Origin: Halalkaliarchaeum sp. AArc-CO
Lineage (GTDB): Archaea; Halobacteriota; Halobacteria; Halobacteriales; Haloferacaceae
Reading direction: 5' to 3'
DNA: 64,000 nt
NCBI RefSeq assembly: GCF_024972735.1
Contig: NZ_CP087723.1
Coordinates: 496,001-560,000 of the forward strand
The position numbers were made by a program, and so were the translations under genes. Shown here piece by piece: positions 1 to 64,000 of the stretch; within the stretch, counting starts at the first letter, position 1; the number at the start of each line of letters is the position of its first letter. The notes under the pieces are model-generated. The model worked only from the letters and a program-made list of their open reading frames with translations. It ran no database searches and was not told the origin of the DNA.

Positions 1-1691
1 TCGCCCACCAGTGGCACGTCGACGGCTCCGGGGCCGCGGTTGATCGCGACGGTGACGGGCCGTCCGTGCGTTGCCTGATCCGACCCGTGGGCCGCAGGGA
101 TGCTCCGGGTGAACACCAGGGTGTCCTCGCTCGACCGCTCGCGGTCGAACCGCACCTGGCCGCGCCGGAGTACTGTCCGGGTCGTCCGGAGGTCGATCAG
201 CTCCCGGACGTCTTCCCGAAGCGCCGAATTCTGTTCGGACTCGTCCCACGTCATCGGTCGCCGGCAGTCGGGATCGTCGCCGCCGGTCATCCCGACCTCG
301 TCGCCGTAGTACAAGCACGGCGTCCCCCGATAGGTGAAAAGCAGGAGAAACGCCAGTCGAAGGATCTGCTCGTCACCGCCACACCGGTGGAGCAGTCGCG
401 GCGTGTCGTGGCTCCCGAGCAGATTGAAAAGCACGCCGTTCGTCGGGTCCGGGTGGCGCATGCGGTGGCGCGTCATCTTGTCGATGAACCCGACGGCGTC
501 GATCTCGGGATCCGCGAGGAAGTCGTAGACGGCATACGAGAACGGGTAGTTCATCGCGGCGTCGAACTGGTCGCCCTCCAGCCAGGGGCGCGCGTCGTGC
601 CAGATCTCCCCGAGGATGTACGTCTCCGGGTCGATCGACTTGACTTCCCGGCGAAGGTCCCGCCAGAACCGGTGATCGACCTCGTTTGCGACGTCGAGAC
701 GCCAGCCGTCGATCCCGAACTCCTCCACCCAGTAGGTGGCGACGTCGAACAGGTACTCCCGGACCGCCGGATTCGCGGTGTTCAGTTTGGGCATCTCCGG
801 GACGAACGCGAACGCGTCGTAGCTGGGTCGGGGGTCGAACTCGATTGGGAACTCGTGGACGTGAAACCAGTCTGCGTACTCCGAGTCGGCGCCGTTCTCG
901 ACGACGTCCTGGAACGGCTCGAACGTCCACCCACAGTGGTTGAACACCGCGTCGAGCATCACACGGATCCCCCGGCCGTGGGCCCGATCGACGAGTCGCG
1001 TCAGGGTCTCTTCGTCCCCGAACTGCGGGTCGATCCGCATGTAATCGGTGGTGTCGTACTTGTGATTCGACGGCGCCTCGAAGATCGGAGTGAGATACAG
1101 CGCCGTGACGCCCAGTTCCTCGAGGTAGTCCAGGTTGTCGATGATCCCCTCGAGGTCGCCGCCGTAGAAACTGTCACGATCGGGGCGTCCGCCCCACGCT
1201 TCGACATCGTCGGGATCCCGGCTCGGATCCCCGTTAGCGAACCGTTCCGGAAAGATCTGATAGAAGACGGCGTCGGCGACCCACTCCGGCGGGTCGACGA
1301 CCCCATCCGGGTGGAGGTACGGATACTCGAAGTAGTGGAGGGGGCGTTCTGCTCCCATCGTGGGTAGCTCGTTGATCGATCCCTCCTCGAACCCCCACTC
1401 GGTGAACCAGAGCTCCTCGTCGTCTGTCGAGAGGTGAAACGCATAACAGAGGCGCCCGTGAGCCGGTTCCACGGCGGCCTGCCAGTAGTCGAACCGGTCG
1501 TCCGCCCCGATTGACCGCATCGATGTACGCTTCGCGCTTTCGGGCCAATCGTACTTGTCGCCGTGGACGATTCGACACTTCCCGACGTCCTGTCGCTCCG
1601 TTCGGAGCCTGACGTGGACCGTCTCCTTGTCGGGTGCGTACGCGTACTCGCTCTTCGGGCGGTGATGCACCGCCTCCCGCGTGATGGCCAT
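1..1691 (-). CDS. Cytoplasmic GH13 maltodextrin hydrolase (cyclomaltodextrinase/neopullulanase type), 3' end cut by window edge
   Basis: The frame runs uninterrupted from an ATG at 1691 off the left edge, giving about 563 residues. No signal peptide is visible, so the enzyme should act in the cytoplasm on imported maltodextrins. The N-terminus (residues about 1-120) opens with HHRPKSEYAYAPDKET and resembles the CBM34-like domain of cyclomaltodextrinases and neopullulanases. The (beta/alpha)8 catalytic domain follows, with all three GH13 acidic residues: nucleophile D333 in GWRLDVAN, acid/base E362 in ILGEIW and D429 in GSHDTPR. It is divergent from the maltodextrin ABC importer genes at 1895-5208, which supports a shared pathway. 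The exact substrate (cyclodextrin, pullulan or maltodextrin) cannot be read from sequence. Confidence 0.9.
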   Translation of the reverse strand, partial: MAITREAVHHRPKSEYAYAPDKETVHVRLRTERQDVGKCRIVHGDKYDWPESAKRTSMRSIGADDRFDYWQAAVEPAHGRLCYAFHLSTDDEELWFTEWGFEEGSINELPTMGAERPLHYFEYPYLHPDGVVDPPEWVADAVFYQIFPERFANGDPSRDPDDVEAWGGRPDRDSFYGGDLEGIIDNLDYLEELGVTALYLTPIFEAPSNHKYDTTDYMRIDPQFGDEETLTRLVDRAHGRGIRVMLDAVFNHCGWTFEPFQDVVENGADSEYADWFHVHEFPIEFDPRPSYDAFAFVPEMPKLNTANPAVREYLFDVATYWVEEFGIDGWRLDVANEVDHRFWRDLRREVKSIDPETYILGEIWHDARPWLEGDQFDAAMNYPFSYAVYDFLADPEIDAVGFIDKMTRHRMRHPDPTNGVLFNLLGSHDTPRLLHRCGGDEQILRLAFLLLFTYRGTPCLYYGDEVGMTGGDDPDCRRPMTWDESEQNSALREDVRELIDLRTTRTVLRRGQVRFDRERSSEDTLVFTRSIPAAHGSDQATHGRPVTVAINRGPGAVDVPLVG

Positions 1692-1727
1692 GGCCGCTTT
1701 CGTGGCGGTAGCCGTAAAACCGTTCGG

Positions 1728-1756
1728 CACTCTTCGAGAAGAGTGATGTATAATTT
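1728..1756 (-). promoter_or_regulatory. Promoter of the cytoplasmic GH13 gene with an 8-bp inverted repeat next to the TATA box
   Basis: On the minus strand an AT-rich TATA-like element lies at 1756-1747, about 55 bases before the ATG. Directly downstream, 1745-1728 holds CACTCTTC-GA-GAAGAGTG, a perfect inverted repeat with 8-base arms and a 2-base spacer. Its place between the TATA box and the expected start site is where archaeal repressors usually bind. A TrmB-like sugar regulator would fit the locus, but none is encoded in the window. Confidence 0.5.
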
Positions 1757-1846
1757 CGTAGCACGTTTTTTAAACCCGAATATTCGCGATATAGGCCTCA
1801 AAAACCGCCTTTGCGGCATTGTTGCACTCTCTGGAACGTGAATCCT

Positions 1847-1894
1847 TCCCAAATCTTTAAAACATTGAATTCATTATTCATCATAGATTCAGCC
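1847..1894 (+). promoter_or_regulatory. Probable promoter of the maltodextrin importer operon
   Basis: The stretch before the binding-protein ATG is unusually AT-rich for this genome. A TATA-like aatctttaaaac sits at about 1852-1862, roughly 35-40 bases before the start codon, which would leave a leader of about ten bases. A small CCGC-CTTT-GCGG hairpin lies further upstream, at about 1805-1817. No clear Shine-Dalgarno sequence is present. Confidence 0.4.
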
Positions 1895-3172
1895 ATGAGA
1901 ACGAATCGCAGAAAGCTGCTCGGCGCACTGGCGGGAACGGGCTTCGTGGGCGTTGCAGGCTGTGTCGGCGTCGAAGAGGACGACCCCGACGACGGCGCGG
2001 GCGGTGGGGGCGGCGACGGGGACGGCGACGGAAACGGGGGCGGCGACGACGGCGAGGAGGAGACCGTCGCCGGCGAGGCGGAGTTCTGGTACGCGCTCTC
2101 GGAGGGCGAACTCGAAATCGTCGAAGACGCGGTCGGGACGTTCAACGACGAGACGGACTACCTGCTGGACGGTGCCGACATCGCCGAACTCGAGGACCGA
2201 CTCGTGAGCGCGATCCCCGCCGGCGAGGGGCCGGAGATCTTCATGTGGGCACACGACTGGGTCGGTGACTTCGCGGACTCGCAGTTCATCGTCGATCAGA
2301 GTGAGGATCTCGACGTCGACCTCGATCAGTTCACCGACGCGGGCCGCAACGCGATCCAGTACCAGGGCGGCGTGTACGGGCTGCCGGTCTCGGCGGAGAC
2401 GGTCGCGTTGATCTACAACGAGGAGATGGTCGACGAGCCGCCGGAGACGATCGACGAAATGCAGGAGATCATGGAGGAGTACCACGATCCGGCGAACAAC
2501 CAGTTCGGGCTGTCGTATCCGATGGACCCGTACTTCTACTCGGCGTACGCCCACGCGTTCGGCGGCTACTACTTCGACGACGCCGACGAGAGCCTCGGGC
2601 TCACAATGGACGAGACGATCCGCGGCTTCGAGGTCGTCCTCGAGGAACTGGACCCGTACTCCCCGAACGACCCCGAATACGATCCCCAGGCGGCCGCCTT
2701 CGTCGAGGGGAACGCTCCCCTCGCGATCAACGGTCCGTGGTTCCTCGGCGACGTGGAGTTCGAGGCGAGCGTCGCGGCGCTTCCGGCGCCCGACGGCGGC
2801 GAACCCGCGCCGTACTCCGGCGTGAGTATGATCTACTTCGCGGACGCGATCACCGACGAAGCGGACCGTGGCGACGCGGCACGCACGTTCGCGGAGTGGT
2901 ACACCACGAACACGGACGTGCTCACGCGTCTCGCGGAGGACCAGGGATACATTCCGGTCCACGAGGATCTCGCGGGAAGCGACGACCTCCCGGACGCAGT
3001 GCAGGGCTTCTCGGAATCGGCTGCCACCGGCGTTCCGATGCCGACAAACGCCAAGATGAACCAGGTGTGGGGTCCCCTCGAGGACGCGTTCATGAACGCT
3101 TACACCGGCGATCAGTCCCTCGAGGACGCGATGGTCGACGCCGAAGACCGGATCCGCGATAACTGGGACTGA
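1895..3172 (+). CDS. Maltose/maltodextrin-type ABC transporter substrate-binding lipoprotein
   Basis: This 425-residue protein is an extracellular solute-binding protein of family 1 (MalE-like). The start at 1895 is chosen because it opens a clean export signal: RTNRRKLLGALAG (twin arginine) and then a lipobox ending VAGC at C23. After the cysteine comes a Gly/Asp-rich flexible linker (about residues 28-55), typical of haloarchaeal lipoproteins that stand off the membrane. The mature part has MalE-like stretches such as EIFMWAHDWVGDFADS and a glycine/proline-rich PYSGVSMIYF region. The next gene starts 3 bases after the stop. Flanking amylases suggest maltodextrin as ligand; that is inference from context. 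Confidence 0.88.
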   Translation: MRTNRRKLLGALAGTGFVGVAGCVGVEEDDPDDGAGGGGGDGDGDGNGGGDDGEEETVAGEAEFWYALSEGELEIVEDAVGTFNDETDYLLDGADIAELEDRLVSAIPAGEGPEIFMWAHDWVGDFADSQFIVDQSEDLDVDLDQFTDAGRNAIQYQGGVYGLPVSAETVALIYNEEMVDEPPETIDEMQEIMEEYHDPANNQFGLSYPMDPYFYSAYAHAFGGYYFDDADESLGLTMDETIRGFEVVLEELDPYSPNDPEYDPQAAAFVEGNAPLAINGPWFLGDVEFEASVAALPAPDGGEPAPYSGVSMIYFADAITDEADRGDAARTFAEWYTTNTDVLTRLAEDQGYIPVHEDLAGSDDLPDAVQGFSESAATGVPMPTNAKMNQVWGPLEDAFMNAYTGDQSLEDAMVDAEDRIRDNWD

Positions 3173-3175
3173 CTG

Positions 3176-4141
3176 ATGAGCACGGTCGATGTCGCACAGC
3201 GTGCCCGGGAATTCGAGGTCCCGTTCGACCTCAGAGACAACCTCGCACTGTTGCTCGTCTTGCCCGGACTGTTCTTTTTCCTCTCGTTCGTGGCGATCCC
3301 GCTGGCGTATCTCGTCGTGCTGTCGTTCACCGACGCGACGCTTTCGACGATGTTCAGGGACGCCCCCGGACTGTGGGGGTCGTGGTTCGGGGAGGCCGAA
3401 TTCATCGGCTTCGAGAACTACGTCGAGTTGCTCACGGACACACAGTTCTGGCGCTCCTTCGGAATCACCTGGCTGTTCGTCGCCACGAGTGTCGTGTTGA
3501 AGGTGTTTCTCGGCGTCGGAATCGCGCTCGTGTTGACCCACGAGTGGGTTCGCGGCAAGCGGTTCATGCGGGCGCTGGTGATCCTGCCGATGGGGCTGCC
3601 GGCGATTTTCACGATCACGGTGTGGCGGGGTGTCTTCTCCTCGGCGCAGTTCGGGCTCGCAAACCAGCTGTTGCTCGCGCTCGGCTTCGACCCGGTGGCG
3701 TGGCTCTCGCGTCGATGGATGGCGTTTATCTCCTACAATATCACGGAGATGTGGCTGGCGTACCCGTTCATGGTGATCATCACCGTCAGCGCGCTCCAGA
3801 ACGTCTCGACGGAGCTCCACGAAGCGGCGATGGTCGACGGCGCCGGATTCCTGAGCCGGTTCGTCCACGTCACCCTCCCGTCGATCAAGCGGCCGGTGAT
3901 GTTCGCGTCGATCCTGACGGCGGCGGCGTCGTTCCAGCAGTTCCTCATCCCCTTTGTGTTCAACCGCGGGGGACCCGCGCGGGCGAACGAACTCATCATC
4001 CTGTACGGCTATCGGGAGGCGTTCGAGTTCCGGGCGTTCGGTGAAGGGGCCGCGATCATGCTGACTGCCGTCTTCTTCATCGGGATCTTCATGCTGATTG
4101 CCGCAACCAAAGGCCGGCTCGCGGAGGGGGCCCACGAATGA
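3176..4141 (+). CDS. Maltodextrin ABC transporter permease, MalF type
   Basis: A 321-residue integral membrane protein of the binding-protein-dependent transport family. It has six or so hydrophobic segments, the first at about residues 20-45 after an N-terminal cytoplasmic stretch. The EAA loop that docks the ATPase is present near residue 220 as LHEAAMVDGAGFLSRFVHVT, followed by LPSIKRP. The gene lies 3 bases after the binding protein and overlaps the second permease by 4 bases (ATGA), so the three are one operon. No ATPase follows; a MalK-type subunit must be supplied from elsewhere in the genome. Confidence 0.88.
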   Translation: MSTVDVAQRAREFEVPFDLRDNLALLLVLPGLFFFLSFVAIPLAYLVVLSFTDATLSTMFRDAPGLWGSWFGEAEFIGFENYVELLTDTQFWRSFGITWLFVATSVVLKVFLGVGIALVLTHEWVRGKRFMRALVILPMGLPAIFTITVWRGVFSSAQFGLANQLLLALGFDPVAWLSRRWMAFISYNITEMWLAYPFMVIITVSALQNVSTELHEAAMVDGAGFLSRFVHVTLPSIKRPVMFASILTAAASFQQFLIPFVFNRGGPARANELIILYGYREAFEFRAFGEGAAIMLTAVFFIGIFMLIAATKGRLAEGAHE

Positions 4142-5208
4142 CGCTGCTCGACGCAATCGGTCGGAAGCTCAAATCGGACCTCAGGTCCATTCCGATGGCG
4201 GTCGTCGGCTGGGTCAGGAACTCCCGGTACAAACTCGACCTCTATCGTCGTGGGAAGATCGGGCTGTTCGAACTGCTCGCGCCCGTCGGTGCGTCGGTGT
4301 TCGGCCTCGTGCTGGTGGCGGCGTTGCTGTTCCCCATCTACTGGATCGCGATGGCCGCGCTTTCCGGGACCGGCGCGTCGCTGTATTCCGCGGAAGGATT
4401 CCGGCTCTTCCCCGAAGATCCGACTCTACAGGCGTTCGTCTGGGTGATCGGCGACGTCGTGATCCCCAGCCTTCGCATCTCCATCCCCTTTGCGGGCGTT
4501 AGCCTCGTCACCTCCGAAATCGTGCTGCTGGACGCGGCGGCACACGGTGTTGACAGTCCCTCGGACTTCCCGCGATACGCCTGGAACTCCCTTACAGTCG
4601 CAATTCCGACGGTGATCATGGCGATGGCGGTCATCGTTCCGGGGGCGTACGCGCTGTCCCGACGGGAGTTCCTCATGCGCAAGAAGGTCCTGTACGGCTA
4701 CATCCTGTTCACACAGGTCGGCGGCGGGCTCGGGATCGCCATGCTCGTCGCGCTGTACGCCATCTTCGTCAGCATCGGCGTCACGAACAGCAAGCTGGCG
4801 CTTGCCACCTACTACGCCGCGATGGCGGTGCCGTTCAACACCTGGCTGTTGAAGACGTTCATGGACTCGATCCCCCCGTCCTACGAGGAGGCGGCCGCCG
4901 TCGACGGCGCACCGCCGTGGCGCATCGTCTGGGAAGTGATCCTCCCGCTGTCGAAGGCGGGCCTCGCGGCCGTGTTCATCTTCGTGTTCCTCGCGGGCTG
5001 GATGGAGTTCATCGTTGCCCAGACGGTGCTCCGGCCCGAAAACTACACGCTCCCGGTCGGCCTGTTCGCGCTGATCGACGAGTACTCGGTGCCGTGGGCG
5101 CGTTTCTCCGCGTTCGCGCTGTCGTTCGCCGCGCCGATCATGTTCATCTACCTGTTCGCACAGCGGTACATCGAGTCGGGGCTCTCCTTCGGCGGCATGG
5201 AGGGGTAA
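4138..5208 (+). CDS. Maltodextrin ABC transporter permease, MalG type
   Basis: A 356-residue permease partner of the preceding gene. It begins with an amphipathic, basic N-terminus of about 45 residues before the first membrane segment (ELLAPVGASVFGLVLVAALL). A hydrophilic extracytoplasmic loop separates the first segment from the permease core. The EAA motif reads SYEEAAAVDGAPPWRIVWEV near residue 250, followed by ILPLSKAGL. The C-terminal segment ends SGLSFGGMEG, as in MalG proteins. The ATGA overlap with the upstream gene points to translational coupling. Confidence 0.88.
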   Translation: MTLLDAIGRKLKSDLRSIPMAVVGWVRNSRYKLDLYRRGKIGLFELLAPVGASVFGLVLVAALLFPIYWIAMAALSGTGASLYSAEGFRLFPEDPTLQAFVWVIGDVVIPSLRISIPFAGVSLVTSEIVLLDAAAHGVDSPSDFPRYAWNSLTVAIPTVIMAMAVIVPGAYALSRREFLMRKKVLYGYILFTQVGGGLGIAMLVALYAIFVSIGVTNSKLALATYYAAMAVPFNTWLLKTFMDSIPPSYEEAAAVDGAPPWRIVWEVILPLSKAGLAAVFIFVFLAGWMEFIVAQTVLRPENYTLPVGLFALIDEYSVPWARFSAFALSFAAPIMFIYLFAQRYIESGLSFGGMEG

Positions 5209-5260
5209 CCGCGACTCGGTTCGCCTGACGAATTACGATCCGTTTTCGACACCACCAACA

Positions 5261-8200
5261 ATGACTGACAATAGCACGCGACACACGAAGCGGACGCACG
5301 GCATTCACAGACGGACACTCCTCGGCGGCGTCGCCGGTCTCGGCTTGCTGTCGGCCGTTCCCGGGGCGGCAGCGTCCGACGAACTGTCGACCCACTCGGT
5401 CGACCTCGACGATGCCGACGGCACGGGATCGTACCATCCGGGCGAGCCATTGTTCGTCCCGGTCGGCGAGAAGCGCTGGAACACGGCGTGGGTCGGCCCG
5501 GAGTACATCGGCGATCGGGACAACCTCGCGCCGGGGTCGCCACAGCCGTCCGCCGATCCCGACAACTACGCCGCCGACGACTTCGCCTGGTCGATCCTCG
5601 ACCGACCGGCGGAAAGCGACGCCGAACTCACGTTTGCCTCCTCGCTGTTCGAGGATCGGCCACGCTACGACGAGGGGCGGGACAACGTCGCGGAGTTCGA
5701 GGCCGACGTAGCCGGCACGTACACGCTCGAACTCGATGCGCCGGACGGAACCCACGAGCTTACGATCCGCGCGCTGCCGGACGACGAGAATGCGCCAGCC
5801 GGCCCGCCCCGGCTGGAACTGGACGCCGACTACGATCCGGACGCCGACGCGTTCGAGATCGACACGAACGCTGCGCTCGCACCCGACAGCCGCGCGGATC
5901 CCGACGACCTCGAGGCGTTCGTTCTCGCCGACGATCGTGATCCCTTGCAGACGGACGCGATCGCTGTCGACGGGCTAACGGCGACGGTCCCGAGAGACGC
6001 CCTCGAGGACGAGCCGGGTCGGGTGTACGTCGTCGTCCACGACGGCGATCGGACGAGCGTCACCGACAGCGTCGAACTCCGACCGGACGGCGACGTCTAC
6101 CTGCCGAACCGGGCGCCCGAGTGGATGCACGACGGGGTGCTGTACCAGATTTTCACCCGGTCGTGGGCCGGCGAGCGCGACGCGACCACCTTCGACACCC
6201 TGATCGAGGGCGACGACGTCGCCCGCGGGGTCGATTACCTCGATGAGCTCGGAATCGACGCCGTCTGGCTCACGCCGATCCACCCGGCCGTGAGCGCCGA
6301 GCGGGACCTCCCGGGCGGTGGCCCCCACGGGTACGACATCACCGACTACTTCGGCGTCGCAGACGACCTCACCCCGGAGGGCAAAACGCCCCTCGAGGCG
6401 TACCGCGAGTTCGTCGACGCCTGCCACGACCGCGACATCAAGGTCGTACTGGATCTCGTCGTCAACCACGGGGGTCGGACGCTCCCGGAGTTTCAGGACA
6501 CGATCGAAAGCCAGACCGAGGCCCCGGAGTACTGGCCGATCGTCGAGGAGTGGGACCGCGACTCTCCGTACTTCGACTGGTTCGACCGGATCGACGCTCC
6601 CCGCGAGTACGAGGGACAGCAGCTCGAGCCGGCGCCGTTCGCCACCGGGTTCTGGAACCTCCAGCTCCACCCGAACTTCAACTTCGACAACGTCGCGCTC
6701 CGGGAGTACATGCTCGCAGTCGCGGAGTTCTGGTCGGGCACGGTCGGCGTCGACGGCTTCCGGTGTGACATCGCCTGGGGGGTCCCTCACAGCTTCTGGA
6801 AGGACGTCCGGGAGGTCGTTCGCGCGAACGATTCCGAGTTCCTGCTGCTCGAGGAGGCAATCCCGAACGATCCGGCGTTCTCCGAAAACGAGTTCGACAT
6901 GCATTTCGACACAGAGGGGTTCACCGTTCCGGCGCACGCTGTCGCCCGCGGTGAGGCGGCCGGCGCCGACCTGTTCGACCGGGTCCGGGACCGCAGGCGT
7001 CAGGGCTTCCCCGAGTACTCGATGATCTTGAACGCCGTCGAGAACCACGACGAGTACCGGGTCCTCAACGAGGCGCTGGACGGCTCCCGCGAGGACCCGG
7101 AGAAGGCCCAGCGGGCGGTGTGGGCCGCCGGCGTCGCACTTCCCGGGGTGCCGCACATCTACTACGGGATGGAACGTGCGATCTCCGTCTACGGCGAGGG
7201 CCGACACAGGGGCGAGGGCGACCACCGCGACGGCGACGTCCACCCCGGCGGCAAACAGCGCGCGTTCATGAACTGGGAGTCGTACGACGAGGACCACCTC
7301 TCGTTCTACAGGACGCTCGTGTCGGCCTACCACGATCTCGACGTTTTGAAGCCGGACGCGGCGCTGTCGGGTGCGTGGTACAACTCCGCCAACGACGTCC
7401 TCGTGTTCGGGCGGGACGCGAGCGACCTGTCTGCCGTCGAGGGGCCCGAACGGGTCGTCGTCGTGATCAACTTCGACGCCCGGCCCGCTGAGGTGTTCCT
7501 CCGCCCCGGCGTCGGCGCGATCGATCACGTTTCCGGCGATGACGTGAGCGTGGAGACGCTCAGCGACGCCCGCGCCGTGGAGGTCGACACGATTGCGGTG
7601 CTCGAGACGCCGGACCTGCTGGAGATCGGGAGCCCGATCTCCGAGCCCGACGTCGAGTTGGGAACCGACTACGGCGACGGCGAGTACGTCTATCCGACGG
7701 GCGCGGAGTACGTCGAGGGGGCGTTCGACCTCGAGGCCGTCGGCGTCCACGAGACGCCCGACGCCTACCAGTTCCGGGTGGAGATCGCAGGCGACCTGAC
7801 GAACCCGTGGGAGCTTCCGGGCGGGTTCTCGCTGCAACACCTGCAGGTGTACGTCCGGAACCCGGAACGCGACGACGGCGCGACGGTCGCCCGCGACGGC
7901 GTCAACGCCGAACTCGCAGCGACCTACCAGTACCGGGTCGTCGTCGACGGGGAGAACGGCACCCGTGTCGAGTCGTCCGACGGGACGCTGCTCGCAGACG
8001 GGGAAGTACGGACGAACGAGGTCACGGGCGCGATCGTCGCCGAGGTCCCGAAGTGGGCGTTCGACGCCGACATCGAGCGCCTCTCGGTCGCGCCGCTTCT
8101 TCTCGGATACGACCCGGACGCGCCCGGATCTGTCCGCCAGGTGGCGGCCGACCCGACCCCGGAGGTCTTCGGCGGGGGTCGCGACGACGAGGCCAACCCG

Positions 8201-9259
8201 AACGTGATCGACCTCGTCGTGGACGTCGACGTCGACCGCGAGACGGCCCTTGCATACGACGCGGACACCCCCGCGGAGATCGGGTACGTTCCGCTGGTCA
8301 CCCCGTTCGAGGAGGTTGCGACGTTCGACGTCGAGACGGGAACGGGCGACGGCCCCGGGACGTACGTAGTGCCGACCGGCAACGACTACTACGAGGGGGC
8401 GTGGGATCTGGACCGACTGGAGATCCACGAATCGCGCGACAGGGTCCGATTCGACTATCGGTTCACCGAGCCGCTTGAAAACCCCTGGCAGTTCGACGTG
8501 GGATTCAGCCACCAGCTCCCGCAGGTGTACGTGTTCGATCCCGACACGGACGCTCCAGCCACGACGGAGGGGAGAACCGGGACTAACGTCGCCTTCGAGG
8601 CGCCGTACAATTACCGGGTGAACGTCAACCCGGAGGCGGGTGCGGGCGTCGAGGACGCCGCCGGCGAGGGCGTCACCCGGGACGTGACCGTCGACTCCGA
8701 CGAGCACACGATCCGGTTCGACGTTCCGAAGGACGCGATCGGCTGGGACCGCGACCGTGGGGTGGCGATCGCCGCCGTCGTCTGTCCGTTCGACGGCTTC
8801 GGCGAGGGCGGCCTCCGGGCGATCGCATCGGAGCCCGAAACGCACGTCATCGGCGGGGGCGAGGACGGCGTGCCGGATCCGAAAGTGATGGATCTGGTCA
8901 CGCCCGAGGACGTCGACCGATCCGAGGCGTTCGGGGAGTACGGCGCCGACTCGCCGCCCGTCTTACCGTACGTCACCCTCGGGGACCTGACGCGGGAGGA
9001 ACTGCTCGAGGTGGCCGGTGAGGCTGACGACGAGGACGGCGAGGCCCGAGACGACGAGACCGACGACCAGTCCGACGAGACGGACGGCGAGAAGGACGAC
9101 GAGACGGACGAGCCCGAAACGCCGACCGAACCGGCGGAGGCCGACGCCGAGACGCCCGGATTCGGGATCGGGGCGGGCGCCGCGGCGCTCGGCGCGGCGG
9201 GGTGGGCGGCGAAATCGCTCGCGGATCGACGCGATGGCGAGGAGGACGACCGGGAGTAA
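5261..9259 (+). CDS. Exported, surface-anchored GH13 alpha-amylase/pullulanase-type enzyme with two C-terminal glucodextranase-type modules and PGF-CTERM anchor
   Basis: A 1332-residue exported enzyme. Residues 1-35 form a Tat-type signal (HRRTLLGGVAGLG, then GAAAS). Residues about 50-280 look beta-rich. The GH13 barrel (about 285-760) keeps D503 in GFRCDIAW, E532 in LLLEEAIP and D597 in ENHDEYR. Two related modules follow, at about 796-1000 and 1020-1245; each has a (Y)PTG..Y.EGA(F/W)DL core and a NPW(E/Q) motif, resembling the C-terminal binding module of glucodextranase. An Asp/Glu/Thr-rich linker (about 1255-1300) leads to TPGFGIGAG, a hydrophobic helix and SLADRR, the PGF-CTERM signal recognised by archaeosortase. 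It would supply maltodextrins to the upstream importer. Confidence 0.88.
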   Translation: MTDNSTRHTKRTHGIHRRTLLGGVAGLGLLSAVPGAAASDELSTHSVDLDDADGTGSYHPGEPLFVPVGEKRWNTAWVGPEYIGDRDNLAPGSPQPSADPDNYAADDFAWSILDRPAESDAELTFASSLFEDRPRYDEGRDNVAEFEADVAGTYTLELDAPDGTHELTIRALPDDENAPAGPPRLELDADYDPDADAFEIDTNAALAPDSRADPDDLEAFVLADDRDPLQTDAIAVDGLTATVPRDALEDEPGRVYVVVHDGDRTSVTDSVELRPDGDVYLPNRAPEWMHDGVLYQIFTRSWAGERDATTFDTLIEGDDVARGVDYLDELGIDAVWLTPIHPAVSAERDLPGGGPHGYDITDYFGVADDLTPEGKTPLEAYREFVDACHDRDIKVVLDLVVNHGGRTLPEFQDTIESQTEAPEYWPIVEEWDRDSPYFDWFDRIDAPREYEGQQLEPAPFATGFWNLQLHPNFNFDNVALREYMLAVAEFWSGTVGVDGFRCDIAWGVPHSFWKDVREVVRANDSEFLLLEEAIPNDPAFSENEFDMHFDTEGFTVPAHAVARGEAAGADLFDRVRDRRRQGFPEYSMILNAVENHDEYRVLNEALDGSREDPEKAQRAVWAAGVALPGVPHIYYGMERAISVYGEGRHRGEGDHRDGDVHPGGKQRAFMNWESYDEDHLSFYRTLVSAYHDLDVLKPDAALSGAWYNSANDVLVFGRDASDLSAVEGPERVVVVINFDARPAEVFLRPGVGAIDHVSGDDVSVETLSDARAVEVDTIAVLETPDLLEIGSPISEPDVELGTDYGDGEYVYPTGAEYVEGAFDLEAVGVHETPDAYQFRVEIAGDLTNPWELPGGFSLQHLQVYVRNPERDDGATVARDGVNAELAATYQYRVVVDGENGTRVESSDGTLLADGEVRTNEVTGAIVAEVPKWAFDADIERLSVAPLLLGYDPDAPGSVRQVAADPTPEVFGGGRDDEANPNVIDLVVDVDVDRETALAYDADTPAEIGYVPLVTPFEEVATFDVETGTGDGPGTYVVPTGNDYYEGAWDLDRLEIHESRDRVRFDYRFTEPLENPWQFDVGFSHQLPQVYVFDPDTDAPATTEGRTGTNVAFEAPYNYRVNVNPEAGAGVEDAAGEGVTRDVTVDSDEHTIRFDVPKDAIGWDRDRGVAIAAVVCPFDGFGEGGLRAIASEPETHVIGGGEDGVPDPKVMDLVTPEDVDRSEAFGEYGADSPPVLPYVTLGDLTREELLEVAGEADDEDGEARDDETDDQSDETDGEKDDETDEPETPTEPAEADAETPGFGIGAGAAALGAAGWAAKSLADRRDGEEDDRE

Positions 9260-9261
9260 AC

Positions 9262-10293
9262 TCAGCTCCGTCCGGCTTCCCGGACGGTGTTGAGCCCCAC
9301 CACGGTTCCCCCGACGACGACCGGGAGCCAGTAGACGAACCCGCGGAAGACGATCACGCCCGCAAGCGCCGCCGCCGCAGTCACCTCGACGGGGGCGGCC
9401 ACGAGCAGCGCGACGAGCGCCCCCTCGATCCCGCCGGCGCCGCCCGGAAGCGGGAGGCCGCCCGCGACCGCTCCCAGCGGGACCACGAGCGCTGCGACGG
9501 CGATCGGGATCGGCGCACCGACCGCCCATAAGGCGAGCCACAGCGCGAGCACCTGACACGCCCAGCCGATTGTCGACCACGAGACGGTAACCGCGAGCCG
9601 CCGGCGGTCGGTTCCGACGCGCCGAATCGCCCCGAGGAAGCCGTCGATCCGCCGGCGGATCCCGTCGGTCGTCGGCGCCGACATGCTGGGTATCACGCCC
9701 GCAAGCCGCGAGAGCCCGCCGGCGATCCGGGGCGCGATCGCATCGGCGAGGCGGGTTCGAAACCGCCAGGCGAGTGTAGCGAGGATCAAAAGCGTGACGC
9801 CGGCCACGGCGGCCGCGACCGCCGCCAGCAGGACGTCCCCGCCCACCGTCGCCGTGGCGCCGAGCCAGAGCACTGCCACGAGGGCAAACGCCGTCGACGG
9901 CAGGAGGTTTACGGTGTCGACGCTCGCGATCGCCGCGAGGCCGCGTTCGTACTCGAGTTTCGTCGTTCGGGAGAGATACAACGCCGTCACCGGCTCGCCG
10001 CCCGCCTGGCCGAACGGTGTGACGTTGTTTGCGAAGGCGGCGACGCCGTACAGCAGAAACCCTCGAACCCGCGAGACGGGACTGTCCAGGCTCGAAAGCA
10101 CCGATCGAAGCGCCATCCCCCACGCGAGGAACCACCCGAGTGTGACGACCCCGACGACGCCCACGAGCGCGAGGTTGGCCGCGACCAGCGCCGACAAAAA
10201 CTCCTCGACCCCGACCAGTACTGCGAGCGCCGCAACGATCGCGACCGCTGCAGTAAACCCCAGAAGCGTCCGGAGGCGATCGCGACGCGACAT
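9262..10293 (-). CDS. Lysylphosphatidylglycerol synthase-type transmembrane protein (UPF0104/flippase-like)
   Basis: A 343-residue polytopic membrane protein with about eight hydrophobic segments. The family hallmark is visible near residues 85-115: FANNVTPFGQAGGEP, then a YLSRTTKLEYERGLAAI loop. Bacterial relatives form the membrane domain of MprF; stand-alone archaeal members lack the aminoacyltransferase domain, so lipid transfer or translocation is only a guess. It converges on the large amylase gene, with 2 bases between the two stop codons. The TATA-like gtttaaaagc about 28 bases before the ATG fits leaderless transcription. Confidence 0.78.
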   Translation of the reverse strand: MSRRDRLRTLLGFTAAVAIVAALAVLVGVEEFLSALVAANLALVGVVGVVTLGWFLAWGMALRSVLSSLDSPVSRVRGFLLYGVAAFANNVTPFGQAGGEPVTALYLSRTTKLEYERGLAAIASVDTVNLLPSTAFALVAVLWLGATATVGGDVLLAAVAAAVAGVTLLILATLAWRFRTRLADAIAPRIAGGLSRLAGVIPSMSAPTTDGIRRRIDGFLGAIRRVGTDRRRLAVTVSWSTIGWACQVLALWLALWAVGAPIPIAVAALVVPLGAVAGGLPLPGGAGGIEGALVALLVAAPVEVTAAAALAGVIVFRGFVYWLPVVVGGTVVGLNTVREAGRS

Positions 10294-10410
10294 ACGGGAC
10301 GTTGCGTCCGTCGCTTTTAAACAACCGTCGACTGCCTCTCGCCCCGTGGATCACCTGGCCGCACCGGTCCCTGTCCCCGTTTCACTCCCCGGACGACCGG
10401 GTGCAAACTC

Positions 10411-10418
10411 CTTTTAAG
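10411..10418 (+). promoter_or_regulatory. TATA box that fixes the thiL start
   Basis: cttttaag lies 22-29 bases before the GTG at 10440. This is the usual spacing for a leaderless haloarchaeal transcript. It rules against the in-frame upstream ATG at 10302, which would lie on the other side of the promoter. Confidence 0.65.
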
Positions 10419-10439
10419 CGATCCTGCCGACACACGCAC

Positions 10440-11339
10440 GTGAACGAACGCGACGCGCTCCGGCTGCTCGCCGCCGACCTGCCGCACGCGGGCGACGACT
10501 GCGCGGTCGTCGACGGGCTGGTCCTCACGACCGACATGCTCCACGCGTCGACGGACTTCCCAGCGGGGACGACCTCCTACACGGTGGGGTGGCGCTCGGT
10601 CGGCGTCTCCCTGTCCGACGTCGCCGCGATGGGGGCGGAACCACTCGGAGCGGTGGCCGCCTACGCACCGACGGCGCTCGAGGAGGAACCGCTCGTGGAC
10701 TTCCTCGAGGGAGCCCGGGACGTCTGTGATCGTGTCGGCACTGACTACGTCGGCGGCGACCTGGACACCCACCGGGAGCTGACGGTGACGTCGACTGCCG
10801 TCGGGCGGACCGACGACCCGGTCCCGCGATCGGGAACGTCGCCAGGGGATGCCGTCTGTGTCACCGGCGAGTGGGGCCGGACGGCGGCCGCCCTCGACCT
10901 GTTCGACGCCGGCGACGTCGAGAGAGCGAACGAGCTGTTCCGGTTCGAACCCCGCATCGAGGCCGGTCGGGCGCTCGCCGCCACGGCGACGGCGATGATG
11001 GACTCGAGCGACGGGCTCGCCCGGTCGCTCCACCAGCTTGCTGCGGCGAGCGACTGCGGCTTCCGGATCGACGCCGACGCGCTCCCGGTGCACCCGGAGC
11101 TCGAAAACCTGTCTACAGACCCCGAAACACGGTTCGAGCGAGCCGTCCACGTCGGCGAGGACTTCGAACTCGTCTGTACGCTGCCGAACTCCGCGGTCGC
11201 AGCCGCGAGGGAGGACTGTCCGGTGCCACTCACGCTGGTAGGGCGGGTCACCGACCCGGGGGAGGGAGTGACGGTCGTCGGCGGGCCGGGGGAGGCTGAC
11301 TCGCGGCCGTTGCCGGACCGTGGATACACCCACGAGTGA
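10440..11339 (+). CDS. thiL: Thiamine-monophosphate kinase
   Basis: ThiL phosphorylates thiamine monophosphate to the coenzyme thiamine diphosphate, using ATP. The 299-residue product starts with a GTG at 10440 (supported by the TATA box at 10411). It shows the PurM/ThiL-family signatures in order: AGDDCAVVD near residue 16, SLSDVAAMGAEP near 60, VGGDLD, VTGEWGRTAAAL, MDSSDGLA near 184 and HVGEDFELVCT near 238. The length is slightly short of the bacterial 320-330 residues. It is transcribed away from the LPG-synthase-like gene, from a shared intergenic region holding two TATA boxes. Confidence 0.93.
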   Translation: MNERDALRLLAADLPHAGDDCAVVDGLVLTTDMLHASTDFPAGTTSYTVGWRSVGVSLSDVAAMGAEPLGAVAAYAPTALEEEPLVDFLEGARDVCDRVGTDYVGGDLDTHRELTVTSTAVGRTDDPVPRSGTSPGDAVCVTGEWGRTAAALDLFDAGDVERANELFRFEPRIEAGRALAATATAMMDSSDGLARSLHQLAAASDCGFRIDADALPVHPELENLSTDPETRFERAVHVGEDFELVCTLPNSAVAAAREDCPVPLTLVGRVTDPGEGVTVVGGPGEADSRPLPDRGYTHE

Positions 11340-11420
11340 TCAGGAACTCCGGAACTCCTTCGTGCCGGGCACCTCGCCCGGATGGCAACTTACTCAAGCC
11401 GGGCTGTCGTTTCCCCGGGT

Positions 11421-12401
11421 ATGACGACCCACCGGGAACCGCTCGGTTCCGTGCTGGAGACGGTCGGCGAGACGCCGCTGGTTCGCGTTCGGGCGTCCTC
11501 CGAGGAGGTGCCGGTTTACGCGAAGCTGGAGTCGTTCAACCCCGGCGCATCGATCAAAGATCGCATCGGGAAGTACATGCTCGAACGCATGCTCGAACGG
11601 GGCGATCTCGACCCCGGCGGAACGGTGATCGAACCCACCGCCGGAAACACCGGGATCGGGCTGGCAGTCGCGGCCGGACAGCTCGACTTAGAGGCGGTCT
11701 TCGTCGTGCCGGAGGGGTTCGCCGTCGAGAAGCAACAACTAATGCGTGCACTCGGCGCCGAGGTAATCAACACGCCCACCGAGGACGGGATGGGGTATGC
11801 CATCCAGCGGGCACACGACCTCGCCGAGGAACTCGACAACGCGGTGGTCCCCCAGCAGTTCAAAAACCCCCTGAACGCCGAGGCGCACTACGAGACCACC
11901 GGCCCGGAGTGTTACGAGGCGCTCGACGGCCGGGTCGGCGCCGTCGTGGCCGGCTGTGGCACCGGCGGCACCCTGATGGGAATGGGCCGGTACGCCCGCG
12001 AGCAGCACCCCGACACGCTCGTGATCGCGGTCGAACCCGAGGGGTCGATCTTCCGGGAGTTCCTCGGTCGGGACGTCGAAGAGGGGGAGTACAAGACCGA
12101 GGGGATCGGCACGCACGACACCTCGACCAACGAGCTGTTCGATCCGGAACTCGTCGACGACGTGTACGCGATCTCCGACCGGGACGTCCACGCGGAGATG
12201 CAGCGGCTCGCCGCAGAGGAAGGACAGCTGATCGCCTCCTCGGCGGCCGCAAACAGCGTCGCCGCACGACGGGTCGCCCGGCAGATCCGCGACGGGGAGC
12301 TGGACGCTCCCCACGACGCCGTCGTCACCGTCTTCCCCGACTCGAGCGAACGGTACCTCTCGAAGGGCGTGTACGGCAGCTTCGAGGAGTGGACCGGATG
12401 A
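11421..12401 (+). CDS. cysK: Cysteine synthase family PLP enzyme
   Basis: A fold-type II PLP enzyme that should make cysteine from O-acetylserine (or a related activated serine) and sulfide. The 326-residue protein has the PLP lysine K46 in NPGASIKDRIG, the substrate loop PTAGNTGIGLA and the phosphate-binding GCGTGGTLMG. The ATG at 11421 is preferred over the in-frame ATG at 11382, because a TATA-like ttactcaag sits about 30 bases upstream of 11421 and the family N-terminus begins at PLGSVLETVGETPLV. There is no CBS domain, which speaks against cystathionine beta-synthase in the strict sense, though archaeal members can accept several acceptors. Confidence 0.88.
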   Translation: MTTHREPLGSVLETVGETPLVRVRASSEEVPVYAKLESFNPGASIKDRIGKYMLERMLERGDLDPGGTVIEPTAGNTGIGLAVAAGQLDLEAVFVVPEGFAVEKQQLMRALGAEVINTPTEDGMGYAIQRAHDLAEELDNAVVPQQFKNPLNAEAHYETTGPECYEALDGRVGAVVAGCGTGGTLMGMGRYAREQHPDTLVIAVEPEGSIFREFLGRDVEEGEYKTEGIGTHDTSTNELFDPELVDDVYAISDRDVHAEMQRLAAEEGQLIASSAAANSVAARRVARQIRDGELDAPHDAVVTVFPDSSERYLSKGVYGSFEEWTG

Positions 12402-12426
12402 GCCGGTCACGATCCTCCGGGAGCCG

Positions 12427-13452
12427 ATGAGTTCCTCCGGCGGCGAGTTCGCGTTCGAACTCAGGGTGTGCCGCTGGGCGGAGCTCGCCTGGGCCCCGGC
12501 GGGCTCGAACGCGGCGTCCGACGTTCCCCGGGTCGCCGTCGTCGCCCGACAGCTGGGCACTCGAAAGCGGCGGTGGGACACGGTGATCGTCGAGGCGGAT
12601 CCCGCCGGCCTGCGCGAGCGTGCGGCGTTCGGCTCCCGCGAACTCGACTCGGATCTCCTGTTCGTCCTCCGGAACGCCCCCGCCGACTGGATGTGGTATC
12701 GCGACGCTCTTCCGGATCCCGGCTACCCGTGGCGGTACGTCCGGGAGACGATTCACCGGGCCAGCGCCCGTGATCTCCTCGAGACCCGACGAAACGGCAA
12801 CCGGATCCGGATCAAACGGATCGCCCCGTATCCGGACTGGGTCCGGCGGCTCGTCGCGATCGAGAACAAGCCGGACCTCGACGCCTCTGCGGCCCGGGCG
12901 CTTGCGGGCCAGCTCCAGCACGACGTCGACCGTGGACTCGCCGACGAGGTGTGGCTCGCGACCGCCACGACCGGCGGCCGGGTCGAGCGGGCGCTTCTCG
13001 CCGACTTCCCGGTCGAGGCGGGCGTCCTCGCGTTCGACTTCTCGGCGGGCGTCCGACCGGAAGCCGCCAGCGTGGAGTGGCTTCCGAGCCGGCTCGACGC
13101 GGGTAATCCGTCCGAAAACGGCGACCGCCCAGAGGATCGCAAGCGCAGACGGCTCGAGCTCGCCGAACGGGCTTTCGGCCGGGGGTGGCGCTCCTACCAC
13201 CGGACGATGCGTCCCGACTGTCGGGCGTTCGAACTCCGCCGGGACGGCCGGCTGCTGTCCCCGTGGTGTACGGCGAAGGAGAGAAAACAGACGGCTGCGG
13301 AATGTTCCGGCAACTGTCAGGCGTTCTCGCCGGAGCCGCCGGCCTGGCGCACCCGCGGGTGGCCGATCGACGGGGGCCCAGGGAAGGGGATAACGCGGCT
13401 GCTCCAGAAGCGTCGCGAACGGGCCAGGTCGGGAGGCCGGGACGGGACGTGA
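12427..13452 (+). CDS. Conserved haloarchaeal protein, possible Fe-S PD-(D/E)XK nuclease-like (DUF5787-type)
   Basis: A 341-residue soluble protein of a haloarchaeal family (recalled as DUF5787). In the middle is PYPDWVRRLVAIENKPDL: D137, then E146-N-K148, which matches the PD-(D/E)XK nuclease core. A glutamine-rich GQLQHDV helix follows at about 161-167, where RecB/Cas4-type nucleases carry motif III. One cysteine is near the N-terminus (C15, LRVCRWAE) and four cluster at the C-terminus (C265, C281, C293, C297). One N-terminal plus three C-terminal cysteines around a PD-(D/E)XK core is the layout of Cas4/AddB Fe-S nucleases. No function is established. It starts 25 bases after cysK and is probably cotranscribed. 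Confidence 0.62.
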   Translation: MSSSGGEFAFELRVCRWAELAWAPAGSNAASDVPRVAVVARQLGTRKRRWDTVIVEADPAGLRERAAFGSRELDSDLLFVLRNAPADWMWYRDALPDPGYPWRYVRETIHRASARDLLETRRNGNRIRIKRIAPYPDWVRRLVAIENKPDLDASAARALAGQLQHDVDRGLADEVWLATATTGGRVERALLADFPVEAGVLAFDFSAGVRPEAASVEWLPSRLDAGNPSENGDRPEDRKRRRLELAERAFGRGWRSYHRTMRPDCRAFELRRDGRLLSPWCTAKERKQTAAECSGNCQAFSPEPPAWRTRGWPIDGGPGKGITRLLQKRRERARSGGRDGT

Positions 13453-13491
13453 TCGCCCGACCGTTTCCGGCCGATGGGGACCGAATTCCGT

Positions 13492-14031
13492 TCACTCTGC
13501 CGTCTCGACGGTGATCGAATCGCGCTCGACGGCGAGTTTGAACGTCGGCACGGTGCGGTAGACGACCTCGACGACGCCTTTCCGTTCGAGGCTCCGGAGC
13601 CCCTTTCTGACTTCGTCGACGTCGGGGTCGACGTCGAACTCCGCTCTGAGCTTGTGGAGCACGCTCACAACGCTCTCGGAGCGATCTTCGGGACCGGCCA
13701 CGACCGCGAAGATTCGCGTTTGCAGTTCCGGAACCCGGATCACGTCTGGGACTCCCTCGCCGTCCCCGCTTCCGACGGTTCCGTTGCCGTCCCCGGGGGC
13801 GGTCCCCGACTCGACGCCGGGTTCGACGTCGACCAGCTCCGCGGCCTCGTCGGTCGCCCGGATCAGGCTGTTCTCGTCGCGGTAGTAATACTCGTTCAGG
13901 TGGTCCTCCAGGTAGCGGTGCACCTCGCTTCCCGACTCGAGTCCCCACCGATCGCCGAGTTCGCTGTTCTTCGTCGGCTGCAGCGCCACGACGTCGGCCA
14001 GACGCGTTCGTTCCTCCTCGGTGAGGGCCAT
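13492..14031 (-). CDS. Small haloarchaeal winged-helix-like protein (DUF5797-type)
   Basis: A 179-residue protein that converges with the preceding gene. The N-terminal part (about 1-55, MALTEEERTRLADVVALQPT) predicts helices suited to a helix-turn-helix. The C-terminal part (about 100-175) looks like a second winged helix, with LRSLERKGVVEVV near residue 150. A Gly/Asp-rich low-complexity linker at about 70-95 separates them. I recall this family as DUF5797; its role is unknown and a DNA- or RNA-binding regulator is only inferred. A strong TATA box (cttataagc, about 14055) lies 27 bases before the ATG, so the mRNA should be leaderless. Confidence 0.65.
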   Translation of the reverse strand: MALTEEERTRLADVVALQPTKNSELGDRWGLESGSEVHRYLEDHLNEYYYRDENSLIRATDEAAELVDVEPGVESGTAPGDGNGTVGSGDGEGVPDVIRVPELQTRIFAVVAGPEDRSESVVSVLHKLRAEFDVDPDVDEVRKGLRSLERKGVVEVVYRTVPTFKLAVERDSITVETAE

Positions 14032-14189
14032 GCGCCGTCGTTCGTGGGTCGCTTATAAGGGGATTCCGGAACCGGTCGGCAGGGAGGGTCACGGGCTCCC
14101 GATAGCGGTAACTTTCGACTCGATCCGGGAGCGGTGGCGAGCGTCACCAGCAACGGGTCGGCTTTCAAGCGCTGGTCGTTCGTGCACGT

Positions 14190-15347
14190 ATGGAACGACG
14201 CGACTCGGAACGGACCGGCCAGTGCGGCGAGGTTTTGAAGGGCTCCGGCGACGTCTCTCGACGGCGCACCCTGAAAGGGATCGGCGGAGCGGTCGCAGCC
14301 GGGGCGGGACTGCCGGCGCTGGCGGGCTGTCTCGGCGGCGCGTTCGGGGGCTCGGAGACGATCACCGTCGACTATCACCCGTACTACAGCGAGGCGTTCT
14401 CGGCGCTGGTGATCCGGCACGGCGAACTGTGGCGAAAGCACCTCCCGGACGGATACGAGGTCGACTGGCACGCAGTCCTGCAGGGTGCGCCGACGGTCAA
14501 TCGACTCATCTCCGAACAGACTGATCTCGGCTACATGGGCGACAACCCAGCGATCATCGCGGCGGCGAACGACGACACGCCGATCCGGGTCGTCGGCCTG
14601 AGTGGCTACTCGATGGGCCAGCAGGGGAATCTCTGTGTCGTCCGGAACGGGGTGGATATCGACTCCGTCGAAGATCTGGACGGCAGAGAGGTCAACGTCA
14701 CGCAGGGGACGCTGTCTCACCGGTTCCTGCTCACCGTTCTCGCGGCCGAGGACATCGACGTCACGATCCGCGATCAGGACATCAACACCGTCGTGACGAA
14801 CCTGCGGGAGGGATCGATCGACGTGGCCTTCGGGTGGGAGCCGTCGATGGCCCGCGTGGTTCGGCAGGCCGACGCCGCCCGGTACCTGTTTACCGGCGCG
14901 AAGTACGACGAGCCGGACCTGGGGGCGCTGGTGATGCCCGACTCGTTGATCGAGGAGAACCGTGAGGTGGCGAAAGGCTGGCTCAAGACCGAACTCGAGG
15001 CGAAACACCTGCTCGCCACGGATCCGGACCGTGCGCTGGATCTGGGTCTCGAGGAGGCGGAACTGAGCCGGGATCTCGATCGCGACACCGTCAGATCCAC
15101 CCTCTACGAGAACCTCGACGTCAATCCCGACGTCGAACGCCAGCTGTTTTACACCGACTTCTCGTCGGTCGACCCCGCCCGGGAGCTGCTGACAGAAACG
15201 GGACCTGCGTTCCTGCGTGAGGAGGCCGGGGTGATCGACAACGAGCCGGATTCCGGTCGGTTCGACGCCGATTTGCTCGCCGAGGCGACCGACGAACTGG
15301 ACGACGAGGTGGACTGGGATCCACACCCCGCGGGTGAGCGTCCGTGA
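14190..15347 (+). CDS. NitT/TauT-type ABC transporter substrate-binding lipoprotein
   Basis: A 385-residue binding protein of the SsuA/TauA/NrtA class. Export features are a twin-arginine stretch SRRRTLKGIGGAVAAGAG and a lipobox ending ALAGC at C47. The N-terminal extension of about 20 residues before the signal is unusual; a later start codon is possible. The mature part has the class signatures HYSEAF-like opening, QGAPTVNRLISEQTDLGYMG and REVNVTQGTLSHRFL. Ligands of this class include nitrate, sulfonates, taurine and pyrimidine precursors; the sequence does not decide. It leads a four-gene operon with overlapping stops and starts. Confidence 0.82.
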   Translation: MERRDSERTGQCGEVLKGSGDVSRRRTLKGIGGAVAAGAGLPALAGCLGGAFGGSETITVDYHPYYSEAFSALVIRHGELWRKHLPDGYEVDWHAVLQGAPTVNRLISEQTDLGYMGDNPAIIAAANDDTPIRVVGLSGYSMGQQGNLCVVRNGVDIDSVEDLDGREVNVTQGTLSHRFLLTVLAAEDIDVTIRDQDINTVVTNLREGSIDVAFGWEPSMARVVRQADAARYLFTGAKYDEPDLGALVMPDSLIEENREVAKGWLKTELEAKHLLATDPDRALDLGLEEAELSRDLDRDTVRSTLYENLDVNPDVERQLFYTDFSSVDPARELLTETGPAFLREEAGVIDNEPDSGRFDADLLAEATDELDDEVDWDPHPAGERP

Positions 15348-16252
15348 GCGTCGACTTCGAACGGTGGCGCCGGCTCGGCCTCAAGCGGTGGCGCCCCTGG
15401 AAGGGAGAATCCGGACGGAGCCGACTGGCGGGGTCGATCGAAACCGGGACTGCCGGGATCGAATCGATCCCGCGACCCGTCCGACGCGGCGTCTCAGTTG
15501 TCGCACTGTTTGCGGCGTGGTGGGCGTTCGTCCGGCTGGGTGTACTGGGGTTCGGGGTGTTCGTCTCGCCGGCCGAAACCGCCGTGGCGGTCGGATCGCA
15601 TCTCGCCGGGGAACCGGTCGCCGACGGCGCGACGATCTACGTCCACGCGGCGTACACTGCGGGACGAGTCGTTGGCGGGGTCGCCCTGGCGGTCGCGATC
15701 GCCGTTCCGCTGGGGCTGTTGATCGGGACGCGACGGCGGTTCGAACGCTACCTGTTTCCCTCCCTCGAGTTCCTCCGGCCGATCCCGCCGATCGCGTGGG
15801 TGCCGCTGGTGCTCGTGATCTTTCCCACCGTCCGAAGCGGGGTTCTGTTCGTGGTGTTCCTGGGAGCGTTTTTCCCCACGCTCGTCAACACCATCCGGGG
15901 GGTCGAGTCGGTCGACGACGAGTACAGCCGCGCTGCCGAAAGTCTCGGGGCCAGCGACCGGCAGACGCTCCGACACGTCGTGTTGCCGGCCGCACTGCCG
16001 TCGATACTCACGGGTGTGACGGTCGGCGTGGGTCTCGGCTGGATCACGGTCGTCGCCGCAGAGATGATCACCGGCGAGTACGGCCTCGGTCACGTGGTGT
16101 TCCAGGCGTACCGGCTGGTGGACGTCCAGTCGGTGGTCGTTGGCATGATCGCGGTGGGGTTCCTCGGTGCGGTCTCGACGGCGATCGTCTCGCGGGCGGC
16201 GACGACACTCGGCCCGTGGCTCGAGGAGGATACTTCGGGGGTGGGACAGTGA
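15344..16252 (+). CDS. NitT/TauT-type ABC transporter permease, first
   Basis: A 302-residue SsuC/TauC-type permease that starts with a GTG overlapping the TGA of the binding-protein gene (GTGA). After an N-terminal hydrophilic region of about 45 residues it has roughly six membrane segments. Family motifs are LRPIPPIAWVPLVLV near residue 145 and the ATPase-docking loop AAESLGASDRQTLRHVVLPA near residue 200. It is clearly a paralogue of the permease at 17091, which shares the same RPIPPIAW and AARSLGA motifs but differs in the rest. Confidence 0.86.
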   Translation: MSVDFERWRRLGLKRWRPWKGESGRSRLAGSIETGTAGIESIPRPVRRGVSVVALFAAWWAFVRLGVLGFGVFVSPAETAVAVGSHLAGEPVADGATIYVHAAYTAGRVVGGVALAVAIAVPLGLLIGTRRRFERYLFPSLEFLRPIPPIAWVPLVLVIFPTVRSGVLFVVFLGAFFPTLVNTIRGVESVDDEYSRAAESLGASDRQTLRHVVLPAALPSILTGVTVGVGLGWITVVAAEMITGEYGLGHVVFQAYRLVDVQSVVVGMIAVGFLGAVSTAIVSRAATTLGPWLEEDTSGVGQ

Positions 16253-17094
16253 CGACCGATTCCGGCGGCCGCGTCGAAATCGAGGGGCTGACCAAGGTGT
16301 ACGGCGGGGACGAGGAACGCGTCGTCGCCGTCGACGAACTGGACCTCGAGATCGAACCCGGGGAGTTCCTCACCGTGCTCGGGCCGTCCGGCTGTGGCAA
16401 GAGCACACTTCTGGACTGCGTCGCCGGCCACGTCGAACCGACCTCCGGACGGGTCCTGGTGGACGGCGACCCAGTGTCGGGCCCCGACCCAGAGCGCGGG
16501 GTGGTGTTCCAGGAGAACCGGCTGTTCCCCTGGAAGACCGTCCGCCAGAACGTCGCGTTCGGACCAAAGATGCGGGACCGGCCGACGGATCACGTTGCGG
16601 ATCTCCTCGATCGAATGGGCCTCTCGGAGTTCGCCGACTCGTATCCCAACCAGCTTTCCGGCGGCATGGCCCAGCGGGCAGAACTGGCACGGTTGCTCGC
16701 AAACGAGCCGTCGATCATGCTGATGGACGAGCCGTTCAGCGCGCTGGACGCCATGACCAAAGGCCGGATGCAGATCGAACTGCTTTCGGCCTGGCGGGAG
16801 ACGGACGCGACGGCGCTTTTCGTCACTCACGACGTCGAGGAAGCGATCCTGCTTGCCGACCGTGTGGTCGTGATGACCGCTCGTCCGGGAACCGTCAAAA
16901 CAGTCGTCGACGTCCCGCTGTCCCGCCCTCGGGATCACGACTCCCGGACAACCGAGACGTTCACCGAACTGAAGCGAGAACTGCTCGCGTCGATCCACGG
17001 CGAGGCCGGCGCGGAGTTCGACGGGGACGACCGGTCAGCTACGGAGACCAGCTCCGCCGAAAGCGACGGGATCGCCGGAGGGACGTCGAGATGA
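16249..17094 (+). CDS. NitT/TauT-type ABC transporter ATPase
   Basis: A 281-residue ATPase of the SsuB/TauB/NrtD class. The GTG at 16249 overlaps the stop of the first permease; the frame is open further upstream, but that part is antisense-like noise over the permease. All nucleotide-binding motifs are present: Walker A GPSGCGKST (45-53), Q-loop FQENRLFPW, signature LSGGMAQRAELAR, Walker B IMLMDEPFSALD and switch histidine FVTHD. A hydrophilic, Ser/Thr/Glu-rich tail of about 30 residues follows the core. It is flanked on both sides by permeases and should serve both. Confidence 0.9.
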   Translation: MTTDSGGRVEIEGLTKVYGGDEERVVAVDELDLEIEPGEFLTVLGPSGCGKSTLLDCVAGHVEPTSGRVLVDGDPVSGPDPERGVVFQENRLFPWKTVRQNVAFGPKMRDRPTDHVADLLDRMGLSEFADSYPNQLSGGMAQRAELARLLANEPSIMLMDEPFSALDAMTKGRMQIELLSAWRETDATALFVTHDVEEAILLADRVVVMTARPGTVKTVVDVPLSRPRDHDSRTTETFTELKRELLASIHGEAGAEFDGDDRSATETSSAESDGIAGGTSR

Positions 17095-17903
17095 CAGCCG
17101 ACCGCCTCCCGTCGCTTCGCTCGACCGACGGAGTGCTCCCGGACGTTCCGATCGACCGACTCGCCCCGGTCGTTTCGCTTTCGGGACTCGTGTTCGTCTG
17201 GTGGGTGGTTGGTTCGACGGTCGCCCAGGGGCTCCCGACGCCGCCCGTCGTCGCCGGCGCTTTCGCGACCGCCGTCGTGGACCCGTCGTTTCACTCGTCT
17301 GCGCTCACGAGCGCGGTCCGGGTGTACGTCCCGTTCCTGCTTGCGGCCGCGATCGCGGTGCCGATCGGGCTGCTCGCGGGGTGGCACCAGCCCTTTGGGG
17401 ACCTGACGCTACCGGCGCTGGAGCTCGTCCGGCCGATCCCGCCGATCGCCTGGATCCCGGCGCTGATCCTGCTCATCCCCGGAACCGAGCCGGGGATCAT
17501 GTTCATCACCTTTCTCGGGGCGTTCTATCCGGTTTTGCTCAACGCAGTCGAGGGCGGGCGAAGCGTCGACCAGGAGTACGCGAAGGCGGCTCGGTCGCTG
17601 GGTGCAGACGCGGTCGGCATCGTGCGGCACGTCGTGCTGCCGGGTGCGCTGCCGTCGATCACCACCGGGCTGTACGTCGGAATGGGGCTCGCGTGGCTCA
17701 ATCTCGTGGCCGCGGAGATGCTCGCCGGTGGGAGCGGCCTCGGATATCTGACGTGGTCGGCGTACACCGGCGGTTCGTACCCGTACATCGTCGTCGGGAT
17801 GCTCTCGATCGGCGGGCTCGGGGTGGCCTCCACGGCGGCGGTCGGCCGCCTCAATGGATGGCTGCTACCGTGGCTGGAGACCGATGCCGGCCATACAGTC
17901 TGA
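17091..17903 (+). CDS. NitT/TauT-type ABC transporter permease, second
   Basis: A 270-residue permease overlapping the ATPase gene by 4 bases (ATGA). It repeats the family motifs: LVRPIPPIAWIPALIL near residue 115, then AARSLGADAVGIVRHVVLPG near 165. In most SsuABC/TauABC systems one permease gene makes a homodimer. Here two distinct permeases in one operon suggest a heterodimeric channel, or two alternative channels sharing one binding protein. No other gene overlaps it downstream; TFS follows after its own promoter. Confidence 0.86.
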   Translation: MTADRLPSLRSTDGVLPDVPIDRLAPVVSLSGLVFVWWVVGSTVAQGLPTPPVVAGAFATAVVDPSFHSSALTSAVRVYVPFLLAAAIAVPIGLLAGWHQPFGDLTLPALELVRPIPPIAWIPALILLIPGTEPGIMFITFLGAFYPVLLNAVEGGRSVDQEYAKAARSLGADAVGIVRHVVLPGALPSITTGLYVGMGLAWLNLVAAEMLAGGSGLGYLTWSAYTGGSYPYIVVGMLSIGGLGVASTAAVGRLNGWLLPWLETDAGHTV

Positions 17904-17953
17904 GACGGACGGATTTCCGTCGATTTAAGTGCTCGACGGCGCTTGTGCCGGGC

Positions 17954-18280
17954 ATGAAATTCTGCGATGAGTGCGGCTCGATGATGCGGGCCGGCGAGGA
18001 GAGCGACGTCTGGGAGTGTACCTCCTGCGGCTACGTCGAGGGACGGGACGCCGAGGAGGACGCAGCGATGACAACCACCCAGGGGCAACAGAAGTCGGAG
18101 ATCGTCGACGTGAGCGACGCCGAGGATCAGGGGCTCCCGACGACGAGCGCCCGCTGTCCGGAGTGTGGCAACGACCGGGCCCACTGGTACATGCAGCAGA
18201 TCCGGTCGGCCGACGAGTCCGAGACGCGATTCTTCATCTGTACGGAATGCGAGTACAAGTGGCGCGAGGACGACCACTGA
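17954..18280 (+). CDS. tfs: Transcription factor S (archaeal TFIIS-like cleavage factor)
   Basis: A 108-residue protein with two zinc ribbons. The N-terminal one uses C4, C7, C22 and C25 (KFCDECG and ECTSCGY), as in RPB9-type subunits. The C-terminal one has RCPECGNDRAHWY and FICTECEYKW. The catalytic acidic loop reads QIRSADESETR, the archaeal form of the TFIIS SADE loop that restarts backtracked RNA polymerase. The C-terminal ribbon with SADE separates it from a bare RPB9 subunit. A TATA-like gatttaagtg lies about 30 bases before the ATG, so it is probably transcribed alone. Confidence 0.93.
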   Translation: MKFCDECGSMMRAGEESDVWECTSCGYVEGRDAEEDAAMTTTQGQQKSEIVDVSDAEDQGLPTTSARCPECGNDRAHWYMQQIRSADESETRFFICTECEYKWREDDH

Positions 18281-18313
18281 CCTGACGCCGGTTTTGCCGT
18301 CGGTCTGTCTGCT

Positions 18314-18943
18314 TCAGTGTTCGACGACTTCCATCAGTCCGAGCTGCGTTTCACGTTCGTCGAACGCCTGGGGATGCACGCCCAAAAGCACGATCACGTC
18401 CCCCTCGTGTTCGACGGTCGCCAGGTGGAACGCGATCGGCACGTCGCCCTCGTCGGTCTCCATGACGCCTTCGTAACTCCGGACCGACGACTCCTGGTTG
18501 AGAATCGTCCGCTCCTCGACTGCGACTTCCTCGACGTCGCGCAGTTCCCCGTCTTCGTCGCCACTCGCCTCCAGCGCCCGCGAGATCAGCTCGGTTCCGG
18601 ACAGCCGGGCCAGCGGGTTTACGGACTGGCCCGCGACCGTCGCGTCGGGCGTGCTCACGACCAGAAAGAGCCCGTCGCCTGCGCTTCGTTCGTAGCCGGC
18701 GACCCACGAACGGAGCTCGATTTCGACGCCCTGGTCGGCGACCTCGAACTGTTCGTGGATCTCGATCGCCTCCGGCTCTGCGTGTTCGTAGCCGGCGTCC
18801 GACAGGTCATCCCCGTCGATCGAGGCCGGTTCGGCGGCAAACGAGTACGATCCCCCCGCACAGCCGGCCAGCACGACCACGAGCGCCACCGCGACGAGCA
18901 GCCGCCCGACAGACGTGTTCCCCGGTATCGCACCTGTGTCCAT
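18314..18943 (-). CDS. Haloarchaeal lipoprotein of unknown function (DUF6517-type)
   Basis: A 209-residue protein with a membrane-anchoring signal: basic GR at 13-14, a hydrophobic run, and lipobox VLAGC with C28 as the lipid-carrying cysteine. The mature part is acidic and predicted mixed alpha/beta, with no recognisable catalytic motif. I recall the family as DUF6517, found only in haloarchaea. It converges with tfs, and its promoter (a run of A/T near 18971) faces the geranylgeranyl-reductase gene. Exposure on the outer side of the membrane is inferred from the lipobox. Confidence 0.65.
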   Translation of the reverse strand: MDTGAIPGNTSVGRLLVAVALVVVLAGCAGGSYSFAAEPASIDGDDLSDAGYEHAEPEAIEIHEQFEVADQGVEIELRSWVAGYERSAGDGLFLVVSTPDATVAGQSVNPLARLSGTELISRALEASGDEDGELRDVEEVAVEERTILNQESSVRSYEGVMETDEGDVPIAFHLATVEHEGDVIVLLGVHPQAFDERETQLGLMEVVEH

Positions 18944-19111
18944 ACCACTGTTGAGCCGACCGACCGGTTTTTACTTTTCGGGCAGGTACGAAATTTGAAA
19001 CCGTCTTCGTGTTCTGTAGTGACCAATATCGCTCGCTGCGGACCGGAAAATCACAGACGGGACACGATCCGCTGAAAGAAGACTTTTGTCACCGCCGGAA
19101 TGACTTCCGAT

Positions 19112-20476
19112 ATGCCGACCCACGATATCGTCGTCGTCGGCGGGGGAACCGCCGGCGCGTTCGCCGCCGCGACCGCCGCCAGCGACGGGGTTTCCGTGGT
19201 GGTTCTCGAGCGGAAGCCGGCGGCGGAGGCCGGTCGGATCGCTTGCGGCGACGCGATTAAAGGAGCGGCCGCGTTTCCGGACGTGATCGATCTGTCGTAT
19301 CTAAAACAGGAGTCGTTCACCAACGGGGAGATCAGCCGGGGGATCTTCCGGAACCCGAAAACCGGCGAGGACGTCGAAATCGAGTTCGATGAGACCGGTG
19401 TCGTGCTCGACCGAAAGCGGTACGGCGAGGTGATCCTCGAGGAAGCCGAGCGTCTCGGCGCGGAGATCCGGTACGGGACCGTCGTAAACGACGTCCGACA
19501 GGACGACGACGGCCGGGTGACTGGGGTCAGGGCGGTGCGAAACGGCGCGGTCGAAACCTACGAGGCTGCGGTCGTGATCGACGCCGCCGGCGCGCTGTCG
19601 ATCCTCCAGGACGCCGTTGACTTCTCAGGGGCGACATTCGACACGAACGTCTCGTACACCCAGTACTGTTCCGCCTATCGAGAGCTTCTAGAGCTCCCCG
19701 AGCCGGTCGAGTGGGACGATGCCATCGTGTTCGCGCCGACCGACCAGCTCGGCTACCTGTGGTATTTCCCGCGATCGGCCACCCGGATCAACGCCGGCGT
19801 CGGGTTCCAGATGAGCGAGGAGGCGATGAATCTGGTCGACGCCCTGGCCCGACACGTCGCCAGCGACCCGGAGCTCCGGAACGCCACCGTCGTCGACAAA
19901 CTCGGCGCCGCCCTGCCGACCAGACGCCCGTACGACTCGGCGGTCGCTCCCGGGTTCCTGGCGGCCGGCGACGCGGCCGGCCACGTCAACCCGACGACCG
20001 GGGGCGGAATCTCCGGCGCGGCGAAGGCGGGCCACTGGGCCGCACGGGAGGCGGTCCGGGCGATCTCTGCGGGCGACGTGAGCGAGGCGTCGCTGTGGGG
20101 ATACAACCGCGAGGTGATGACCGGCTTCGGCAAGCGGTTTGCCGCCGCCGACCTGTACAACATCTGGGGCACCTCCCACGACGTCGACGAACTCACTGAC
20201 ATCGTCTCGTCGGTCCCGGGACAACAGCTCGTCGACGCGCTTTCCGGCGGGACGCTGTCGCTCGGCCCGGCGACGGCCCTCAGGACGCTCCTGAACACCG
20301 TCGGTCACTGGGGAACCCTTCTGGAGCTGTACCGGATCAGAAACCGGGCGGACGCGCTGATCGAACAGTACGAGGTGTATCCGAGCGACCCCGCCAACTT
20401 CCCCGCCTGGCAGCGTCGGCGGGACGAGATTCTCCAGGACGTCTACGAGATCTGTGGTGCGGAGCCGAAATACTAA
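19112..20476 (+). CDS. Geranylgeranyl reductase family FAD-dependent oxidoreductase
   Basis: A 454-residue flavoprotein. It opens with an FAD Rossmann motif (IVVVGGGTAGAFAAATAA), then VLERK and GRIACGDAIKGA, the cysteine-containing loop of the archaeal reductases. LGYLWYFPR matches the Y.W.FP substrate motif, and AAGDAAGHVNPTTGGGISGA is the second FAD motif. Relatives reduce the double bonds of geranylgeranyl ether lipids or geranylgeranyl diphosphate. The C-terminal extension of about 100 residues is longer than in the shortest members, so a different isoprenoid substrate is possible. The ATG at 19112 is preferred over 19100 because it lies about 27-30 bases behind a TTTT-containing TATA-like box. 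Confidence 0.85.
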   Translation: MPTHDIVVVGGGTAGAFAAATAASDGVSVVVLERKPAAEAGRIACGDAIKGAAAFPDVIDLSYLKQESFTNGEISRGIFRNPKTGEDVEIEFDETGVVLDRKRYGEVILEEAERLGAEIRYGTVVNDVRQDDDGRVTGVRAVRNGAVETYEAAVVIDAAGALSILQDAVDFSGATFDTNVSYTQYCSAYRELLELPEPVEWDDAIVFAPTDQLGYLWYFPRSATRINAGVGFQMSEEAMNLVDALARHVASDPELRNATVVDKLGAALPTRRPYDSAVAPGFLAAGDAAGHVNPTTGGGISGAAKAGHWAAREAVRAISAGDVSEASLWGYNREVMTGFGKRFAAADLYNIWGTSHDVDELTDIVSSVPGQQLVDALSGGTLSLGPATALRTLLNTVGHWGTLLELYRIRNRADALIEQYEVYPSDPANFPAWQRRRDEILQDVYEICGAEPKY

Positions 20477-20491
20477 CGTCGAAGTCGCCAG

Positions 20492-20854
20492 CTACTGTGG
20501 AGTAGACTCCGTTTCGGCGTCCGCCTCGCCGGTTCCGGTGCCTGATTCGAGCTCGTAGTCCCACGCACGGTACCCGCCCTTCATGCTGGTCACTCTCGCG
20601 TCGTCGTCGACGCCCTCGAAACTCGAGACCAGCTTCGCCGCCTGGATCGACGACTGCCCGATCGGACAGACGCAGACGATCTCTTCCTCCCAGTCGACCT
20701 GGTCGACTGCCCGCGGGAGGTCGCTCATCGGAACGTTCACCGCTCCCGGGACGTGCCCCTCCTCGAACGCCCGTTCGTCGCGGATGTCGATCACCTGTAT
20801 CTCGCCCGCGTCCACCTTGGCTTTCACTTCATCGGGCGTGAGTTCCTCGACCAT
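20492..20854 (-). CDS. Single-domain rhodanese (sulfurtransferase)
   Basis: A 120-residue rhodanese domain. The persulfide-forming cysteine is C63 in the active loop VCPIGQSS; the entry motif is IDIRDERAFEEGHVPGA. A TATA-like ttcaaaagtc 29 bases before the ATG at 20854 supports that start over an in-frame one at 20986. A Thr/Glu/Ala-rich tail of about 15 residues follows the domain. It is in tandem with the JAMM protease gene 76 bases upstream. A role in a sulfur relay is likely for the family, but the partner is unknown. Confidence 0.86.
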   Translation of the reverse strand: MVEELTPDEVKAKVDAGEIQVIDIRDERAFEEGHVPGAVNVPMSDLPRAVDQVDWEEEIVCVCPIGQSSIQAAKLVSSFEGVDDDARVTSMKGGYRAWDYELESGTGTGEADAETESTPQ

Positions 20855-20930
20855 GTCCGTCCGTTCGGGGTGGGGACTTTTGAATCGTTCTGTCCGAGGC
20901 CGACGCCTTGTGGTTCCAGTGACGTGCGGG

Positions 20931-21362
20931 CTATCGGTCCCGCTCGTCGGCAACGATCCGGACCAGCTGCTGTTCGAAATCGTCACCGTTCCACAGCCAG
21001 GAGCCGATGTACGGTTCCCCGCCGAGCGCGACGATCACGTACGACGCCCCGGGCCATGTCGCCGCCCCGACGTCCGTCTCGCTGGGTACCGGAGGTCCAC
21101 GGGGGTGGGAGTGATAGAAGCCGACGAGCGTCTCCCCGCGGTCCTCCAGCGTTTCGATCGCCTCGAGTTGCCCTTCCGGATCGAGTTCATACCGGGTGCG
21201 CGGCGCGTCGGCCACGTTGTCGACCGGATACACCGAACCGACGACCGGTTCAGACAGCCCAGTCGTCGGCCTCCCGCCGAGCACGCCACAGACTTCCCTG
21301 TCGCCGCCCCGCCTTGCGCGGGAGATGAGCTCGTCGTACGCGTTTCGCGTGAACGCCGGCAT
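20931..21362 (-). CDS. JAB1/MPN/Mov34 (JAMM) metalloprotease
   Basis: A 143-residue protein with a full JAMM zinc site: E23 in REVCGVLGG, then H84 and H86 in YHSHP and D97 at the end of the motif (PSETD). Archaeal single-domain JAMM proteins include desampylases that remove ubiquitin-like SAMP proteins; others act on cysteine-loaded sulfur carriers. The start at 21362 follows a TATA-like gttttactc by about 29 bases. The neighbouring rhodanese, on the same strand, fits a link to ubiquitin-like sulfur carrier chemistry. Confidence 0.88.
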   Translation of the reverse strand: MPAFTRNAYDELISRARRGGDREVCGVLGGRPTTGLSEPVVGSVYPVDNVADAPRTRYELDPEGQLEAIETLEDRGETLVGFYHSHPRGPPVPSETDVGAATWPGASYVIVALGGEPYIGSWLWNGDDFEQQLVRIVADERDR

Positions 21363-21447
21363 TGGCTGGGCTTTGGGCCCGTCGAGTAAAACGCTCCCGG
21401 AGCGCGAGGCGCCGGGACGTCTCCGTCGAGCGCAAGCTTCAGGTAGA

Positions 21448-21463
21448 GTGAGGATACACTCAC
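21448..21463. repeat. Inverted repeat GTGAG-N6-CTCAC just upstream of a start codon
   Basis: Five-base arms separated by gataca end 6 bases before the ATG at 21469. In a leaderless gene this would overlap or just precede the transcription start. It could be a weak operator, but short repeats of this size also occur by chance. Confidence 0.25.
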
Positions 21464-21468
21464 AGTCG

Positions 21469-22227
21469 ATGGAGGCTCGTCGTTCGTCCGGACTGGGGGA
21501 CGCGATCCGTATCGACCTCGTGCGGCTCCACGAGACGTGGATGGAGCTCGCGTTTCCGCGGCAGCTCGACCCCGGGAGCGTCCTCGGCAAGTGGAAACCA
21601 GAGACCACCGTACAGGAGATCGCCTACTACGGGTGGGCGACGGTCGGCGTCCCGCTCGTGGCGATCGGCTACCCGCTGTTGCTCGTGGGGGTGGCGGTGC
21701 GGTACAACGCGAGCAAGCTCGACAGCGCGGCAACGAGGCTCGGCATCGTCGGGGCCGTGCTGCTGGCGGCCGTCGTCTGGGGGGCGCTGTCGGTTGCGGC
21801 CCACTTCCAGCTCCCCTGGGAGGAGTTCCTCGCGGTCGTCGCCGCCAGCGTCGTCGCCGTCGTCTCGGCGGGCGCGGCCGTATTCTTCTCCCGGATCGGC
21901 GGCCGGGGAACCAGCGTCGTCTTCGCGTATCCGTTCGCGCTCACGGCGATCTTCCTGCCACCGGTGGTGGCGGCGCTTTTCGTCCCGGCGCTGCAGGCGC
22001 TGATCTTCGATCCAAGCGAGGAGCTTGCGATCTGGATCCTCGACACCGTGCTCGTGGTGGGCGGGTTCTCGGAGTGGCTCCGGGCGACGTTCTCGCTGCG
22101 CGCGCAGTACCTCTTCGTCGAGGGGGAGGGCTTCGCGCTGATGTGGTTCGCGCTCGCGGTCCCGACCGGATGGCTGCTCGGGCTGCTCGCGGCGCTTGCG
22201 GATCTCATTCGGCCTCGGCCGGAGTGA
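21469..22227 (+). CDS. Polytopic membrane protein of unknown function
   Basis: A 252-residue protein with an N-terminal hydrophilic stretch of about 45 residues (rich in W, R and E) and about six membrane segments. Recognisable hydrophobic blocks begin near residues 48, 85, 114, 142, 180 and 222. The ends of the segments are marked by charged turns such as RYNASKLDS and SEWLRATFSLRAQYLF. I do not recognise a named family; it looks like a haloarchaea-specific membrane protein. It is divergent from the JAMM gene, with about 100 bases between the starts. Confidence 0.7.
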   Translation: MEARRSSGLGDAIRIDLVRLHETWMELAFPRQLDPGSVLGKWKPETTVQEIAYYGWATVGVPLVAIGYPLLLVGVAVRYNASKLDSAATRLGIVGAVLLAAVVWGALSVAAHFQLPWEEFLAVVAASVVAVVSAGAAVFFSRIGGRGTSVVFAYPFALTAIFLPPVVAALFVPALQALIFDPSEELAIWILDTVLVVGGFSEWLRATFSLRAQYLFVEGEGFALMWFALAVPTGWLLGLLAALADLIRPRPE

Positions 22228-22337
22228 CTCCGTCGGCACGAACTGACCGGAGTGAACCGGTCACCCTCCGCGAGAACGGGTGACGGGTATTCGCTTGCGG
22301 GGGAGAGTTTTTATCGCCGGGCGCGTTCGGTTCGCAC

Positions 22338-23471
22338 GTGACGACGCTCGTGTGCTGTGTGGATCGGTCGAACGACATCGGCCGGAACACCGGCGTCCGG
22401 ATGCCGGTGTCGGGATGGGAGGCGGTTCGATCGCTCGTGACCGAGATCGGCCTCGTGGATCCCGAGGACTCGACGGTGAACTGTCTGCTCGAAGGGTTGC
22501 GTATTGCTCGGGATCTCCGGGACGAACAGGAAGACTCCGTCGTCGCCGTCGTCTCTGGCGGCGGGGACTCGATGGTGAATGCGGATCGATCGATCGCCGC
22601 ACAGTTGGAGGAGTTGATCGAGCGGTACGATCCCGACGCCGCGATCGTCGTCGTCGACAGCGCACAGGACGAGCGGATCATCCCGATCGTCGAGAGTCGG
22701 ATCCCGGTCGACGGGGTGTCGCGTGTCGTGGTCAGACAGAGCCGGGACATCGAATCGACCTACTACCTCCTCAAGCAGTTCCTCGCCGACGAGGAGCTCC
22801 GTTCGACCGTGCTGGTGCCGCTTGGGATCGCGCTGCTTCTGTTGCCGGTGTTGCTGTTGCAGTTTTCGCCGGCGGTCGCGCTTGCGGGACTCGCGGGACT
22901 GCTCGGCGCGGCGCTTTTGTACAAAGGGATGGCGATCGACGAGCACGTCTCCCACGCTCCGGACCGTGCCCGCGAGGCGCTGTACGCCGGCCAGGTGTCG
23001 ATCGTCACCTACGTGGTCGCCGCCGGGCTCGCGCTCGTCGGTGCCTTTTTCGGGGCGCTGTCGGCCTCGGAGCTTTCGGGTGAAGCCCGGACGATCGTCC
23101 CGGTGATGCAGTTTGCCTACAGCAGCGTCCCGTGGCTCGCGACCGCCGCGTTGACCGCGAGCACCGGGCGGCTCCTCGATGAAGCGATCCGCGAGGAGGG
23201 GATTCGGACGCCGTATCTCAACCTCCCGTTCGTGGTAGTGGCGCTGGGGCTCGTCGTCCGCGGGTTCGCCGGCTACTTCCTCGAACAGGAGGCGATCCTC
23301 GCTTCGTTCGAACTGCTCGGCGTGACGATCCCGGCGCTCCAGCGGCTCGCGGCGTTTATTATCGCCGGCCTAATCGTGAGCCTGCTCGGCGTCAAAATCG
23401 CCGCCGACGTCGGCTCAGACGCGTTCGACGACGTGTTAGAACCGGACGGCGAGGAACGGGATTCTGGATAA
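22338..23471 (+). CDS. DUF373 family membrane protein
   Basis: A 377-residue archaeal protein. The soluble N-terminal domain (1-150) starts TTLVCCVDRSNDIG and carries VVAVVSGGGDSMVN and AIVVVDSAQDERI, typical of DUF373. About seven membrane segments follow from residue 155 on. Function is unknown; the family is widespread in Euryarchaeota. The GTG start at 22338 lies about 25 bases behind a strong TATA box (gtttttatc, 22308-22316), which argues for a leaderless mRNA and for this start. Confidence 0.8.
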   Translation: MTTLVCCVDRSNDIGRNTGVRMPVSGWEAVRSLVTEIGLVDPEDSTVNCLLEGLRIARDLRDEQEDSVVAVVSGGGDSMVNADRSIAAQLEELIERYDPDAAIVVVDSAQDERIIPIVESRIPVDGVSRVVVRQSRDIESTYYLLKQFLADEELRSTVLVPLGIALLLLPVLLLQFSPAVALAGLAGLLGAALLYKGMAIDEHVSHAPDRAREALYAGQVSIVTYVVAAGLALVGAFFGALSASELSGEARTIVPVMQFAYSSVPWLATAALTASTGRLLDEAIREEGIRTPYLNLPFVVVALGLVVRGFAGYFLEQEAILASFELLGVTIPALQRLAAFIIAGLIVSLLGVKIAADVGSDAFDDVLEPDGEERDSG

Positions 23472-23797
23472 GTTCGTAGGTCCGTCCTATCTTGAAACGG
23501 TCAGCCGGTCCATCAATTGTATACGAAATTACATTCGCGGGCGGCCGGTGAGATAATTTGGCAATACGACTGTTGATAATATGTGTGATAGGTATTTTAT
23601 AAATAATTTACTGGGAATCTACTTTCTGATCTTTTCTAAAACAAAATACGGGGAAAGTACTGTACGTAATTGACCTTATTTCTGTAATGTGGGATATGTT
23701 AGGTGTTGTTAATGTATATGTAAACCGACAAAATGCCTATAACGGTGGGCTGTGCAATTGATGGTGATCGCTCCGTCCGATCGTCCTCCGAATCCGT
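23472..23797. other. AT-rich intergenic region before the prenyltransferase
   Basis: No gene is visible here. From about 23510 to 23745 the base composition drops far below the rest of the window, with runs such as ttttataaataattt (about 23592-23606). Several TATA-like boxes occur; the one at 23736-23744 (cctataacg) is best placed for the gene at 23798, leaving a leader of about 28 bases. There are no clear inverted repeats or intact mobile element. The composition suggests foreign or decayed DNA. Confidence 0.55.
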
Positions 23798-24820
23798 ATG
23801 GTTCAACAACAGCCGATCGTCGACGACGCAGCCGAACACGACCAGCGTGAGTGGCCGCACAACGACGAGAAGGGGTCGAACGAAGACCAGAGATGGCCGA
23901 GCCACAATCCGAACCCGTCGGACGAGGGCCCGTACGTTAAGTACAGGGGTGATTCCGGGGTTACGATCGGGGAGAAGTTCCTCGCGACGGTGCGGTACAG
24001 TTCGCTGTATCTGGCTTTCATCGCCTCGCTACAGGCACTGATTTCGATCTGGATACTGTCCGTTCCGCTCAACCTTGCTCCGGCCGTGATCGGGCTGGTT
24101 ACCTTCGCCGTCTACTCGACCGACAGAATCGCCGACGCCGAAAGCGACGTCGTGGCGAAACCTCGACAGGCCGAGTTCGCACGGCGCCACGCCGACGTGT
24201 TGTACCTCGTAGCCGCTCTGGCGTACAGCGTGGCAGTTGCGCTGTCGATTCTCGGCGGGCCACTGGCGCTTTTGATTACATTGCTTCCAGGCCTGTTCTG
24301 GCTCCTGTACGCGTCCGACTGGATTCCCGAGTCAACAACCGGGTTCAGACGCCTGAAGGACGTCCTGTTCGTGAACACGGCGGTCGTGGCGCTTGCGTGG
24401 GCGTTTACGCTCACGTTTCTCCCACTGGCGTTCGCGAACGCCCAGTTCACTCCGGCGGCCGGGTTCGCGTTCGCGTACTTCTTTTTGGGTGTTGTCGTCA
24501 GTACGGAGATACCGAACGTTCGCGACGTCCGCGAGGACACTGAGATCGGCGTGTCGACAGTCCCCGTCGTCTTCGGGGTGCGCCGAACCCGACACCTGCT
24601 CTGTGGCGTCGGTGTCGTTCTGCTACTGCTTGTCGGGCTGGCTGTGCAGTACGGTCTCATCGGCGTGCCGTTGGGAATCGGTCTCGCCGTAGGTACGGCG
24701 TACTCGCTCGTGTTGTCCGGAGCCGTGGGACACACCGACCGGTACAATCGTCTCACTGTCGCCGTCGAATCACAGTACGTCGTCGCCGCCGTCATCGCAG
24801 TCGTCGCAACGATCCTTTGA
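23798..24820 (+). CDS. UbiA-family prenyltransferase
   Basis: A 340-residue integral membrane enzyme. UbiA enzymes join an isoprenyl diphosphate to an acceptor in the membrane. Both aspartate motifs are present: D109-R-I-A-D113-A-E-S-D117 (DxxxDxxxD) and D243-V-R-E-D247. About nine hydrophobic segments follow residue 70. The first 65 residues form an acidic, Gln/Asn-rich extension without family similarity; no later in-frame ATG is available. The TGA stop lies inside the end of the adjacent tnpB-type element, so the C-terminus may have been altered. The acceptor (carotenoid, quinone or lipid head group) cannot be told. Confidence 0.78.
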   Translation: MVQQQPIVDDAAEHDQREWPHNDEKGSNEDQRWPSHNPNPSDEGPYVKYRGDSGVTIGEKFLATVRYSSLYLAFIASLQALISIWILSVPLNLAPAVIGLVTFAVYSTDRIADAESDVVAKPRQAEFARRHADVLYLVAALAYSVAVALSILGGPLALLITLLPGLFWLLYASDWIPESTTGFRRLKDVLFVNTAVVALAWAFTLTFLPLAFANAQFTPAAGFAFAYFFLGVVVSTEIPNVRDVREDTEIGVSTVPVVFGVRRTRHLLCGVGVVLLLLVGLAVQYGLIGVPLGIGLAVGTAYSLVLSGAVGHTDRYNRLTVAVESQYVVAAVIAVVATIL

Positions 24821-25255
24821 CATCCTCCACACGGCTGAAGCCGTGGGATTCACACGTTGGGATATTAGAGAAGGTGTAGCCGGCGGCATAACGCGACTCT
24901 TTCATGTTCCTGCCTTTCGAGAGATGCACACGGTTGTACTGGGTGTCGAGCTTGAAGCCCTGATTTTTCCACGTCACCGTCGAGCGTAGGTGGTCGTCGC
25001 CGTGTTTGCGGTAGCCGGGCGGGTTCGCGTCTGGATTGTCCTGTTCGTCCCACGAGACGAACGCTTCACCGAGTTCCTGAAGAACTCGTTGACTGATTGT
25101 GAGTGGAAATCCCCATACCGCTCGTGGGTTTTGATGTACGAACAGAGCTCGTCGGCGTCTGGAATGTGGCCGATAGCGTCCTAGACACGCGAAATCGTCC
25201 ATCGCCCGACGTTCCACAATTTCGACGCGGCAAAGCCATGCGAATCGAGGTCGTC
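24816..25255 (-). mobile_element. Degenerate IS1341-type (IS200/IS605 group) element, internally deleted
   Basis: On the minus strand the relic runs from tnpB-derived sequence at 25255 to a typical right end at 24816-24858. The right end holds a hairpin CACGGCT-GA-AGCCGTG (24830-24845) and ends in gaggatgtcaa. In intact elements of this haloarchaeal group the same hairpin ends the element and the guide RNA of TnpB. The left end is not recognisable. Most of the tnpB catalytic part is missing, so the element cannot move by itself. Confidence 0.7.
24855..25255 (-). pseudogene. tnpB: tnpB remnant (RNA-guided nuclease/transposon accessory protein), inactivated
   Basis: Three conserved blocks of a haloarchaeal TnpB can be followed across broken frames. 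At 25255-25184 the frame reads DDLDSHGFAASKLWNVG and then WTISRV, ended by TAG at 25183-25181 where the family has Trp. The same frame continues with DAIGHIPDADELCSYIK and ERYGDFHSQS. Near 25095 one base is missing; the next frame resumes with SQRVLQELGEAFVSWDEQDN, PPGYRKHGDDH and TVTWKNQGFKLDTQYNR to KESRYA at about 24890. The RuvC-like catalytic half is deleted and the frame runs into the right-end hairpin. Confidence 0.75.
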
Positions 25256-25437
25256 ACAGACAAACGCCGCTCGATCGAGCGGCGACGATCTGCGAGGACC
25301 GCTCGTTCTTATTGGATTCCTAACTAGTTTTTTCTACCTTCTATCCGTCTTCATATATTTATCCGCCTTCTGGTTATCAATAGTGATTACGGCGGCCGAA
25401 GCTTCATTAGGGGATCCGGACAATCATCCGTGTACTA
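25256..25437. other. Intergenic stretch between the tnpB relic and the histidine kinase
   Basis: About 180 bases with no gene. The middle (25315-25400) is AT-rich and includes catatattta at about 25352-25361, a possible TATA box for the kinase, which would give a leader of roughly 50 bases. A short GCTCGATC-GAGC palindrome lies near 25271-25282. Confidence 0.4.
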
Positions 25438-27237
25438 GTGTTTAGCTTTCCCGTCATACCGCTGCTGTTTGCTTCGGTCATCGTCGGGATGACCGCGGCG
25501 CTTTTGGCCTGGCGCGAGCGGTACGAACCGGGATCGATTCCGTTGTTCGTGCTGCTCGTCGGCCAGATCTGGTGGTCTGTCTCGCTTCTCTTTCAGTTGC
25601 AGGCAACGACGGTGTCGGCGAAAGCGTTCTGGGTGAATATGTCGTGGGTCGGCGTCGTCGCGATTCCCGTCGCGTGGCTGTTTTTCGCCCTCGAATACAC
25701 CGGACGGGACCAGTACGTTCGCACGCGTTACGTCGGATTGGTGTCCGTCGTACCGCTCGCGACGGTCTGGCTGGCCATGACCAGTCAGTTCCACGATCTC
25801 CTGTATCTGGAGATGACACTCGTCGAATCGGCGGGAACAGTGCGGATCAACTACGTCGCCGGGCCCTGGTACTGGATAATTGCGGGCTACACGTACTTTC
25901 TGGGCGTGCTCGGGAGCATCCCCCTCCTCGAACTCGTCTGGAGCGAAACGACCGAGTTCCGCGGACAGAGTAGTGCCGTGCTGATCGGGACCGTGGTTCC
26001 ATGGCTGACTAGCGTCCTGTACGTGGCCGGCGTTCTCCCGACCGGCGGCGTCGATCCGACGCCGATTGCCTTCGCCGTCTCCGGGGTAGCGTATCTCGGC
26101 GGACTCACTCGGTTCCGGTTGTTCGGAACCAACCCGTCGCCGAACCGCCACGCGCCGGAGTTGCTGTTCGAGGAAATGTCACAGGGTGCCGTCGTCGTCG
26201 ACAGCAACGATTACGTCGTGGAGCTCAACGAGGAGGCTGCACGGATTCTCGGAGTGGAGCGATCGGCGGCGGCTGGGGGGTCGGGAACCGAGATCGTCCC
26301 GGAGTATCACAGGCTACCGGAGGACGGAGAGCTGTCAGGATATCTGACCATCGAACGTGACGACGGGACTCGGAAGTACGACGTCACAGTAAGCGAGATA
26401 ACCAACGCCTACGATCGAGTCATCGGTCGGGTGATCTCGCTGCACGACGTCACCGACTACCTCCGCCAGCAGCAGCGGCTGGAGGTACTCAACCGCGTGT
26501 TGCGCCACAACATCCGGACGGAGACGAACGTCATCGCCGGCTACGCCGGCCTGCTCACCGACGAACACGATTCCAAGGAAGCACGAGTCATTGAACGGCG
26601 CGCTGATCGACTCGAGGAAATCGGCGAGAAGGGTCGGGAGATCCTGGAACTGTTCGAGAACGGCGAAAAGGCGGATCCGGTGCCGGTGGAGGGCCTCCTC
26701 GAGGAGTGTCTGGCCGAGGTGAGGGAGGCACATCCGCACGTCACTATCGAGGTCGACGGATCGGCAGACGGTGCCTTCGTCTCGGGCGTCCTGGAGGTCG
26801 TCTGTAAGAACCTCCTCGAGAACGCCGCGGAGCACAACCTCAGCGACGATCCGTGGGCAGAAATCACCGTCGGGCGTGACGGCGACCACGTCATGGTCAC
26901 GGTCGCGGATAACGGTCCCGGGATCGACGAGTACGAACGCAAGGTGCTCGAGCGGGGAACCGAAACCAAACTGGAGCACGGCAGTGGTCTCGGCCTGTGG
27001 CTGGTCAAGTGGGGGACCGAGATCGCCGGGGGCCGCGTCGAGTTCGCGGAGAACGAGCCTACCGGGGCGATCGTGACCGTCGAAGTCCCCGCCGAACCGG
27101 CGCCGGAACCGGATCGCCTCTCCCGGTTCCCGGCCCGAGCGCTGGAGGGGACCGCTGCCTCCGGGATCACCTCGACACAGTCGCTTTTCGGCTCCGCAAG
27201 CGGTCGGAGGCGGTCGACCCGATCGCGGAATTCCTGA
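25438..27237 (+). CDS. Sensor histidine kinase with N-terminal 7TM sensor and PAS domain
   Basis: A 599-residue membrane sensor kinase. Residues 1-225 form seven hydrophobic segments of the HisKA-7TM (16TM-like) sensor type. A PAS-like domain follows (about 240-340, starting LLFEEMSQGAVVVDSNDYVV). The dimerisation/phosphoacceptor region has H357 in RVLRHNIRTE, and the ATPase domain has NLLENAAEHN, DNGPGI and GSGLGLWLV. A basic, Ser/Arg-rich tail of about 45 residues ends the protein. GTG at 25438 is the first possible start after an in-frame stop at 25408. No response regulator is adjacent, as is common in haloarchaea, so partner and signal are unknown. Confidence 0.9.
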   Translation: MFSFPVIPLLFASVIVGMTAALLAWRERYEPGSIPLFVLLVGQIWWSVSLLFQLQATTVSAKAFWVNMSWVGVVAIPVAWLFFALEYTGRDQYVRTRYVGLVSVVPLATVWLAMTSQFHDLLYLEMTLVESAGTVRINYVAGPWYWIIAGYTYFLGVLGSIPLLELVWSETTEFRGQSSAVLIGTVVPWLTSVLYVAGVLPTGGVDPTPIAFAVSGVAYLGGLTRFRLFGTNPSPNRHAPELLFEEMSQGAVVVDSNDYVVELNEEAARILGVERSAAAGGSGTEIVPEYHRLPEDGELSGYLTIERDDGTRKYDVTVSEITNAYDRVIGRVISLHDVTDYLRQQQRLEVLNRVLRHNIRTETNVIAGYAGLLTDEHDSKEARVIERRADRLEEIGEKGREILELFENGEKADPVPVEGLLEECLAEVREAHPHVTIEVDGSADGAFVSGVLEVVCKNLLENAAEHNLSDDPWAEITVGRDGDHVMVTVADNGPGIDEYERKVLERGTETKLEHGSGLGLWLVKWGTEIAGGRVEFAENEPTGAIVTVEVPAEPAPEPDRLSRFPARALEGTAASGITSTQSLFGSASGRRRSTRSRNS

Positions 27238-27324
27238 AAAGGAGAGGTCCGTACGATCGGGTGCAGCGATCAAGCGCTCGATCGATCCCGAGCGATTGAA
27301 ACCGCCTCTCGGCCAACGGAGCGT

Positions 27325-28299
27325 ATGGACGACGACGACACCCGCGAACACGTCGTGCCCGGGTCCGACGAGGAACCCGACACGCCGGACGTTCGCGGTT
27401 ACGACTTCCGCGGCGAGTTCGACCTCGGGGCACTGCTCGACGCGTACGCCACGACGGGCTTCCAGGCGACCCATCTGGCGGAGGCAGTCGACATCGCAGA
27501 ACGGATGCAGGAGGTAGACGCGACCGTCTACCTCACGTTCACCTCCAACATCGTCTCCTCGGGCCTCCGGGAGACGGTGGCAGCGCTGGTCCGCGAGGGG
27601 TACGTCGACGTGATCATCACTACCTCTGGATCGCTCGCCGAGGACGTCATCAAGACCGCGAAACCGTTCAAGATGGGCGAGTGGGACGCAGACGAGGCGG
27701 CGCTTCGGGAACGGGGAATCAACCGGCTCGGGAACATCTACGTTCCCTCGGACCGGTACGTCTGGCTCGAGGAGTATCTCTACGACTTCTTCGACGACTT
27801 CTTCGCCGAGGAATCGACCAGGACGCCGACGGCGTTCGCCCGCGAGCTCGGGGAGACGCTCGACGACGAGGATTCGGTGCTCAAGCAGGCTGCCGCCAAC
27901 GACGTCCCGGTGTACTGTCCGGCCCTCACCGACTCGGAGATCGGGAACTTCCTGTACTACTATCGACAGGGGCACGAGGACGACGTCGACATCGCGATCA
28001 TGGACGACTACGACTCCCTGATCGAGGACGGAATGCTCGCGGACACGACGGGCCTGATCGCGGTAGGCGGCGGCGTCCCGAAACACCACGCGATCATGAC
28101 CAACCTGTTCCGGGGTGGGGCCGACTACGTCGTTTACATCTCGACGGGGATGGAGGGAGACGGTTCGCTTTCGGGTGCGACGCCCGAGGAGGCGGTCTCG
28201 TGGGGGAAGATCAAGGAAAACGAGACCAACTACACGCAGGTTGAGGCGGAGGCGACGCTCGTGTTCCCGCTTCTGGTTGCCGCCGCCTTCGAGATGTAA
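27325..28299 (+). CDS. dys: Deoxyhypusine synthase
   Basis: A 324-residue enzyme that makes the deoxyhypusine (or in archaea with agmatine a related) modification on the lysine of aIF5A, which translation needs. NAD- and spermidine-site motifs are present: TFTSNIVSSGLRE, ITTSGSLAEDVIK, CPALTDSEIG and GLIAVGGGVPKHH. The catalytic lysine is K295 in SWGKIKENETN. The N-terminal extension of about 20 acidic residues is usual in haloarchaea. The gene stands alone, with a weak TATA-like gattgaaacc about 30 bases before the ATG. Confidence 0.93.
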   Translation: MDDDDTREHVVPGSDEEPDTPDVRGYDFRGEFDLGALLDAYATTGFQATHLAEAVDIAERMQEVDATVYLTFTSNIVSSGLRETVAALVREGYVDVIITTSGSLAEDVIKTAKPFKMGEWDADEAALRERGINRLGNIYVPSDRYVWLEEYLYDFFDDFFAEESTRTPTAFARELGETLDDEDSVLKQAAANDVPVYCPALTDSEIGNFLYYYRQGHEDDVDIAIMDDYDSLIEDGMLADTTGLIAVGGGVPKHHAIMTNLFRGGADYVVYISTGMEGDGSLSGATPEEAVSWGKIKENETNYTQVEAEATLVFPLLVAAAFEM

Positions 28300-28309
28300 A
28301 ATTCCACAA

Positions 28310-28363
28310 TATTTTTTACGAATCGCAACCATACCACCAGTTGACTTCGGAGGTGACTGAAAC
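28310..28363 (+). promoter_or_regulatory. Promoter and Shine-Dalgarno site of hsp20
   Basis: aatattttttacg at 28308-28320 is a strong TATA-like element. A clear Shine-Dalgarno ggaggtga lies at 28349-28356, 7 bases before the ATG. Most genes in this window lack such a site, so this mRNA has a leader and a strong ribosome site, fitting an inducible heat-shock gene. Confidence 0.6.
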
Positions 28364-28735
28364 ATGGCACTTCCGACCAACGCACCCAGTTCCTGGCTGC
28401 AAGGTACCGACTTCCCGAGTAGACTGTTCGAGACCGGCAGCGACGACTACGAACTGTACGAGGAGGACGGCGAGTTCGTGTTGACCGTCGAGATGCCCGG
28501 GTTCGACCCCGAGGAGATCACCGCCTCGTGGGACGACGGGATGTTGAACATCTCCGCCGAACACGAGGACGACGATCGCGGTCGCCGGAAGACCTATCAC
28601 CGACGGTTCCGGTTCCCGAAGACCGTCCAGGACGAGGAGATCCACGCCAGCTACAACAACGGCATCCTCGAGGTGCGTCTTCCTGTCGAAACCGGCGCGA
28701 CGGTCCAGGGCCGGGAGATCGAGATCGAGAGCTGA
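28364..28735 (+). CDS. Small heat-shock protein, Hsp20/alpha-crystallin family
   Basis: A 123-residue chaperone that holds unfolding proteins in large oligomers. The alpha-crystallin domain spans about 28-115: YEEDGEFVLTVEMPGFDPEE opens it, then DDGMLNISAEHE, and the end motif ASYNNGILEVRLP near 95-108. The C-terminal I-x-I/V-type anchor appears as REIEIES. The length is short but normal for archaeal Hsp20. It converges with the Mrp operon. Confidence 0.93.
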   Translation: MALPTNAPSSWLQGTDFPSRLFETGSDDYELYEEDGEFVLTVEMPGFDPEEITASWDDGMLNISAEHEDDDRGRRKTYHRRFRFPKTVQDEEIHASYNNGILEVRLPVETGATVQGREIEIES

Positions 28736-28779
28736 CGGACGCACAGCCCCGGAATCTCCATTTTCGAACCGGTTGTAAC

Positions 28780-30573
28780 TCACAACAGCAGCGCCGCCAG
28801 CGCCGCCGCCGTAAGCAGCGTGAGGAAGATCACGCTCCGGCCGATGTCGGCCCGCAGGTAGACGTCCTCGCCCTCGGAAATCCCGGCGACGCGCCGGACT
28901 GCCGCCTCCGGATGCGTGCCGACCTGCTTCAGCGTCGCAGCCGCGTCCATCACCAGTCGGTCGACGGCCGCCCACAGTTCGGTGACGCCCCAGACGAAGC
29001 CCCGGCCGGTGTAAAACACCGCCGGATTGATCACTCGCTCCATGTCCGGCAGGTGCGAGATCCGGGCGAGCGGCCCCTTCAGCGTGAAGAAGCCGACGAA
29101 GCCGGCCACGAGCAGCGCGAACCCTTCGATCAGGTGGCCCGTGCTGTACGGCGAGGTGTCCCAGGTCTCGGCGAACGGCAGCAGCTCGAACAGCGAGCCG
29201 TAGAAGATCCCGAAGTAGACACACAGGCCGGCGACTGCAACCATCCCGACTGTCTGGCCGACAGTCGAATCCTTCGGACGGATCTCCGGCGCGTTGTGGA
29301 AGAAGATGTACCAGCCGAGCTTGATGAAGGACATGAACGTGCCGACGCCGCCGACGATCAGCAGCCACCACAGCAGGTCCTCACCCAGGAACAGCGGTAC
29401 GTTGCTCACCTCGTGGGCGGCGTCGATCACCATCCCTTTCGAAATAAAGCCAGTGAATCCGGGGACTGCGGTAATCGATGCGGCCCCGATCACGTAGACG
29501 ACGAAGGTGACGGGCATCACCTTCCAGAGCCCGCCGAGCTTCCGGATGTCGTTGATCCCGGTCCGGTAGATCACGACGCCGACGGCCATGAACAGCAGGC
29601 TCTTGTACAGCACGTTGTTGAACGCGTGTGCCATCCCGCCGGCGACCGCGAAGTTGCCGAGATCGCCGCCGAGCGACGCGAGGCCGATTCCCGCGAGCAT
29701 GTACCCAACCTGGGCCTGGATGTGATACGAGAGCAGCCGCCGGGGGTCGTACTGCAGCAGCGCGAAGAAGACCCCGTAGACGGCCATCGCACCGCCGAGA
29801 TACGCAAGCCAGAGGCCGCCCTCCGGGAACGCCCGGTACATGGCGTAGACGGCGGTCTTGGTGGTGAACACCGACAGGAACACCGACGCCGCGACGTGGG
29901 GCCGCGGATAGGTGTCGGGCAGCCAGGTGTGCAGCCCGATGAACGCGCAGTTGACGCCGATCCCCAGCGCCGCCAAAAGCGTCGGCAGCGCCGCGACCGA
30001 CGGCAGCGTCCCGAGGCTCCCCGCGATTCCGGTGCTGGCCTCGAAGAGGAACGACCCCACCCGGGCGTAATGGAGCGTCACCGCGCCCAGGAGGAGCGTG
30101 CCGCCGATCCCGTGGGCGATGGCGTAGCGGTAACCCGCCCGGACGGCCTCGCCGCCGTAGTGCCACACCAGAAGCGTCGACGTGACGGCCATCAGTTCCC
30201 AGAAGAACACCAGGGTGAGCCAGTCGCCGGCGAACACCATCCCCAGTGTACTGGAGACGTACGCGAGTGCAAAGCCTGTCTGGACGCGCGCGGCGTCGCT
30301 GCCCCACGAGTACGCGACGGCGGCAGCCGCGAGGAAGCCGATCACCACCCCGTACAGCCGCGTGAACTGGTCGACGAAGATCGGTACCGTTTCGAAGCCC
30401 AGGAACTGCACGGTCGCAGGGGTCGTCGCCGGCATCACGAGCGACTGTCCGAGCACGAACAGCGCGGCGAGCATTCCGACCGCGTGGCCGGCGTGACGCG
30501 GCAACACGACCGCAAGCACGGCGGCGATCGCGACCGGAAGGAACGGCGGGATCGCGGCGAGTAGCTCGTTCAT
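28780..30573 (-). CDS. mnhD: Mrp antiporter subunit D-like (third NuoL/M/N-type protein)
   Basis: A 597-residue membrane protein of the NADH-quinone oxidoreductase/Mrp antiporter family, with about 14 hydrophobic segments. Conserved elements: the lysine/glutamate helix FFWELMAVTSTLLVWHY, FIGLHTWLPDTYPRPHVAA near residue 215, and AHAFNNVLYKSLLFMAVG near 315. The C-terminal 100 residues include a soluble loop (MERVINPAVFYTGRGFVW) and a last anchor helix. It is the last gene of the operon and overlaps the preceding gene by 4 bases. It should conduct protons across the membrane as one of three such subunits. Confidence 0.85.
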   Translation of the reverse strand: MNELLAAIPPFLPVAIAAVLAVVLPRHAGHAVGMLAALFVLGQSLVMPATTPATVQFLGFETVPIFVDQFTRLYGVVIGFLAAAAVAYSWGSDAARVQTGFALAYVSSTLGMVFAGDWLTLVFFWELMAVTSTLLVWHYGGEAVRAGYRYAIAHGIGGTLLLGAVTLHYARVGSFLFEASTGIAGSLGTLPSVAALPTLLAALGIGVNCAFIGLHTWLPDTYPRPHVAASVFLSVFTTKTAVYAMYRAFPEGGLWLAYLGGAMAVYGVFFALLQYDPRRLLSYHIQAQVGYMLAGIGLASLGGDLGNFAVAGGMAHAFNNVLYKSLLFMAVGVVIYRTGINDIRKLGGLWKVMPVTFVVYVIGAASITAVPGFTGFISKGMVIDAAHEVSNVPLFLGEDLLWWLLIVGGVGTFMSFIKLGWYIFFHNAPEIRPKDSTVGQTVGMVAVAGLCVYFGIFYGSLFELLPFAETWDTSPYSTGHLIEGFALLVAGFVGFFTLKGPLARISHLPDMERVINPAVFYTGRGFVWGVTELWAAVDRLVMDAAATLKQVGTHPEAAVRRVAGISEGEDVYLRADIGRSVIFLTLLTAAALAALLL

Positions 30574-32444
30574 GGCATCACCCCCGCGTTCTCGACGATG
30601 AGTTCGATGAGCCCGAGGAACACCATCCGGTAGGGGACGATCCCGAGCAGCACCGCACCCAGCGCGGCCGCCAGGATCGGCCCGAGCATGAACCAGGTCG
30701 TCTCACGACCCGCAAGCGCCTCGCGGGCCGAGAGCCGCCGCCAGCCGCCCGTCGGCGGGCCGCCGTGGTGGTGATCGTCGTGGTCCTCTGTGTCGTGGTG
30801 ATCGTCGTGATCGATTCCACGTTCGTCGTGATCGTCTTCGAGGTGATCGCTCGGATACTGGTCGACGGCATAGTCGCCGGTGTCGACGGTTGGGGCGGGC
30901 TCCGAGTAGTCCCGGTCGCCCGGCGAGAAGTCCGGCTGGATCACGCCGTCGTCCCCTTCGGCGTCGGGAATGTCGACGTCGTCGTCCTCGGCGGTCCCCT
31001 CGCCGTCCTCCGGGGGACGGCCGCCGTCGGTCGCCGCCAGTAGGGAGCGACGCTCGCCGCCCATGGGGGCATCGACCAGCGGTTTTGCGTCGTGGTCGTC
31101 CTCCGCCTCGAAGAAGGCGGTGTAGACGACCGGCCAGAAGTAGACGACGTTGAGCACGCCGGAGACGAGCAGGGCGCCCGCAAGGTACAGGAACACCCCG
31201 CCGAGTTCCGCCGCGCCGATGAGCATGTAGTACTTCGAGACGAAGCCGGCCAAAAGCGGCATCCCCGCCATCCCCGCAGCCGTCACCGCGAAGGCTCCAA
31301 GCGTCACCGGCATCCGCTTCCCGATGCCGGCCATCTGGGAGATGTAATCCGTGTGGGTCTCGACGTGGATCGCCCCCGCACAGAAGAACAGGGTGAGTTT
31401 CATGAACGCGTGGGCGGGGATGTGCAACAGCGCGCCGATCAGCCCGTACCAGCCGAACAGCCCCAGCCCGAGCACGATGTACGACAGCTGTGACACCGTC
31501 GAGTAGGCGAGCCGCTGTTTGAGGTGGTCCTTCCGGATCGCGATCAGCGACGCCGCCGTCAGCGTGAACGCCGCCAGCACCGACAGCGCCAGTCCCATCC
31601 CGAGATCGAACGCAAGCTCCGGGCCGAAGACGTCCAGCGTCACGCGTGCGACGCCGAACGCGCCGGATTTGACGACCGCCACCGCGTGCAACAGCCCCGA
31701 CACCGGAGTCGGCGCGACCATCGCCTCGGGAAGCCACTGGTGGAGCGGCATCAGGCCGGCCTTCACGCCGAACCCGACCGCCAGCAGCACGAACGTCAGC
31801 TTCGCGAGCCACGGATCGGCGGCGGCGACCTCCGCGAGCATCGGGATCCCGCCGGCGGTGAAGTCGGTCGTGCCGGTGAGCCAGAACGTCAGCACCGTCC
31901 CGGCGAGCACGAGTACGCCCCCGCCGAAGAACGTGTAGGCGATGTACTTCCGACCGGCCGACCGGGCGCGGTCGTCCTCGTCGTGGGCGACCAGCGGGTA
32001 CGTCGCCACCGACAGCAGTTCGTAGAAGACGAAGATCGTCACGAGGTTCGACGCGAACGCGATCCCCATCGTCGCCGACAGCGAGACGGCGAACGAGGCG
32101 AAGTACCGCGTCTGTCCGTGTTCGTCGAGCCCGCGCATGTAGCCGATGCTGTACAGCGACGTGATGATCCACAGGCCGCTGGCGAGGAACGCGAACAGCA
32201 TCCCCAGCGGATCCGCACGGAGCGCGAACTCGACGCCGGGGACGAACGTCCCGAACGACCAGACGAACGTCGTGCCCGCGAGGACGGCCGGCAGCATGCT
32301 CGCGACGATGCCGAACTTCGCGAGCGCCGTGAGCATCGTCGCACCCTCGCGGTAGTTCGGTCGGCGGTGCAGCGCCACGATGGCGGCCGTGCCGACGAGC
32401 GAGACCAGAACCGCAGCCAGTGGTCGGTAGTCGAATACCTCCAT
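30570..32444 (-). CDS. mnhD: Mrp antiporter subunit D-like (second), with His/Asp-rich insertion
   Basis: A 624-residue antiporter subunit with about 14 membrane segments. Family elements are FVFYELLSVATYPLVAH, MPLHQWLPEAMVAPTPVSG and AHAFMKLTLFFCAGAI. Between the penultimate and last helices (about residues 455-575) lies a long acidic soluble loop. Its part at about 530-560 is histidine-rich: DHDDHHDTEDHDDHHHGG is the densest piece, with nine histidines in about 30 residues. Such a loop could bind zinc, nickel or another metal, or buffer protons; this is inference. It overlaps neighbours on both sides. Confidence 0.85.
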   Translation of the reverse strand: MEVFDYRPLAAVLVSLVGTAAIVALHRRPNYREGATMLTALAKFGIVASMLPAVLAGTTFVWSFGTFVPGVEFALRADPLGMLFAFLASGLWIITSLYSIGYMRGLDEHGQTRYFASFAVSLSATMGIAFASNLVTIFVFYELLSVATYPLVAHDEDDRARSAGRKYIAYTFFGGGVLVLAGTVLTFWLTGTTDFTAGGIPMLAEVAAADPWLAKLTFVLLAVGFGVKAGLMPLHQWLPEAMVAPTPVSGLLHAVAVVKSGAFGVARVTLDVFGPELAFDLGMGLALSVLAAFTLTAASLIAIRKDHLKQRLAYSTVSQLSYIVLGLGLFGWYGLIGALLHIPAHAFMKLTLFFCAGAIHVETHTDYISQMAGIGKRMPVTLGAFAVTAAGMAGMPLLAGFVSKYYMLIGAAELGGVFLYLAGALLVSGVLNVVYFWPVVYTAFFEAEDDHDAKPLVDAPMGGERRSLLAATDGGRPPEDGEGTAEDDDVDIPDAEGDDGVIQPDFSPGDRDYSEPAPTVDTGDYAVDQYPSDHLEDDHDERGIDHDDHHDTEDHDDHHHGGPPTGGWRRLSAREALAGRETTWFMLGPILAAALGAVLLGIVPYRMVFLGLIELIVENAGVMP

Positions 32445-34036
32445 TACAGAACCCTCCCGACGAACGGGTCGATCAGCGACTCGAAGACGCTACTCCCGAA
32501 GCCGAGCGCGACAACCCCGACCGCGGCCAGGACGACAAGCAGGACCATCACGGCGGAGACGCCAGCGCGCCGGCTCACCGGGACCGGAACCGCCGGCGGG
32601 ACGTGCTCGTCGTGTCCGCCCTCGGGGGCGGGATCCGAACCGTCCCCTTCGGCGTGGGAACCGCCGTCGGTCGCCGGCCTCCCCGACCCGATCGGGTCGA
32701 CCCCGCCGAGGTGTTCGACGCCGGCCGGGGTGAAGTAGAACTTCTCGAGCAGCCGGGCGACGTACGCCAGGGTCAAAAGCGTCGACAGGAAGACGACGCC
32801 GGCAACGAGCCAGTGTCCCCCCTTGATCGCCCCCAGTGCGATGTACCACTTGCCGAGGAAGCCGATCGACGGCGGGATCCCCACGAGCGCAAGCCCCAGC
32901 ACGGAGATCGCCCCGGCCGTGTACGGGGCCCTGGCGGAGAGGCCTGCGTACTCGCGAAGGGTCCGGACGCCGTAGGCCGCCGCGAGCACGCCGGCACCCA
33001 TGAACAGCGCCCCCTTCATCAGGCCGTGGCCCACGAGGTGGATGATCGCCCCCGTGAGGGCGGTGTCGTTCGCGATCAGCACCGCAGCGGCGATCATCCC
33101 GAACTGGGCGACCGACGAGTACGCGAGCATCCGTTTGATCTCGGACTGGGAGACCGCAAGCACCGACCCTGCGAGAATGCTCACTGTCGCCAGGAACAAC
33201 ACGCCGTCGGTGATCGCGGGGTTGGCCGCGAGGAAGTCGACGGTGAACACCGTGTACACGACCCGGATCAAAGCGTAGGCGGCGACCGTCGACACCAGCG
33301 CCGAGATCAGCGCGCTCACGCTGTCTGGGGCGTGCTGGTAGGCGTCCGGCTGCCAGGTGTGGACCGGGAACAGCGCGATCTTGATCGCGAAACCCGCGAC
33401 GATGAACCCGAACGCCGCCTGCACCAGCGTGTCGGTGTAGCCGACGTCGGCAAGCGCCGTCTGCAGGTCGATCATGTTCAGCGTCCCGGTCGCGAGGAAG
33501 GCGTAGCCGACGCCGATGAGGTACAGCGACGCGCCGACCGTCCCGATGAACAGGTACTTGAGCGCGGCGTAGGCGGCCTCGCCCGAACGGTCGGCTGCGA
33601 CGAGCGCGTACGTCGTCAGCCCGACAATTTCTAGGAACACGAACATGTTGAACAGGTCGCCCGTCAGCGAGACGCCCATCAGGCCGCCGACCAGGAGGAG
33701 GTAGCCGCTGTAGAACGGGTTCCCCCGCGGGCCGGCGGTTCGGGCGTACAGCACGACCGCGAACGACACCAGCGCGACGAGGAGTACGACCAGCGTCGAC
33801 AGTTCGTCGCCGACGAGTTCGATCCCGATCGGCCGAGGGAACCCGCCGAGTTCGTGGTACAGCGGACCGTCGGTGAACACCTCGCGGGCAGCACCGCCGG
33901 CGACGACGAGAACGACGAGCGTCGTTGCTGCAGCGACCGGCCAGCCGACGTTCTCGAACCGGAGGCCGAACGCGAGCGGGAGCACCGCGGCCAGGATCGG
34001 GATCGCGACCAGCAGTGGGAGCAACACGTCAGTCAT
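32444..34036 (-). CDS. mnhD: Mrp antiporter subunit D-like (first)
   Basis: A 530-residue proton-channel subunit, the closest of the three to standard MrpD. Visible motifs include FVFLEIVGLTTYALVA, FPVHTWQPDAYQHAPDSVSA and SVAQFGMIAAAVL. A soluble Gly/Asp/Pro-rich loop at about 455-495 (with HAEGDGSDPAPEGGHDEHV) precedes the last helix, a milder version of the insertion in the next gene. Its start overlaps mnhC by 8 bases, and its stop shares one base with the start of the next D gene. Confidence 0.88.
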   Translation of the reverse strand: MTDVLLPLLVAIPILAAVLPLAFGLRFENVGWPVAAATTLVVLVVAGGAAREVFTDGPLYHELGGFPRPIGIELVGDELSTLVVLLVALVSFAVVLYARTAGPRGNPFYSGYLLLVGGLMGVSLTGDLFNMFVFLEIVGLTTYALVAADRSGEAAYAALKYLFIGTVGASLYLIGVGYAFLATGTLNMIDLQTALADVGYTDTLVQAAFGFIVAGFAIKIALFPVHTWQPDAYQHAPDSVSALISALVSTVAAYALIRVVYTVFTVDFLAANPAITDGVLFLATVSILAGSVLAVSQSEIKRMLAYSSVAQFGMIAAAVLIANDTALTGAIIHLVGHGLMKGALFMGAGVLAAAYGVRTLREYAGLSARAPYTAGAISVLGLALVGIPPSIGFLGKWYIALGAIKGGHWLVAGVVFLSTLLTLAYVARLLEKFYFTPAGVEHLGGVDPIGSGRPATDGGSHAEGDGSDPAPEGGHDEHVPPAVPVPVSRRAGVSAVMVLLVVLAAVGVVALGFGSSVFESLIDPFVGRVL

Positions 34037-34409
34037 CGTTCACCTCTCCGTTCTCGCGGACGATTTCCCTGAGTACGTCCATCCGGAGCGTTCCGAACTC
34101 CGAGTACACCCGAATGCTGAGCGCGAGCCCGACCGCGGTGAGGCTCACTCCCACGACGATGGCGGTGAGCACGATCACGTGCGGCAGCGGACTAACGTAC
34201 GTCTCGGGTGCGCCGGCGGGGATCACCGGCGAGGTGCCGCCCTGGACGTACGCGGCGACGACGAAAAGCAGGAACACCGCCGTCTGGAACAGGTTCAGCC
34301 CGATCAGCTTCTTGACGATGTTCGGGCTCGCGATCATCATGTACAGTCCGATACAGACCAGCAGTACGAACGCAATGTAGGCGTGTCTCGTCGTGAGCAG
34401 TTCGATCAT
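34029..34409 (-). CDS. mnhC: Mrp antiporter subunit C
   Basis: A 126-residue NuoK-like subunit with three membrane helices. Key stretch: MMIASPNIVKKLIGLNLFQT near residue 24, then a helix ending VAAYVQGG and a third at 80-102. The C-terminal tail (SEFGTLRMDVLREI) is soluble and acidic. It is in the usual place between B and D and overlaps both neighbours. Confidence 0.9.
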   Translation of the reverse strand: MIELLTTRHAYIAFVLLVCIGLYMMIASPNIVKKLIGLNLFQTAVFLLFVVAAYVQGGTSPVIPAGAPETYVSPLPHVIVLTAIVVGVSLTAVGLALSIRVYSEFGTLRMDVLREIVRENGEVNDD

Positions 34410-34945
34410 TCTGCCACCTCCTCGGAGTCGGCAGTTTCTTCGGGGAGTCGTCCCGCGTCGAGTGCGACCGCCGAAAAGCCCGCAGCGAGCGCAAAGAAGA
34501 GGCCGACGAGTACCGACGCGACGATCAGCGCGATTCCGCCGATCTCGACGGTTTCCATCCCCCACTTCGTCATCTCGTTGGGCGGAAGCGCTACGAGTGG
34601 TTCGAGGAGGGGGGCGAGCATCGGGTAATCGAGGAAGTTGCCGCCCAGGGCGACCGTGAGGACGCCGACGCCGCCGAAGATCACGACGCCGACAGCCGCG
34701 AGCCCGACGATGACCGCGTTTTCGAGCCACCGCCTCGTGGCCTCGATGCCGAACGCGAACGCGATCATGTAAACGACAGCCGCCATGATCGCGCCGCCCT
34801 GGAACCCCCCGCCGGGGGACCCGGCGCCGTGGAACGTCACGAACAGCCCGTAGGTGAACACGAACAGTGCGACCACGCGCACGGTCGACATGATCACCTG
34901 GCTCTCCGTATACGGCTGCTGTCTGACTTCGTCGAGGTCGGTCAT
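34406..34945 (-). CDS. mnhB: Mrp antiporter subunit B (MnhB domain)
   Basis: A 179-residue membrane protein. The MnhB signature GLFVTFHGAGSPGGGFQGG is clear near residues 35-55, followed by AAVVYMIAFAFG. Four helices are predicted. The soluble N-terminus (about 20 residues) and acidic C-terminal tail flank them. The start at 34945 is fixed by the ATGA overlap with the upstream DUF4040 gene. Confidence 0.9.
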   Translation of the reverse strand: MTDLDEVRQQPYTESQVIMSTVRVVALFVFTYGLFVTFHGAGSPGGGFQGGAIMAAVVYMIAFAFGIEATRRWLENAVIVGLAAVGVVIFGGVGVLTVALGGNFLDYPMLAPLLEPLVALPPNEMTKWGMETVEIGGIALIVASVLVGLFFALAAGFSAVALDAGRLPEETADSEEVAE

Positions 34946-35478
34946 GTGAACACCTCCCTGTTGAGGGCGATCAGAACCGCGATCCCGGCCGCGAACACGA
35001 CGACCGCCTCGCCGAAGGTGTCGAACGCACGGTAGCCGGCGAGGACGGCCATTACGGCGTTTTCGACGCCGGTTTCGGGATACGCGTTCTGGATGTAGTA
35101 GCCAGTCACCTCGGGATTGGCCCACGCCGGTGCGTCGGGATCCCCAACCGGATAGATCGACGGGACTGTCGCGAGCATGAGCGCGCCGAGGAACCCGACG
35201 ACGCCGACTGCCGGCCACGAAATCGGTTCGAAGGTTCGCTCGTGGTCCAGCCGGACCGTCTTCGCGATCGTCAAAAGCAGCAGAATCGTCGTCACGCCCG
35301 CACCGATCGCCGCCTCGGTGAGCGCGACGTCGGGCGCGCGGTAGAACGTGTACAGCACCGCCATTCCGAGGCTGTAGGCGCCGAACACGACGATCGACGC
35401 CAGCACGTCGCGGAACAACGCCGTCGCGATCGCCGTCGCGATCACGAACACGATCAGGGTGGCTTCGATCGGCGTCAC
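34942..35478 (-). CDS. DUF4040 (MbhD/MrpA C-terminal-like) subunit of the Mrp antiporter
   Basis: A 178-residue membrane protein. APDVALTEAAIGAGVTTILL near residues 47-66 is the DUF4040 signature, which in bacterial MrpA forms part of the C-terminal region. The rest (about 85-175) resembles the adjoining MbhE-like part, with GYRAFDTFGEAVVVFAAGIA at the end. Here this region is a separate gene, and no full-length MrpA of 800 residues is present, so the large subunit is split. It overlaps both neighbours by 4 bases. Confidence 0.83.
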   Translation of the reverse strand: MTPIEATLIVFVIATAIATALFRDVLASIVVFGAYSLGMAVLYTFYRAPDVALTEAAIGAGVTTILLLLTIAKTVRLDHERTFEPISWPAVGVVGFLGALMLATVPSIYPVGDPDAPAWANPEVTGYYIQNAYPETGVENAVMAVLAGYRAFDTFGEAVVVFAAGIAVLIALNREVFT

Positions 35479-35813
35479 GGCTGTTCACCCCCCTCCTCGT
35501 CGAGTTCGGTCCACGGTTCGATCCCTTCCTCGAAGGCGGCACGGGCGATCGCGTGTGCCGCCGTCGGATTGGTCAGGAAGATGAAAAACAAAAGGAAGAC
35601 GGTTTTCACCGTGGTCGGCTCCCAGCCGAGTGTGATCGCGACGGCCGCGAGCGCAAAGCCCGCCCCGAGCGTGTCGGCCTGAGAGGCCGTGTGGGCGCGG
35701 GCGTACACGTCGGGCAGCCGGATCACGCCGGTCGCGGACACGAGGGTGAAAAACAGCCCCGTGATTGCGAGTAGGAGGACGAGCACCACGCGAACCAGCT
35801 CGAGGTCGCTCAT
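35475..35813 (-). CDS. mnhG: Mrp antiporter subunit G
   Basis: A 112-residue protein with three helices and the MnhG/PhaG signature GVIRLPDVYARAHTASQADT near residue 30. The start at 35813 is chosen from the ATGA overlap with mnhF; a longer frame exists upstream, but it lies within mnhF. The acidic C-terminus (TELDEEGGEQP) is soluble. Confidence 0.9.
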   Translation of the reverse strand: MSDLELVRVVLVLLLAITGLFFTLVSATGVIRLPDVYARAHTASQADTLGAGFALAAVAITLGWEPTTVKTVFLLFFIFLTNPTAAHAIARAAFEEGIEPWTELDEEGGEQP

Positions 35814-36115
35814 ATGACTCCCCCCTGTTCGACGGTGAACTTCGAGATCGCGACCGACATCAGGAAGTTCAACAGCGCGTACACCAGCGCGATGTCCAGG
35901 AACCACGGCTCGTTGAGCGCCGCACCCAGAAGTGCGAGGATGACGACGGTGTTGGTTCCGAGGACGTTCACCGCAAGCACCCGGTCCTGGATCGTCGGAC
36001 CGTCGATCGCGCGGTACAGCATCGCGATCGCGAGCGCAACGAACAGCGCCGCGATCGCGATCAGTATTTCACCGAGCGAGAAGCCGGCCACGACGGTGGT
36101 CTCGACGAAACTCAT
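35810..36115 (-). CDS. mnhF: Mrp antiporter subunit F
   Basis: A 101-residue protein with three helices. The family motif is MLYRAIDGPTIQDRVLAVNV near residue 32, and the end is LNFLMSVAISKF. It overlaps mnhE and mnhG by 4 bases each. Subunits E, F and G form the small-subunit side of the antiporter. Confidence 0.9.
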   Translation of the reverse strand: MSFVETTVVAGFSLGEILIAIAALFVALAIAMLYRAIDGPTIQDRVLAVNVLGTNTVVILALLGAALNEPWFLDIALVYALLNFLMSVAISKFTVEQGGVI

Positions 36116-37251
36116 TCGTCGTTCACCTCCCGTTCTTCGTCGGAGCCGTCGTCGTCGGGATCGGCGTCCGGAGGCCCGTCCTCGATAACTGCGTCGGCTT
36201 CAGGTCCCTGGAGGATCTCCGTGTCGCCTCGCTCTTCCGGGCTCGCGATCCGTGCGGCCTCCCGACCGTAGAAGACGAACCGGACCCACCGCTCCAGCGA
36301 GCCGGCGAACAGCCCGTCCCGGGCCGACGGCACCAGCGAGTGAACGTAGAGGTCCTGATCCCGTGCCCGCACGGTGAGCGTTCCGGGCGTCAGCGTGATG
36401 CTGTTCGCGAGCGTCGTGAGCTGGACGCCCGGACCAACGTACACCCGCACCCGGGTGAGTCGCGGTTTGATCGGCATCGACGGACGGAGGATCACCGACG
36501 CGATGATCAGGTTGGACTTGACGATCTCGACGAACAGGTACGGGACGTAGACGGCCAGCCGGAGCAGGCGGAGCGGTGTCTCCGGGAACGAGGGGTCGCG
36601 ATCGATCGTAATCGTCGAGAGCACTCCCGCGACGATCGCGGCGCTGACCGCACCGGTAACGACGTCGAACAGTCCGGAAAATCCGCCCAAAACGAGATAA
36701 AACAGATAGGAAACGCCGAACACGAACAGGAACCGTCCGGCAGAAAGCTCGCGGGCGAGCCGCTGTCGCCTGGAGGGCCGCTCGACCGGGGCCTCCTCGA
36801 CGGTCAATCCGCGCGCTTCGAGTTCGAAATCCAGTGGTTGATGCAGCGTCGACCGCCCGACGAGACTGTATTCTGGATCCATCAGAACTGTCTCGATCCC
36901 GTGTTCGTCGGTGTATTCGAAGAGCAGTTCCGCGTAGTCGTCCGCTCCGAAGAGGTACTCTCCGTGTCCGAGGACCGCCGTGTGGACCGTTTCGTCCGTG
37001 ATCGTCCCCTCGTAGCCCGCCTCCTCTGCGTCGTATCGACACCACACCTCGATCCGGTCGAGGAGATCCGTCGCCTCCGCGTATCGCCCGGACGATCCGG
37101 GGTCGTCGTCCCGCCAGGTCGCGAGATAGACGAAGTGGAGTTCGGGCTCGCCGTCCGCGGCGGCGATCTGCTCGACTGCGTGCGCGACTGTTTTGCGAAC
37201 CGTTGCGGTGTTCTTCACCGGTACCAGTAGCCGTCCACGCTCAGCCGGCAC
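36112..37251 (-). CDS. mnhE: Mrp antiporter subunit E with N-terminal USP-like domain
   Basis: A 379-residue protein, more than twice the length of bacterial MrpE (about 160). Residues about 1-150 resemble a universal-stress-protein domain: RLLVPVKNTATVRKTVAHAV at the start and LMDPEYS near 125. Residues about 170-335 are the MrpE domain, with two or three helices and the signature VRARDQDLYVHSLVPSA near the end. A final acidic tail follows. GTG at 37251 has a strong Shine-Dalgarno ggaggtg at 37263-37257, 5 bases away. It is the first gene of the nine-gene operon. Confidence 0.87.
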   Translation of the reverse strand: MPAERGRLLVPVKNTATVRKTVAHAVEQIAAADGEPELHFVYLATWRDDDPGSSGRYAEATDLLDRIEVWCRYDAEEAGYEGTITDETVHTAVLGHGEYLFGADDYAELLFEYTDEHGIETVLMDPEYSLVGRSTLHQPLDFELEARGLTVEEAPVERPSRRQRLARELSAGRFLFVFGVSYLFYLVLGGFSGLFDVVTGAVSAAIVAGVLSTITIDRDPSFPETPLRLLRLAVYVPYLFVEIVKSNLIIASVILRPSMPIKPRLTRVRVYVGPGVQLTTLANSITLTPGTLTVRARDQDLYVHSLVPSARDGLFAGSLERWVRFVFYGREAARIASPEERGDTEILQGPEADAVIEDGPPDADPDDDGSDEEREVNDE

Positions 37252-37256
37252 CGAAC

Positions 37257-37263
37257 CACCTCC
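37257..37263 (-). promoter_or_regulatory. Shine-Dalgarno site that sets the first start of the Mrp operon
   Basis: ggaggtg on the minus strand stands 5 bases before the GTG at 37251. It supports GTG as the true start and shows the operon mRNA has a leader. A TATA-like gagataag lies near 37330, giving a leader of about 50 bases. Confidence 0.6.
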
Positions 37264-37379
37264 TGTCGGGTTCGTCCGCGAGTCTCATCACCAACAAGGT
37301 CCGACTACCCGCTCAAAACTCTACTTATCTCGACCGAGGAGAGGGACCGGTCGTCTCCGAGATTGGACTGCTCTCAGGT

Positions 37380-38534
37380 TCAAAAGCCCTTGCCGAGCAG
37401 TTCCCGTGCGATGATGTTCTTCTGGATCTCGCTGGTCCCTTCGTAGATCTGGGTGATCTTCGCGTCGCGGAAGAGTCGCTCTACGTCGTGGTCGTTGACG
37501 TACCCCGCGCCGCCGTGGATCTGCACCGCCTCGTCGGTGACGTCGCGGGCTACCCTCGAGGCGAATTCCTTGGCCATCGACGCCAGCATCGTGAGGTCGT
37601 CGCCGCCGTTGTCGACGCTCCAGGCCGACTTGTACGTCAGCTGCCGGGCGGCCTCCGTGCGGGTGTGCATGTCGGCGAGTTTGTGCTGGATCGACTGGAA
37701 CTCGCTGATCGACCGGCCGAACTGCTCGCGCTCCTGTGCGTACTCCAGGGCGCGCTCGGCGGCGCCTTTCGCGATCCCGACGCCCTGGGCGGCGACGGCG
37801 GTCCGCGTCTCGTCGAAGAACTGCATCAGCTGCAGGAACCCCATCCCGCGGGTTCCGATGAGGTTCTCCTCGGGGACGCGGACGTCGTCGAAGATCAGCT
37901 CGGCGGTGTCGCTGGCACGGATTCCCAGCTTTCCGGTGATCTTGTCAGCGGAGAAGCCGTCACGGTCCGCCTCGACGAGGATCTGGGAGTACCCCGAATA
38001 GCGGTCTTCGACCTCGGGATCCGTCTCGCACACCACCACGAAGTAGTCGGCGACGGTCCCGTTGGTGATCCACATCTTGTTCCCGTTTATCACCCACTCG
38101 TCGCCGTCCTTTTCCGCCCGGGTGCTGATCGAGGTGACGTCCGATCCCGCCTGCGGCTCGCTGATCGCCGATCCCATCACGGCCTCGCCCTCCGCGAGCG
38201 GCGGGAGAACCTCCTGTTTCTGTTCTTCGGTGCCGAACTCCATGATCGCCTCGGCGCCGAACCCGGCGCTGGTGATGCACAGTCCGATCCCGGGATCTGC
38301 AGCGAACAACTCCTCGGTCAGGATGCACATTTCGACCGACGAGTACCCAACCCCCCCGTAGTCGATCGGGATGTGCGGCGCGAGAAGGCCCATTTCGGCG
38401 GCTTTGTCCATCACCTCGTGGGGATACTCCTCGTTGACGTCGTACTCGGTCGCGACCGGCCGGATCTCGTTTTCCGCGAACCGTCGCACTTCCTCGCGGA
38501 GTGCCCTTTGCTCGTCGGTTAGTTCGAAGTCCAT
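37380..38534 (-). CDS. Acyl-CoA dehydrogenase
   Basis: A 384-residue FAD enzyme that introduces the trans-2 double bond in acyl-CoA. Signatures: [13 protein letters not shown] (near 125), [15 protein letters not shown], and [20 protein letters not shown] at the end. The catalytic base is E365 in that last motif, the position used by short/medium-chain dehydrogenases. The start at 38534 opens the family N-terminus [19 protein letters not shown]. It is divergent from the gene at 38621 and stands alone. The acyl chain it prefers cannot be told, but propionyl-CoA genes elsewhere in the window hint at branched or odd-chain substrates. Confidence 0.92.
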
Positions 38535-38620
38535 ACTCGAGTATGCACACCGCGGTATGATACACGTTTCCAAACATCAGTAAACAAATTTAGAGTTCAC
38601 AGCACGTTCGAACGTCCACC

Positions 38621-39472
38621 ATGGCCCACAGGAGCGGAGCTTTTCAGCCCCCGGTACCAAGGGCAGATATGTCCGCCCGCGACGACGAGGAACTCCGCGA
38701 GCTGCTCGGGGAGCTGGAGTCGACCCTGGAGGAGCTCAGAACCCAACTGCGAGCCGAGGGGCGGAGTCGAGGGTTGCCGCGACCACCGACCCCGGGAGAA
38801 CTCCTTCGGTTCACCGACCGGTACACGATTCCGACCGTGATCGCGATGCTCGAGGCGACGATCCGGTCGCTGGAGCTGTTGCAGGCGGTTCTCAGACTCG
38901 CGGACCCGAACCGCTCCGGGATCGAGGCCGCCGGGGCCGGCCACGAGACACGGGACCGGCTGTCCGGCGCCAGAACCGAAGCGTCGAACCAGCTCTCTTC
39001 GGCGCTTTCACAGCTGCGAACCGCGCTGTCGGAGGCGAACGAAAACCTGCCCGACGAGCCCGAGGCGCGGTCGGTGATCGAGGACGCGAGGGAACTGAGC
39101 CGCGAAATCGAACGGAAACTCGATGGAGAAGAGCAGCGGGAGGGGACCGGTGCAGGGCGAGACAGTGGCGCGAGCGGCCCAGAGACGAACGATACGAGCC
39201 CCTCGGGAGCGGTCACGATCGACGTGACCGGGGAGTCCGATGAGAGATCCGACTCGGCGGATGCACAAAACGAGGAAACCGAGCCGGACGAGCTCGAGGG
39301 ACCGGACGGGGACGAAGAGTCTAACGGAGATGAAGAGCCGGAAGTCGACGTCGACGCGGAACTCGAATCGATCAAACGCGAACTCGGTGACGGAGAGAGC
39401 CGAAACTCGGACTCGGATCAGTCTTCGGATGCAGACGGAGAGGATCCGGACGATACCCCCGCCGACAACTAA
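38621..39472 (+). CDS. Conserved haloarchaeal protein with helical N-terminus and acidic disordered tail
   Basis: A protein of 283 residues (267 if the ATG at 38669 is used). After the first 16 residues, residues 20-150 are helical and coiled-coil-like (DEELRELLGELESTLEELR), and LLRFTDRYTIPTVIAML near 67 is a conserved-looking core. From about 160 the chain is a low-complexity tail rich in Asp, Glu, Ser and Gly, with an EVDVDAELESIKRELG helix near the end. I do not recognise a characterised family (haloarchaeal DUF7547-like, recalled only). A TATA-like aaatttagag about 30 bases before 38621 favours the longer start. Confidence 0.6.
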   Translation: MAHRSGAFQPPVPRADMSARDDEELRELLGELESTLEELRTQLRAEGRSRGLPRPPTPGELLRFTDRYTIPTVIAMLEATIRSLELLQAVLRLADPNRSGIEAAGAGHETRDRLSGARTEASNQLSSALSQLRTALSEANENLPDEPEARSVIEDARELSREIERKLDGEEQREGTGAGRDSGASGPETNDTSPSGAVTIDVTGESDERSDSADAQNEETEPDELEGPDGDEESNGDEEPEVDVDAELESIKRELGDGESRNSDSDQSSDADGEDPDDTPADN

Positions 39473-39493
39473 CCTCCAGCGCGTGTCATCCCG

Positions 39494-42400
39494 CTACCGG
39501 ACGGTCGTGGCGTCGTCGGGCGCTGGAACGGCGTCGGAGTCGGTGCTGGCACCGACGGCTGCGCTCGGCGGGAGCTCCTCGCGGACGTCGGCGCGGCCCT
39601 CCTGTTCGATCACGCTGGCGTAGGCGTCGGGGAAGACACGGACGAAGTCGTCGACGACGCCCGGCCACGAGTCGAGCAGTTCGTCGGCCCTGGCAGATCC
39701 CGTCAGGGCAGCGTGGTTCTCGACCAGTCGCCTGATCATCCGTTCGTCGCGTTTCGACAGCTCCCGGGAGAGGCTCACCATGCCGGTGTTGACCGTCCGT
39801 TCGAACGTTCCCTCGGGATCGTACACGTACGCGACGCCGCCAGACATCCCGGCGGCGAAGTTCCGTCCCGTCTCGCCGAGCACGACCACGACGCCGCCGG
39901 TCATGTACTCACAGCCGTGGTCGCCCAGCCTCTCCACGACCGCCTTCGCTCCGGAGTTTCTCACGCCGAACCGCTCGCCTGCGGCGCCGTTGACGTAACA
40001 CTCCCCATCAGTCGCGCCGTAGAGGGCGACGTTGCCGACGACCACGTTTTCGGCGGGATCGTACGCGGCCTCGGTTGGGGTCTCGACGACGACCCGTCCG
40101 CCGGAGAGTCCCTTCCCGAGGTAGTCGTTGGCCGCCCCCTCGAGTTCGAAGGCGACGCCGGAGGCCAGGAAGGCACCGAAGCTCTGTCCGGCGACCCCCG
40201 AGAAGTCGACGGAGATCGTCTCCGGCGGGAGCCCGGACGCCCCGTGAGCGGCCGACACCCGGTTCGACAGGGTCGCACCGACTGCCCGATCGACATTGGA
40301 AATCTCCGCCGAGAGCGACACCGACTCCCCGTCGTCGATGGCCGCGTCGGCGGCGTCGATGAGTTTCCAGTCGAGCTGGTCGTCGATGTCGACGTGGGAC
40401 TGTGGCCGGGTTTTGGTCCGCCGGTCGCCCGCCTGTTCGGCGACGACCGATGAAAGGTCAAGCGCCTTCGCTCGCGGGTGGTCAGTCTCCCGCTGGACGA
40501 GCAGTGACGGCCGGCCGATCATCCCTTCCAGCGACCTGAAGCCGAGCTCGGCCATGATCTCCCGCAGTTCGCGGGCGATGAACGTCATGTAGTTGATGAC
40601 GTGGTCGGGCTGTCCCGGGAAACGATTGCGCAGTTCTTCACGCTGAGTCGCGACGCCGACCGGACAGGTGTTTTCGTGACACTGACGGGCCATCACGCAG
40701 CCGGAGGTGACAAGCGAGGCGGTGCCGAAGACGTACTCCTCGGCACCCAACAGTGCTGCCACGGCGACGTCGCGCCCCGTCTGGAGGCCGCCGTCGGTCG
40801 ACACCCTGATCCGGTCGCGGAGTCCGGTTGTCCGCAACATCTGGGTGGTCTCTGCGAGCCCGAGCTCCCAGGGTACGCCGGCGTTTTTGATGCTCGTCTT
40901 CGGCGAGGCGCCGGTGCCTCCCGAGTGGCCGGAGACGTGGACGACGTCGGCGTTCGCCTTCGCGACGCCGGCGGCGATCGTTCCGATCCCCGCCTCCGCG
41001 ACGAGCTTCACGTTGACGTCGGCCTCCGGGTTCGCGGCCTTCAGGTCGTGGATCAGCTGTTTGAGGTCCTCGATGGAGTAGATATCGTGCTGGGGCGGCG
41101 GGGAGATGAGCCCGACGCCGGGGGTCGAGTGACGGACGTGGGCGATCATCTCGTTTACCTTCTTGCCGGGGAGATGGCCCCCTTCCCCGGGTTTGGATCC
41201 CTGGGCCATCTTGATCTGGAGCTCGTCGGCCGACTGGAGATACCGGCTGGTGACACCGAACCGTCCCGAGGCCACCTGCTTTACGTTGCACTCTTTTTCC
41301 GTGTCGAAGCGTTCGGGAGGCTCCCCACCCTCCCCGGTGTTGGATTTCCCGCCGATCCGGTTCATCGCAATCGAGTTGTTCTCGTGGGCTTCCGGCGAGA
41401 GGCTCCCGAGGCTCATCGCGGCCGTCGAGAAGCGCTGGACGATCTCTTCGACCGGCTCGACTTCCTCGAGCGGAACCGGAGACCTGTCGGAGTCGAACTC
41501 GAGGAGCCCCCGCAGCGTGTGGAGGGTTTCGGTTTCGTCGTTGACGAGATTCGCGAACTCCTGGTAGGTCTCGTAGTCCCCCGACCGGACCGCCTGCTGG
41601 AGCGTGCCGACGGTCTGTGGGTTCCAGCTGTGATGGAGCCCCGACGAGCGGTTCTCGTACTCCCCGTGGGTCTCGAGTTCGGGATCGCTGCCGAAGCCGA
41701 CCGCGTGTCGCTTCCGGACGTCGAGTTCGATCCGCGCGAGATCGATCCCCTCGGTCCGGATCTCGGTTCCTTCGAAGTACTCCGCGACGAGCCCGGAGTC
41801 GAGTCCGACCGCCTCGAAGATCTGGGCGCCCTGGTAGGATTCGACCGTCGAGATCCCCATCTTGGCCATCGTCTTGAGCAGTCCGTCCTCCAGCGCCGTC
41901 CGGTAGGCGGCGACCGCCTCGTCGGGATCTGCGCCGTCGGGGCCAGCGACGAGGTCCTCGATCGATCGGTACGCGAGGTAGGGGTTGACTGCGCCGGCGC
42001 CGTAGCCGACGAGCGTTGCGAGGTGGTGAACCTCGCGGGGGTCCCCGGACTCGACGACCAGCCCGGCGTGGTTGCGTAGTCCCTCCCGGACGAGGTCGTG
42101 ATGGACCGCACCCGTCGCGAGGAGGCTCGGGATCGGGAGCCGCTCGGGGCCGATCTCGCGGTCGGACAGCACCAGCAGGTCGGCGCCGGATTCGATCGCC
42201 TCGCGGGCGTCCGCCCGGGCCCGCTCGATCGCGTCCTCGAGGCCCTCTTCGGGGGCGAACGTGACGTCGATCACGGCGGAGTCGAACCGGTCGTCGTCGC
42301 CCTCGCCGAACCGCGTTATCGCCGCCGTCTCGGCGTCGGTGAGCACCGGCGTCTCGCAGACGAGCTGGCGGGCGTGTTCCGGCGACTCCGAAAGCAGGTT

Positions 42401-44053
42401 GCGCTGGTGGCCCAGACGCGACTCGAGTGAGGTGATCAGCTCCTCCCTGATGTAGTCGATCGGCGGGTTCGACACCTGCGCGAACAGCTGCTTGAAGTAC
42501 GTGAAAAGCGGGCGGTCGAACTCCGACAGCACGGAAAGCGGAGTGTCGTCCCCCATCGATCCGACCGGATCCTTCCCGTCGCGGGCCATCGGCTCGAGCA
42601 AGTGATCGAGCTGGTCGGTCGTGTAGCCGAACGCGGTCTGGTGGGCGCGGAGCGATTCGACGGGGGAATCACCGTTCGCTCCCCGGTTCGTCCCGGTGGT
42701 GACCTCCTCGAGGGTCTGCTGTTCTCCGTCGACCCACCTGCCGTACTTCTCGTCGACGAGGTCTTCGAACACTTCGTCGTCCGGGATCACCCGGCCTTCC
42801 TCGGGATCTGCGACGAACAGCTGTCCCGGTTGGAGTCGACCACGGGTTTCGATTTCGGCGGGGTCGGTCTCGAGTGCGCCGGCCTCGCTGGCCATCACGA
42901 GCCGGTTGTCGGTCGTGACGTCGTACCGGCACGGTCGGAGCCCGTTGCGATCGAGCACGCCGGCGACCCGCTCGCCGTCGAAGCCGACCACGAGCGCCGG
43001 GCCGTCCCACGGTTCCACGAGCGAGGCGTGGAAGTCGTACCAGCTCTTGCGGTCCTCGTCCATCAGCGAGTCTCCGCGGAACGCCTCGGGAACGAGCATC
43101 CGCAAGGCGTGCGGGAGCTCGCGACCCCCCTGCAGTAACAGCTCCAGGGCGTTGTCGACGGAGGCGGTGTCGGACTGTTCGGGGTCGTCGATCACCGGCC
43201 GGATCGTGTCGAGATGTTCGCTCAGCTTTGGGTGTTCCAGATCCGTCTCGCGGGCCCGCATCCAGTTTATGTTTCCCCGGATCGTGTTGAACTCGCCGTT
43301 GTGGATGATTGTCCGGTACGGATGCGCGAGGTGCCACGCTCCCAGCGTGTTCGTCGAGAACCGCGCGTGGACGAGGACGACACCGCTTTCGACGCGTTCG
43401 TCCCTGAGGTCGGGGTAGTAGCTCGACAGCTGCGTCCCTTTCAGCAGTCCTTTATAAACTACCCGGCGACGATCGAGCGACGGCACGTGGAACCGTTCGG
43501 CGCCGTCGACGTCGGCCGCCCGAGACTCGATCGCTTTCCGTGCGACGTACAGCGATCGATCAAAGGCGTCGATGGCGACATCGCTTTCGGCCGGGACACA
43601 GAACGCCTGCCAGACGTCGGGTTCCGACTCGCGAGCCGTGGCACCCAGGTCCGCGCTGTCGGTCGGCACGTCCCGCCAGGCGAGGACCTCGATGTCGTAC
43701 TCCGCAAGCGCGTCCTCGACGAGCTCCTGGAGCCGCCGACGAACTGTCGGATCCTGTGGCATGAAAAAGCTGCCGACGCCGTACTCTTCGGGCAGGTCGG
43801 CGTCGACTATCGCCCTGAAAAATCGGTCGGGTCGCTGGAACATGATCCCGGCGCCGTCGCCGGTGTTCGGCTCCGCGCCGGTTGTCCCGCGATGTTCGAG
43901 GTTCGCGAGCAGTTCCAGCGCGTCCGAGACGTTGTCGTGGTCGACGCCGCCGTCGAGGTCGACGATCACGCCGACGCCGCAGTTCGACCGGTCGTCGTCG
44001 GGCGCGGCGAGCCCCGCCCGCGAGCCGGGTGTGTCACTACGTGGCTCGGTCAT
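39494..44053 (-). CDS. gltB: Glutamate synthase, large subunit (ferredoxin-type full-length)
   Basis: A 1519-residue enzyme that makes glutamate from glutamine and 2-oxoglutarate. C25 in SNCGVGVIVDL becomes the N-terminal nucleophile after propeptide cleavage (GATase type 2, about 25-430). A central domain (about 470-760) and the FMN synthase domain (about 820-1190) follow; SGHSGGTGASPKTSIKNAG marks the latter. The [3Fe-4S] cysteines are C1119, C1125 and C1130 (CVMARQCHENTCPVG). The GXGXG domain ends it (about 1260-1450). No gltD is present, so reduced ferredoxin is the likely donor. A TATA-like ctttatagg lies about 29 bases before the ATG. Confidence 0.95.
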   Translation of the reverse strand: MTEPRSDTPGSRAGLAAPDDDRSNCGVGVIVDLDGGVDHDNVSDALELLANLEHRGTTGAEPNTGDGAGIMFQRPDRFFRAIVDADLPEEYGVGSFFMPQDPTVRRRLQELVEDALAEYDIEVLAWRDVPTDSADLGATARESEPDVWQAFCVPAESDVAIDAFDRSLYVARKAIESRAADVDGAERFHVPSLDRRRVVYKGLLKGTQLSSYYPDLRDERVESGVVLVHARFSTNTLGAWHLAHPYRTIIHNGEFNTIRGNINWMRARETDLEHPKLSEHLDTIRPVIDDPEQSDTASVDNALELLLQGGRELPHALRMLVPEAFRGDSLMDEDRKSWYDFHASLVEPWDGPALVVGFDGERVAGVLDRNGLRPCRYDVTTDNRLVMASEAGALETDPAEIETRGRLQPGQLFVADPEEGRVIPDDEVFEDLVDEKYGRWVDGEQQTLEEVTTGTNRGANGDSPVESLRAHQTAFGYTTDQLDHLLEPMARDGKDPVGSMGDDTPLSVLSEFDRPLFTYFKQLFAQVSNPPIDYIREELITSLESRLGHQRNLLSESPEHARQLVCETPVLTDAETAAITRFGEGDDDRFDSAVIDVTFAPEEGLEDAIERARADAREAIESGADLLVLSDREIGPERLPIPSLLATGAVHHDLVREGLRNHAGLVVESGDPREVHHLATLVGYGAGAVNPYLAYRSIEDLVAGPDGADPDEAVAAYRTALEDGLLKTMAKMGISTVESYQGAQIFEAVGLDSGLVAEYFEGTEIRTEGIDLARIELDVRKRHAVGFGSDPELETHGEYENRSSGLHHSWNPQTVGTLQQAVRSGDYETYQEFANLVNDETETLHTLRGLLEFDSDRSPVPLEEVEPVEEIVQRFSTAAMSLGSLSPEAHENNSIAMNRIGGKSNTGEGGEPPERFDTEKECNVKQVASGRFGVTSRYLQSADELQIKMAQGSKPGEGGHLPGKKVNEMIAHVRHSTPGVGLISPPPQHDIYSIEDLKQLIHDLKAANPEADVNVKLVAEAGIGTIAAGVAKANADVVHVSGHSGGTGASPKTSIKNAGVPWELGLAETTQMLRTTGLRDRIRVSTDGGLQTGRDVAVAALLGAEEYVFGTASLVTSGCVMARQCHENTCPVGVATQREELRNRFPGQPDHVINYMTFIARELREIMAELGFRSLEGMIGRPSLLVQRETDHPRAKALDLSSVVAEQAGDRRTKTRPQSHVDIDDQLDWKLIDAADAAIDDGESVSLSAEISNVDRAVGATLSNRVSAAHGASGLPPETISVDFSGVAGQSFGAFLASGVAFELEGAANDYLGKGLSGGRVVVETPTEAAYDPAENVVVGNVALYGATDGECYVNGAAGERFGVRNSGAKAVVERLGDHGCEYMTGGVVVVLGETGRNFAAGMSGGVAYVYDPEGTFERTVNTGMVSLSRELSKRDERMIRRLVENHAALTGSARADELLDSWPGVVDDFVRVFPDAYASVIEQEGRADVREELPPSAAVGASTDSDAVPAPDDATTVR

Positions 44054-44188
44054 ACACCGGCCTCTGGAACCGTCCTATAAAGGGTCTCTCATAAATGAAA
44101 TAGGGGCACTAACCCACACATTAGGTAATATAAGGTCATTGTTCTTCCTTATCCGACATGGATGTTCATGGGGGCACCCGACGCGGGG
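44054..44188. other. Intergenic region between gltB and the eIF2B-family gene
   Basis: About 135 bases, AT-rich in its middle (44085-44150). It contains the gltB promoter (minus strand, near 44077-44085). The eIF2B-family gene ends at 44189, so the rest is 3' region. No terminator hairpin is obvious. Confidence 0.4.
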
Positions 44189-45046
44189 CTACAGCTCCGA
44201 CGGTTCGAACGTCCCTTCGTCGGTGATCACCCGATCGACGAGAGACAGCGGGGTGGCGTCGTAGGTCGGGTTTTCGATCCTCACGCCCTCGACGGGTTCG
44301 AGCATCACCTCGCTTCCGGGCCGGAACTCGTTTTCGAAGACGAACTCCTCGCCGACGACTTTGGCCCCCGAGCCGACGACGACCACCGGCACGTCGAGCT
44401 GGCGTGCGGTCGCCGCGATCGGGAACGTTCCCACGCGGTTGTAGTAGGTGTCGTCGGCGATGCAGGTCATGCCCAGCACCACGCGGTCACAGTTCCGGAG
44501 GAGGTGGCCCATCGCGGAGTCGACCGCGAGCGTCGGTTCGACGCGGTCGATTCCCGCGAGCGTCCGTGCGGTTTTCCGGCCGAGGTACCGCGGACGCGCC
44601 TCGGTGACGTACGCCTCGAGGTGGCGACCGGAGGCAGCCGCGGCCTCGACGGCCTCCAGGACGGTCGTCGAGAAGTCGTGTGTGAGGATCGTCTCGCCGT
44701 TCGCGAACGTGTCGGCGGCGTTCTCTGCCGCCCTGCGTTTGCCGGATTCGACGTCGTCGATCACGCGATCGATCGTCTTCCGGAGCAGTTCCTTCGCCGA
44801 CGTCACGTCGTCGGCGTTCCCGACGACCGCGTCCTCCAGCTCCCGGACGGCGTTGTGGAGGGTTGCGTGTGAGGGGTTTGCCCGGCGGAGCACCCCGGCG
44901 TTCTGTTCGACGTCACGTTCGAAGGGGGTAAGCGACGTGTACTCCCGATCGAGCAGCTCCTCGAACGCCCGGGCCGCTTTGACCGCGACCGTCGAGGAGC
45001 TGTGTGTGCGCATCTCCTCGATCTCGGCGACCGTCTCGTCGATCAT
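44189..45046 (-). CDS. eIF2B/ribose-1,5-bisphosphate isomerase family protein, probably non-catalytic
   Basis: A 285-residue member of the eIF2B alpha/MtnA/R15P isomerase family. The helical N-terminal domain (1-110) and Rossmann-like C-terminal domain are both present, with TLAVDSAMGHLLRNCDRVVL near 170 and YNRVGTFPIAATARQLDVPV near 200. In R15P isomerases a THC motif and a GAD motif carry the catalytic Cys and Asp. Here they read THDFS (D124) and GMT (192-194), so neither catalytic residue is found. It is therefore more likely a regulatory or translation-related aIF2B-like protein. It is divergent from the carboxylase gene. Confidence 0.78.
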   Translation of the reverse strand: MIDETVAEIEEMRTHSSSTVAVKAARAFEELLDREYTSLTPFERDVEQNAGVLRRANPSHATLHNAVRELEDAVVGNADDVTSAKELLRKTIDRVIDDVESGKRRAAENAADTFANGETILTHDFSTTVLEAVEAAAASGRHLEAYVTEARPRYLGRKTARTLAGIDRVEPTLAVDSAMGHLLRNCDRVVLGMTCIADDTYYNRVGTFPIAATARQLDVPVVVVGSGAKVVGEEFVFENEFRPGSEVMLEPVEGVRIENPTYDATPLSLVDRVITDEGTFEPSEL

Positions 45047-45193
45047 GTCCGACCGGTCGCTCGCTGGAGATGAATAGCTTGTGGGCTCACGCCACTAGAC
45101 CGGACTGCGCTCCGGCTCGTCCGTTCGTTCGGTCCCGGAATTCTTATCCCCCGCCTCACTGACCGTTGGGGCAATGAGGCGGAGTGATCCCGG

Positions 45194-46744
45194 ATGACGA
45201 CCGACGACCGCATCGAGGAGCTCCGTCGCCGACGCGAAAACGCGGAGAAAGGCGGCGGAAAAGCGCGGATCGAGGCCCAGCACGATCGGGGGAAGATGAC
45301 CGCCAGGGAGCGGATCGACTACTTCCTCGACGACGGGACGTTCCACGAGTTCGATCAGTTCCGGACTCACCGGACCCACAAGTTCGGGATGGAGGAAAAG
45401 CAGATCCCGGGCGACGGCGTCGTCACCGGCTACGGCGAGGTCAACGGGCGGACTGTGTTCGTGTTCGCCCACGACTTCACAGTTTTCGGCGGGTCCCTGG
45501 GGGAAGTGTTCGCCGAGAAGGTCTGCAAGGTGATGGACAAGGCGATGGACGTGGGCGCGCCGGTGGTCGGGCTCAACGACTCGGCCGGCGCACGCATCCA
45601 GGAGGGCGTGGCCTCGCTTGCGGGCTATGCGGAGATTTTCCGGCGCAACACCGAGGCCTCGGGTGTGGTGCCCCAGATCTCGGCGATCATGGGGCCGTGT
45701 GCCGGCGGAGCGGTGTACTCGCCGGCGATCACGGACTTCACGTTCATGGTGAAAGACACCAGCCACATGTTCATCACCGGCCCGGACGTGATCGAGACGG
45801 TGACCGGAGAGCAGGTTTCCTTCGAGGAACTGGGCGGTGCGGTCACCCACTCCTCGACGTCTGGGGTTGCCCACTTCGCGGCCGACTCGGAGGAGGACGC
45901 GCTCGACGACATCGCCCGGTTGCTGTCGTATCTGCCCCAGAACAACGTCGAGGACCCGCCACGCGTGGAGCCGTGGGACGATCCCGAACGCACTCCCGAG
46001 GAGCTGTCGGAGCTGGTGCCGAACGAGCCCCGGAAGCCGTACGACATGGTCGCGGTGATCGAGGCGGTCGTCGACGAGGGGTCGTTTTTCGAGGTCCACG
46101 AGAACTTCGCGAAGAACATCGTCGTCGGCTTCGCGCGCCTCGACGGCTACAGCGTCGGCGTGGTCGCAAACCAGCCCCGGGTCAACGCCGGCACGCTCGA
46201 CATCGAGGCGTCCCAGAAGGGCGCGCGGTTCGTCCGCTTTTGTGACGCGTTCAACATCCCAATCGTCACCTTCGAGGACGTCCCCGGATTCATGCCGGGC
46301 ACCGACCAGGAGCACAACGGGATCATCCGCCACGGCGCGAAGCTGCTGTACGCATTCTCGGAGGCGACGGTGCCACTGTTGACGGTCATCACCCGGAAGG
46401 CGTACGGCGGGGCCTACTGCGTGATGTCCTCGAAACACATCGGCGGCGACGTCAACTACGCGTGGCCCACCGCCGAGATCGCGGTCATGGGGCCGAAGGG
46501 TGCTGTCAACATCCTCTACTCGGACGAGCTCGAGGCCGCAAGCGACACCGAGGCCCGGCGCGAGGAGCTCATCGAGGAGTATCGCGAGGAGTTCGCCAAC
46601 CCGTACACTGCGGCGGATCGCGGCTTCGTCGACGACGTGATCGAGCCGCCGGACACGCGCAAACGGCTCGTCGACGACCTGGAGATGCTGCTGTCCAAGC
46701 GGGAGAGCCTCCCGGAAAAGAAACACGGCAACATCCCGATCTGA
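45194..46744 (+). CDS. pccB: Acyl-CoA carboxylase carboxyltransferase subunit (propionyl-CoA carboxylase beta type)
   Basis: A 516-residue carboxyltransferase that moves CO2 from biotin to acetyl- or propionyl-CoA. The two crotonase-like halves are evident: [20 protein letters not shown] (about 120-140) with oxyanion-hole [12 protein letters not shown], and the second half with [20 protein letters not shown] and [12 protein letters not shown]. The end KKHGNIPI is typical. A Shine-Dalgarno ggagtgat lies 5-8 bases before the ATG at 45194. The pccX-like gene follows after 10 bases. The biotin carboxylase/carrier subunit is not in the window. Confidence 0.9.
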
Positions 46745-46754
46745 GGCAGCGACG

Positions 46755-47006
46755 ATGCAACTTCACATCCCCGAGGACGCGTCCGACGAGGAGGCGGCGG
46801 CCATCGCCGCGGCGATCGGTGCCCACCTGCGGGATCGGGCCGCAGCCGCAGCCGACGCCGGGGCCGAGCCGAACTGGGACGGCAAGCGATGGGCGTTCGC
46901 AGGTCGCCTCGAGGGGCTCGGAACGCGCGGCGCTCGCGATTTCCGACTTCGCGACGGGACGCCGACTGATCCCTGGACTGCCAGCGGGCGTCGGAACCGG
47001 TTTTAA
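46755..47006 (+). CDS. pccX: Small auxiliary subunit of acyl-CoA carboxylase (PccX-like)
   Basis: An 83-residue protein 10 bases after pccB. Residues 1-25 ([20 protein letters not shown]) form a helix after a short strand. The rest ends [14 protein letters not shown], like the small epsilon-type subunits of acyl-CoA carboxylases and the haloarchaeal PccX subunit. Its N-terminus is echoed in the first 35 residues of the next carboxyltransferase (VHVGSGATDEEAEAIAAALS). The role in the family is to stabilise or activate the complex. Right after its stop is a hairpin. Confidence 0.72.
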
Positions 47007-47007
47007 A

Positions 47008-47033
47008 AGCCTCGGGTCACTCCGCCCGAGGCT
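47008..47033 (+). terminator. Hairpin directly after pccX
   Basis: Perfect 9-base stem AGCCTCGGG/CCCGAGGCT with an 8-base loop, starting 1 base after the stop codon of pccX. It is followed by a short T-containing run (gtttccc). It could end or stabilise the pccB-pccX mRNA; archaeal terminators usually rely on T-runs, so the assignment is tentative. Confidence 0.4.
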
Positions 47034-47069
47034 GTTTCCCCCGACGTTTTACAGGCTGTCGAGGAGAAT

Positions 47070-47213
47070 GCCCCGGGGCTTGACCCCGGGGCGATTCACC
47101 TGCTACTTTTCAGAATAATTTCACGATAGCGAGGTTCGAGCGAATGCGAGAACCTCGGAGACCCGTGAGCGAGCGAAGCGAGCCGTGAGCGAGCAGAGCG
47201 AGGTTCGAGCGAA
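47070..47213. repeat. GC-rich hairpin and gargagcga-type repeats in the 47007-47276 gap
   Basis: This gap holds no gene. At 47070-47092 is a 9-base stem GCCCCGGGG-cttga-CCCCGGGGC. It resembles right-end hairpins of haloarchaeal IS1341-type elements, but no tnpB is next to it. At 47130-47157 the arms CGAGGTTC and GAACCTCG form another stem. The 16-base gcgaggttcgagcgaa recurs at 47129-47144 and 47198-47213, with gagcgagcgaagcgagc-like low-complexity sequence between. Confidence 0.45.
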
Positions 47214-47276
47214 GAGAGACCTCATAACAACGGTGGGGGCGAAAAGAATTTGCGACCGCCGGAAGGAGTGACCGTC

Positions 47277-49079
47277 ATGAAAGTACACGTCGGGTCGGGT
47301 GCGACGGACGAGGAGGCGGAAGCGATCGCCGCCGCCCTCTCGGAGCATCTCGCCGTCGAGATCGAAGTCCACGTCGGTGACGAGGGAGCACCAACGGCCA
47401 CGGCGACCCCACCGGAAACGGAGTACCCTCTCGAGGACGACCTCGGTCCGACAGAGCGGGAGGCCGCCCTGCGCGAGGAGATCGAAGACATCCTCGAGGG
47501 CGGCCCGGAGAAGTACCGGGACCGACTCCCCGAACAGGGCAAACTGTTCGTCCGCGATCGGCTGGAACTGTGGTTCGGCGAGGAGGACAGACCAGTCGAC
47601 CCCGACCCCGGCCAGGGGGGTGACGGCGAGGCGCCGACCGGCCTGCGGTTCGAGGACGGCAAGTTCGCGCACTTCGACGCGTGGCATCCGAACAGCCCGG
47701 AGGTCGAGGAGTACGAGGAGGGGAACAGAGTCCCCGCAGACGGGCTCATCACCGGTGCGGCGACGTTCGAGGGGCGGGACCTCCACTTCATGGCCAACGA
47801 CTTCACCGTCAAGGCCGGTTCGATGGCAGCCCACGGCGTCGAGAAGTTCCTCCGGATGCAACAGCGGGCGCTCAAGACCGGCAAACCCGTGCTGTATCTG
47901 ATGGACTCCTCGGGCGGGCGGATCGACCAACAGACCGGCTTTTTCGCCAACCGCGAGGGCATCGGGAAATACTACTACAACCACTCGATGCTCTCCGGCC
48001 GGGTCCCCCAGATCTGCGTGCTGTACGGCCCCTGTATCGCGGGAGCCGCTTACACACCCGTGTTCGCCGACTTCACGATCATGGTCGAGGGGATGTCCGC
48101 GATGGCGATCGCCTCCCCGCGGATGGTGAAGATGGTGACCGGCGAGGAGATCGACCTCGAGGAGCTGGGCGGCCCCGCGGTCCACGCCCGCCACTCCGGT
48201 TCGGCGGACCTCATCGCCCGCGACGAGGCCCACGCCCGACAACTGGTCGCGGAACTCATTTCCTATCTCCCCGACAAGGCCGGCGACGCGCCGCCGCGAT
48301 CGGAGCCGAAGCCGCCACGATACAGTCCCGACGGCATCGACGAACTGGTTCCGGAAGAGCCCAACCGGCCGTACGACGTCCACGATCTGATCGAGCGGGT
48401 TGTCGACGCCGAATCCGTCCTGGAGCTGCGGCCCGACTACGGCACCGAGATCGTCACCGCCCTCGCCAGGATCGACGGCCGCCCGGTCGGGGTCGTCGCA
48501 AACCAGCCCACCCAGCGCTCGGGGGCGATCTTCCCCGACTCCGCGAGCAAGGCCGCGGAGTTCATCTGGACGTGTGACGCCTACGAGATCCCCCTGCTGT
48601 ACCTGTGTGACACGCCGGGATTCATGGCCGGCTCGCAGGTGGAAAAGGACGGGATCCTCGAGGAGGGCAAGAAGTTCATCTACGCCACGTCCGCGGCGTC
48701 GGTTCCCCAGCAGACCGTGATCGTCCGGAAGGCGTACGGTGCGGGGATCTACGCAATGGGCGGACCGGCGTACGACCCCGAGAGCGTGATCGGCCTCCCG
48801 TCGGGCGAGATCGCCATCATGGGGCCCGAGGCAGCGATCAACGCGGTGTACGCCCGGAAGCTCGGGGAGATCGACGACCCGGAGGAACGCGAGCGCCGCG
48901 AACGGGAGCTCAGAGCGGAGTACCGGGAGGACATCGACGTCCATCGGATGGCCAGCGAGGTCGTCATCGACGAGATCGTCTCTCCCTCGGCGCTCAGGGA
49001 CGAACTCGTCGCCCGGTTCGACTTCTATGCGGACCTCGAGAAAGGCGTCCCGGACAAGAAACACGGGACGATCCTTTGA
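47277..49079 (+). CDS. Acyl-CoA carboxylase carboxyltransferase subunit with PccX-like N-terminal extension
   Basis: A 600-residue protein, longer than its neighbour (516) at the N-terminus. Residues 1-35 (KVHVGSGATDEEAEAIAAAL) match the helix of PccX; about 50-115 form an additional segment with REAALREEIEDILEGG. The carboxyltransferase halves follow, with LMDSSGGRIDQQTGFFANRE and GPCIAGAAYTPV, then LCDTPGFMAGSQVEKDGILE. The active sites differ from pccB (SGGRIDQQ against SAGARIQEG), so the substrate may differ too. The start at 47277 has ggagtga 6 bases upstream; its end KKHGTIL is like that of the neighbour. Confidence 0.85.
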   Translation: MKVHVGSGATDEEAEAIAAALSEHLAVEIEVHVGDEGAPTATATPPETEYPLEDDLGPTEREAALREEIEDILEGGPEKYRDRLPEQGKLFVRDRLELWFGEEDRPVDPDPGQGGDGEAPTGLRFEDGKFAHFDAWHPNSPEVEEYEEGNRVPADGLITGAATFEGRDLHFMANDFTVKAGSMAAHGVEKFLRMQQRALKTGKPVLYLMDSSGGRIDQQTGFFANREGIGKYYYNHSMLSGRVPQICVLYGPCIAGAAYTPVFADFTIMVEGMSAMAIASPRMVKMVTGEEIDLEELGGPAVHARHSGSADLIARDEAHARQLVAELISYLPDKAGDAPPRSEPKPPRYSPDGIDELVPEEPNRPYDVHDLIERVVDAESVLELRPDYGTEIVTALARIDGRPVGVVANQPTQRSGAIFPDSASKAAEFIWTCDAYEIPLLYLCDTPGFMAGSQVEKDGILEEGKKFIYATSAASVPQQTVIVRKAYGAGIYAMGGPAYDPESVIGLPSGEIAIMGPEAAINAVYARKLGEIDDPEERERRERELRAEYREDIDVHRMASEVVIDEIVSPSALRDELVARFDFYADLEKGVPDKKHGTIL

Positions 49080-49088
49080 GTGCAGGCT

Positions 49089-49370
49089 TCAACCGTCTGC
49101 ACCGCCGGTACGTTTCGCGACCTCGTCGGTGCGCTCGGCGATGTCCACCAGCCGGGTCCAGCTGTTGATCCCGGCACGCAGCGCGACCAGGTCGCTCGCA
49201 TCGACTGTCACCTCGACAGTTCGATCCCGCAACGCGACGGCGGCGCCGGCCCGGTCGTCGTCGAGTTCGCCCTGCTCGACCGCAACGGCGGCGGCGACGG
49301 TGCTCGCGCTCGCCTCGTCGGGGTAGATAAACGACAGCGTCGCAGAATGGGTGTCGGTCACGCGGCTCAC
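49089..49370 (-). CDS. pcc1: KEOPS complex subunit Pcc1
   Basis: A 93-residue protein of the Pcc1/CTAG family. It dimerises within the KEOPS complex that makes the t6A modification of tRNA. The pattern is a strand-helix-strand fold: ATLSFIYPDEASASTVAAAV opens it and LVALRAGINSWTRLVDIAER is the conserved C-terminal helix. It starts with GTG at 49370. It follows rpoP by 28 bases on the same strand, an order common in archaea. Confidence 0.85.
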   Translation of the reverse strand: MSRVTDTHSATLSFIYPDEASASTVAAAVAVEQGELDDDRAGAAVALRDRTVEVTVDASDLVALRAGINSWTRLVDIAERTDEVAKRTGGADG

Positions 49371-49398
49371 GTCCGGGTTCGAAGAGGCAGATCCGACG

Positions 49399-49533
49399 TT
49401 ACTCGACCTCGACTTCCTTGATGCCGCCGCCGCGCTCCTTCAACAGCACGCGGTGGCCGCAGTACGGACAGCGGACGCCGCCGTACTCGTCGAGTTCGAC
49501 GTCGCGTTTGCAGCGGGAACACTTGTACGCCAT
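49399..49533 (-). CDS. rpoP: DNA-directed RNA polymerase subunit P (Rpb12-like)
   Basis: A 44-residue zinc-ribbon subunit of RNA polymerase. The product starts [16 protein letters not shown] and has [15 protein letters not shown]; zinc ligands are C5, C8, C22 and C25. It ends IKEVEVE. It starts 2 bases after the rpl37ae stop, so the two are translationally linked. It is small but complete. Confidence 0.95.
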
Positions 49534-49535
49534 CG

Positions 49536-49808
49536 TTACTCGTCGTCGTCGCCGGACAGCGCGGCGCGGATCGAGCGTTTGACCTGCGTTCCACCCGGCG
49601 TCTCGGGGCGGTACGCCCCGCCAGTGAACGTCTCGCCTGTCTCCTCGTCGACCCAGATGCCTGTGCCGATCCGTTTCACGTCGTTGCCGTCGACGGTCGC
49701 AGAGCGCATCTCGTCTTCGATGTCGCGAACGCGAACGCGGGAGACGCGCCCGTATCGCGCGCCGAAGCGCCCGGCGCTACCGACCGATCGGGCCTTCTGT
49801 TTAGCCAT
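49536..49808 (-). CDS. rpl37ae: Ribosomal protein eL43 (L37Ae), without zinc-binding cysteines
   Basis: A 90-residue ribosomal protein. The ends are highly conserved: [18 protein letters not shown] and [20 protein letters not shown]. The middle, where the family has two CxxC pairs of a zinc finger, reads [20 protein letters not shown]; there is no cysteine in the whole protein. The fold must be kept without zinc, which other halophile proteins do by salt bridges; that is inference. It is first in the operon, with a TATA-like gtttttacg about 30 bases before its ATG. Confidence 0.93.
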
Positions 49809-49945
49809 ACAGTCCGGTATCGCCAGCGCGCGTAAAAACTTGTTGAGTCGAACGGAGCGTGTCACCGACTGGCGAGCGGCGCCGGAGGGGATGTATTCGC
49901 GCCTCGGAACGGTGGTTTTAACCCGAGAACCGAGGGACCACGAGT

Positions 49946-50713
49946 ATGGTCGAAGCCATCGCCGTCGCGAGCGGGAAAGGGGGGACGGGAAAGACCACGA
50001 GCACCCTCGCGCTCGGGATGGCACTTGCAGCCGACTACGAGGTGACGGTCGTCGACGCCGACACCGGGATGGCGAACCTGCTGTTTCACGCCGGTCTGGA
50101 CGACGTCGAGGTGACGCTTCACGATCTGCTCGTCGAGGGGACCGGCACGGCCGTCTCGGAGGCGACCTACGATCGGTTCGGCATGCGGGTCGTCCCCTGT
50201 GGGACGAGCCTCGCGGCGTTCGAACGCGCGGATCCGGCCCGCCTCCGGGACGTCGTCGCAGAACTCGCGGGCGAAACCGACGTGCTCCTCCTGGACTCGC
50301 CGGCGGCGCTCGGCTCGAAGTCGGCGGTGCTTCCGCTGGTGCTCGCCGACCGGATCGTCGTCGTGCTCCAGCCGACTGTTCCGTCGCTTTCGGACGGGCT
50401 CAAGGCCCAGGAGTACGCCCGGTCGTACGGGACGGAGACTGCCGGCATCCTCTTCAACAGGGTCCGGGGGGAACTCGGCGATGTCGCCGACAGGGCCGAA
50501 CGCTACTTCGGCGGCACGACGCTCGCGGCGGTGCCCGAAAGCGACGCGATCAGGCAGGGTCGCCGGGCCGGAAAACCCCTTCTCGCGCACGCACCGGACT
50601 CCGCCGCCGCGGACGCCTATCGGGAGGCCGCAAGCGCACTCGAACCGCGGACCGGACGGGCCGACGACGTCGCTGCCAGATTCAAAAGTGCCGTCGTCCC
50701 GGAGACCCACTGA
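49946..50713 (+). CDS. MinD/ParA-type ATPase
   Basis: A 255-residue P-loop ATPase of the deviant Walker A class: SGKGGTGKT with K11 and K16, then [14 protein letters not shown] (switch I/A') and LLLDSPAAL (Walker B). It lacks an obvious C-terminal membrane-targeting helix of bacterial MinD, though a hydrophilic tail of about 25 residues follows the core. Haloarchaeal MinD homologues position surface machinery rather than cell division. A TATA-like ggttttaac 30 bases before the ATG suggests leaderless transcription. The next gene is linked by a micro-ORF chain. Confidence 0.88.
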
Positions 50714-50730
50714 CGGCCAGCCGACCGGAC

Positions 50731-50772
50731 CGCCATGACGATCAGACCGCCATGACGATCAGACCGATATGA
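50731..50772 (+). promoter_or_regulatory. Tandem 17-base repeat creating two micro-ORFs coupled to the next gene
   Basis: The unit cgccatgacgatcagac occurs twice (50731-50747, 50748-50764). Each copy begins a six-codon ORF: MTIRPP at 50735-50755 and MTIRPI at 50752-50772. The stop of the first overlaps the start of the second (ATGA), and the stop of the second overlaps the start of the real gene at 50769 (ATGA). This makes a stop-start relay from MinD to the downstream gene. No Shine-Dalgarno sequence is seen. Confidence 0.6.
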
Positions 50773-51353
50773 CTGCCCTGACCCTCGATGACTCGCGCGG
50801 ACTCTCCGTTCCACAGGGGGAACTGCGCAGCTCCCGAGTGGTTGCCGACCTCGGATCCGCGCTCCGAGGGGCGCTCGAAGCGGAACTCACCGGGTATCTC
50901 CTCTTGGAACCCCAGGAGACGCTGCTGCTCGACGGGGACGTCCGGGGTGTGCTCACGTTCGAGGAGGGCATCCCGACGCTCGCGTACGACGTCGCCGGGG
51001 ACGAACGGGGTTCGCGGGCACTCGCCCGGATCGCCGATCCGGGCCCGTATCGAGTCGAACGCTACGCGACCGATCCGGAGGCGATCAGATCCCTCCACGC
51101 GCCCGACGCCGCAGACCCCTTTCGCGTCCCGCCGGGTGCGGCGGCCGAACAGCTGGCCAGGGACGCCGAGCTCGCGGCGGCGGCCCGACGGCAGGCACCC
51201 GACGTCGGCGACTCCGGGGAGGACGAGGATCCACTCGAGGCGTTCCTGGCCGACGAGGAGCGCGTCGAGGCGATCCAGGAACAGGCGCGGGAGGAGGCGA
51301 AGCGGCGTGCCGACGAGTGGGGGTTCACGGAGGAGGTCGCAGGCGACCGGTAG
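50769..51353 (+). CDS. PATAN/DUF4388-like protein, MinD neighbour
   Basis: A 194-residue acidic protein. Residues about 15-110 resemble the PATAN/DUF4388 fold: LTGYLLLEPQETLLLDGDVR, LTFEEGIPTLAYD and GSRALARIADPGPYRVERY. The rest is acidic and helical (EDEDPLEAFLADEERVEAI). Bacterial PATAN proteins are often partners of small GTPases or ATPases in motility and polarity. A partner role for the MinD-like ATPase is inferred from the tight genetic coupling. It converges with the pilus cluster, 10 bases apart. Confidence 0.6.
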   Translation: MTALTLDDSRGLSVPQGELRSSRVVADLGSALRGALEAELTGYLLLEPQETLLLDGDVRGVLTFEEGIPTLAYDVAGDERGSRALARIADPGPYRVERYATDPEAIRSLHAPDAADPFRVPPGAAAEQLARDAELAAAARRQAPDVGDSGEDEDPLEAFLADEERVEAIQEQAREEAKRRADEWGFTEEVAGDR

Positions 51354-51363
51354 TTCGGCCGCC

Positions 51364-51915
51364 TCACGCGAAAACGACCACGACCACCTCGACGGTCGCC
51401 TCATCGTCCGGCGTGGCGAGCCGCAGTTCGAATCCGGCCGCGAGCAGCGCGGTCTCGTCGGCTCGTTCCTGGACGACGACGTTGTCGATCCGCTCGCAGG
51501 GACCGAACGAGCGCATCGGACCGGACGGACACGTCTCCGCCTGCCACGCCGACGCCGGCTCCGCCGCGCTGGCGATCTCGATCACCACGCCCTCGGTGTG
51601 GCCCAGCCGTTCGATCGTGTCGAGGTCGTCCTCGAGCAGGTCTCGGAACCCCTCGACTGCAGCCTCCCGTCGGTTCCAACTGTACTCGCCGTCGATCTCC
51701 CCGCTCGCGTGCTCGACCGCCCGTTCCAGCGATCGTTCGGTGTCACCGAGTTCGGTTTCGGCTTCGACATCGGCGCCCACGTCGCCGTGATACCCGAGCT
51801 GTAGGTACGCGAACGCCATCGGAACCAGCGCCAGCGCGAGCACGGCCGCTGCGACGAGCACGAGCTGTCCGCGTTCGTCGAACTGGCCCGCTGTGAGTCG
51901 GCACTCGCCGGTCAT
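51364..51915 (-). CDS. Prepilin-like minor pilin (DUF7261-type), last gene of pilus cluster
   Basis: A 183-residue protein. The N-terminus reads TAGQFDERGQLVLVAAAVLA: a charged RGQ followed by a 20-residue hydrophobic helix, like a class III prepilin signal cut by PibD before or near the Gln. The mature part is acidic with two cysteines (CPSG and GPCERI) that may form a disulfide. The start at 51915 is set by the ATGA overlap with the upstream gene. Confidence 0.65.
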   Translation of the reverse strand: MTGECRLTAGQFDERGQLVLVAAAVLALALVPMAFAYLQLGYHGDVGADVEAETELGDTERSLERAVEHASGEIDGEYSWNRREAAVEGFRDLLEDDLDTIERLGHTEGVVIEIASAAEPASAWQAETCPSGPMRSFGPCERIDNVVVQERADETALLAAGFELRLATPDDEATVEVVVVVFA

Positions 51916-52385
51916 CCGTACCACACCCACAGTTCGACCTCCCCGTGTCTGGTGGTCACGGCCGCGTATCCGACGGGCACGCCGCGTGGCCGTTGCTGTC
52001 CGACCGCGCCGTACGGCCCGTCCGGTCCCGACACTTCCACCCGGTAGAACACGTTGTCCGGAAGGATCAGCCCGACGCGCCGCTCGAGGGCGTCCCGTTC
52101 GCGGTCGAAGCCGGACGCCGACCGAGTGAGTTCGGTGAGCCGGGTTTCGCCGACGTGGCGCGGCGGCTCGTTTTCCAGTACGGTCACGGTGTCCGATGCG
52201 TACCGGTCCAGCTGTGCGGTGTCGGCTCCCGCGGCGGGCACGCCGATCCCGAACGTGACGGCGACACCGAACACGAACACGACCCCGACGATCGCCTCGA
52301 TCAGCGTGATCGACAGCTGTCCGCGGCGAGAAGCACCTTCGGTCCGTCGATCAGTCCGAATTTGCGTCCGGTCATCCCCCGGCAC
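51912..52385 (-). CDS. Prepilin-like minor pilin (DUF7262-type)
   Basis: A 157-residue protein starting with GTG at 52385, inside the end of the preceding gene (14-base overlap). SRRGQLSITLIEAIVGVVFV at 19-38 is a prepilin-type signal followed by a hydrophobic helix. The mature domain ends with a beta-rich piece, GEVELWVWYG. It overlaps its downstream neighbour by 4 bases. Confidence 0.62.
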   Translation of the reverse strand: MPGDDRTQIRTDRRTEGASRRGQLSITLIEAIVGVVFVFGVAVTFGIGVPAAGADTAQLDRYASDTVTVLENEPPRHVGETRLTELTRSASGFDRERDALERRVGLILPDNVFYRVEVSGPDGPYGAVGQQRPRGVPVGYAAVTTRHGEVELWVWYG

Positions 52386-53085
52386 CGACGGTCACCTCCA
52401 GCCGGGCTTTCGCCGTGGTCTCCGGCGTCGCAGTGATCGCGACGACGCCGTCGGTCCCCTCCGCGTCGACGGTCACTCGGAGCGTCGCGGTCCAGGGCAC
52501 CGACGCGGTTGCGGTCCCCTCGAGCCCACCCGGATCGTGGAGGAGGACGCGATCGTTGATCCGGATCGTCGACACCATGGTGTCGTTTTCGGGAGCGATC
52601 GTGACCCGGAGTTCGTCGGTCCGGCGTGGCACCGTCACGGCGTCGTCTTCTTCGAGGTCGAGCCGGTAGGTCCGTTCGTCGTCCGTGGCGAAGACGACGA
52701 GCCGTTCGACGCTCGTTCCCCCCGACGGATCACCCCGTTCGAGCAGCGTCCGACCGTCGATCCGGATCCGGAACGGACGGTCTTCGATCCCGGGTGAAAG
52801 CGACTCCACGTCGTCGACCGAGAGCGCCTCGGTTTCGCTTCGATCGAGCACGTTCTCCCGGCGAACGTGATCGACGTCCGGCGAGACGAGCCGGTCGGCG
52901 AGATCAGTCGCCACGTTCCGCTCGGCGGGGTCGCGCTCGGCGGCAGCGAGCGATCCGTGTGCGATCGCGATCGCAGATCCGGCGGCACCCACGAGCAAAA
53001 GCAGCGCGACCGCGAGGCTCACCATGTTGGCCTGCCCTCGGATCGGTCCGGTTTGCCGTCGTCCGACGTCGGTTCCCTGCGTCAT
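52372..53085 (-). CDS. Prepilin-like minor pilin (DUF7263-type)
   Basis: A 237-residue protein. RGQANMVSLAVALLLLVGA at about 16-34 is the prepilin-like helix after a short basic stretch. The large mature part is acidic and beta-rich (PFRIRIDGRTLLER, RTYRLDLEEDD). No catalytic motif is seen. It overlaps both neighbours by a few bases. Confidence 0.62.
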   Translation of the reverse strand: MTQGTDVGRRQTGPIRGQANMVSLAVALLLLVGAAGSAIAIAHGSLAAAERDPAERNVATDLADRLVSPDVDHVRRENVLDRSETEALSVDDVESLSPGIEDRPFRIRIDGRTLLERGDPSGGTSVERLVVFATDDERTYRLDLEEDDAVTVPRRTDELRVTIAPENDTMVSTIRINDRVLLHDPGGLEGTATASVPWTATLRVTVDAEGTDGVVAITATPETTAKARLEVTVGAGG

Positions 53086-53618
53086 CGGTTCTCCAGGCGG
53101 ATCGTCGCGTCGATCGTTCCCCCATCCTCCTCGGCGGGCCCATCGCTCTGTCCGGCCTCGATCACTAGCACCGTTTCCGCTCCACTTCGCCAGGTTCCGG
53201 TGACGTCAGTCACCGACGCCGGAATCGCAAGTTCCGTCCTCGCTTCGATCTCCGTCTCGGGATGTTCGAGTCGGAGGATGGTGCCCTCCGCGATCACCCT
53301 GTACTGCCCGGACGCGATTCGGGGTGGGAGGTCCACCCGCCGTTCCAGCTCGACCCCGTAGCGTTCGGTGCCGTGGCGCTCGGGCGGGGCTGCCCGTTCG
53401 ATCTCCTCGCTTGCGGCCACGAGAACCCTATCGGCGATCTCCTCGCCGGCCGCGCGCTCGTAGGCGGGGGCGATCCCGGCGTGCAGCGTCGTCGTGAGCA
53501 GGCCGATGAAAAGGACCACGAGCGCCGTCTCGAGCGTTTTCCCGACGACTGCAGTCGTCGCCCGGTCGGTTCCGCCGAGAAAACTGCGGGCTTTTCTCCT
53601 CGAGACAGGATCAGCCAT
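53082..53618 (-). CDS. Prepilin-like minor pilin (DUF7266-type)
   Basis: A 178-residue protein. DRATTAVVGKTLETALVVLF at about 18-37 is a variant of the prepilin signal, with a Glu-like acidic residue (E30) in the helix as in type IV pilins. The mature domain is acidic and beta-rich. It overlaps its neighbours by 4 and 8 bases. Confidence 0.62.
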   Translation of the reverse strand: MADPVSRRKARSFLGGTDRATTAVVGKTLETALVVLFIGLLTTTLHAGIAPAYERAAGEEIADRVLVAASEEIERAAPPERHGTERYGVELERRVDLPPRIASGQYRVIAEGTILRLEHPETEIEARTELAIPASVTDVTGTWRSGAETVLVIEAGQSDGPAEEDGGTIDATIRLENR

Positions 53619-54354
53619 GGTACACCTCGAGTTCGACGTCGTGTACCACGACGTAGCCGGTTCGCTCGTCGTCGAACCGTGCCACGACGCTCGGCTCGTC
53701 GTCTCCGTTAAACGTTTCGACCGACGTGGACGCCCCCTGACGTTCGAGTTCCCGCTCCCAGGCGTCGGTCGTCCTCGTCTCGACAGCGACGGCGTACTCG
53801 CCGTCGCCGAGTTCGGTGCGGTCGTGCGAGACGGTCGTCCGGAGCGTGAGCGTCGAAGCTCCGGTTCCCCCGTACGACACCGGGTCTACTGGATCGAGAT
53901 CGACGACGCCGACGAGGAGCACTCCTTCGGATGCGGCCACCGGTGGCCCCTCGTGAACTCGTGAATACCCACCCCGAGACTCGACGACTGCACCGCCGAG
54001 AGAAATCACGCGATGGCCGTCGGTTTCGTACACGACCGCGCCGATCTCCCACGTCGAGATCGGCTGGCCGTCCTCGAGGACGCGGATCGTCCGTTCGGTG
54101 GTTCGAAGCGTTCCGTCAGTAAACGACAGCGTCGATTCGCGGGTGCCCGTCGCCGTGACCGGTTCGATCCCCTGCTCGAGGCCGGTGGCGACTGCGTTCG
54201 CGTCCGCGGTGGCGGCGTTCTCCTCGAGAGTGACGCCAATCGTGAGCGTGAGCGCCCCGAGGCTGAGTACGGCGATCCCGAGCAACAGCGCGACGCCGAC
54301 GACCTCCGACTGGGCGCGAGCGGACGAACCGACCCCGACCGGTCGTCGGTTCAT
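53611..54354 (-). CDS. Archaeal type IV pilin-like protein (DUF7289-type)
   Basis: A 247-residue protein with the clearest pilin signal of the cluster: SSARAQSEVVGVALLLGIAV at 10-29. The start at 54354 overlaps the TadC stop by 4 bases; the frame stays open further upstream only because it lies antisense-free within tadC in another frame. The C-terminal domain is beta-rich. It may be the largest pilin, or a cap protein, of this system. Confidence 0.68.
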   Translation of the reverse strand: MNRRPVGVGSSARAQSEVVGVALLLGIAVLSLGALTLTIGVTLEENAATADANAVATGLEQGIEPVTATGTRESTLSFTDGTLRTTERTIRVLEDGQPISTWEIGAVVYETDGHRVISLGGAVVESRGGYSRVHEGPPVAASEGVLLVGVVDLDPVDPVSYGGTGASTLTLRTTVSHDRTELGDGEYAVAVETRTTDAWERELERQGASTSVETFNGDDEPSVVARFDDERTGYVVVHDVELEVYHG

Positions 54355-56273
54355 ATCGCACCCACCCCCGCGAAGACGAGATAACAGATACAGACGAGCA
54401 CGCCGGAGTGTAACAGTGCCTCGTATCTGTTCCGGGAGGCGATCCCGGCGAACCAACCGGAGGCGAGCATCGTCGCCTGAGTGACGACGTAAAACCGGAA
54501 GCCGTCGCGCTCGGGGTCGATCGTCGCCGGATCGAGCGCGAAGCCTGCCGTCCCCGGCGTCGACGACAGCTGCGTGAATCCGTCGACGATGTACTGGTTG
54601 ACAGCGACGACGATGCCGACGATGAGGATCGCCGTGGTCCACCCGACGACCGCGTACACGAGCATCGCCGACCGCAGCGACTGCTTTTCGTGGTACAGCC
54701 GGCCGATCTCCGACTGCAAGTTCTCGAAGACGGTTTCGGTGTCGCTGCCGGCCTCGAGGGCGCCGGTGACGAGCCCGACGGTTTGTTCCCCCAGCGGCGT
54801 TCCCACACGCTCGACGAACCGATCCAGCGCGGCGGTTCGCCTGTCGGAGGTGCCCTGGAGCGTCCCACCGGCGGCGACGTTTCGTTCCCGGACGCCTTCG
54901 GGTGCGGAGGTGAGTCCGAGGTTGAACCCCAGATCGGCGACGTCGTCGTCGAGCGGCCCGAGATCGACCTCCCTTGCGACGACCCGGACTGCTTCGGGGA
55001 ACGGCCGTCCGAGCGAAACGTGTCCGGAAACGGCGTGAACGAAGTCGCGGATCTCCCTGTCCTTGGCATCGTCGAGCCGTGCTCGCCGCAGAGCGACGAC
55101 ACCGACGGGTAGCCCGTACCCGACGTACCCGGCGAGGATCGCGTTCACCGGCCCTGTGCCGGACTGCGTGGTGGCAATCGCGACGGCTACGCCGAGCGGC
55201 ACACAGACGACCGCAGCGCTTGCGGGGTTGCTCCGTGCAGTTTTGAGAGTTGCCACCGGGCCGTCCGGACGGACGTAACTCGTGTGTTGATCGTCCGGGC
55301 GGACGCTTTCTACGACCAGCACCGCAGCGACGCCGACGAGCAGGATGAACCCGGCGCTCCCATAGACGGCGAGCGCCCGCATGCTGACAGGTCCGGCAGG
55401 CGTCGACACCGGCTCGGCCAGGCCGGGCGCGAGCACGCTCATGACCGTGAGAACGATAACGAACAGTGCGGGCAACACGAGCAACACGACGAACAGCTCG
55501 GCGAGGAGTTCGAGATAGCCGGATGCCCGGGTGCGGGCCCGTTCCTGGCGGTGGCTCAACATCCGACTCTCCATGCGGAGATAGCTCTCCAGCGCGTCTT
55601 CGCCCTGCATCGCGTGTTCGCGGAACTTCAGCAGAAACGGCGCGAGCAACTCCCTGGACGGCGTGTCCCGCGCGACCCGTCTCAGTCCAGCATCGAGGCT
55701 CCCGGTGAGCTCTGCGGTGTTGAGCGTCTTCCTGAAGGCGACTGCCGACTCGCCGTAGGCGTCGTTTCGGGCGGTCCGCCGGAGCATCTCGCGGGCGTCG
55801 TCGCTCCCGGAGGAAAGCGAGTGGAGATACCGGACTGCACCCGGGAGCGTCCGTTCGATGTCGTTTCGACGGGCGGTGGCCATCCACCGGAGATACAGCC
55901 CACCGGTCCGGATCGTCGCCGCCTTGACCGTAACCGCGAGAACGGCGGCGCATCCGACGGCGATAGAGAGACGGGAGACGGCAGTGAACGGTTGGACGCT
56001 CGCGATCCGCAGCAGGACTGCGTCGACCCCCGCGAGGGTTCGGTCCGGCACCGCAAGGAGGAGGCCGACGCCGAGGACGCAGGCGAACGACGAAAGCAGC
56101 CACGACAGGGCATACAGCCGGGACAGGAACACGTCGAAACTGACTCGCAGATCTGTCGCCCGATACCGACGACGGGCCGTGGCGTGTTTCGTCCCGTCCG
56201 CGTGGCGGGCGAACAGTGCGTACAGCGCACGATCCAGAAGCGACAGTCGCTTGTCGTCGGCGTCGACGCTCAT
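54351..56273 (-). CDS. TadC-type type II/IV secretion platform protein (GspF-like, duplicated)
   Basis: A 640-residue membrane platform. Two T2SSF-type domains are present: one near 110-240 (LHSLSSGSDDAREMLRRTA) and one near 400-530 (VHAVSGHVSLGRPFPEAVRV). Around them lie about eight or nine membrane segments. The protein anchors the ATPase and the growing pilin filament in the membrane. The order ATPase-platform-pilins is that of a complete archaeal pilus unit. It overlaps tadA by 4 bases. Confidence 0.88.
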   Translation of the reverse strand: MSVDADDKRLSLLDRALYALFARHADGTKHATARRRYRATDLRVSFDVFLSRLYALSWLLSSFACVLGVGLLLAVPDRTLAGVDAVLLRIASVQPFTAVSRLSIAVGCAAVLAVTVKAATIRTGGLYLRWMATARRNDIERTLPGAVRYLHSLSSGSDDAREMLRRTARNDAYGESAVAFRKTLNTAELTGSLDAGLRRVARDTPSRELLAPFLLKFREHAMQGEDALESYLRMESRMLSHRQERARTRASGYLELLAELFVVLLVLPALFVIVLTVMSVLAPGLAEPVSTPAGPVSMRALAVYGSAGFILLVGVAAVLVVESVRPDDQHTSYVRPDGPVATLKTARSNPASAAVVCVPLGVAVAIATTQSGTGPVNAILAGYVGYGLPVGVVALRRARLDDAKDREIRDFVHAVSGHVSLGRPFPEAVRVVAREVDLGPLDDDVADLGFNLGLTSAPEGVRERNVAAGGTLQGTSDRRTAALDRFVERVGTPLGEQTVGLVTGALEAGSDTETVFENLQSEIGRLYHEKQSLRSAMLVYAVVGWTTAILIVGIVVAVNQYIVDGFTQLSSTPGTAGFALDPATIDPERDGFRFYVVTQATMLASGWFAGIASRNRYEALLHSGVLVCICYLVFAGVGAI

Positions 56274-58675
56274 CTGTCGCCCCCAGCCTGGGGTCGCCCG
56301 TTTGGAGACTCCGTCTCCGCGCGTCCGCGGCTCACGCGTTCGACGGTCGCCGCTTCGTCGGCGGTCAGGTCCGCGAGGAAGGAGAACAGTTCGTCGACGT
56401 CTGTGATCCCTTCCTGGACCAGGTACGCGACGTAACGGTGTTTCCGATGGAACTCCCGTTCGACTGCCGACACCGGGCGATCGGTTCGTTCGGCCAGCCG
56501 GTGGAAGAACCGGAACCCGAAGCGTTCGTTGTCGAGAGCGTTCGGGCCGCGTTCCGTTCGGCCGCCATCCCCGACCGTCGATTTTTCACTTCTGTCCGCT
56601 CCCCCGAGGTTCGGATGGTCGTACGCGAACCGGAATTCCCCGTCCGTCGTCCTCCAGGCGACCGTATTCCAGTAGATCTCGCTGCTTCCCTTCGAGACGA
56701 CGCCGGCCCGATCGGTTCGGTCGACCCGGTCGTCCGGGGCCGTTTCCCATGCGTCGGTCGGCAGATCCTCGTACTCCCCCGCCGAGAGAAATTCGACGAT
56801 CCGGCCGACGTACCGGTCGCCGTCGACATGACGGGGGAACACGACAAGATCGATCTCGCGGAGCAGATACGACGGAACCCCCTGCTCGATCAGCCGGTTG
56901 ACCAGCGTCTCGACGTCGTCGGCGTGTAGTGTGCCCAAAAGCCCGTGGCCGGTGTTTAGCGTCTCTGCGAAGGTTTCGAACGACGCCGGCGTGTTGATCT
57001 CCGCGATGACCTCGATGTCGGGATTGAGGTAGTTCGTCTCGGTCATCAACTCGGCCATCGTGACTCGCTTGTACTCGTTTTCGTGTTCGCGGGTCGTCAG
57101 CGAGATCCCTGTCTCGTGGGGAAACACGACCTCCCGCGACCCTTCGTCGATGCTGATCGGTCGGTCGTCGAACCCGACGAACGGCATGTGGGCGTTCAGC
57201 AACGTCGTCTTTCCCGCCCCGGTCGGGCCGCAGAACAGTCCGACACCGTGGTGTTCGTACAGCAGCCACAGCAGCGTGACCAGTTCCGTCGAGAGAGTGT
57301 CGTTTTCCACCAGATCCACGGGCGTGAGGACGTCCGTCGCCTGTTTCCGGATCGAGACGTGGGGACCTCCCTCGCTGATTACGGGCAGCGCGACCGCACA
57401 CCGGACGGTTTGTTCGACGCCGTCGAGGTCGAGGTTGACCTTCGCGCTGGGCGTCGCGGCGTTGAGCTCGGTGCCGTCGTGGGCCGCGAGCTGGGTGACG
57501 ACGTTGACGAACCGGGTCTCCTCGTCGAACCGGAGGTTCGTCGGCACCCGGTCGCCGCCGACGCCGGCAGACGGGAGCGTCCCCGTCCTCGGGATCACCT
57601 TCACCCGCTCGCCGATCCGGTTGGCCTCGACGTCCTCGAGATGTGGATCCCGGATCGGCACGGTGAGGATGTCCTGACCGACGAGATCTCGCAGCACGTA
57701 GTACACCAGATCGTCGAGGCGATCGGGCGCGAACCGGGAGTCGACCGGCGGCACCGCCAGATCGTACGCCGAAAGCGCCGACCGGAGGCGGTACCGGGTG
57801 GCGTCGAGCCACGCCCGGGTGTTCCGGGCGGTGAGCCGCCGAGAGAGGAACTGCCTGGCTCGCGTTTCGACGAACGATCGACGGTCCTCCAGCACGCGAG
57901 TGACGTTCGTCTCCCAGATCCGCGCTTTACACTCCCGGATGAGCTGCTCGTCGCCCGGCAGTAGATCCGGCTCCAGGACGGCGTATTTCGTCGTGAACTG
58001 GTCCGAGCCGAGGAGGTGTTCCCGATATATCACGACGTCGACCTCGAACCCGGCGAACTCGACGCTGTAGGTGCCGAGTCGCTCCCCGGCGACGCGTTCG
58101 GCAAATCTGGCGTCGCCCGCGTAGCCCGTGTGAACCGGCGCGAACCGATCGGTGTGGACGACGAGTTCGGCGTCGTCCCCGACGTCGGCGACCTCGACCC
58201 GCCCATCGAGCGCGACGGGAGTGAGATCGTCGAACAGCCGCAACGCAGAGAGGGCGTGGTAGTCGATTCGGCGTCGGGCGGCCGGGGAGGCGTCGAGCAG
58301 GCGATCGAGCGCCCGTTCGTATTTCGGGGCGAACCCGCGTCGGGCGCGCTCGATGGCTCCCTCCCGGGTCAGCGGTCGGCGGTGGCTTCCCCCCGAGAAA
58401 TACTCCCGGACGGTTCGGAGCCCGTCGCGGTCGCCCGCTGCGAGCCCCGGTTCGCGGACGTCGTACCTGAACTCGCCGTCGACTTCCTGAATCGTCGCGA
58501 CAACGTCTTCGATCACCTCGTACTGGGCACGCACCTCCGGCGCGTACCACGCATCGGGACTGTCAGGCGGTTCCGGCGGCGGAACAGTCGGCGTTCCTCC
58601 GTGGGTTTCGTTCCATCTGCCACTCGACGACGATCCCTCGTTTGTGCCCTCCGGTCGGGCTGGCGTCCCATCCAT
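56270..58675 (-). CDS. TadA/GspE-type pilus assembly ATPase
   Basis: An 801-residue secretion ATPase. The N-terminal 300 residues are a helical acidic domain typical of archaeal versions. The ATPase core has Walker A GPTGAGKTT with K489, an Asp-box-like GFDDRPISIDEGSREVVFPH, Walker B region LNPDIEVIAEINTPASFETF and His-box GHGLLGTLHADDVETLVNRL. A C-terminal domain of about 180 residues follows. It powers pilin insertion or extraction. A TATA-like ccttaaatac about 50 bases upstream of the ATG suggests a leader of 20 bases or so. It is the first gene of the seven-gene operon. Confidence 0.92.
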   Translation of the reverse strand: MDGTPARPEGTNEGSSSSGRWNETHGGTPTVPPPEPPDSPDAWYAPEVRAQYEVIEDVVATIQEVDGEFRYDVREPGLAAGDRDGLRTVREYFSGGSHRRPLTREGAIERARRGFAPKYERALDRLLDASPAARRRIDYHALSALRLFDDLTPVALDGRVEVADVGDDAELVVHTDRFAPVHTGYAGDARFAERVAGERLGTYSVEFAGFEVDVVIYREHLLGSDQFTTKYAVLEPDLLPGDEQLIRECKARIWETNVTRVLEDRRSFVETRARQFLSRRLTARNTRAWLDATRYRLRSALSAYDLAVPPVDSRFAPDRLDDLVYYVLRDLVGQDILTVPIRDPHLEDVEANRIGERVKVIPRTGTLPSAGVGGDRVPTNLRFDEETRFVNVVTQLAAHDGTELNAATPSAKVNLDLDGVEQTVRCAVALPVISEGGPHVSIRKQATDVLTPVDLVENDTLSTELVTLLWLLYEHHGVGLFCGPTGAGKTTLLNAHMPFVGFDDRPISIDEGSREVVFPHETGISLTTREHENEYKRVTMAELMTETNYLNPDIEVIAEINTPASFETFAETLNTGHGLLGTLHADDVETLVNRLIEQGVPSYLLREIDLVVFPRHVDGDRYVGRIVEFLSAGEYEDLPTDAWETAPDDRVDRTDRAGVVSKGSSEIYWNTVAWRTTDGEFRFAYDHPNLGGADRSEKSTVGDGGRTERGPNALDNERFGFRFFHRLAERTDRPVSAVEREFHRKHRYVAYLVQEGITDVDELFSFLADLTADEAATVERVSRGRAETESPNGRPQAGGDR

Positions 58676-58812
58676 CGACAGACCGCTCCGTGTATATTCC
58701 GAGTTGTCCTGTACTGGTATTTAAGGGTTAGTATCTAGAAAAAGAGGAGGAAATTAACAAAACCGAGGGATGTAATAGGTGCAGTCGATGGCCACCGAAT
58801 GCAGTCGGCGTA
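58676..58812. other. Intergenic region between tadA and the aldo/keto reductase
   Basis: About 137 bases. It contains the tadA promoter (minus strand, TATA-like at about 58720-58730) and a purine-rich aaaaagaggaggaaatt at about 58738-58755. On the plus strand nothing is coded. The aldo/keto reductase ends at 58813, so this is also its 3' region. Confidence 0.4.
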
Positions 58813-59781
58813 TCACTCGTGACCGCTGATCGGCACGGGCTCGTACGGCTCCTCCAGGTATTCGACGTCACTGTCGCGGAGGTCGATATCGAGCGCCTCG
58901 ATGGCGTCCTCCAGGTGTTCGATACTCGAGGTGCCCACGATCGGCGCGTCGACCACGCCCGTGTGGAACTGCCAGGCCAGCGCGATCTGGGCCATCTTGA
59001 CGCCCTTCTCGTCGGCCAGTTCCGCGACGCGGCGGTTGATCTCCTCGCCGCCACCCTCCCGATACGGTCGATCCAGCGACGACTCGTGTTCGCCCCGGGT
59101 GGTCGCGTCGTCCTCCTCGTAGGGGCGCGCCAGGTAGCCCGCCGCGATGGGGCTCCACGGGATCACGCCGACGCCCTCTTTTTCACACAGCGGCAGCATC
59201 TCGCGTTCCTCCTCCCGGTAGACCAGGTTGTAGAGGTTCTGCATGGTGGCGAACCGCTCGAGGCCCAGCCGGTCGCTCGTGTACAGCGCGTCGGCGAACT
59301 GGTGGGCCCACATCGAGGAGGCGCCGACGTACCTGGTCTGTCCCCGCCGTACAGCGTCGTCGAGCGCCCGGAGCGTCTCCTCGATCGGCGTGTCGTCGTC
59401 CCACCGGTGGATCTGGTAGAGATCGACCGTGTCCATACCGAGCCGGTCCAGCGACGCGTCGAGTTCCTGCTCGATCGTCTTCCGGGAGAGACCGCCGGAG
59501 TTGGAGTTCGACTCGTCCATCTCGCCGTACACCTTGGTCGCGACGACCATCCGGTCGCGGTCGTAGTCGGCGAGAACGTCTCCGAGGATCTCCTCGCTCT
59601 CGCCGGTCGAGTAGACGTTCGCGGTGTCGAAGAACGTCACCCCGAGTTCGATCGCCCGCTCGATTAGCTCCCGGCTCTCCTCCCGGTCGAGCATCCAGTC
59701 GTGTCCGCTGCCGAAGCTCATGCAGCCGAGACAGATCTTCGAGACGGTCATCCCGGTGTCGCCCAAGGTAGTGTACTCCAT
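58813..59781 (-). CDS. Aldo/keto reductase
   Basis: A 322-residue NAD(P)H-dependent oxidoreductase. The catalytic tetrad is complete: D52 and Y57 in FFDTANVYS, K83 in VATKVYG, H125 in YQIHRW. GVIPWSPIAAGYL and PIVGTSSIEHLEDAIEAL form the cofactor part. It is similar to archaeal and actinobacterial members with broad carbonyl substrates. The start at 59781 lies about 31 bases behind a cttataagg TATA box. It has no partner genes, so the in vivo substrate is unknown. Confidence 0.9.
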   Translation of the reverse strand: MEYTTLGDTGMTVSKICLGCMSFGSGHDWMLDREESRELIERAIELGVTFFDTANVYSTGESEEILGDVLADYDRDRMVVATKVYGEMDESNSNSGGLSRKTIEQELDASLDRLGMDTVDLYQIHRWDDDTPIEETLRALDDAVRRGQTRYVGASSMWAHQFADALYTSDRLGLERFATMQNLYNLVYREEEREMLPLCEKEGVGVIPWSPIAAGYLARPYEEDDATTRGEHESSLDRPYREGGGEEINRRVAELADEKGVKMAQIALAWQFHTGVVDAPIVGTSSIEHLEDAIEALDIDLRDSDVEYLEEPYEPVPISGHE

Positions 59782-59834
59782 GTCTCGGGATGGGAGCGGG
59801 ATGACCTTATAAGTGGGCTGGGTCGTCGGTTCGC

Positions 59835-60236
59835 TCACCCGTGTTCCACGAACTCCACGAGGACACCACCTGTCGAGCCGGGATGCAGGAAGGCGACCTC
59901 GTGACCCCACGCGCCCGGGCGGGGCTCGTCGTCGACGAGTTCGATCCCCATCCCGCGTGCGGTCTCGAGGGCGTCGGCGACGTCGTCGGTCGCGAACGCG
60001 AGGTGGTGGACCCCCGGCCCGTGCCGTTCGAGGTACCGGCTGATGGTTCCGCCCTCCTGGGGTTCGAGCAGTTCGAGGTAGCCGTTCCCCAGATCGAGGA
60101 AGATCACGTCCATGCCGTTGAACCGCTCCCGGTGGGCGACGGGCGCCTCCAGCAGCTCATTGAAAAGGGCCTCGAGTTCGTCGGCCTCGCGGGTCGCAAT
60201 GCCGGCGTGATCGAACGCCATCTCCGGAACGTCCAT
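59835..60236 (-). CDS. mce: Methylmalonyl-CoA epimerase
   Basis: A 133-residue glyoxalase-fold enzyme that interconverts the 2R and 2S forms of methylmalonyl-CoA. Metal ligands are likely the His in FDHAGIAT, the His in VHHLAFATDD and the Glu in GVLVEFVEH. The end PGSTGGVLVEFVEHG is characteristic. The ATG at 60236 is preferred over 60221 and an upstream start because a TATA-like gtcttttga is about 30 bases away. With the carboxylases at 45194-49079 it points to propionyl-CoA assimilation, though mutase genes are absent here. Confidence 0.88.
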   Translation of the reverse strand: MDVPEMAFDHAGIATREADELEALFNELLEAPVAHRERFNGMDVIFLDLGNGYLELLEPQEGGTISRYLERHGPGVHHLAFATDDVADALETARGMGIELVDDEPRPGAWGHEVAFLHPGSTGGVLVEFVEHG

Positions 60237-60330
60237 GTCCGGGTGGCCGCAGGGAGCCCTCAAAAGACCACTGGCTGCAAAGAGCCCAGCGCGCGGGGGC
60301 CCTTAAGTAGGATCCCGTCGATGGGAGCGT

Positions 60331-60645
60331 ATGCAGCTCTCCAACACCGATTCGATTGCAGGCAGGGACGTCGCCGAAACGCTCGGAGTCGTCCGAGGTA
60401 ACACAGTCCGTGCCAGGAACGTCGGCCGCGATTTTACCCAGAGTCTCCGCAACATCGCCGGCGGAGAGATGAAAGGCTACACCGAACTTTTGACCGACGC
60501 CCGCGAGGAGGCGCTCTCGCGGATGCAACAGGAAGCCGAGGAGCTCGGCGCCGACGCGGTCGTCAACGTCCGGTTCACGACCTCCGGCATCGCCGACACG
60601 GGGGCGGAGATCCTCGCGTACGGCACCGCGGTGCGGCTCGAGTGA
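60331..60645 (+). CDS. YbjQ/UPF0145-family protein
   Basis: A 104-residue protein of a family sometimes labelled heavy-metal-binding. It oligomerises in known structures. The pattern TLGVVRGNTVRARNVGRDFT, then the helix LLTDAREEALSRMQQEAEEL and ADAVVNVRF matches well. The family has no proven function. A TATA-like cccttaagt lies about 29 bases before the ATG, supporting leaderless transcription; it converges with pheT. Confidence 0.85.
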   Translation: MQLSNTDSIAGRDVAETLGVVRGNTVRARNVGRDFTQSLRNIAGGEMKGYTELLTDAREEALSRMQQEAEELGADAVVNVRFTTSGIADTGAEILAYGTAVRLE

Positions 60646-60661
60646 TTGCCCGAGTGCGGTC

Positions 60662-62434
60662 CTATCGTAGTGCGTCGAGTTCGAACTCGAAGGCGGCAAC
60701 CGGGAGTTCGAGATCGTGTTCGACCAGCACCTCCGGGTGTAGTTCGCCGATCACGCCCACACTCTCGCCGTCGATCACGACAGACGCCGCCCGTCCGGGG
60801 AGGAACGTCGGATGTTCGGTCGGGGGGGTCTCCAGATCGACGCCGAAATCGCGGGCGATCGCCGCGAGGCGGCTCTTCGCGTCCTCGTAGGTGGCGTCGT
60901 GGCGCGCGAGCACGCCGGCGACGTGGTGGCTTTCGGCCACGGAGGTGTTTTCACGCTCGTCGTACTCGGCGACGAAGCCGACCTCCGCGAGGTCCTGGGG
61001 ATACGATCGGTGGGTGTTGTTCTCCAGCACCATCACGAGCGACGGGAGCGCCCAGGTCCGCAGCTGGGTGTAATCCTCGCTGTACGGCTCGGTGATGGTG
61101 GCGGGTTCGCCGGCACCGAACACCGGCGCGCCGGTTCCGTCGTCGCTGTCAGCTCCCATGCCGGGTTCGATCCGCATCCGGTCGTGGTTCTCCTCCCCGG
61201 AGATCATATGGAAGTTCAGCATGTCCTCGAAGCCGAGTCCGACAAGCTGCGTCCGGACGGCGTCCTCGAGCCGGGCGCGGTCGTGTCGCCCACCGACGGT
61301 CGCGACGTCGGGGTACCGCGGCTCCAGATCGTTGAACCCGTACGCCCGGCCCACGTCGTCGACGAGGTCCAGCGGGTGGAGCACGTCGACACGGTAGGGC
61401 GGAATCTCCACCTCGTAGGTGACCGACTCGCCGAGGGTGTAGGTCGCATCGAGGCCGGAGCGCTCGAAGAGGTCGACCACCTCTTCGGGCTCGAACTCGA
61501 CCCCCAGCACCGTCTCGATGCGGTCGTGGCTGACCGACTTCGTGTCGACGCTGAAGTCCGGGCGACGGAGGGTTCTCCCCTCTGTGGAGACGGCGTCGTC
61601 GGGAGCGTCCTCGGAATACCGAACCTCGACGTCCTCGATCGTTGCCCCCCGCGCCGACAGCGCATAGCAGACGATGTTGAGCATGTGATCGATCGTCCAC
61701 TGGTCTGTGCCGGTCATCTCGACGAACAGCTCCCGGGAGCTGGTCGACACCTCGGTCCGGCGGCCGTTGATCACCGGCGGGAACGAGAACAGCCCGATCT
61801 CGTCGTAGATGGCGGGCATCCGGTCGTAGTCGGCCACCAGGTCGGCGTACTCCCGACCGGTCGGGTGCTCCTCGAGCACCTCGCCCGGGGTCACCTCGGC
61901 GTCGAAATCCAACGGGACGAACGTGTCGCCGTCGGGGTCGACGCCCCGATACGTGATCGAGTTGTTCGCGCCCTCGACGGTGGCCCGCCCCTTCAACATC
62001 GCCAGGTCGTGGATCCCGATCGCGCCCTTCGCCCGCTTGCGGCCCATCGTGGCGTGGAGCTTCTCCTGGAGCTGGATCAGCGAGTCCAGCGCGTCGTCGT
62101 CGAGGTCGATTCCCCGGACGATCGCTCCCGTGACGTACGGGCGCTGGTCCGGAGTCGACGCCTCGACCTCGATCGTCCAGTCGGCGTCGTTCGTGTCGGG
62201 AACGTGGACGCCCCGGTCGTCGCCGTACTGGTACCGCAAGGATCGGGCGACGCCCTCGACAGAGAGCCGGTCGAGACGGTCCGGCGCGAACTCCAGCTGG
62301 AACGCTCCATCCTCGGTCTCGCCTTCGAATTCCAGTCCGAGATCGAACAGGTCCCGCTTCAGTTCGTCGTCACTCTTCTCGGCCTGGCCGGTGAGCGTCC
62401 GCAGCTCGTCTGGGTCGACGTCGACGACGGGCAT
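60662..62434 (-). CDS. pheT: Phenylalanyl-tRNA synthetase beta subunit
   Basis: A 590-residue subunit of the archaeal/eukaryotic type, shorter than the bacterial 800 because it lacks the N-terminal tRNA-binding domain and the C-terminal anticodon-binding domain. Elements: the B3/B4 editing region around GIHDLAMLKGRATVEGANN, the B5 domain near 270-340 and a class II-like core (near 370-590, EVLVEHDLELPVAAFEFELD at the end). Its start overlaps the stop of pheS by one base, so the two are cotranslated. It edits mischarged tyrosine in the family. Confidence 0.95.
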   Translation of the reverse strand: MPVVDVDPDELRTLTGQAEKSDDELKRDLFDLGLEFEGETEDGAFQLEFAPDRLDRLSVEGVARSLRYQYGDDRGVHVPDTNDADWTIEVEASTPDQRPYVTGAIVRGIDLDDDALDSLIQLQEKLHATMGRKRAKGAIGIHDLAMLKGRATVEGANNSITYRGVDPDGDTFVPLDFDAEVTPGEVLEEHPTGREYADLVADYDRMPAIYDEIGLFSFPPVINGRRTEVSTSSRELFVEMTGTDQWTIDHMLNIVCYALSARGATIEDVEVRYSEDAPDDAVSTEGRTLRRPDFSVDTKSVSHDRIETVLGVEFEPEEVVDLFERSGLDATYTLGESVTYEVEIPPYRVDVLHPLDLVDDVGRAYGFNDLEPRYPDVATVGGRHDRARLEDAVRTQLVGLGFEDMLNFHMISGEENHDRMRIEPGMGADSDDGTGAPVFGAGEPATITEPYSEDYTQLRTWALPSLVMVLENNTHRSYPQDLAEVGFVAEYDERENTSVAESHHVAGVLARHDATYEDAKSRLAAIARDFGVDLETPPTEHPTFLPGRAASVVIDGESVGVIGELHPEVLVEHDLELPVAAFEFELDALR

Positions 62435-63990
62435 CAGTAGCTCACCTCCGCGTTCCGGAGGAACTCGACGTCAGTCAGGGTCCCGTGGAGGTCGCGGATG
62501 TCCTCGGCGCCGGTGGTGAGCATCGCGAGCCGCTCTAAGGCGAGCCCCCAAGCCATCACGTCGCAGTCGACGCCCAGCGGTTCGAGCACCTCCCGGCGGA
62601 ACATCCCGCTGTTGCCGATCTCGATCAGTTCGTCGGTGACGGGGTGTCGACCGAACAGCTCGAAGGACGGCTCCGTGTAGGGGTTGTAGTGGGGCTTGAA
62701 CTGGATGTCGGTGATGCCGAACTGGCGGTAGAACTCCTCGAAGGTTCCCATCAGGTCCCGCACCGAGAGGTCCTCGGCCATCACCCACCCCTCGATCTGG
62801 AAGAACTCCAGCAGATGTGTCGCATCGAGGGTGTCGTTGCGGTACACCTTCTCGACGGAGAAGTACCGCTGTGGCGGTTCGAAATCGACGCGCTGCGGTT
62901 CCCTCTCGCCGCCGAAGGTGGCGTCGGCGTACCCGGAGAGATACCGCATCGAAAGCGACGTGGTGTGACCCCGGAGGTCGACCTCGCGGGCCACCTCCTC
63001 GGTCCAGGGTGAATGGTAGCCGTCGCCGTCCTCGTCGACGCCCTCGAGGTGGGCCGCCTTCACGTCAGCGACCAGTTCTTCGGGCAGTTCCTGGATCGGG
63101 GGCACGTCCAGCGCGAACTGGTCCCAGTGCGTCCGGGCGGGGTGGTCCTGGGGCATGAACAGACAGTCGTTGATCCAGAACTCCGCGTCGGCGTGGGGGC
63201 CTTCCATCTCCTGAAAGCCCATCCCCACGAGGGTCTCCTTCACGCGCTCTGCGGTGCGCCGGAGGACGTGTTTTCTGCCACCGTGGATCTCCGGGGCGTC
63301 GGCCTCGACGTTGTACTCGGCGAACTCGACGTCGTGCCACTCCCCGCTCGAGAGCATCTCGGGGGTGAGCCGATCGACCGTCTCGGCGGCCTCGATCCCC
63401 TCCATCATGGCGGTGACGCCCTCGTCTGTGAGCGTCACCGTCCGGACGGTGTGCTCGATTCGATCGATCAGGTTCCGCTCCTCGAGCCGGTCGAGCACTG
63501 CGGGATCGACGTGGACGTCCACGCCGGCGCCGTCACCCGACTCGGCCAGCGTCGCGAGGGCGTCAGCCTCGCTGTCGGCGTCGGGGTCGGCGTCGGAATC
63601 GGCGCTGATCTGGCCGTTTTCGACCGTCCCGTACCCCTTCCGAGCGTAGTTGGCCAGCGCGATGTCGACTTCTCCCCCTTCGAGCCCGCTTTCGCCGATG
63701 GCCTTCCCCATCGACACGGGTTCGTCTGTCCCGCCAGCGCCGGCGGCGGCTCGGTAGAGCCGAACTTCCGGGAGGCCAGTCTCGACGTAGTCGGCCCCCT
63801 CCTCGGTGAGCGTGATCCGTTCGTCAGTTCGTTCGACGACCTCGAGCAGTCCGGTCTCCTCGAGTTCGAACGCCGCGCCGGTGACCGTCTCGGGTTTCAG
63901 ACCCGTCTCCTCGCTTATCGCGTCGATGCTCCGTTCGTCGGTCGCGCTCGCCGCCTCCAGGACGGCGAGCTGTCGTTCCGGGAGTTGCAT
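62434..63990 (-). CDS. pheS: Phenylalanyl-tRNA synthetase alpha subunit
   Basis: A 518-residue catalytic subunit. The N-terminal 240 residues are winged-helix, DNA-binding-like domains typical of archaeal PheS, with an Asp/Ala-rich insertion (SDADPDADSEAD) near residue 130. Class II motifs are clear: motif 1 region GFQEMEGPHADAEFWINDCL, motif 2 FSVEKVYRNDTLDATHLLEF and motif 3 DVMAWGLALERLAMLTTG. It leads the pheST operon and its start at 63990 is 10 bases from the right edge, so the promoter is outside. Confidence 0.96.
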   Translation of the reverse strand: MQLPERQLAVLEAASATDERSIDAISEETGLKPETVTGAAFELEETGLLEVVERTDERITLTEEGADYVETGLPEVRLYRAAAGAGGTDEPVSMGKAIGESGLEGGEVDIALANYARKGYGTVENGQISADSDADPDADSEADALATLAESGDGAGVDVHVDPAVLDRLEERNLIDRIEHTVRTVTLTDEGVTAMMEGIEAAETVDRLTPEMLSSGEWHDVEFAEYNVEADAPEIHGGRKHVLRRTAERVKETLVGMGFQEMEGPHADAEFWINDCLFMPQDHPARTHWDQFALDVPPIQELPEELVADVKAAHLEGVDEDGDGYHSPWTEEVAREVDLRGHTTSLSMRYLSGYADATFGGEREPQRVDFEPPQRYFSVEKVYRNDTLDATHLLEFFQIEGWVMAEDLSVRDLMGTFEEFYRQFGITDIQFKPHYNPYTEPSFELFGRHPVTDELIEIGNSGMFRREVLEPLGVDCDVMAWGLALERLAMLTTGAEDIRDLHGTLTDVEFLRNAEVSY

Positions 63991-64000
63991 TCGTGTCGTG

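Follow-up and report, generated by a model that had tools for sequence, protein, structure and literature searches.

The window analysed here, a stretch of 64,000 nucleotides from the haloarchaeon Halalkaliarchaeum sp. AArc-CO (NZ_CP087723.1, positions 496,001 to 560,000), contains an open reading frame encoding 341 amino acids from an ATG start (Table 1). The sole Pfam match of the encoded protein is DUF5787 (PF19100), obtained with an E-value of 2.3e-105 and 352.7 bits (cut-off 25) and covering profile positions 1–278 of 278, which bears out over the full profile the DUF5787-type assignment made in an earlier note on this DNA. Likewise, D137, E146, K148 and the five cysteines of the protein (C15, C265, C281, C293 and C297, its total complement) sit where that note had placed them. 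DUF5787 occurs as two paralogues, A and B, and the window gene belongs to A.

Table 1. Position of the DUF5787-A gene, its predicted parts and its convergent neighbour in the window.
Feature	Position	Strand	Basis
Gene of DUF5787 paralogue A; predicted PD-(D/E)XK nuclease carrying a winged-helix insertion and, at the C-terminus, a Cys4 module	12427..13452	+	ORF, PF19100, AF2
First helix, residues 7–21, with invariant E7, E11, E19 and nearly invariant C15 (12469–12471)	12445..12489	+	AF2, conservation
Core strand beta2, residues 49–57, with invariant D51 (12577–12579)	12571..12597	+	AF2 strand, 148/148
Insertion, residues 59–134, between beta2 and beta3; ArsR-like winged helix	12601..12828	+	AF2, Foldseek PDB, conservation
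E146-N147-K148, predicted E-x-K catalytic motif closing core strand beta3 (139–147)	12862..12870	+	148/148, AF2
Q162, helix after beta3	12910..12912	+	148/148
C-terminal module: helix AERAYGxGWR, then C265, C281, C293, C297; predicted Cys4 metal centre	13129..13341	+	148/148, module alignment
DUF5797 gene, convergent neighbour of DUF5787-A	13492..14031	-	PF19110, E 3.2e-77

The reading frame begins 25 bp past the stop codon of a PALP gene (cysteine-synthase-like; window positions 11382–12401), which, as a local rearrangement, occupies the slot usually filled by a NUDIX hydrolase gene. Such a NUDIX gene, encoded on the same strand, precedes paralogue A in 75 of 80 loci and is immediately adjacent in 66, with a median gap of 74 bp. 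Downstream, a DUF5797 gene was tallied in 56 of the 80 neighbourhoods, mostly in convergent orientation; DUF5797 is another haloarchaeal family without a name that is conserved beside DUF5787-A. DUF5787-A is also accompanied in 72 of 80 loci by an S10-like ribosomal protein paralogue (PF00338; for example L137:6648-6977, +), usually located two genes upstream and on the opposite strand.

Predicted fold and candidate active site

AlphaFold2 (AF2) models were obtained for the window protein, using an alignment of 62 rows (pLDDT 80.4, pTM 0.79), and for a shorter orthologue (pLDDT 86.3, pTM 0.82). Both models comprise, in window numbering, helix A (7–21), two strands (36–44 and 49–57), an insertion (59–134), a strand (139–147), a helix (153–169) and a strand (174–180); the chain then continues with two further strands and a long helix and closes in a small Cys-rich part. 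The order up to strand 174–180 is that of the PD-(D/E)XK core, alpha-beta-beta-[insertion]-beta-alpha-beta, with D51 on beta2 and E146-x-K148 ending beta3 in the two orthologues. A Foldseek search of the viral library placed MmcB-like DNA repair proteins and uncharacterised phage proteins on top (E 9e-4 to 4e-2, probability mostly 0.97–1.00), the MmcB-like matches having probabilities of 0.96–0.99 and E-values from 1.6e-3. Against the PDB, the restriction endonuclease PaqCI was matched with a probability of 0.77–0.91 over ~240 columns (E 0.04–0.13 for DNA-free chains). The TM-scores of the Foldseek matches are low (about 0.2–0.3 by query length) and the PDB E-values exceed 0.01, in part because the insertion divides the core.

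At the level of sequence profiles, the best nuclease match in Pfam among 37 DUF5787 members was PDDEXK_7, found in one member at an E-value of 0.07 and thus below significance; no significant profile match to a known nuclease was obtained, and PDB sequence searches were likewise without a match. Comparisons by hhalign with home-built Cas4, NucS and Hjc alignments had no power, as these known relatives also failed to match each other. Weak matches to DUF7140 in six members did not recur in ten proteins rescanned singly and were dropped, and the defence and phage libraries yielded no meaningful match to DUF5787. Because the sequence profiles fell short of significance, the fold assignment rests on the AF2 models and on conservation. 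The core order, the conserved catalytic residues and the structural match to known members that mark the PD-(D/E)XK superfamily are all found, and based on the two models and the Foldseek matches to MmcB-like and PaqCI nucleases we consider it very probable that DUF5787 adopts the PD-(D/E)XK-type fold put forward in the earlier note. The fold of paralogue B is predicted through its alignment to A.

To delineate the conserved residues we assembled 80 relatives from genome contigs together with 40 loci picked for carrying a second family copy, resulting in an alignment of 113 A-type and 35 complete B-type sequences (148 in total). Invariant throughout are E7, E11, E19, R41, Q42, G44, R48, D51, E146, N147, K148, P149, Q162, D166 and the four C-terminal cysteines C265, C281, C293 and C297. 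D51, which falls within an R-R-W-D-T strand, is likely the metal-binding Asp of the predicted site, and E11 in the first helix is a candidate for the motif-I Glu. The earlier note had built its core from D137 and E146-N-K148. Its second element stands, with all three residues kept in 148 of 148 sequences, whereas D137 is retained in 101 of 113 A and 31 of 35 B proteins and is otherwise replaced by E, N, A, G or Q; its variation across several lineages rules it out as the catalytic Asp, the invariant Asp being D51 instead. Of the residues named there, E146, K148 and the C-terminal cysteines hence proved invariant, D137 did not, and C15 is present in 145 of 148. That note had overlooked D51 and E11 as well as the winged-helix insertion and a second paralogue with a PIP box. 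Together, the predicted fold and the conserved site suggest that DUF5787 is probably an active nuclease.

The insertion spans 76 residues and aligned in the Foldseek PDB search with ArsR-type winged helices over about 75 columns, with probabilities of up to 0.99–1.00. R65 is its single residue invariant across both paralogues, the winged helix being the variable part of the protein.

Two paralogues and their distribution

Nearly every haloarchaeal genome searched contains two anciently diverged DUF5787 paralogues, which are reciprocally monophyletic with a support of 1.0 in the phylogeny and both match the full PF19100 profile (E 2e-105 for A, 3e-90 for B). In the source genome, paralogue B is located at L082:1441-2448 (+), corresponding to about 1751076-1752083 of G000:C2, and is about 31% identical to A. 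It carries a PIP box, QAGLDRF, 16 residues ahead of the C-terminus. Near their C-terminus, 38 of 38 B proteins contain a PIP-like motif, typically Q-[SA]-G-L-D-[RQ]-F one residue off the end, and none of the 113 A proteins does, the window protein included. Judged by sequence, the B tail motif agrees with the PIP consensus QXXhXXaa and with the PCNA-binding peptide of A. fulgidus, KTTQSTLDSFFK (PMC4929162), with most B motifs containing one aromatic residue (Q..L..F) where the consensus has two. When the B tails were shuffled, about 0.08% of trials generated the strict motif close to the end. Of the 1,412 proteins called in the neighbourhoods, 37 have a strict PIP right at the C-terminus, 35 of them being B proteins and two non-B proteins. 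The PIP box thus predicts that B binds PCNA. The neighbours of B include an MBL-fold gene in 25 of 36 loci and an aIF2-gamma/PIN/Rpo7 group on the opposite strand in about 20–23 of 36.

Of 242 genomes searched in the class, 240 contain DUF5787, almost always in at least two copies, and Haloferax volcanii, a genetic model, is among the carriers. Some of the single-copy genomes are draft assemblies. The two genes are present together and absent together: both are missing in six genomes from three lineages of the same order (f5, f38 and f41), several of the six being incomplete. The A/B pair apparently predates the main radiation of the haloarchaea, whether it evolved there or was acquired; alternatively, those lineages may have lost both genes jointly. 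One genome devoid of DUF5787 (G134) has another open reading frame with a possible restriction-endonuclease fold (L114:1082-2107, -; D...LIEVTRP). In 393 genomes searched across the phylum, convincing homologues were confined to Halobacteria; the one match from another lineage with an E-value below 0.001, a methionyl-tRNA synthetase, was deemed chance. A search of viral contigs by peptide patterns yielded no viral copies. In Natronorubrum bangense, paralogue A is located on the chromosome as well as on an 828-kb plasmid (L062 and L063).

Cysteine module, proposed function and alternatives

The C-terminal cysteines follow a helix with the consensus A-E-R-A-[YF]-x-x-G-W-R and are spaced C-x15-C-x11-C-x3-C in the window protein, a CxxC pair being absent. 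A β-hairpin is predicted between the first two of them, C265 and C281. Within the source genome, this module is convincingly carried by two DUF5787 genes only. By their positions in the sequence, C265, C281, C293 and C297 would make up a complete tetrad without C15. The latter is replaced by Ser in two Halobaculum A copies and by Ala in one B copy, and given these three replacements a strict requirement for the N-terminal cysteine appears unlikely. The last cysteine is directly followed by Pro in many DUF5787 members, a feature of many Fe-S sites, and C-x3-C-P is unusual among zinc knuckles. CDGSH Fe-S proteins matched the stretch AERAYxxGWRxxxxPxC in PDB sequence searches with E-values of 0.04–0.9; this short match was not significant and was deemed chance.

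Cas4 holds a [4Fe-4S] cluster by three C-terminal cysteines and one N-terminal cysteine (PMC3466216), and the earlier note had proposed the same arrangement here, with C15 and the last three cysteines as ligands. A cluster of the Cas4/AddB type would be consistent with a first-helix cysteine and a Cys-rich C-terminus flanking a PD-(D/E)XK core, as they do in Cas4 and AddB (PMC3466216), with the near-invariance of C15, and with the Pro after the last cysteine. Against it stand the four rather than three C-terminal cysteines, all equally invariant and sufficient by themselves, their different spacing lacking a CxxC pair, and the exchange of C15 for Ser or Ala. Furthermore, the Cas4 profile (PF01930) matched neither the window protein (E up to 5) nor any of 37 members (E up to 10), Cas4 and AddB structures are absent among the top Foldseek matches listed, and in DUF3799, a related nuclease, a zinc ion takes the place of the cluster (PMC3466216). 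We therefore regard the Cas4/AddB-like cluster as unlikely. That the nuclease fold is real and the module a structural zinc site free of Fe-S chemistry has somewhat less than an even chance: the four invariant cysteines with their predicted hairpin and the precedent of DUF3799 argue for it, but no zinc-ribbon or zinc-finger Pfam match was obtained at a meaningful E-value, and the C-x3-C-P ending is atypical of zinc. For the predicted Cys4 centre as such, Fe-S in preference to zinc is a nearly balanced proposition, leaning slightly towards the negative.

As none of the neighbours of A (NUDIX hydrolase, DUF5797) and B (aIF2-gamma, Rpo7) is a repair gene, gene context leaves the function undecided. 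A role for paralogue A as a non-cutting DNA-binding regulator or scaffold, in which a winged helix is joined to an inactive nuclease of retained fold, could explain why the insertion resembles ArsR-type regulators, and would accord with a NUDIX hydrolase gene instead of a repair gene as the usual upstream neighbour; it is nevertheless quite improbable, as E11, D51, E146, K148 and Q162 are invariant in all A and B proteins and it is the winged helix that varies. Still less credible is an RNA-processing nuclease tied to the translation and transcription genes near B. The aIF2-gamma, PIN and Rpo7 genes do lie beside B in about 60% of loci, but B is encoded on the strand opposite to this group and its C-terminal PIP box suggests a DNA clamp as partner.

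The reading we prefer, and hold to be likely, is that A and B are an ancient haloarchaeal pair of metal-dependent PD-(D/E)XK nucleases for genome maintenance, with B predicted to be tethered to the clamp. A role of DUF5787 in DNA maintenance as such we rate as fairly likely, and the DNA-processing role anticipated in the earlier note gains from the PIP box in paralogue B. In such a nuclease, Mg2+ or Mn2+ would be bound by D51 and E146, perhaps with E11, K148 would position the attacking water and Q162 would contact the site. The winged helix, placed between the two catalytic strands, may grip duplex DNA near the cut, and the tetra-cysteine metal centre (Fe-S or Zn) would staple the C-terminal segment onto the core. 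Paralogue B, with the same core and module plus the PIP box, would be guided to intermediates of replication or repair by the sliding clamp PCNA, the putative substrate being branched, damaged or flap DNA. Nucleases of this kind often act as dimers; A may hence work either alone or as a dimer partner of B, such an A–B partnership being putative. A more far-reaching version, in which DUF5787-A/-B would be an obligate, haloarchaea-specific clamp-tethered pair with a new Cys4 (possibly Fe-S) centre that performs a core step of genome maintenance outside NucS, Hjc, Fen1, MutS and MutL, is speculative and on the unlikely side. DUF5787 is unannotated and yet carried by almost every haloarchaeon, Haloferax volcanii included, and a class-wide PCNA-targeted PD-(D/E)XK nuclease, as predicted here, would be a candidate for a component still missing from the replication or repair machinery of archaea.

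Comparison with characterised nucleases

The Pfam entry of DUF5787 (PF19100) defines the family and gives no function, and the literature searched contained no function or mention of it; the A/B split, the predicted nuclease core, the winged helix and the PIP box are added here. MmcB, a PD-(D/E)XK endonuclease conferring mitomycin C resistance in Caulobacter and implicated in crosslink repair (PMC9578287), represents a family that ranks with the best matches of the DUF5787-A model in Foldseek. The MmcB-like matches comprise 145–192 amino acids, however, too few for the winged-helix insertion and the Cys4 module of DUF5787, and no sequence-level match between DUF5787 and MmcB was found. The best nuclease among the PDB fold matches, the Type IIS endonuclease PaqCI, is a PD-(D/E)xK enzyme with the catalytic residues D54, E73 and K75 (PMC10201449) and has a D...ExK active site like the one predicted for DUF5787. 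PaqCI is a restriction enzyme whose recognition domain is separate, whereas DUF5787 gives no sign of a restriction function. Cas4 and AddB have a nuclease core with cysteines at both ends, as predicted for DUF5787, and in this broad sense the likeness to a nuclease with a cysteine staple holds; the replaceable N-terminal cysteine, the four invariant C-terminal cysteines at another spacing, the inserted winged helix and the lack of a CRISPR link set DUF5787 apart.

NucS/EndoMS, an archaeal RecB-type nuclease, pairs its PD-(D/E)XK-type core with a PIP motif at the C-terminus (PMC4929162), a likeness that extends to paralogue B only. Its N-terminal OB/Sm-like domain has no counterpart in the DUF5787 models, which have a winged helix inserted into the core instead; the NucS profile (NucS_C, PF01939) matched none of 37 DUF5787 members, and no sequence relation was found. 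NucS was present in 18 of the 25 relatives searched, compared with the near-universal occurrence of DUF5787.
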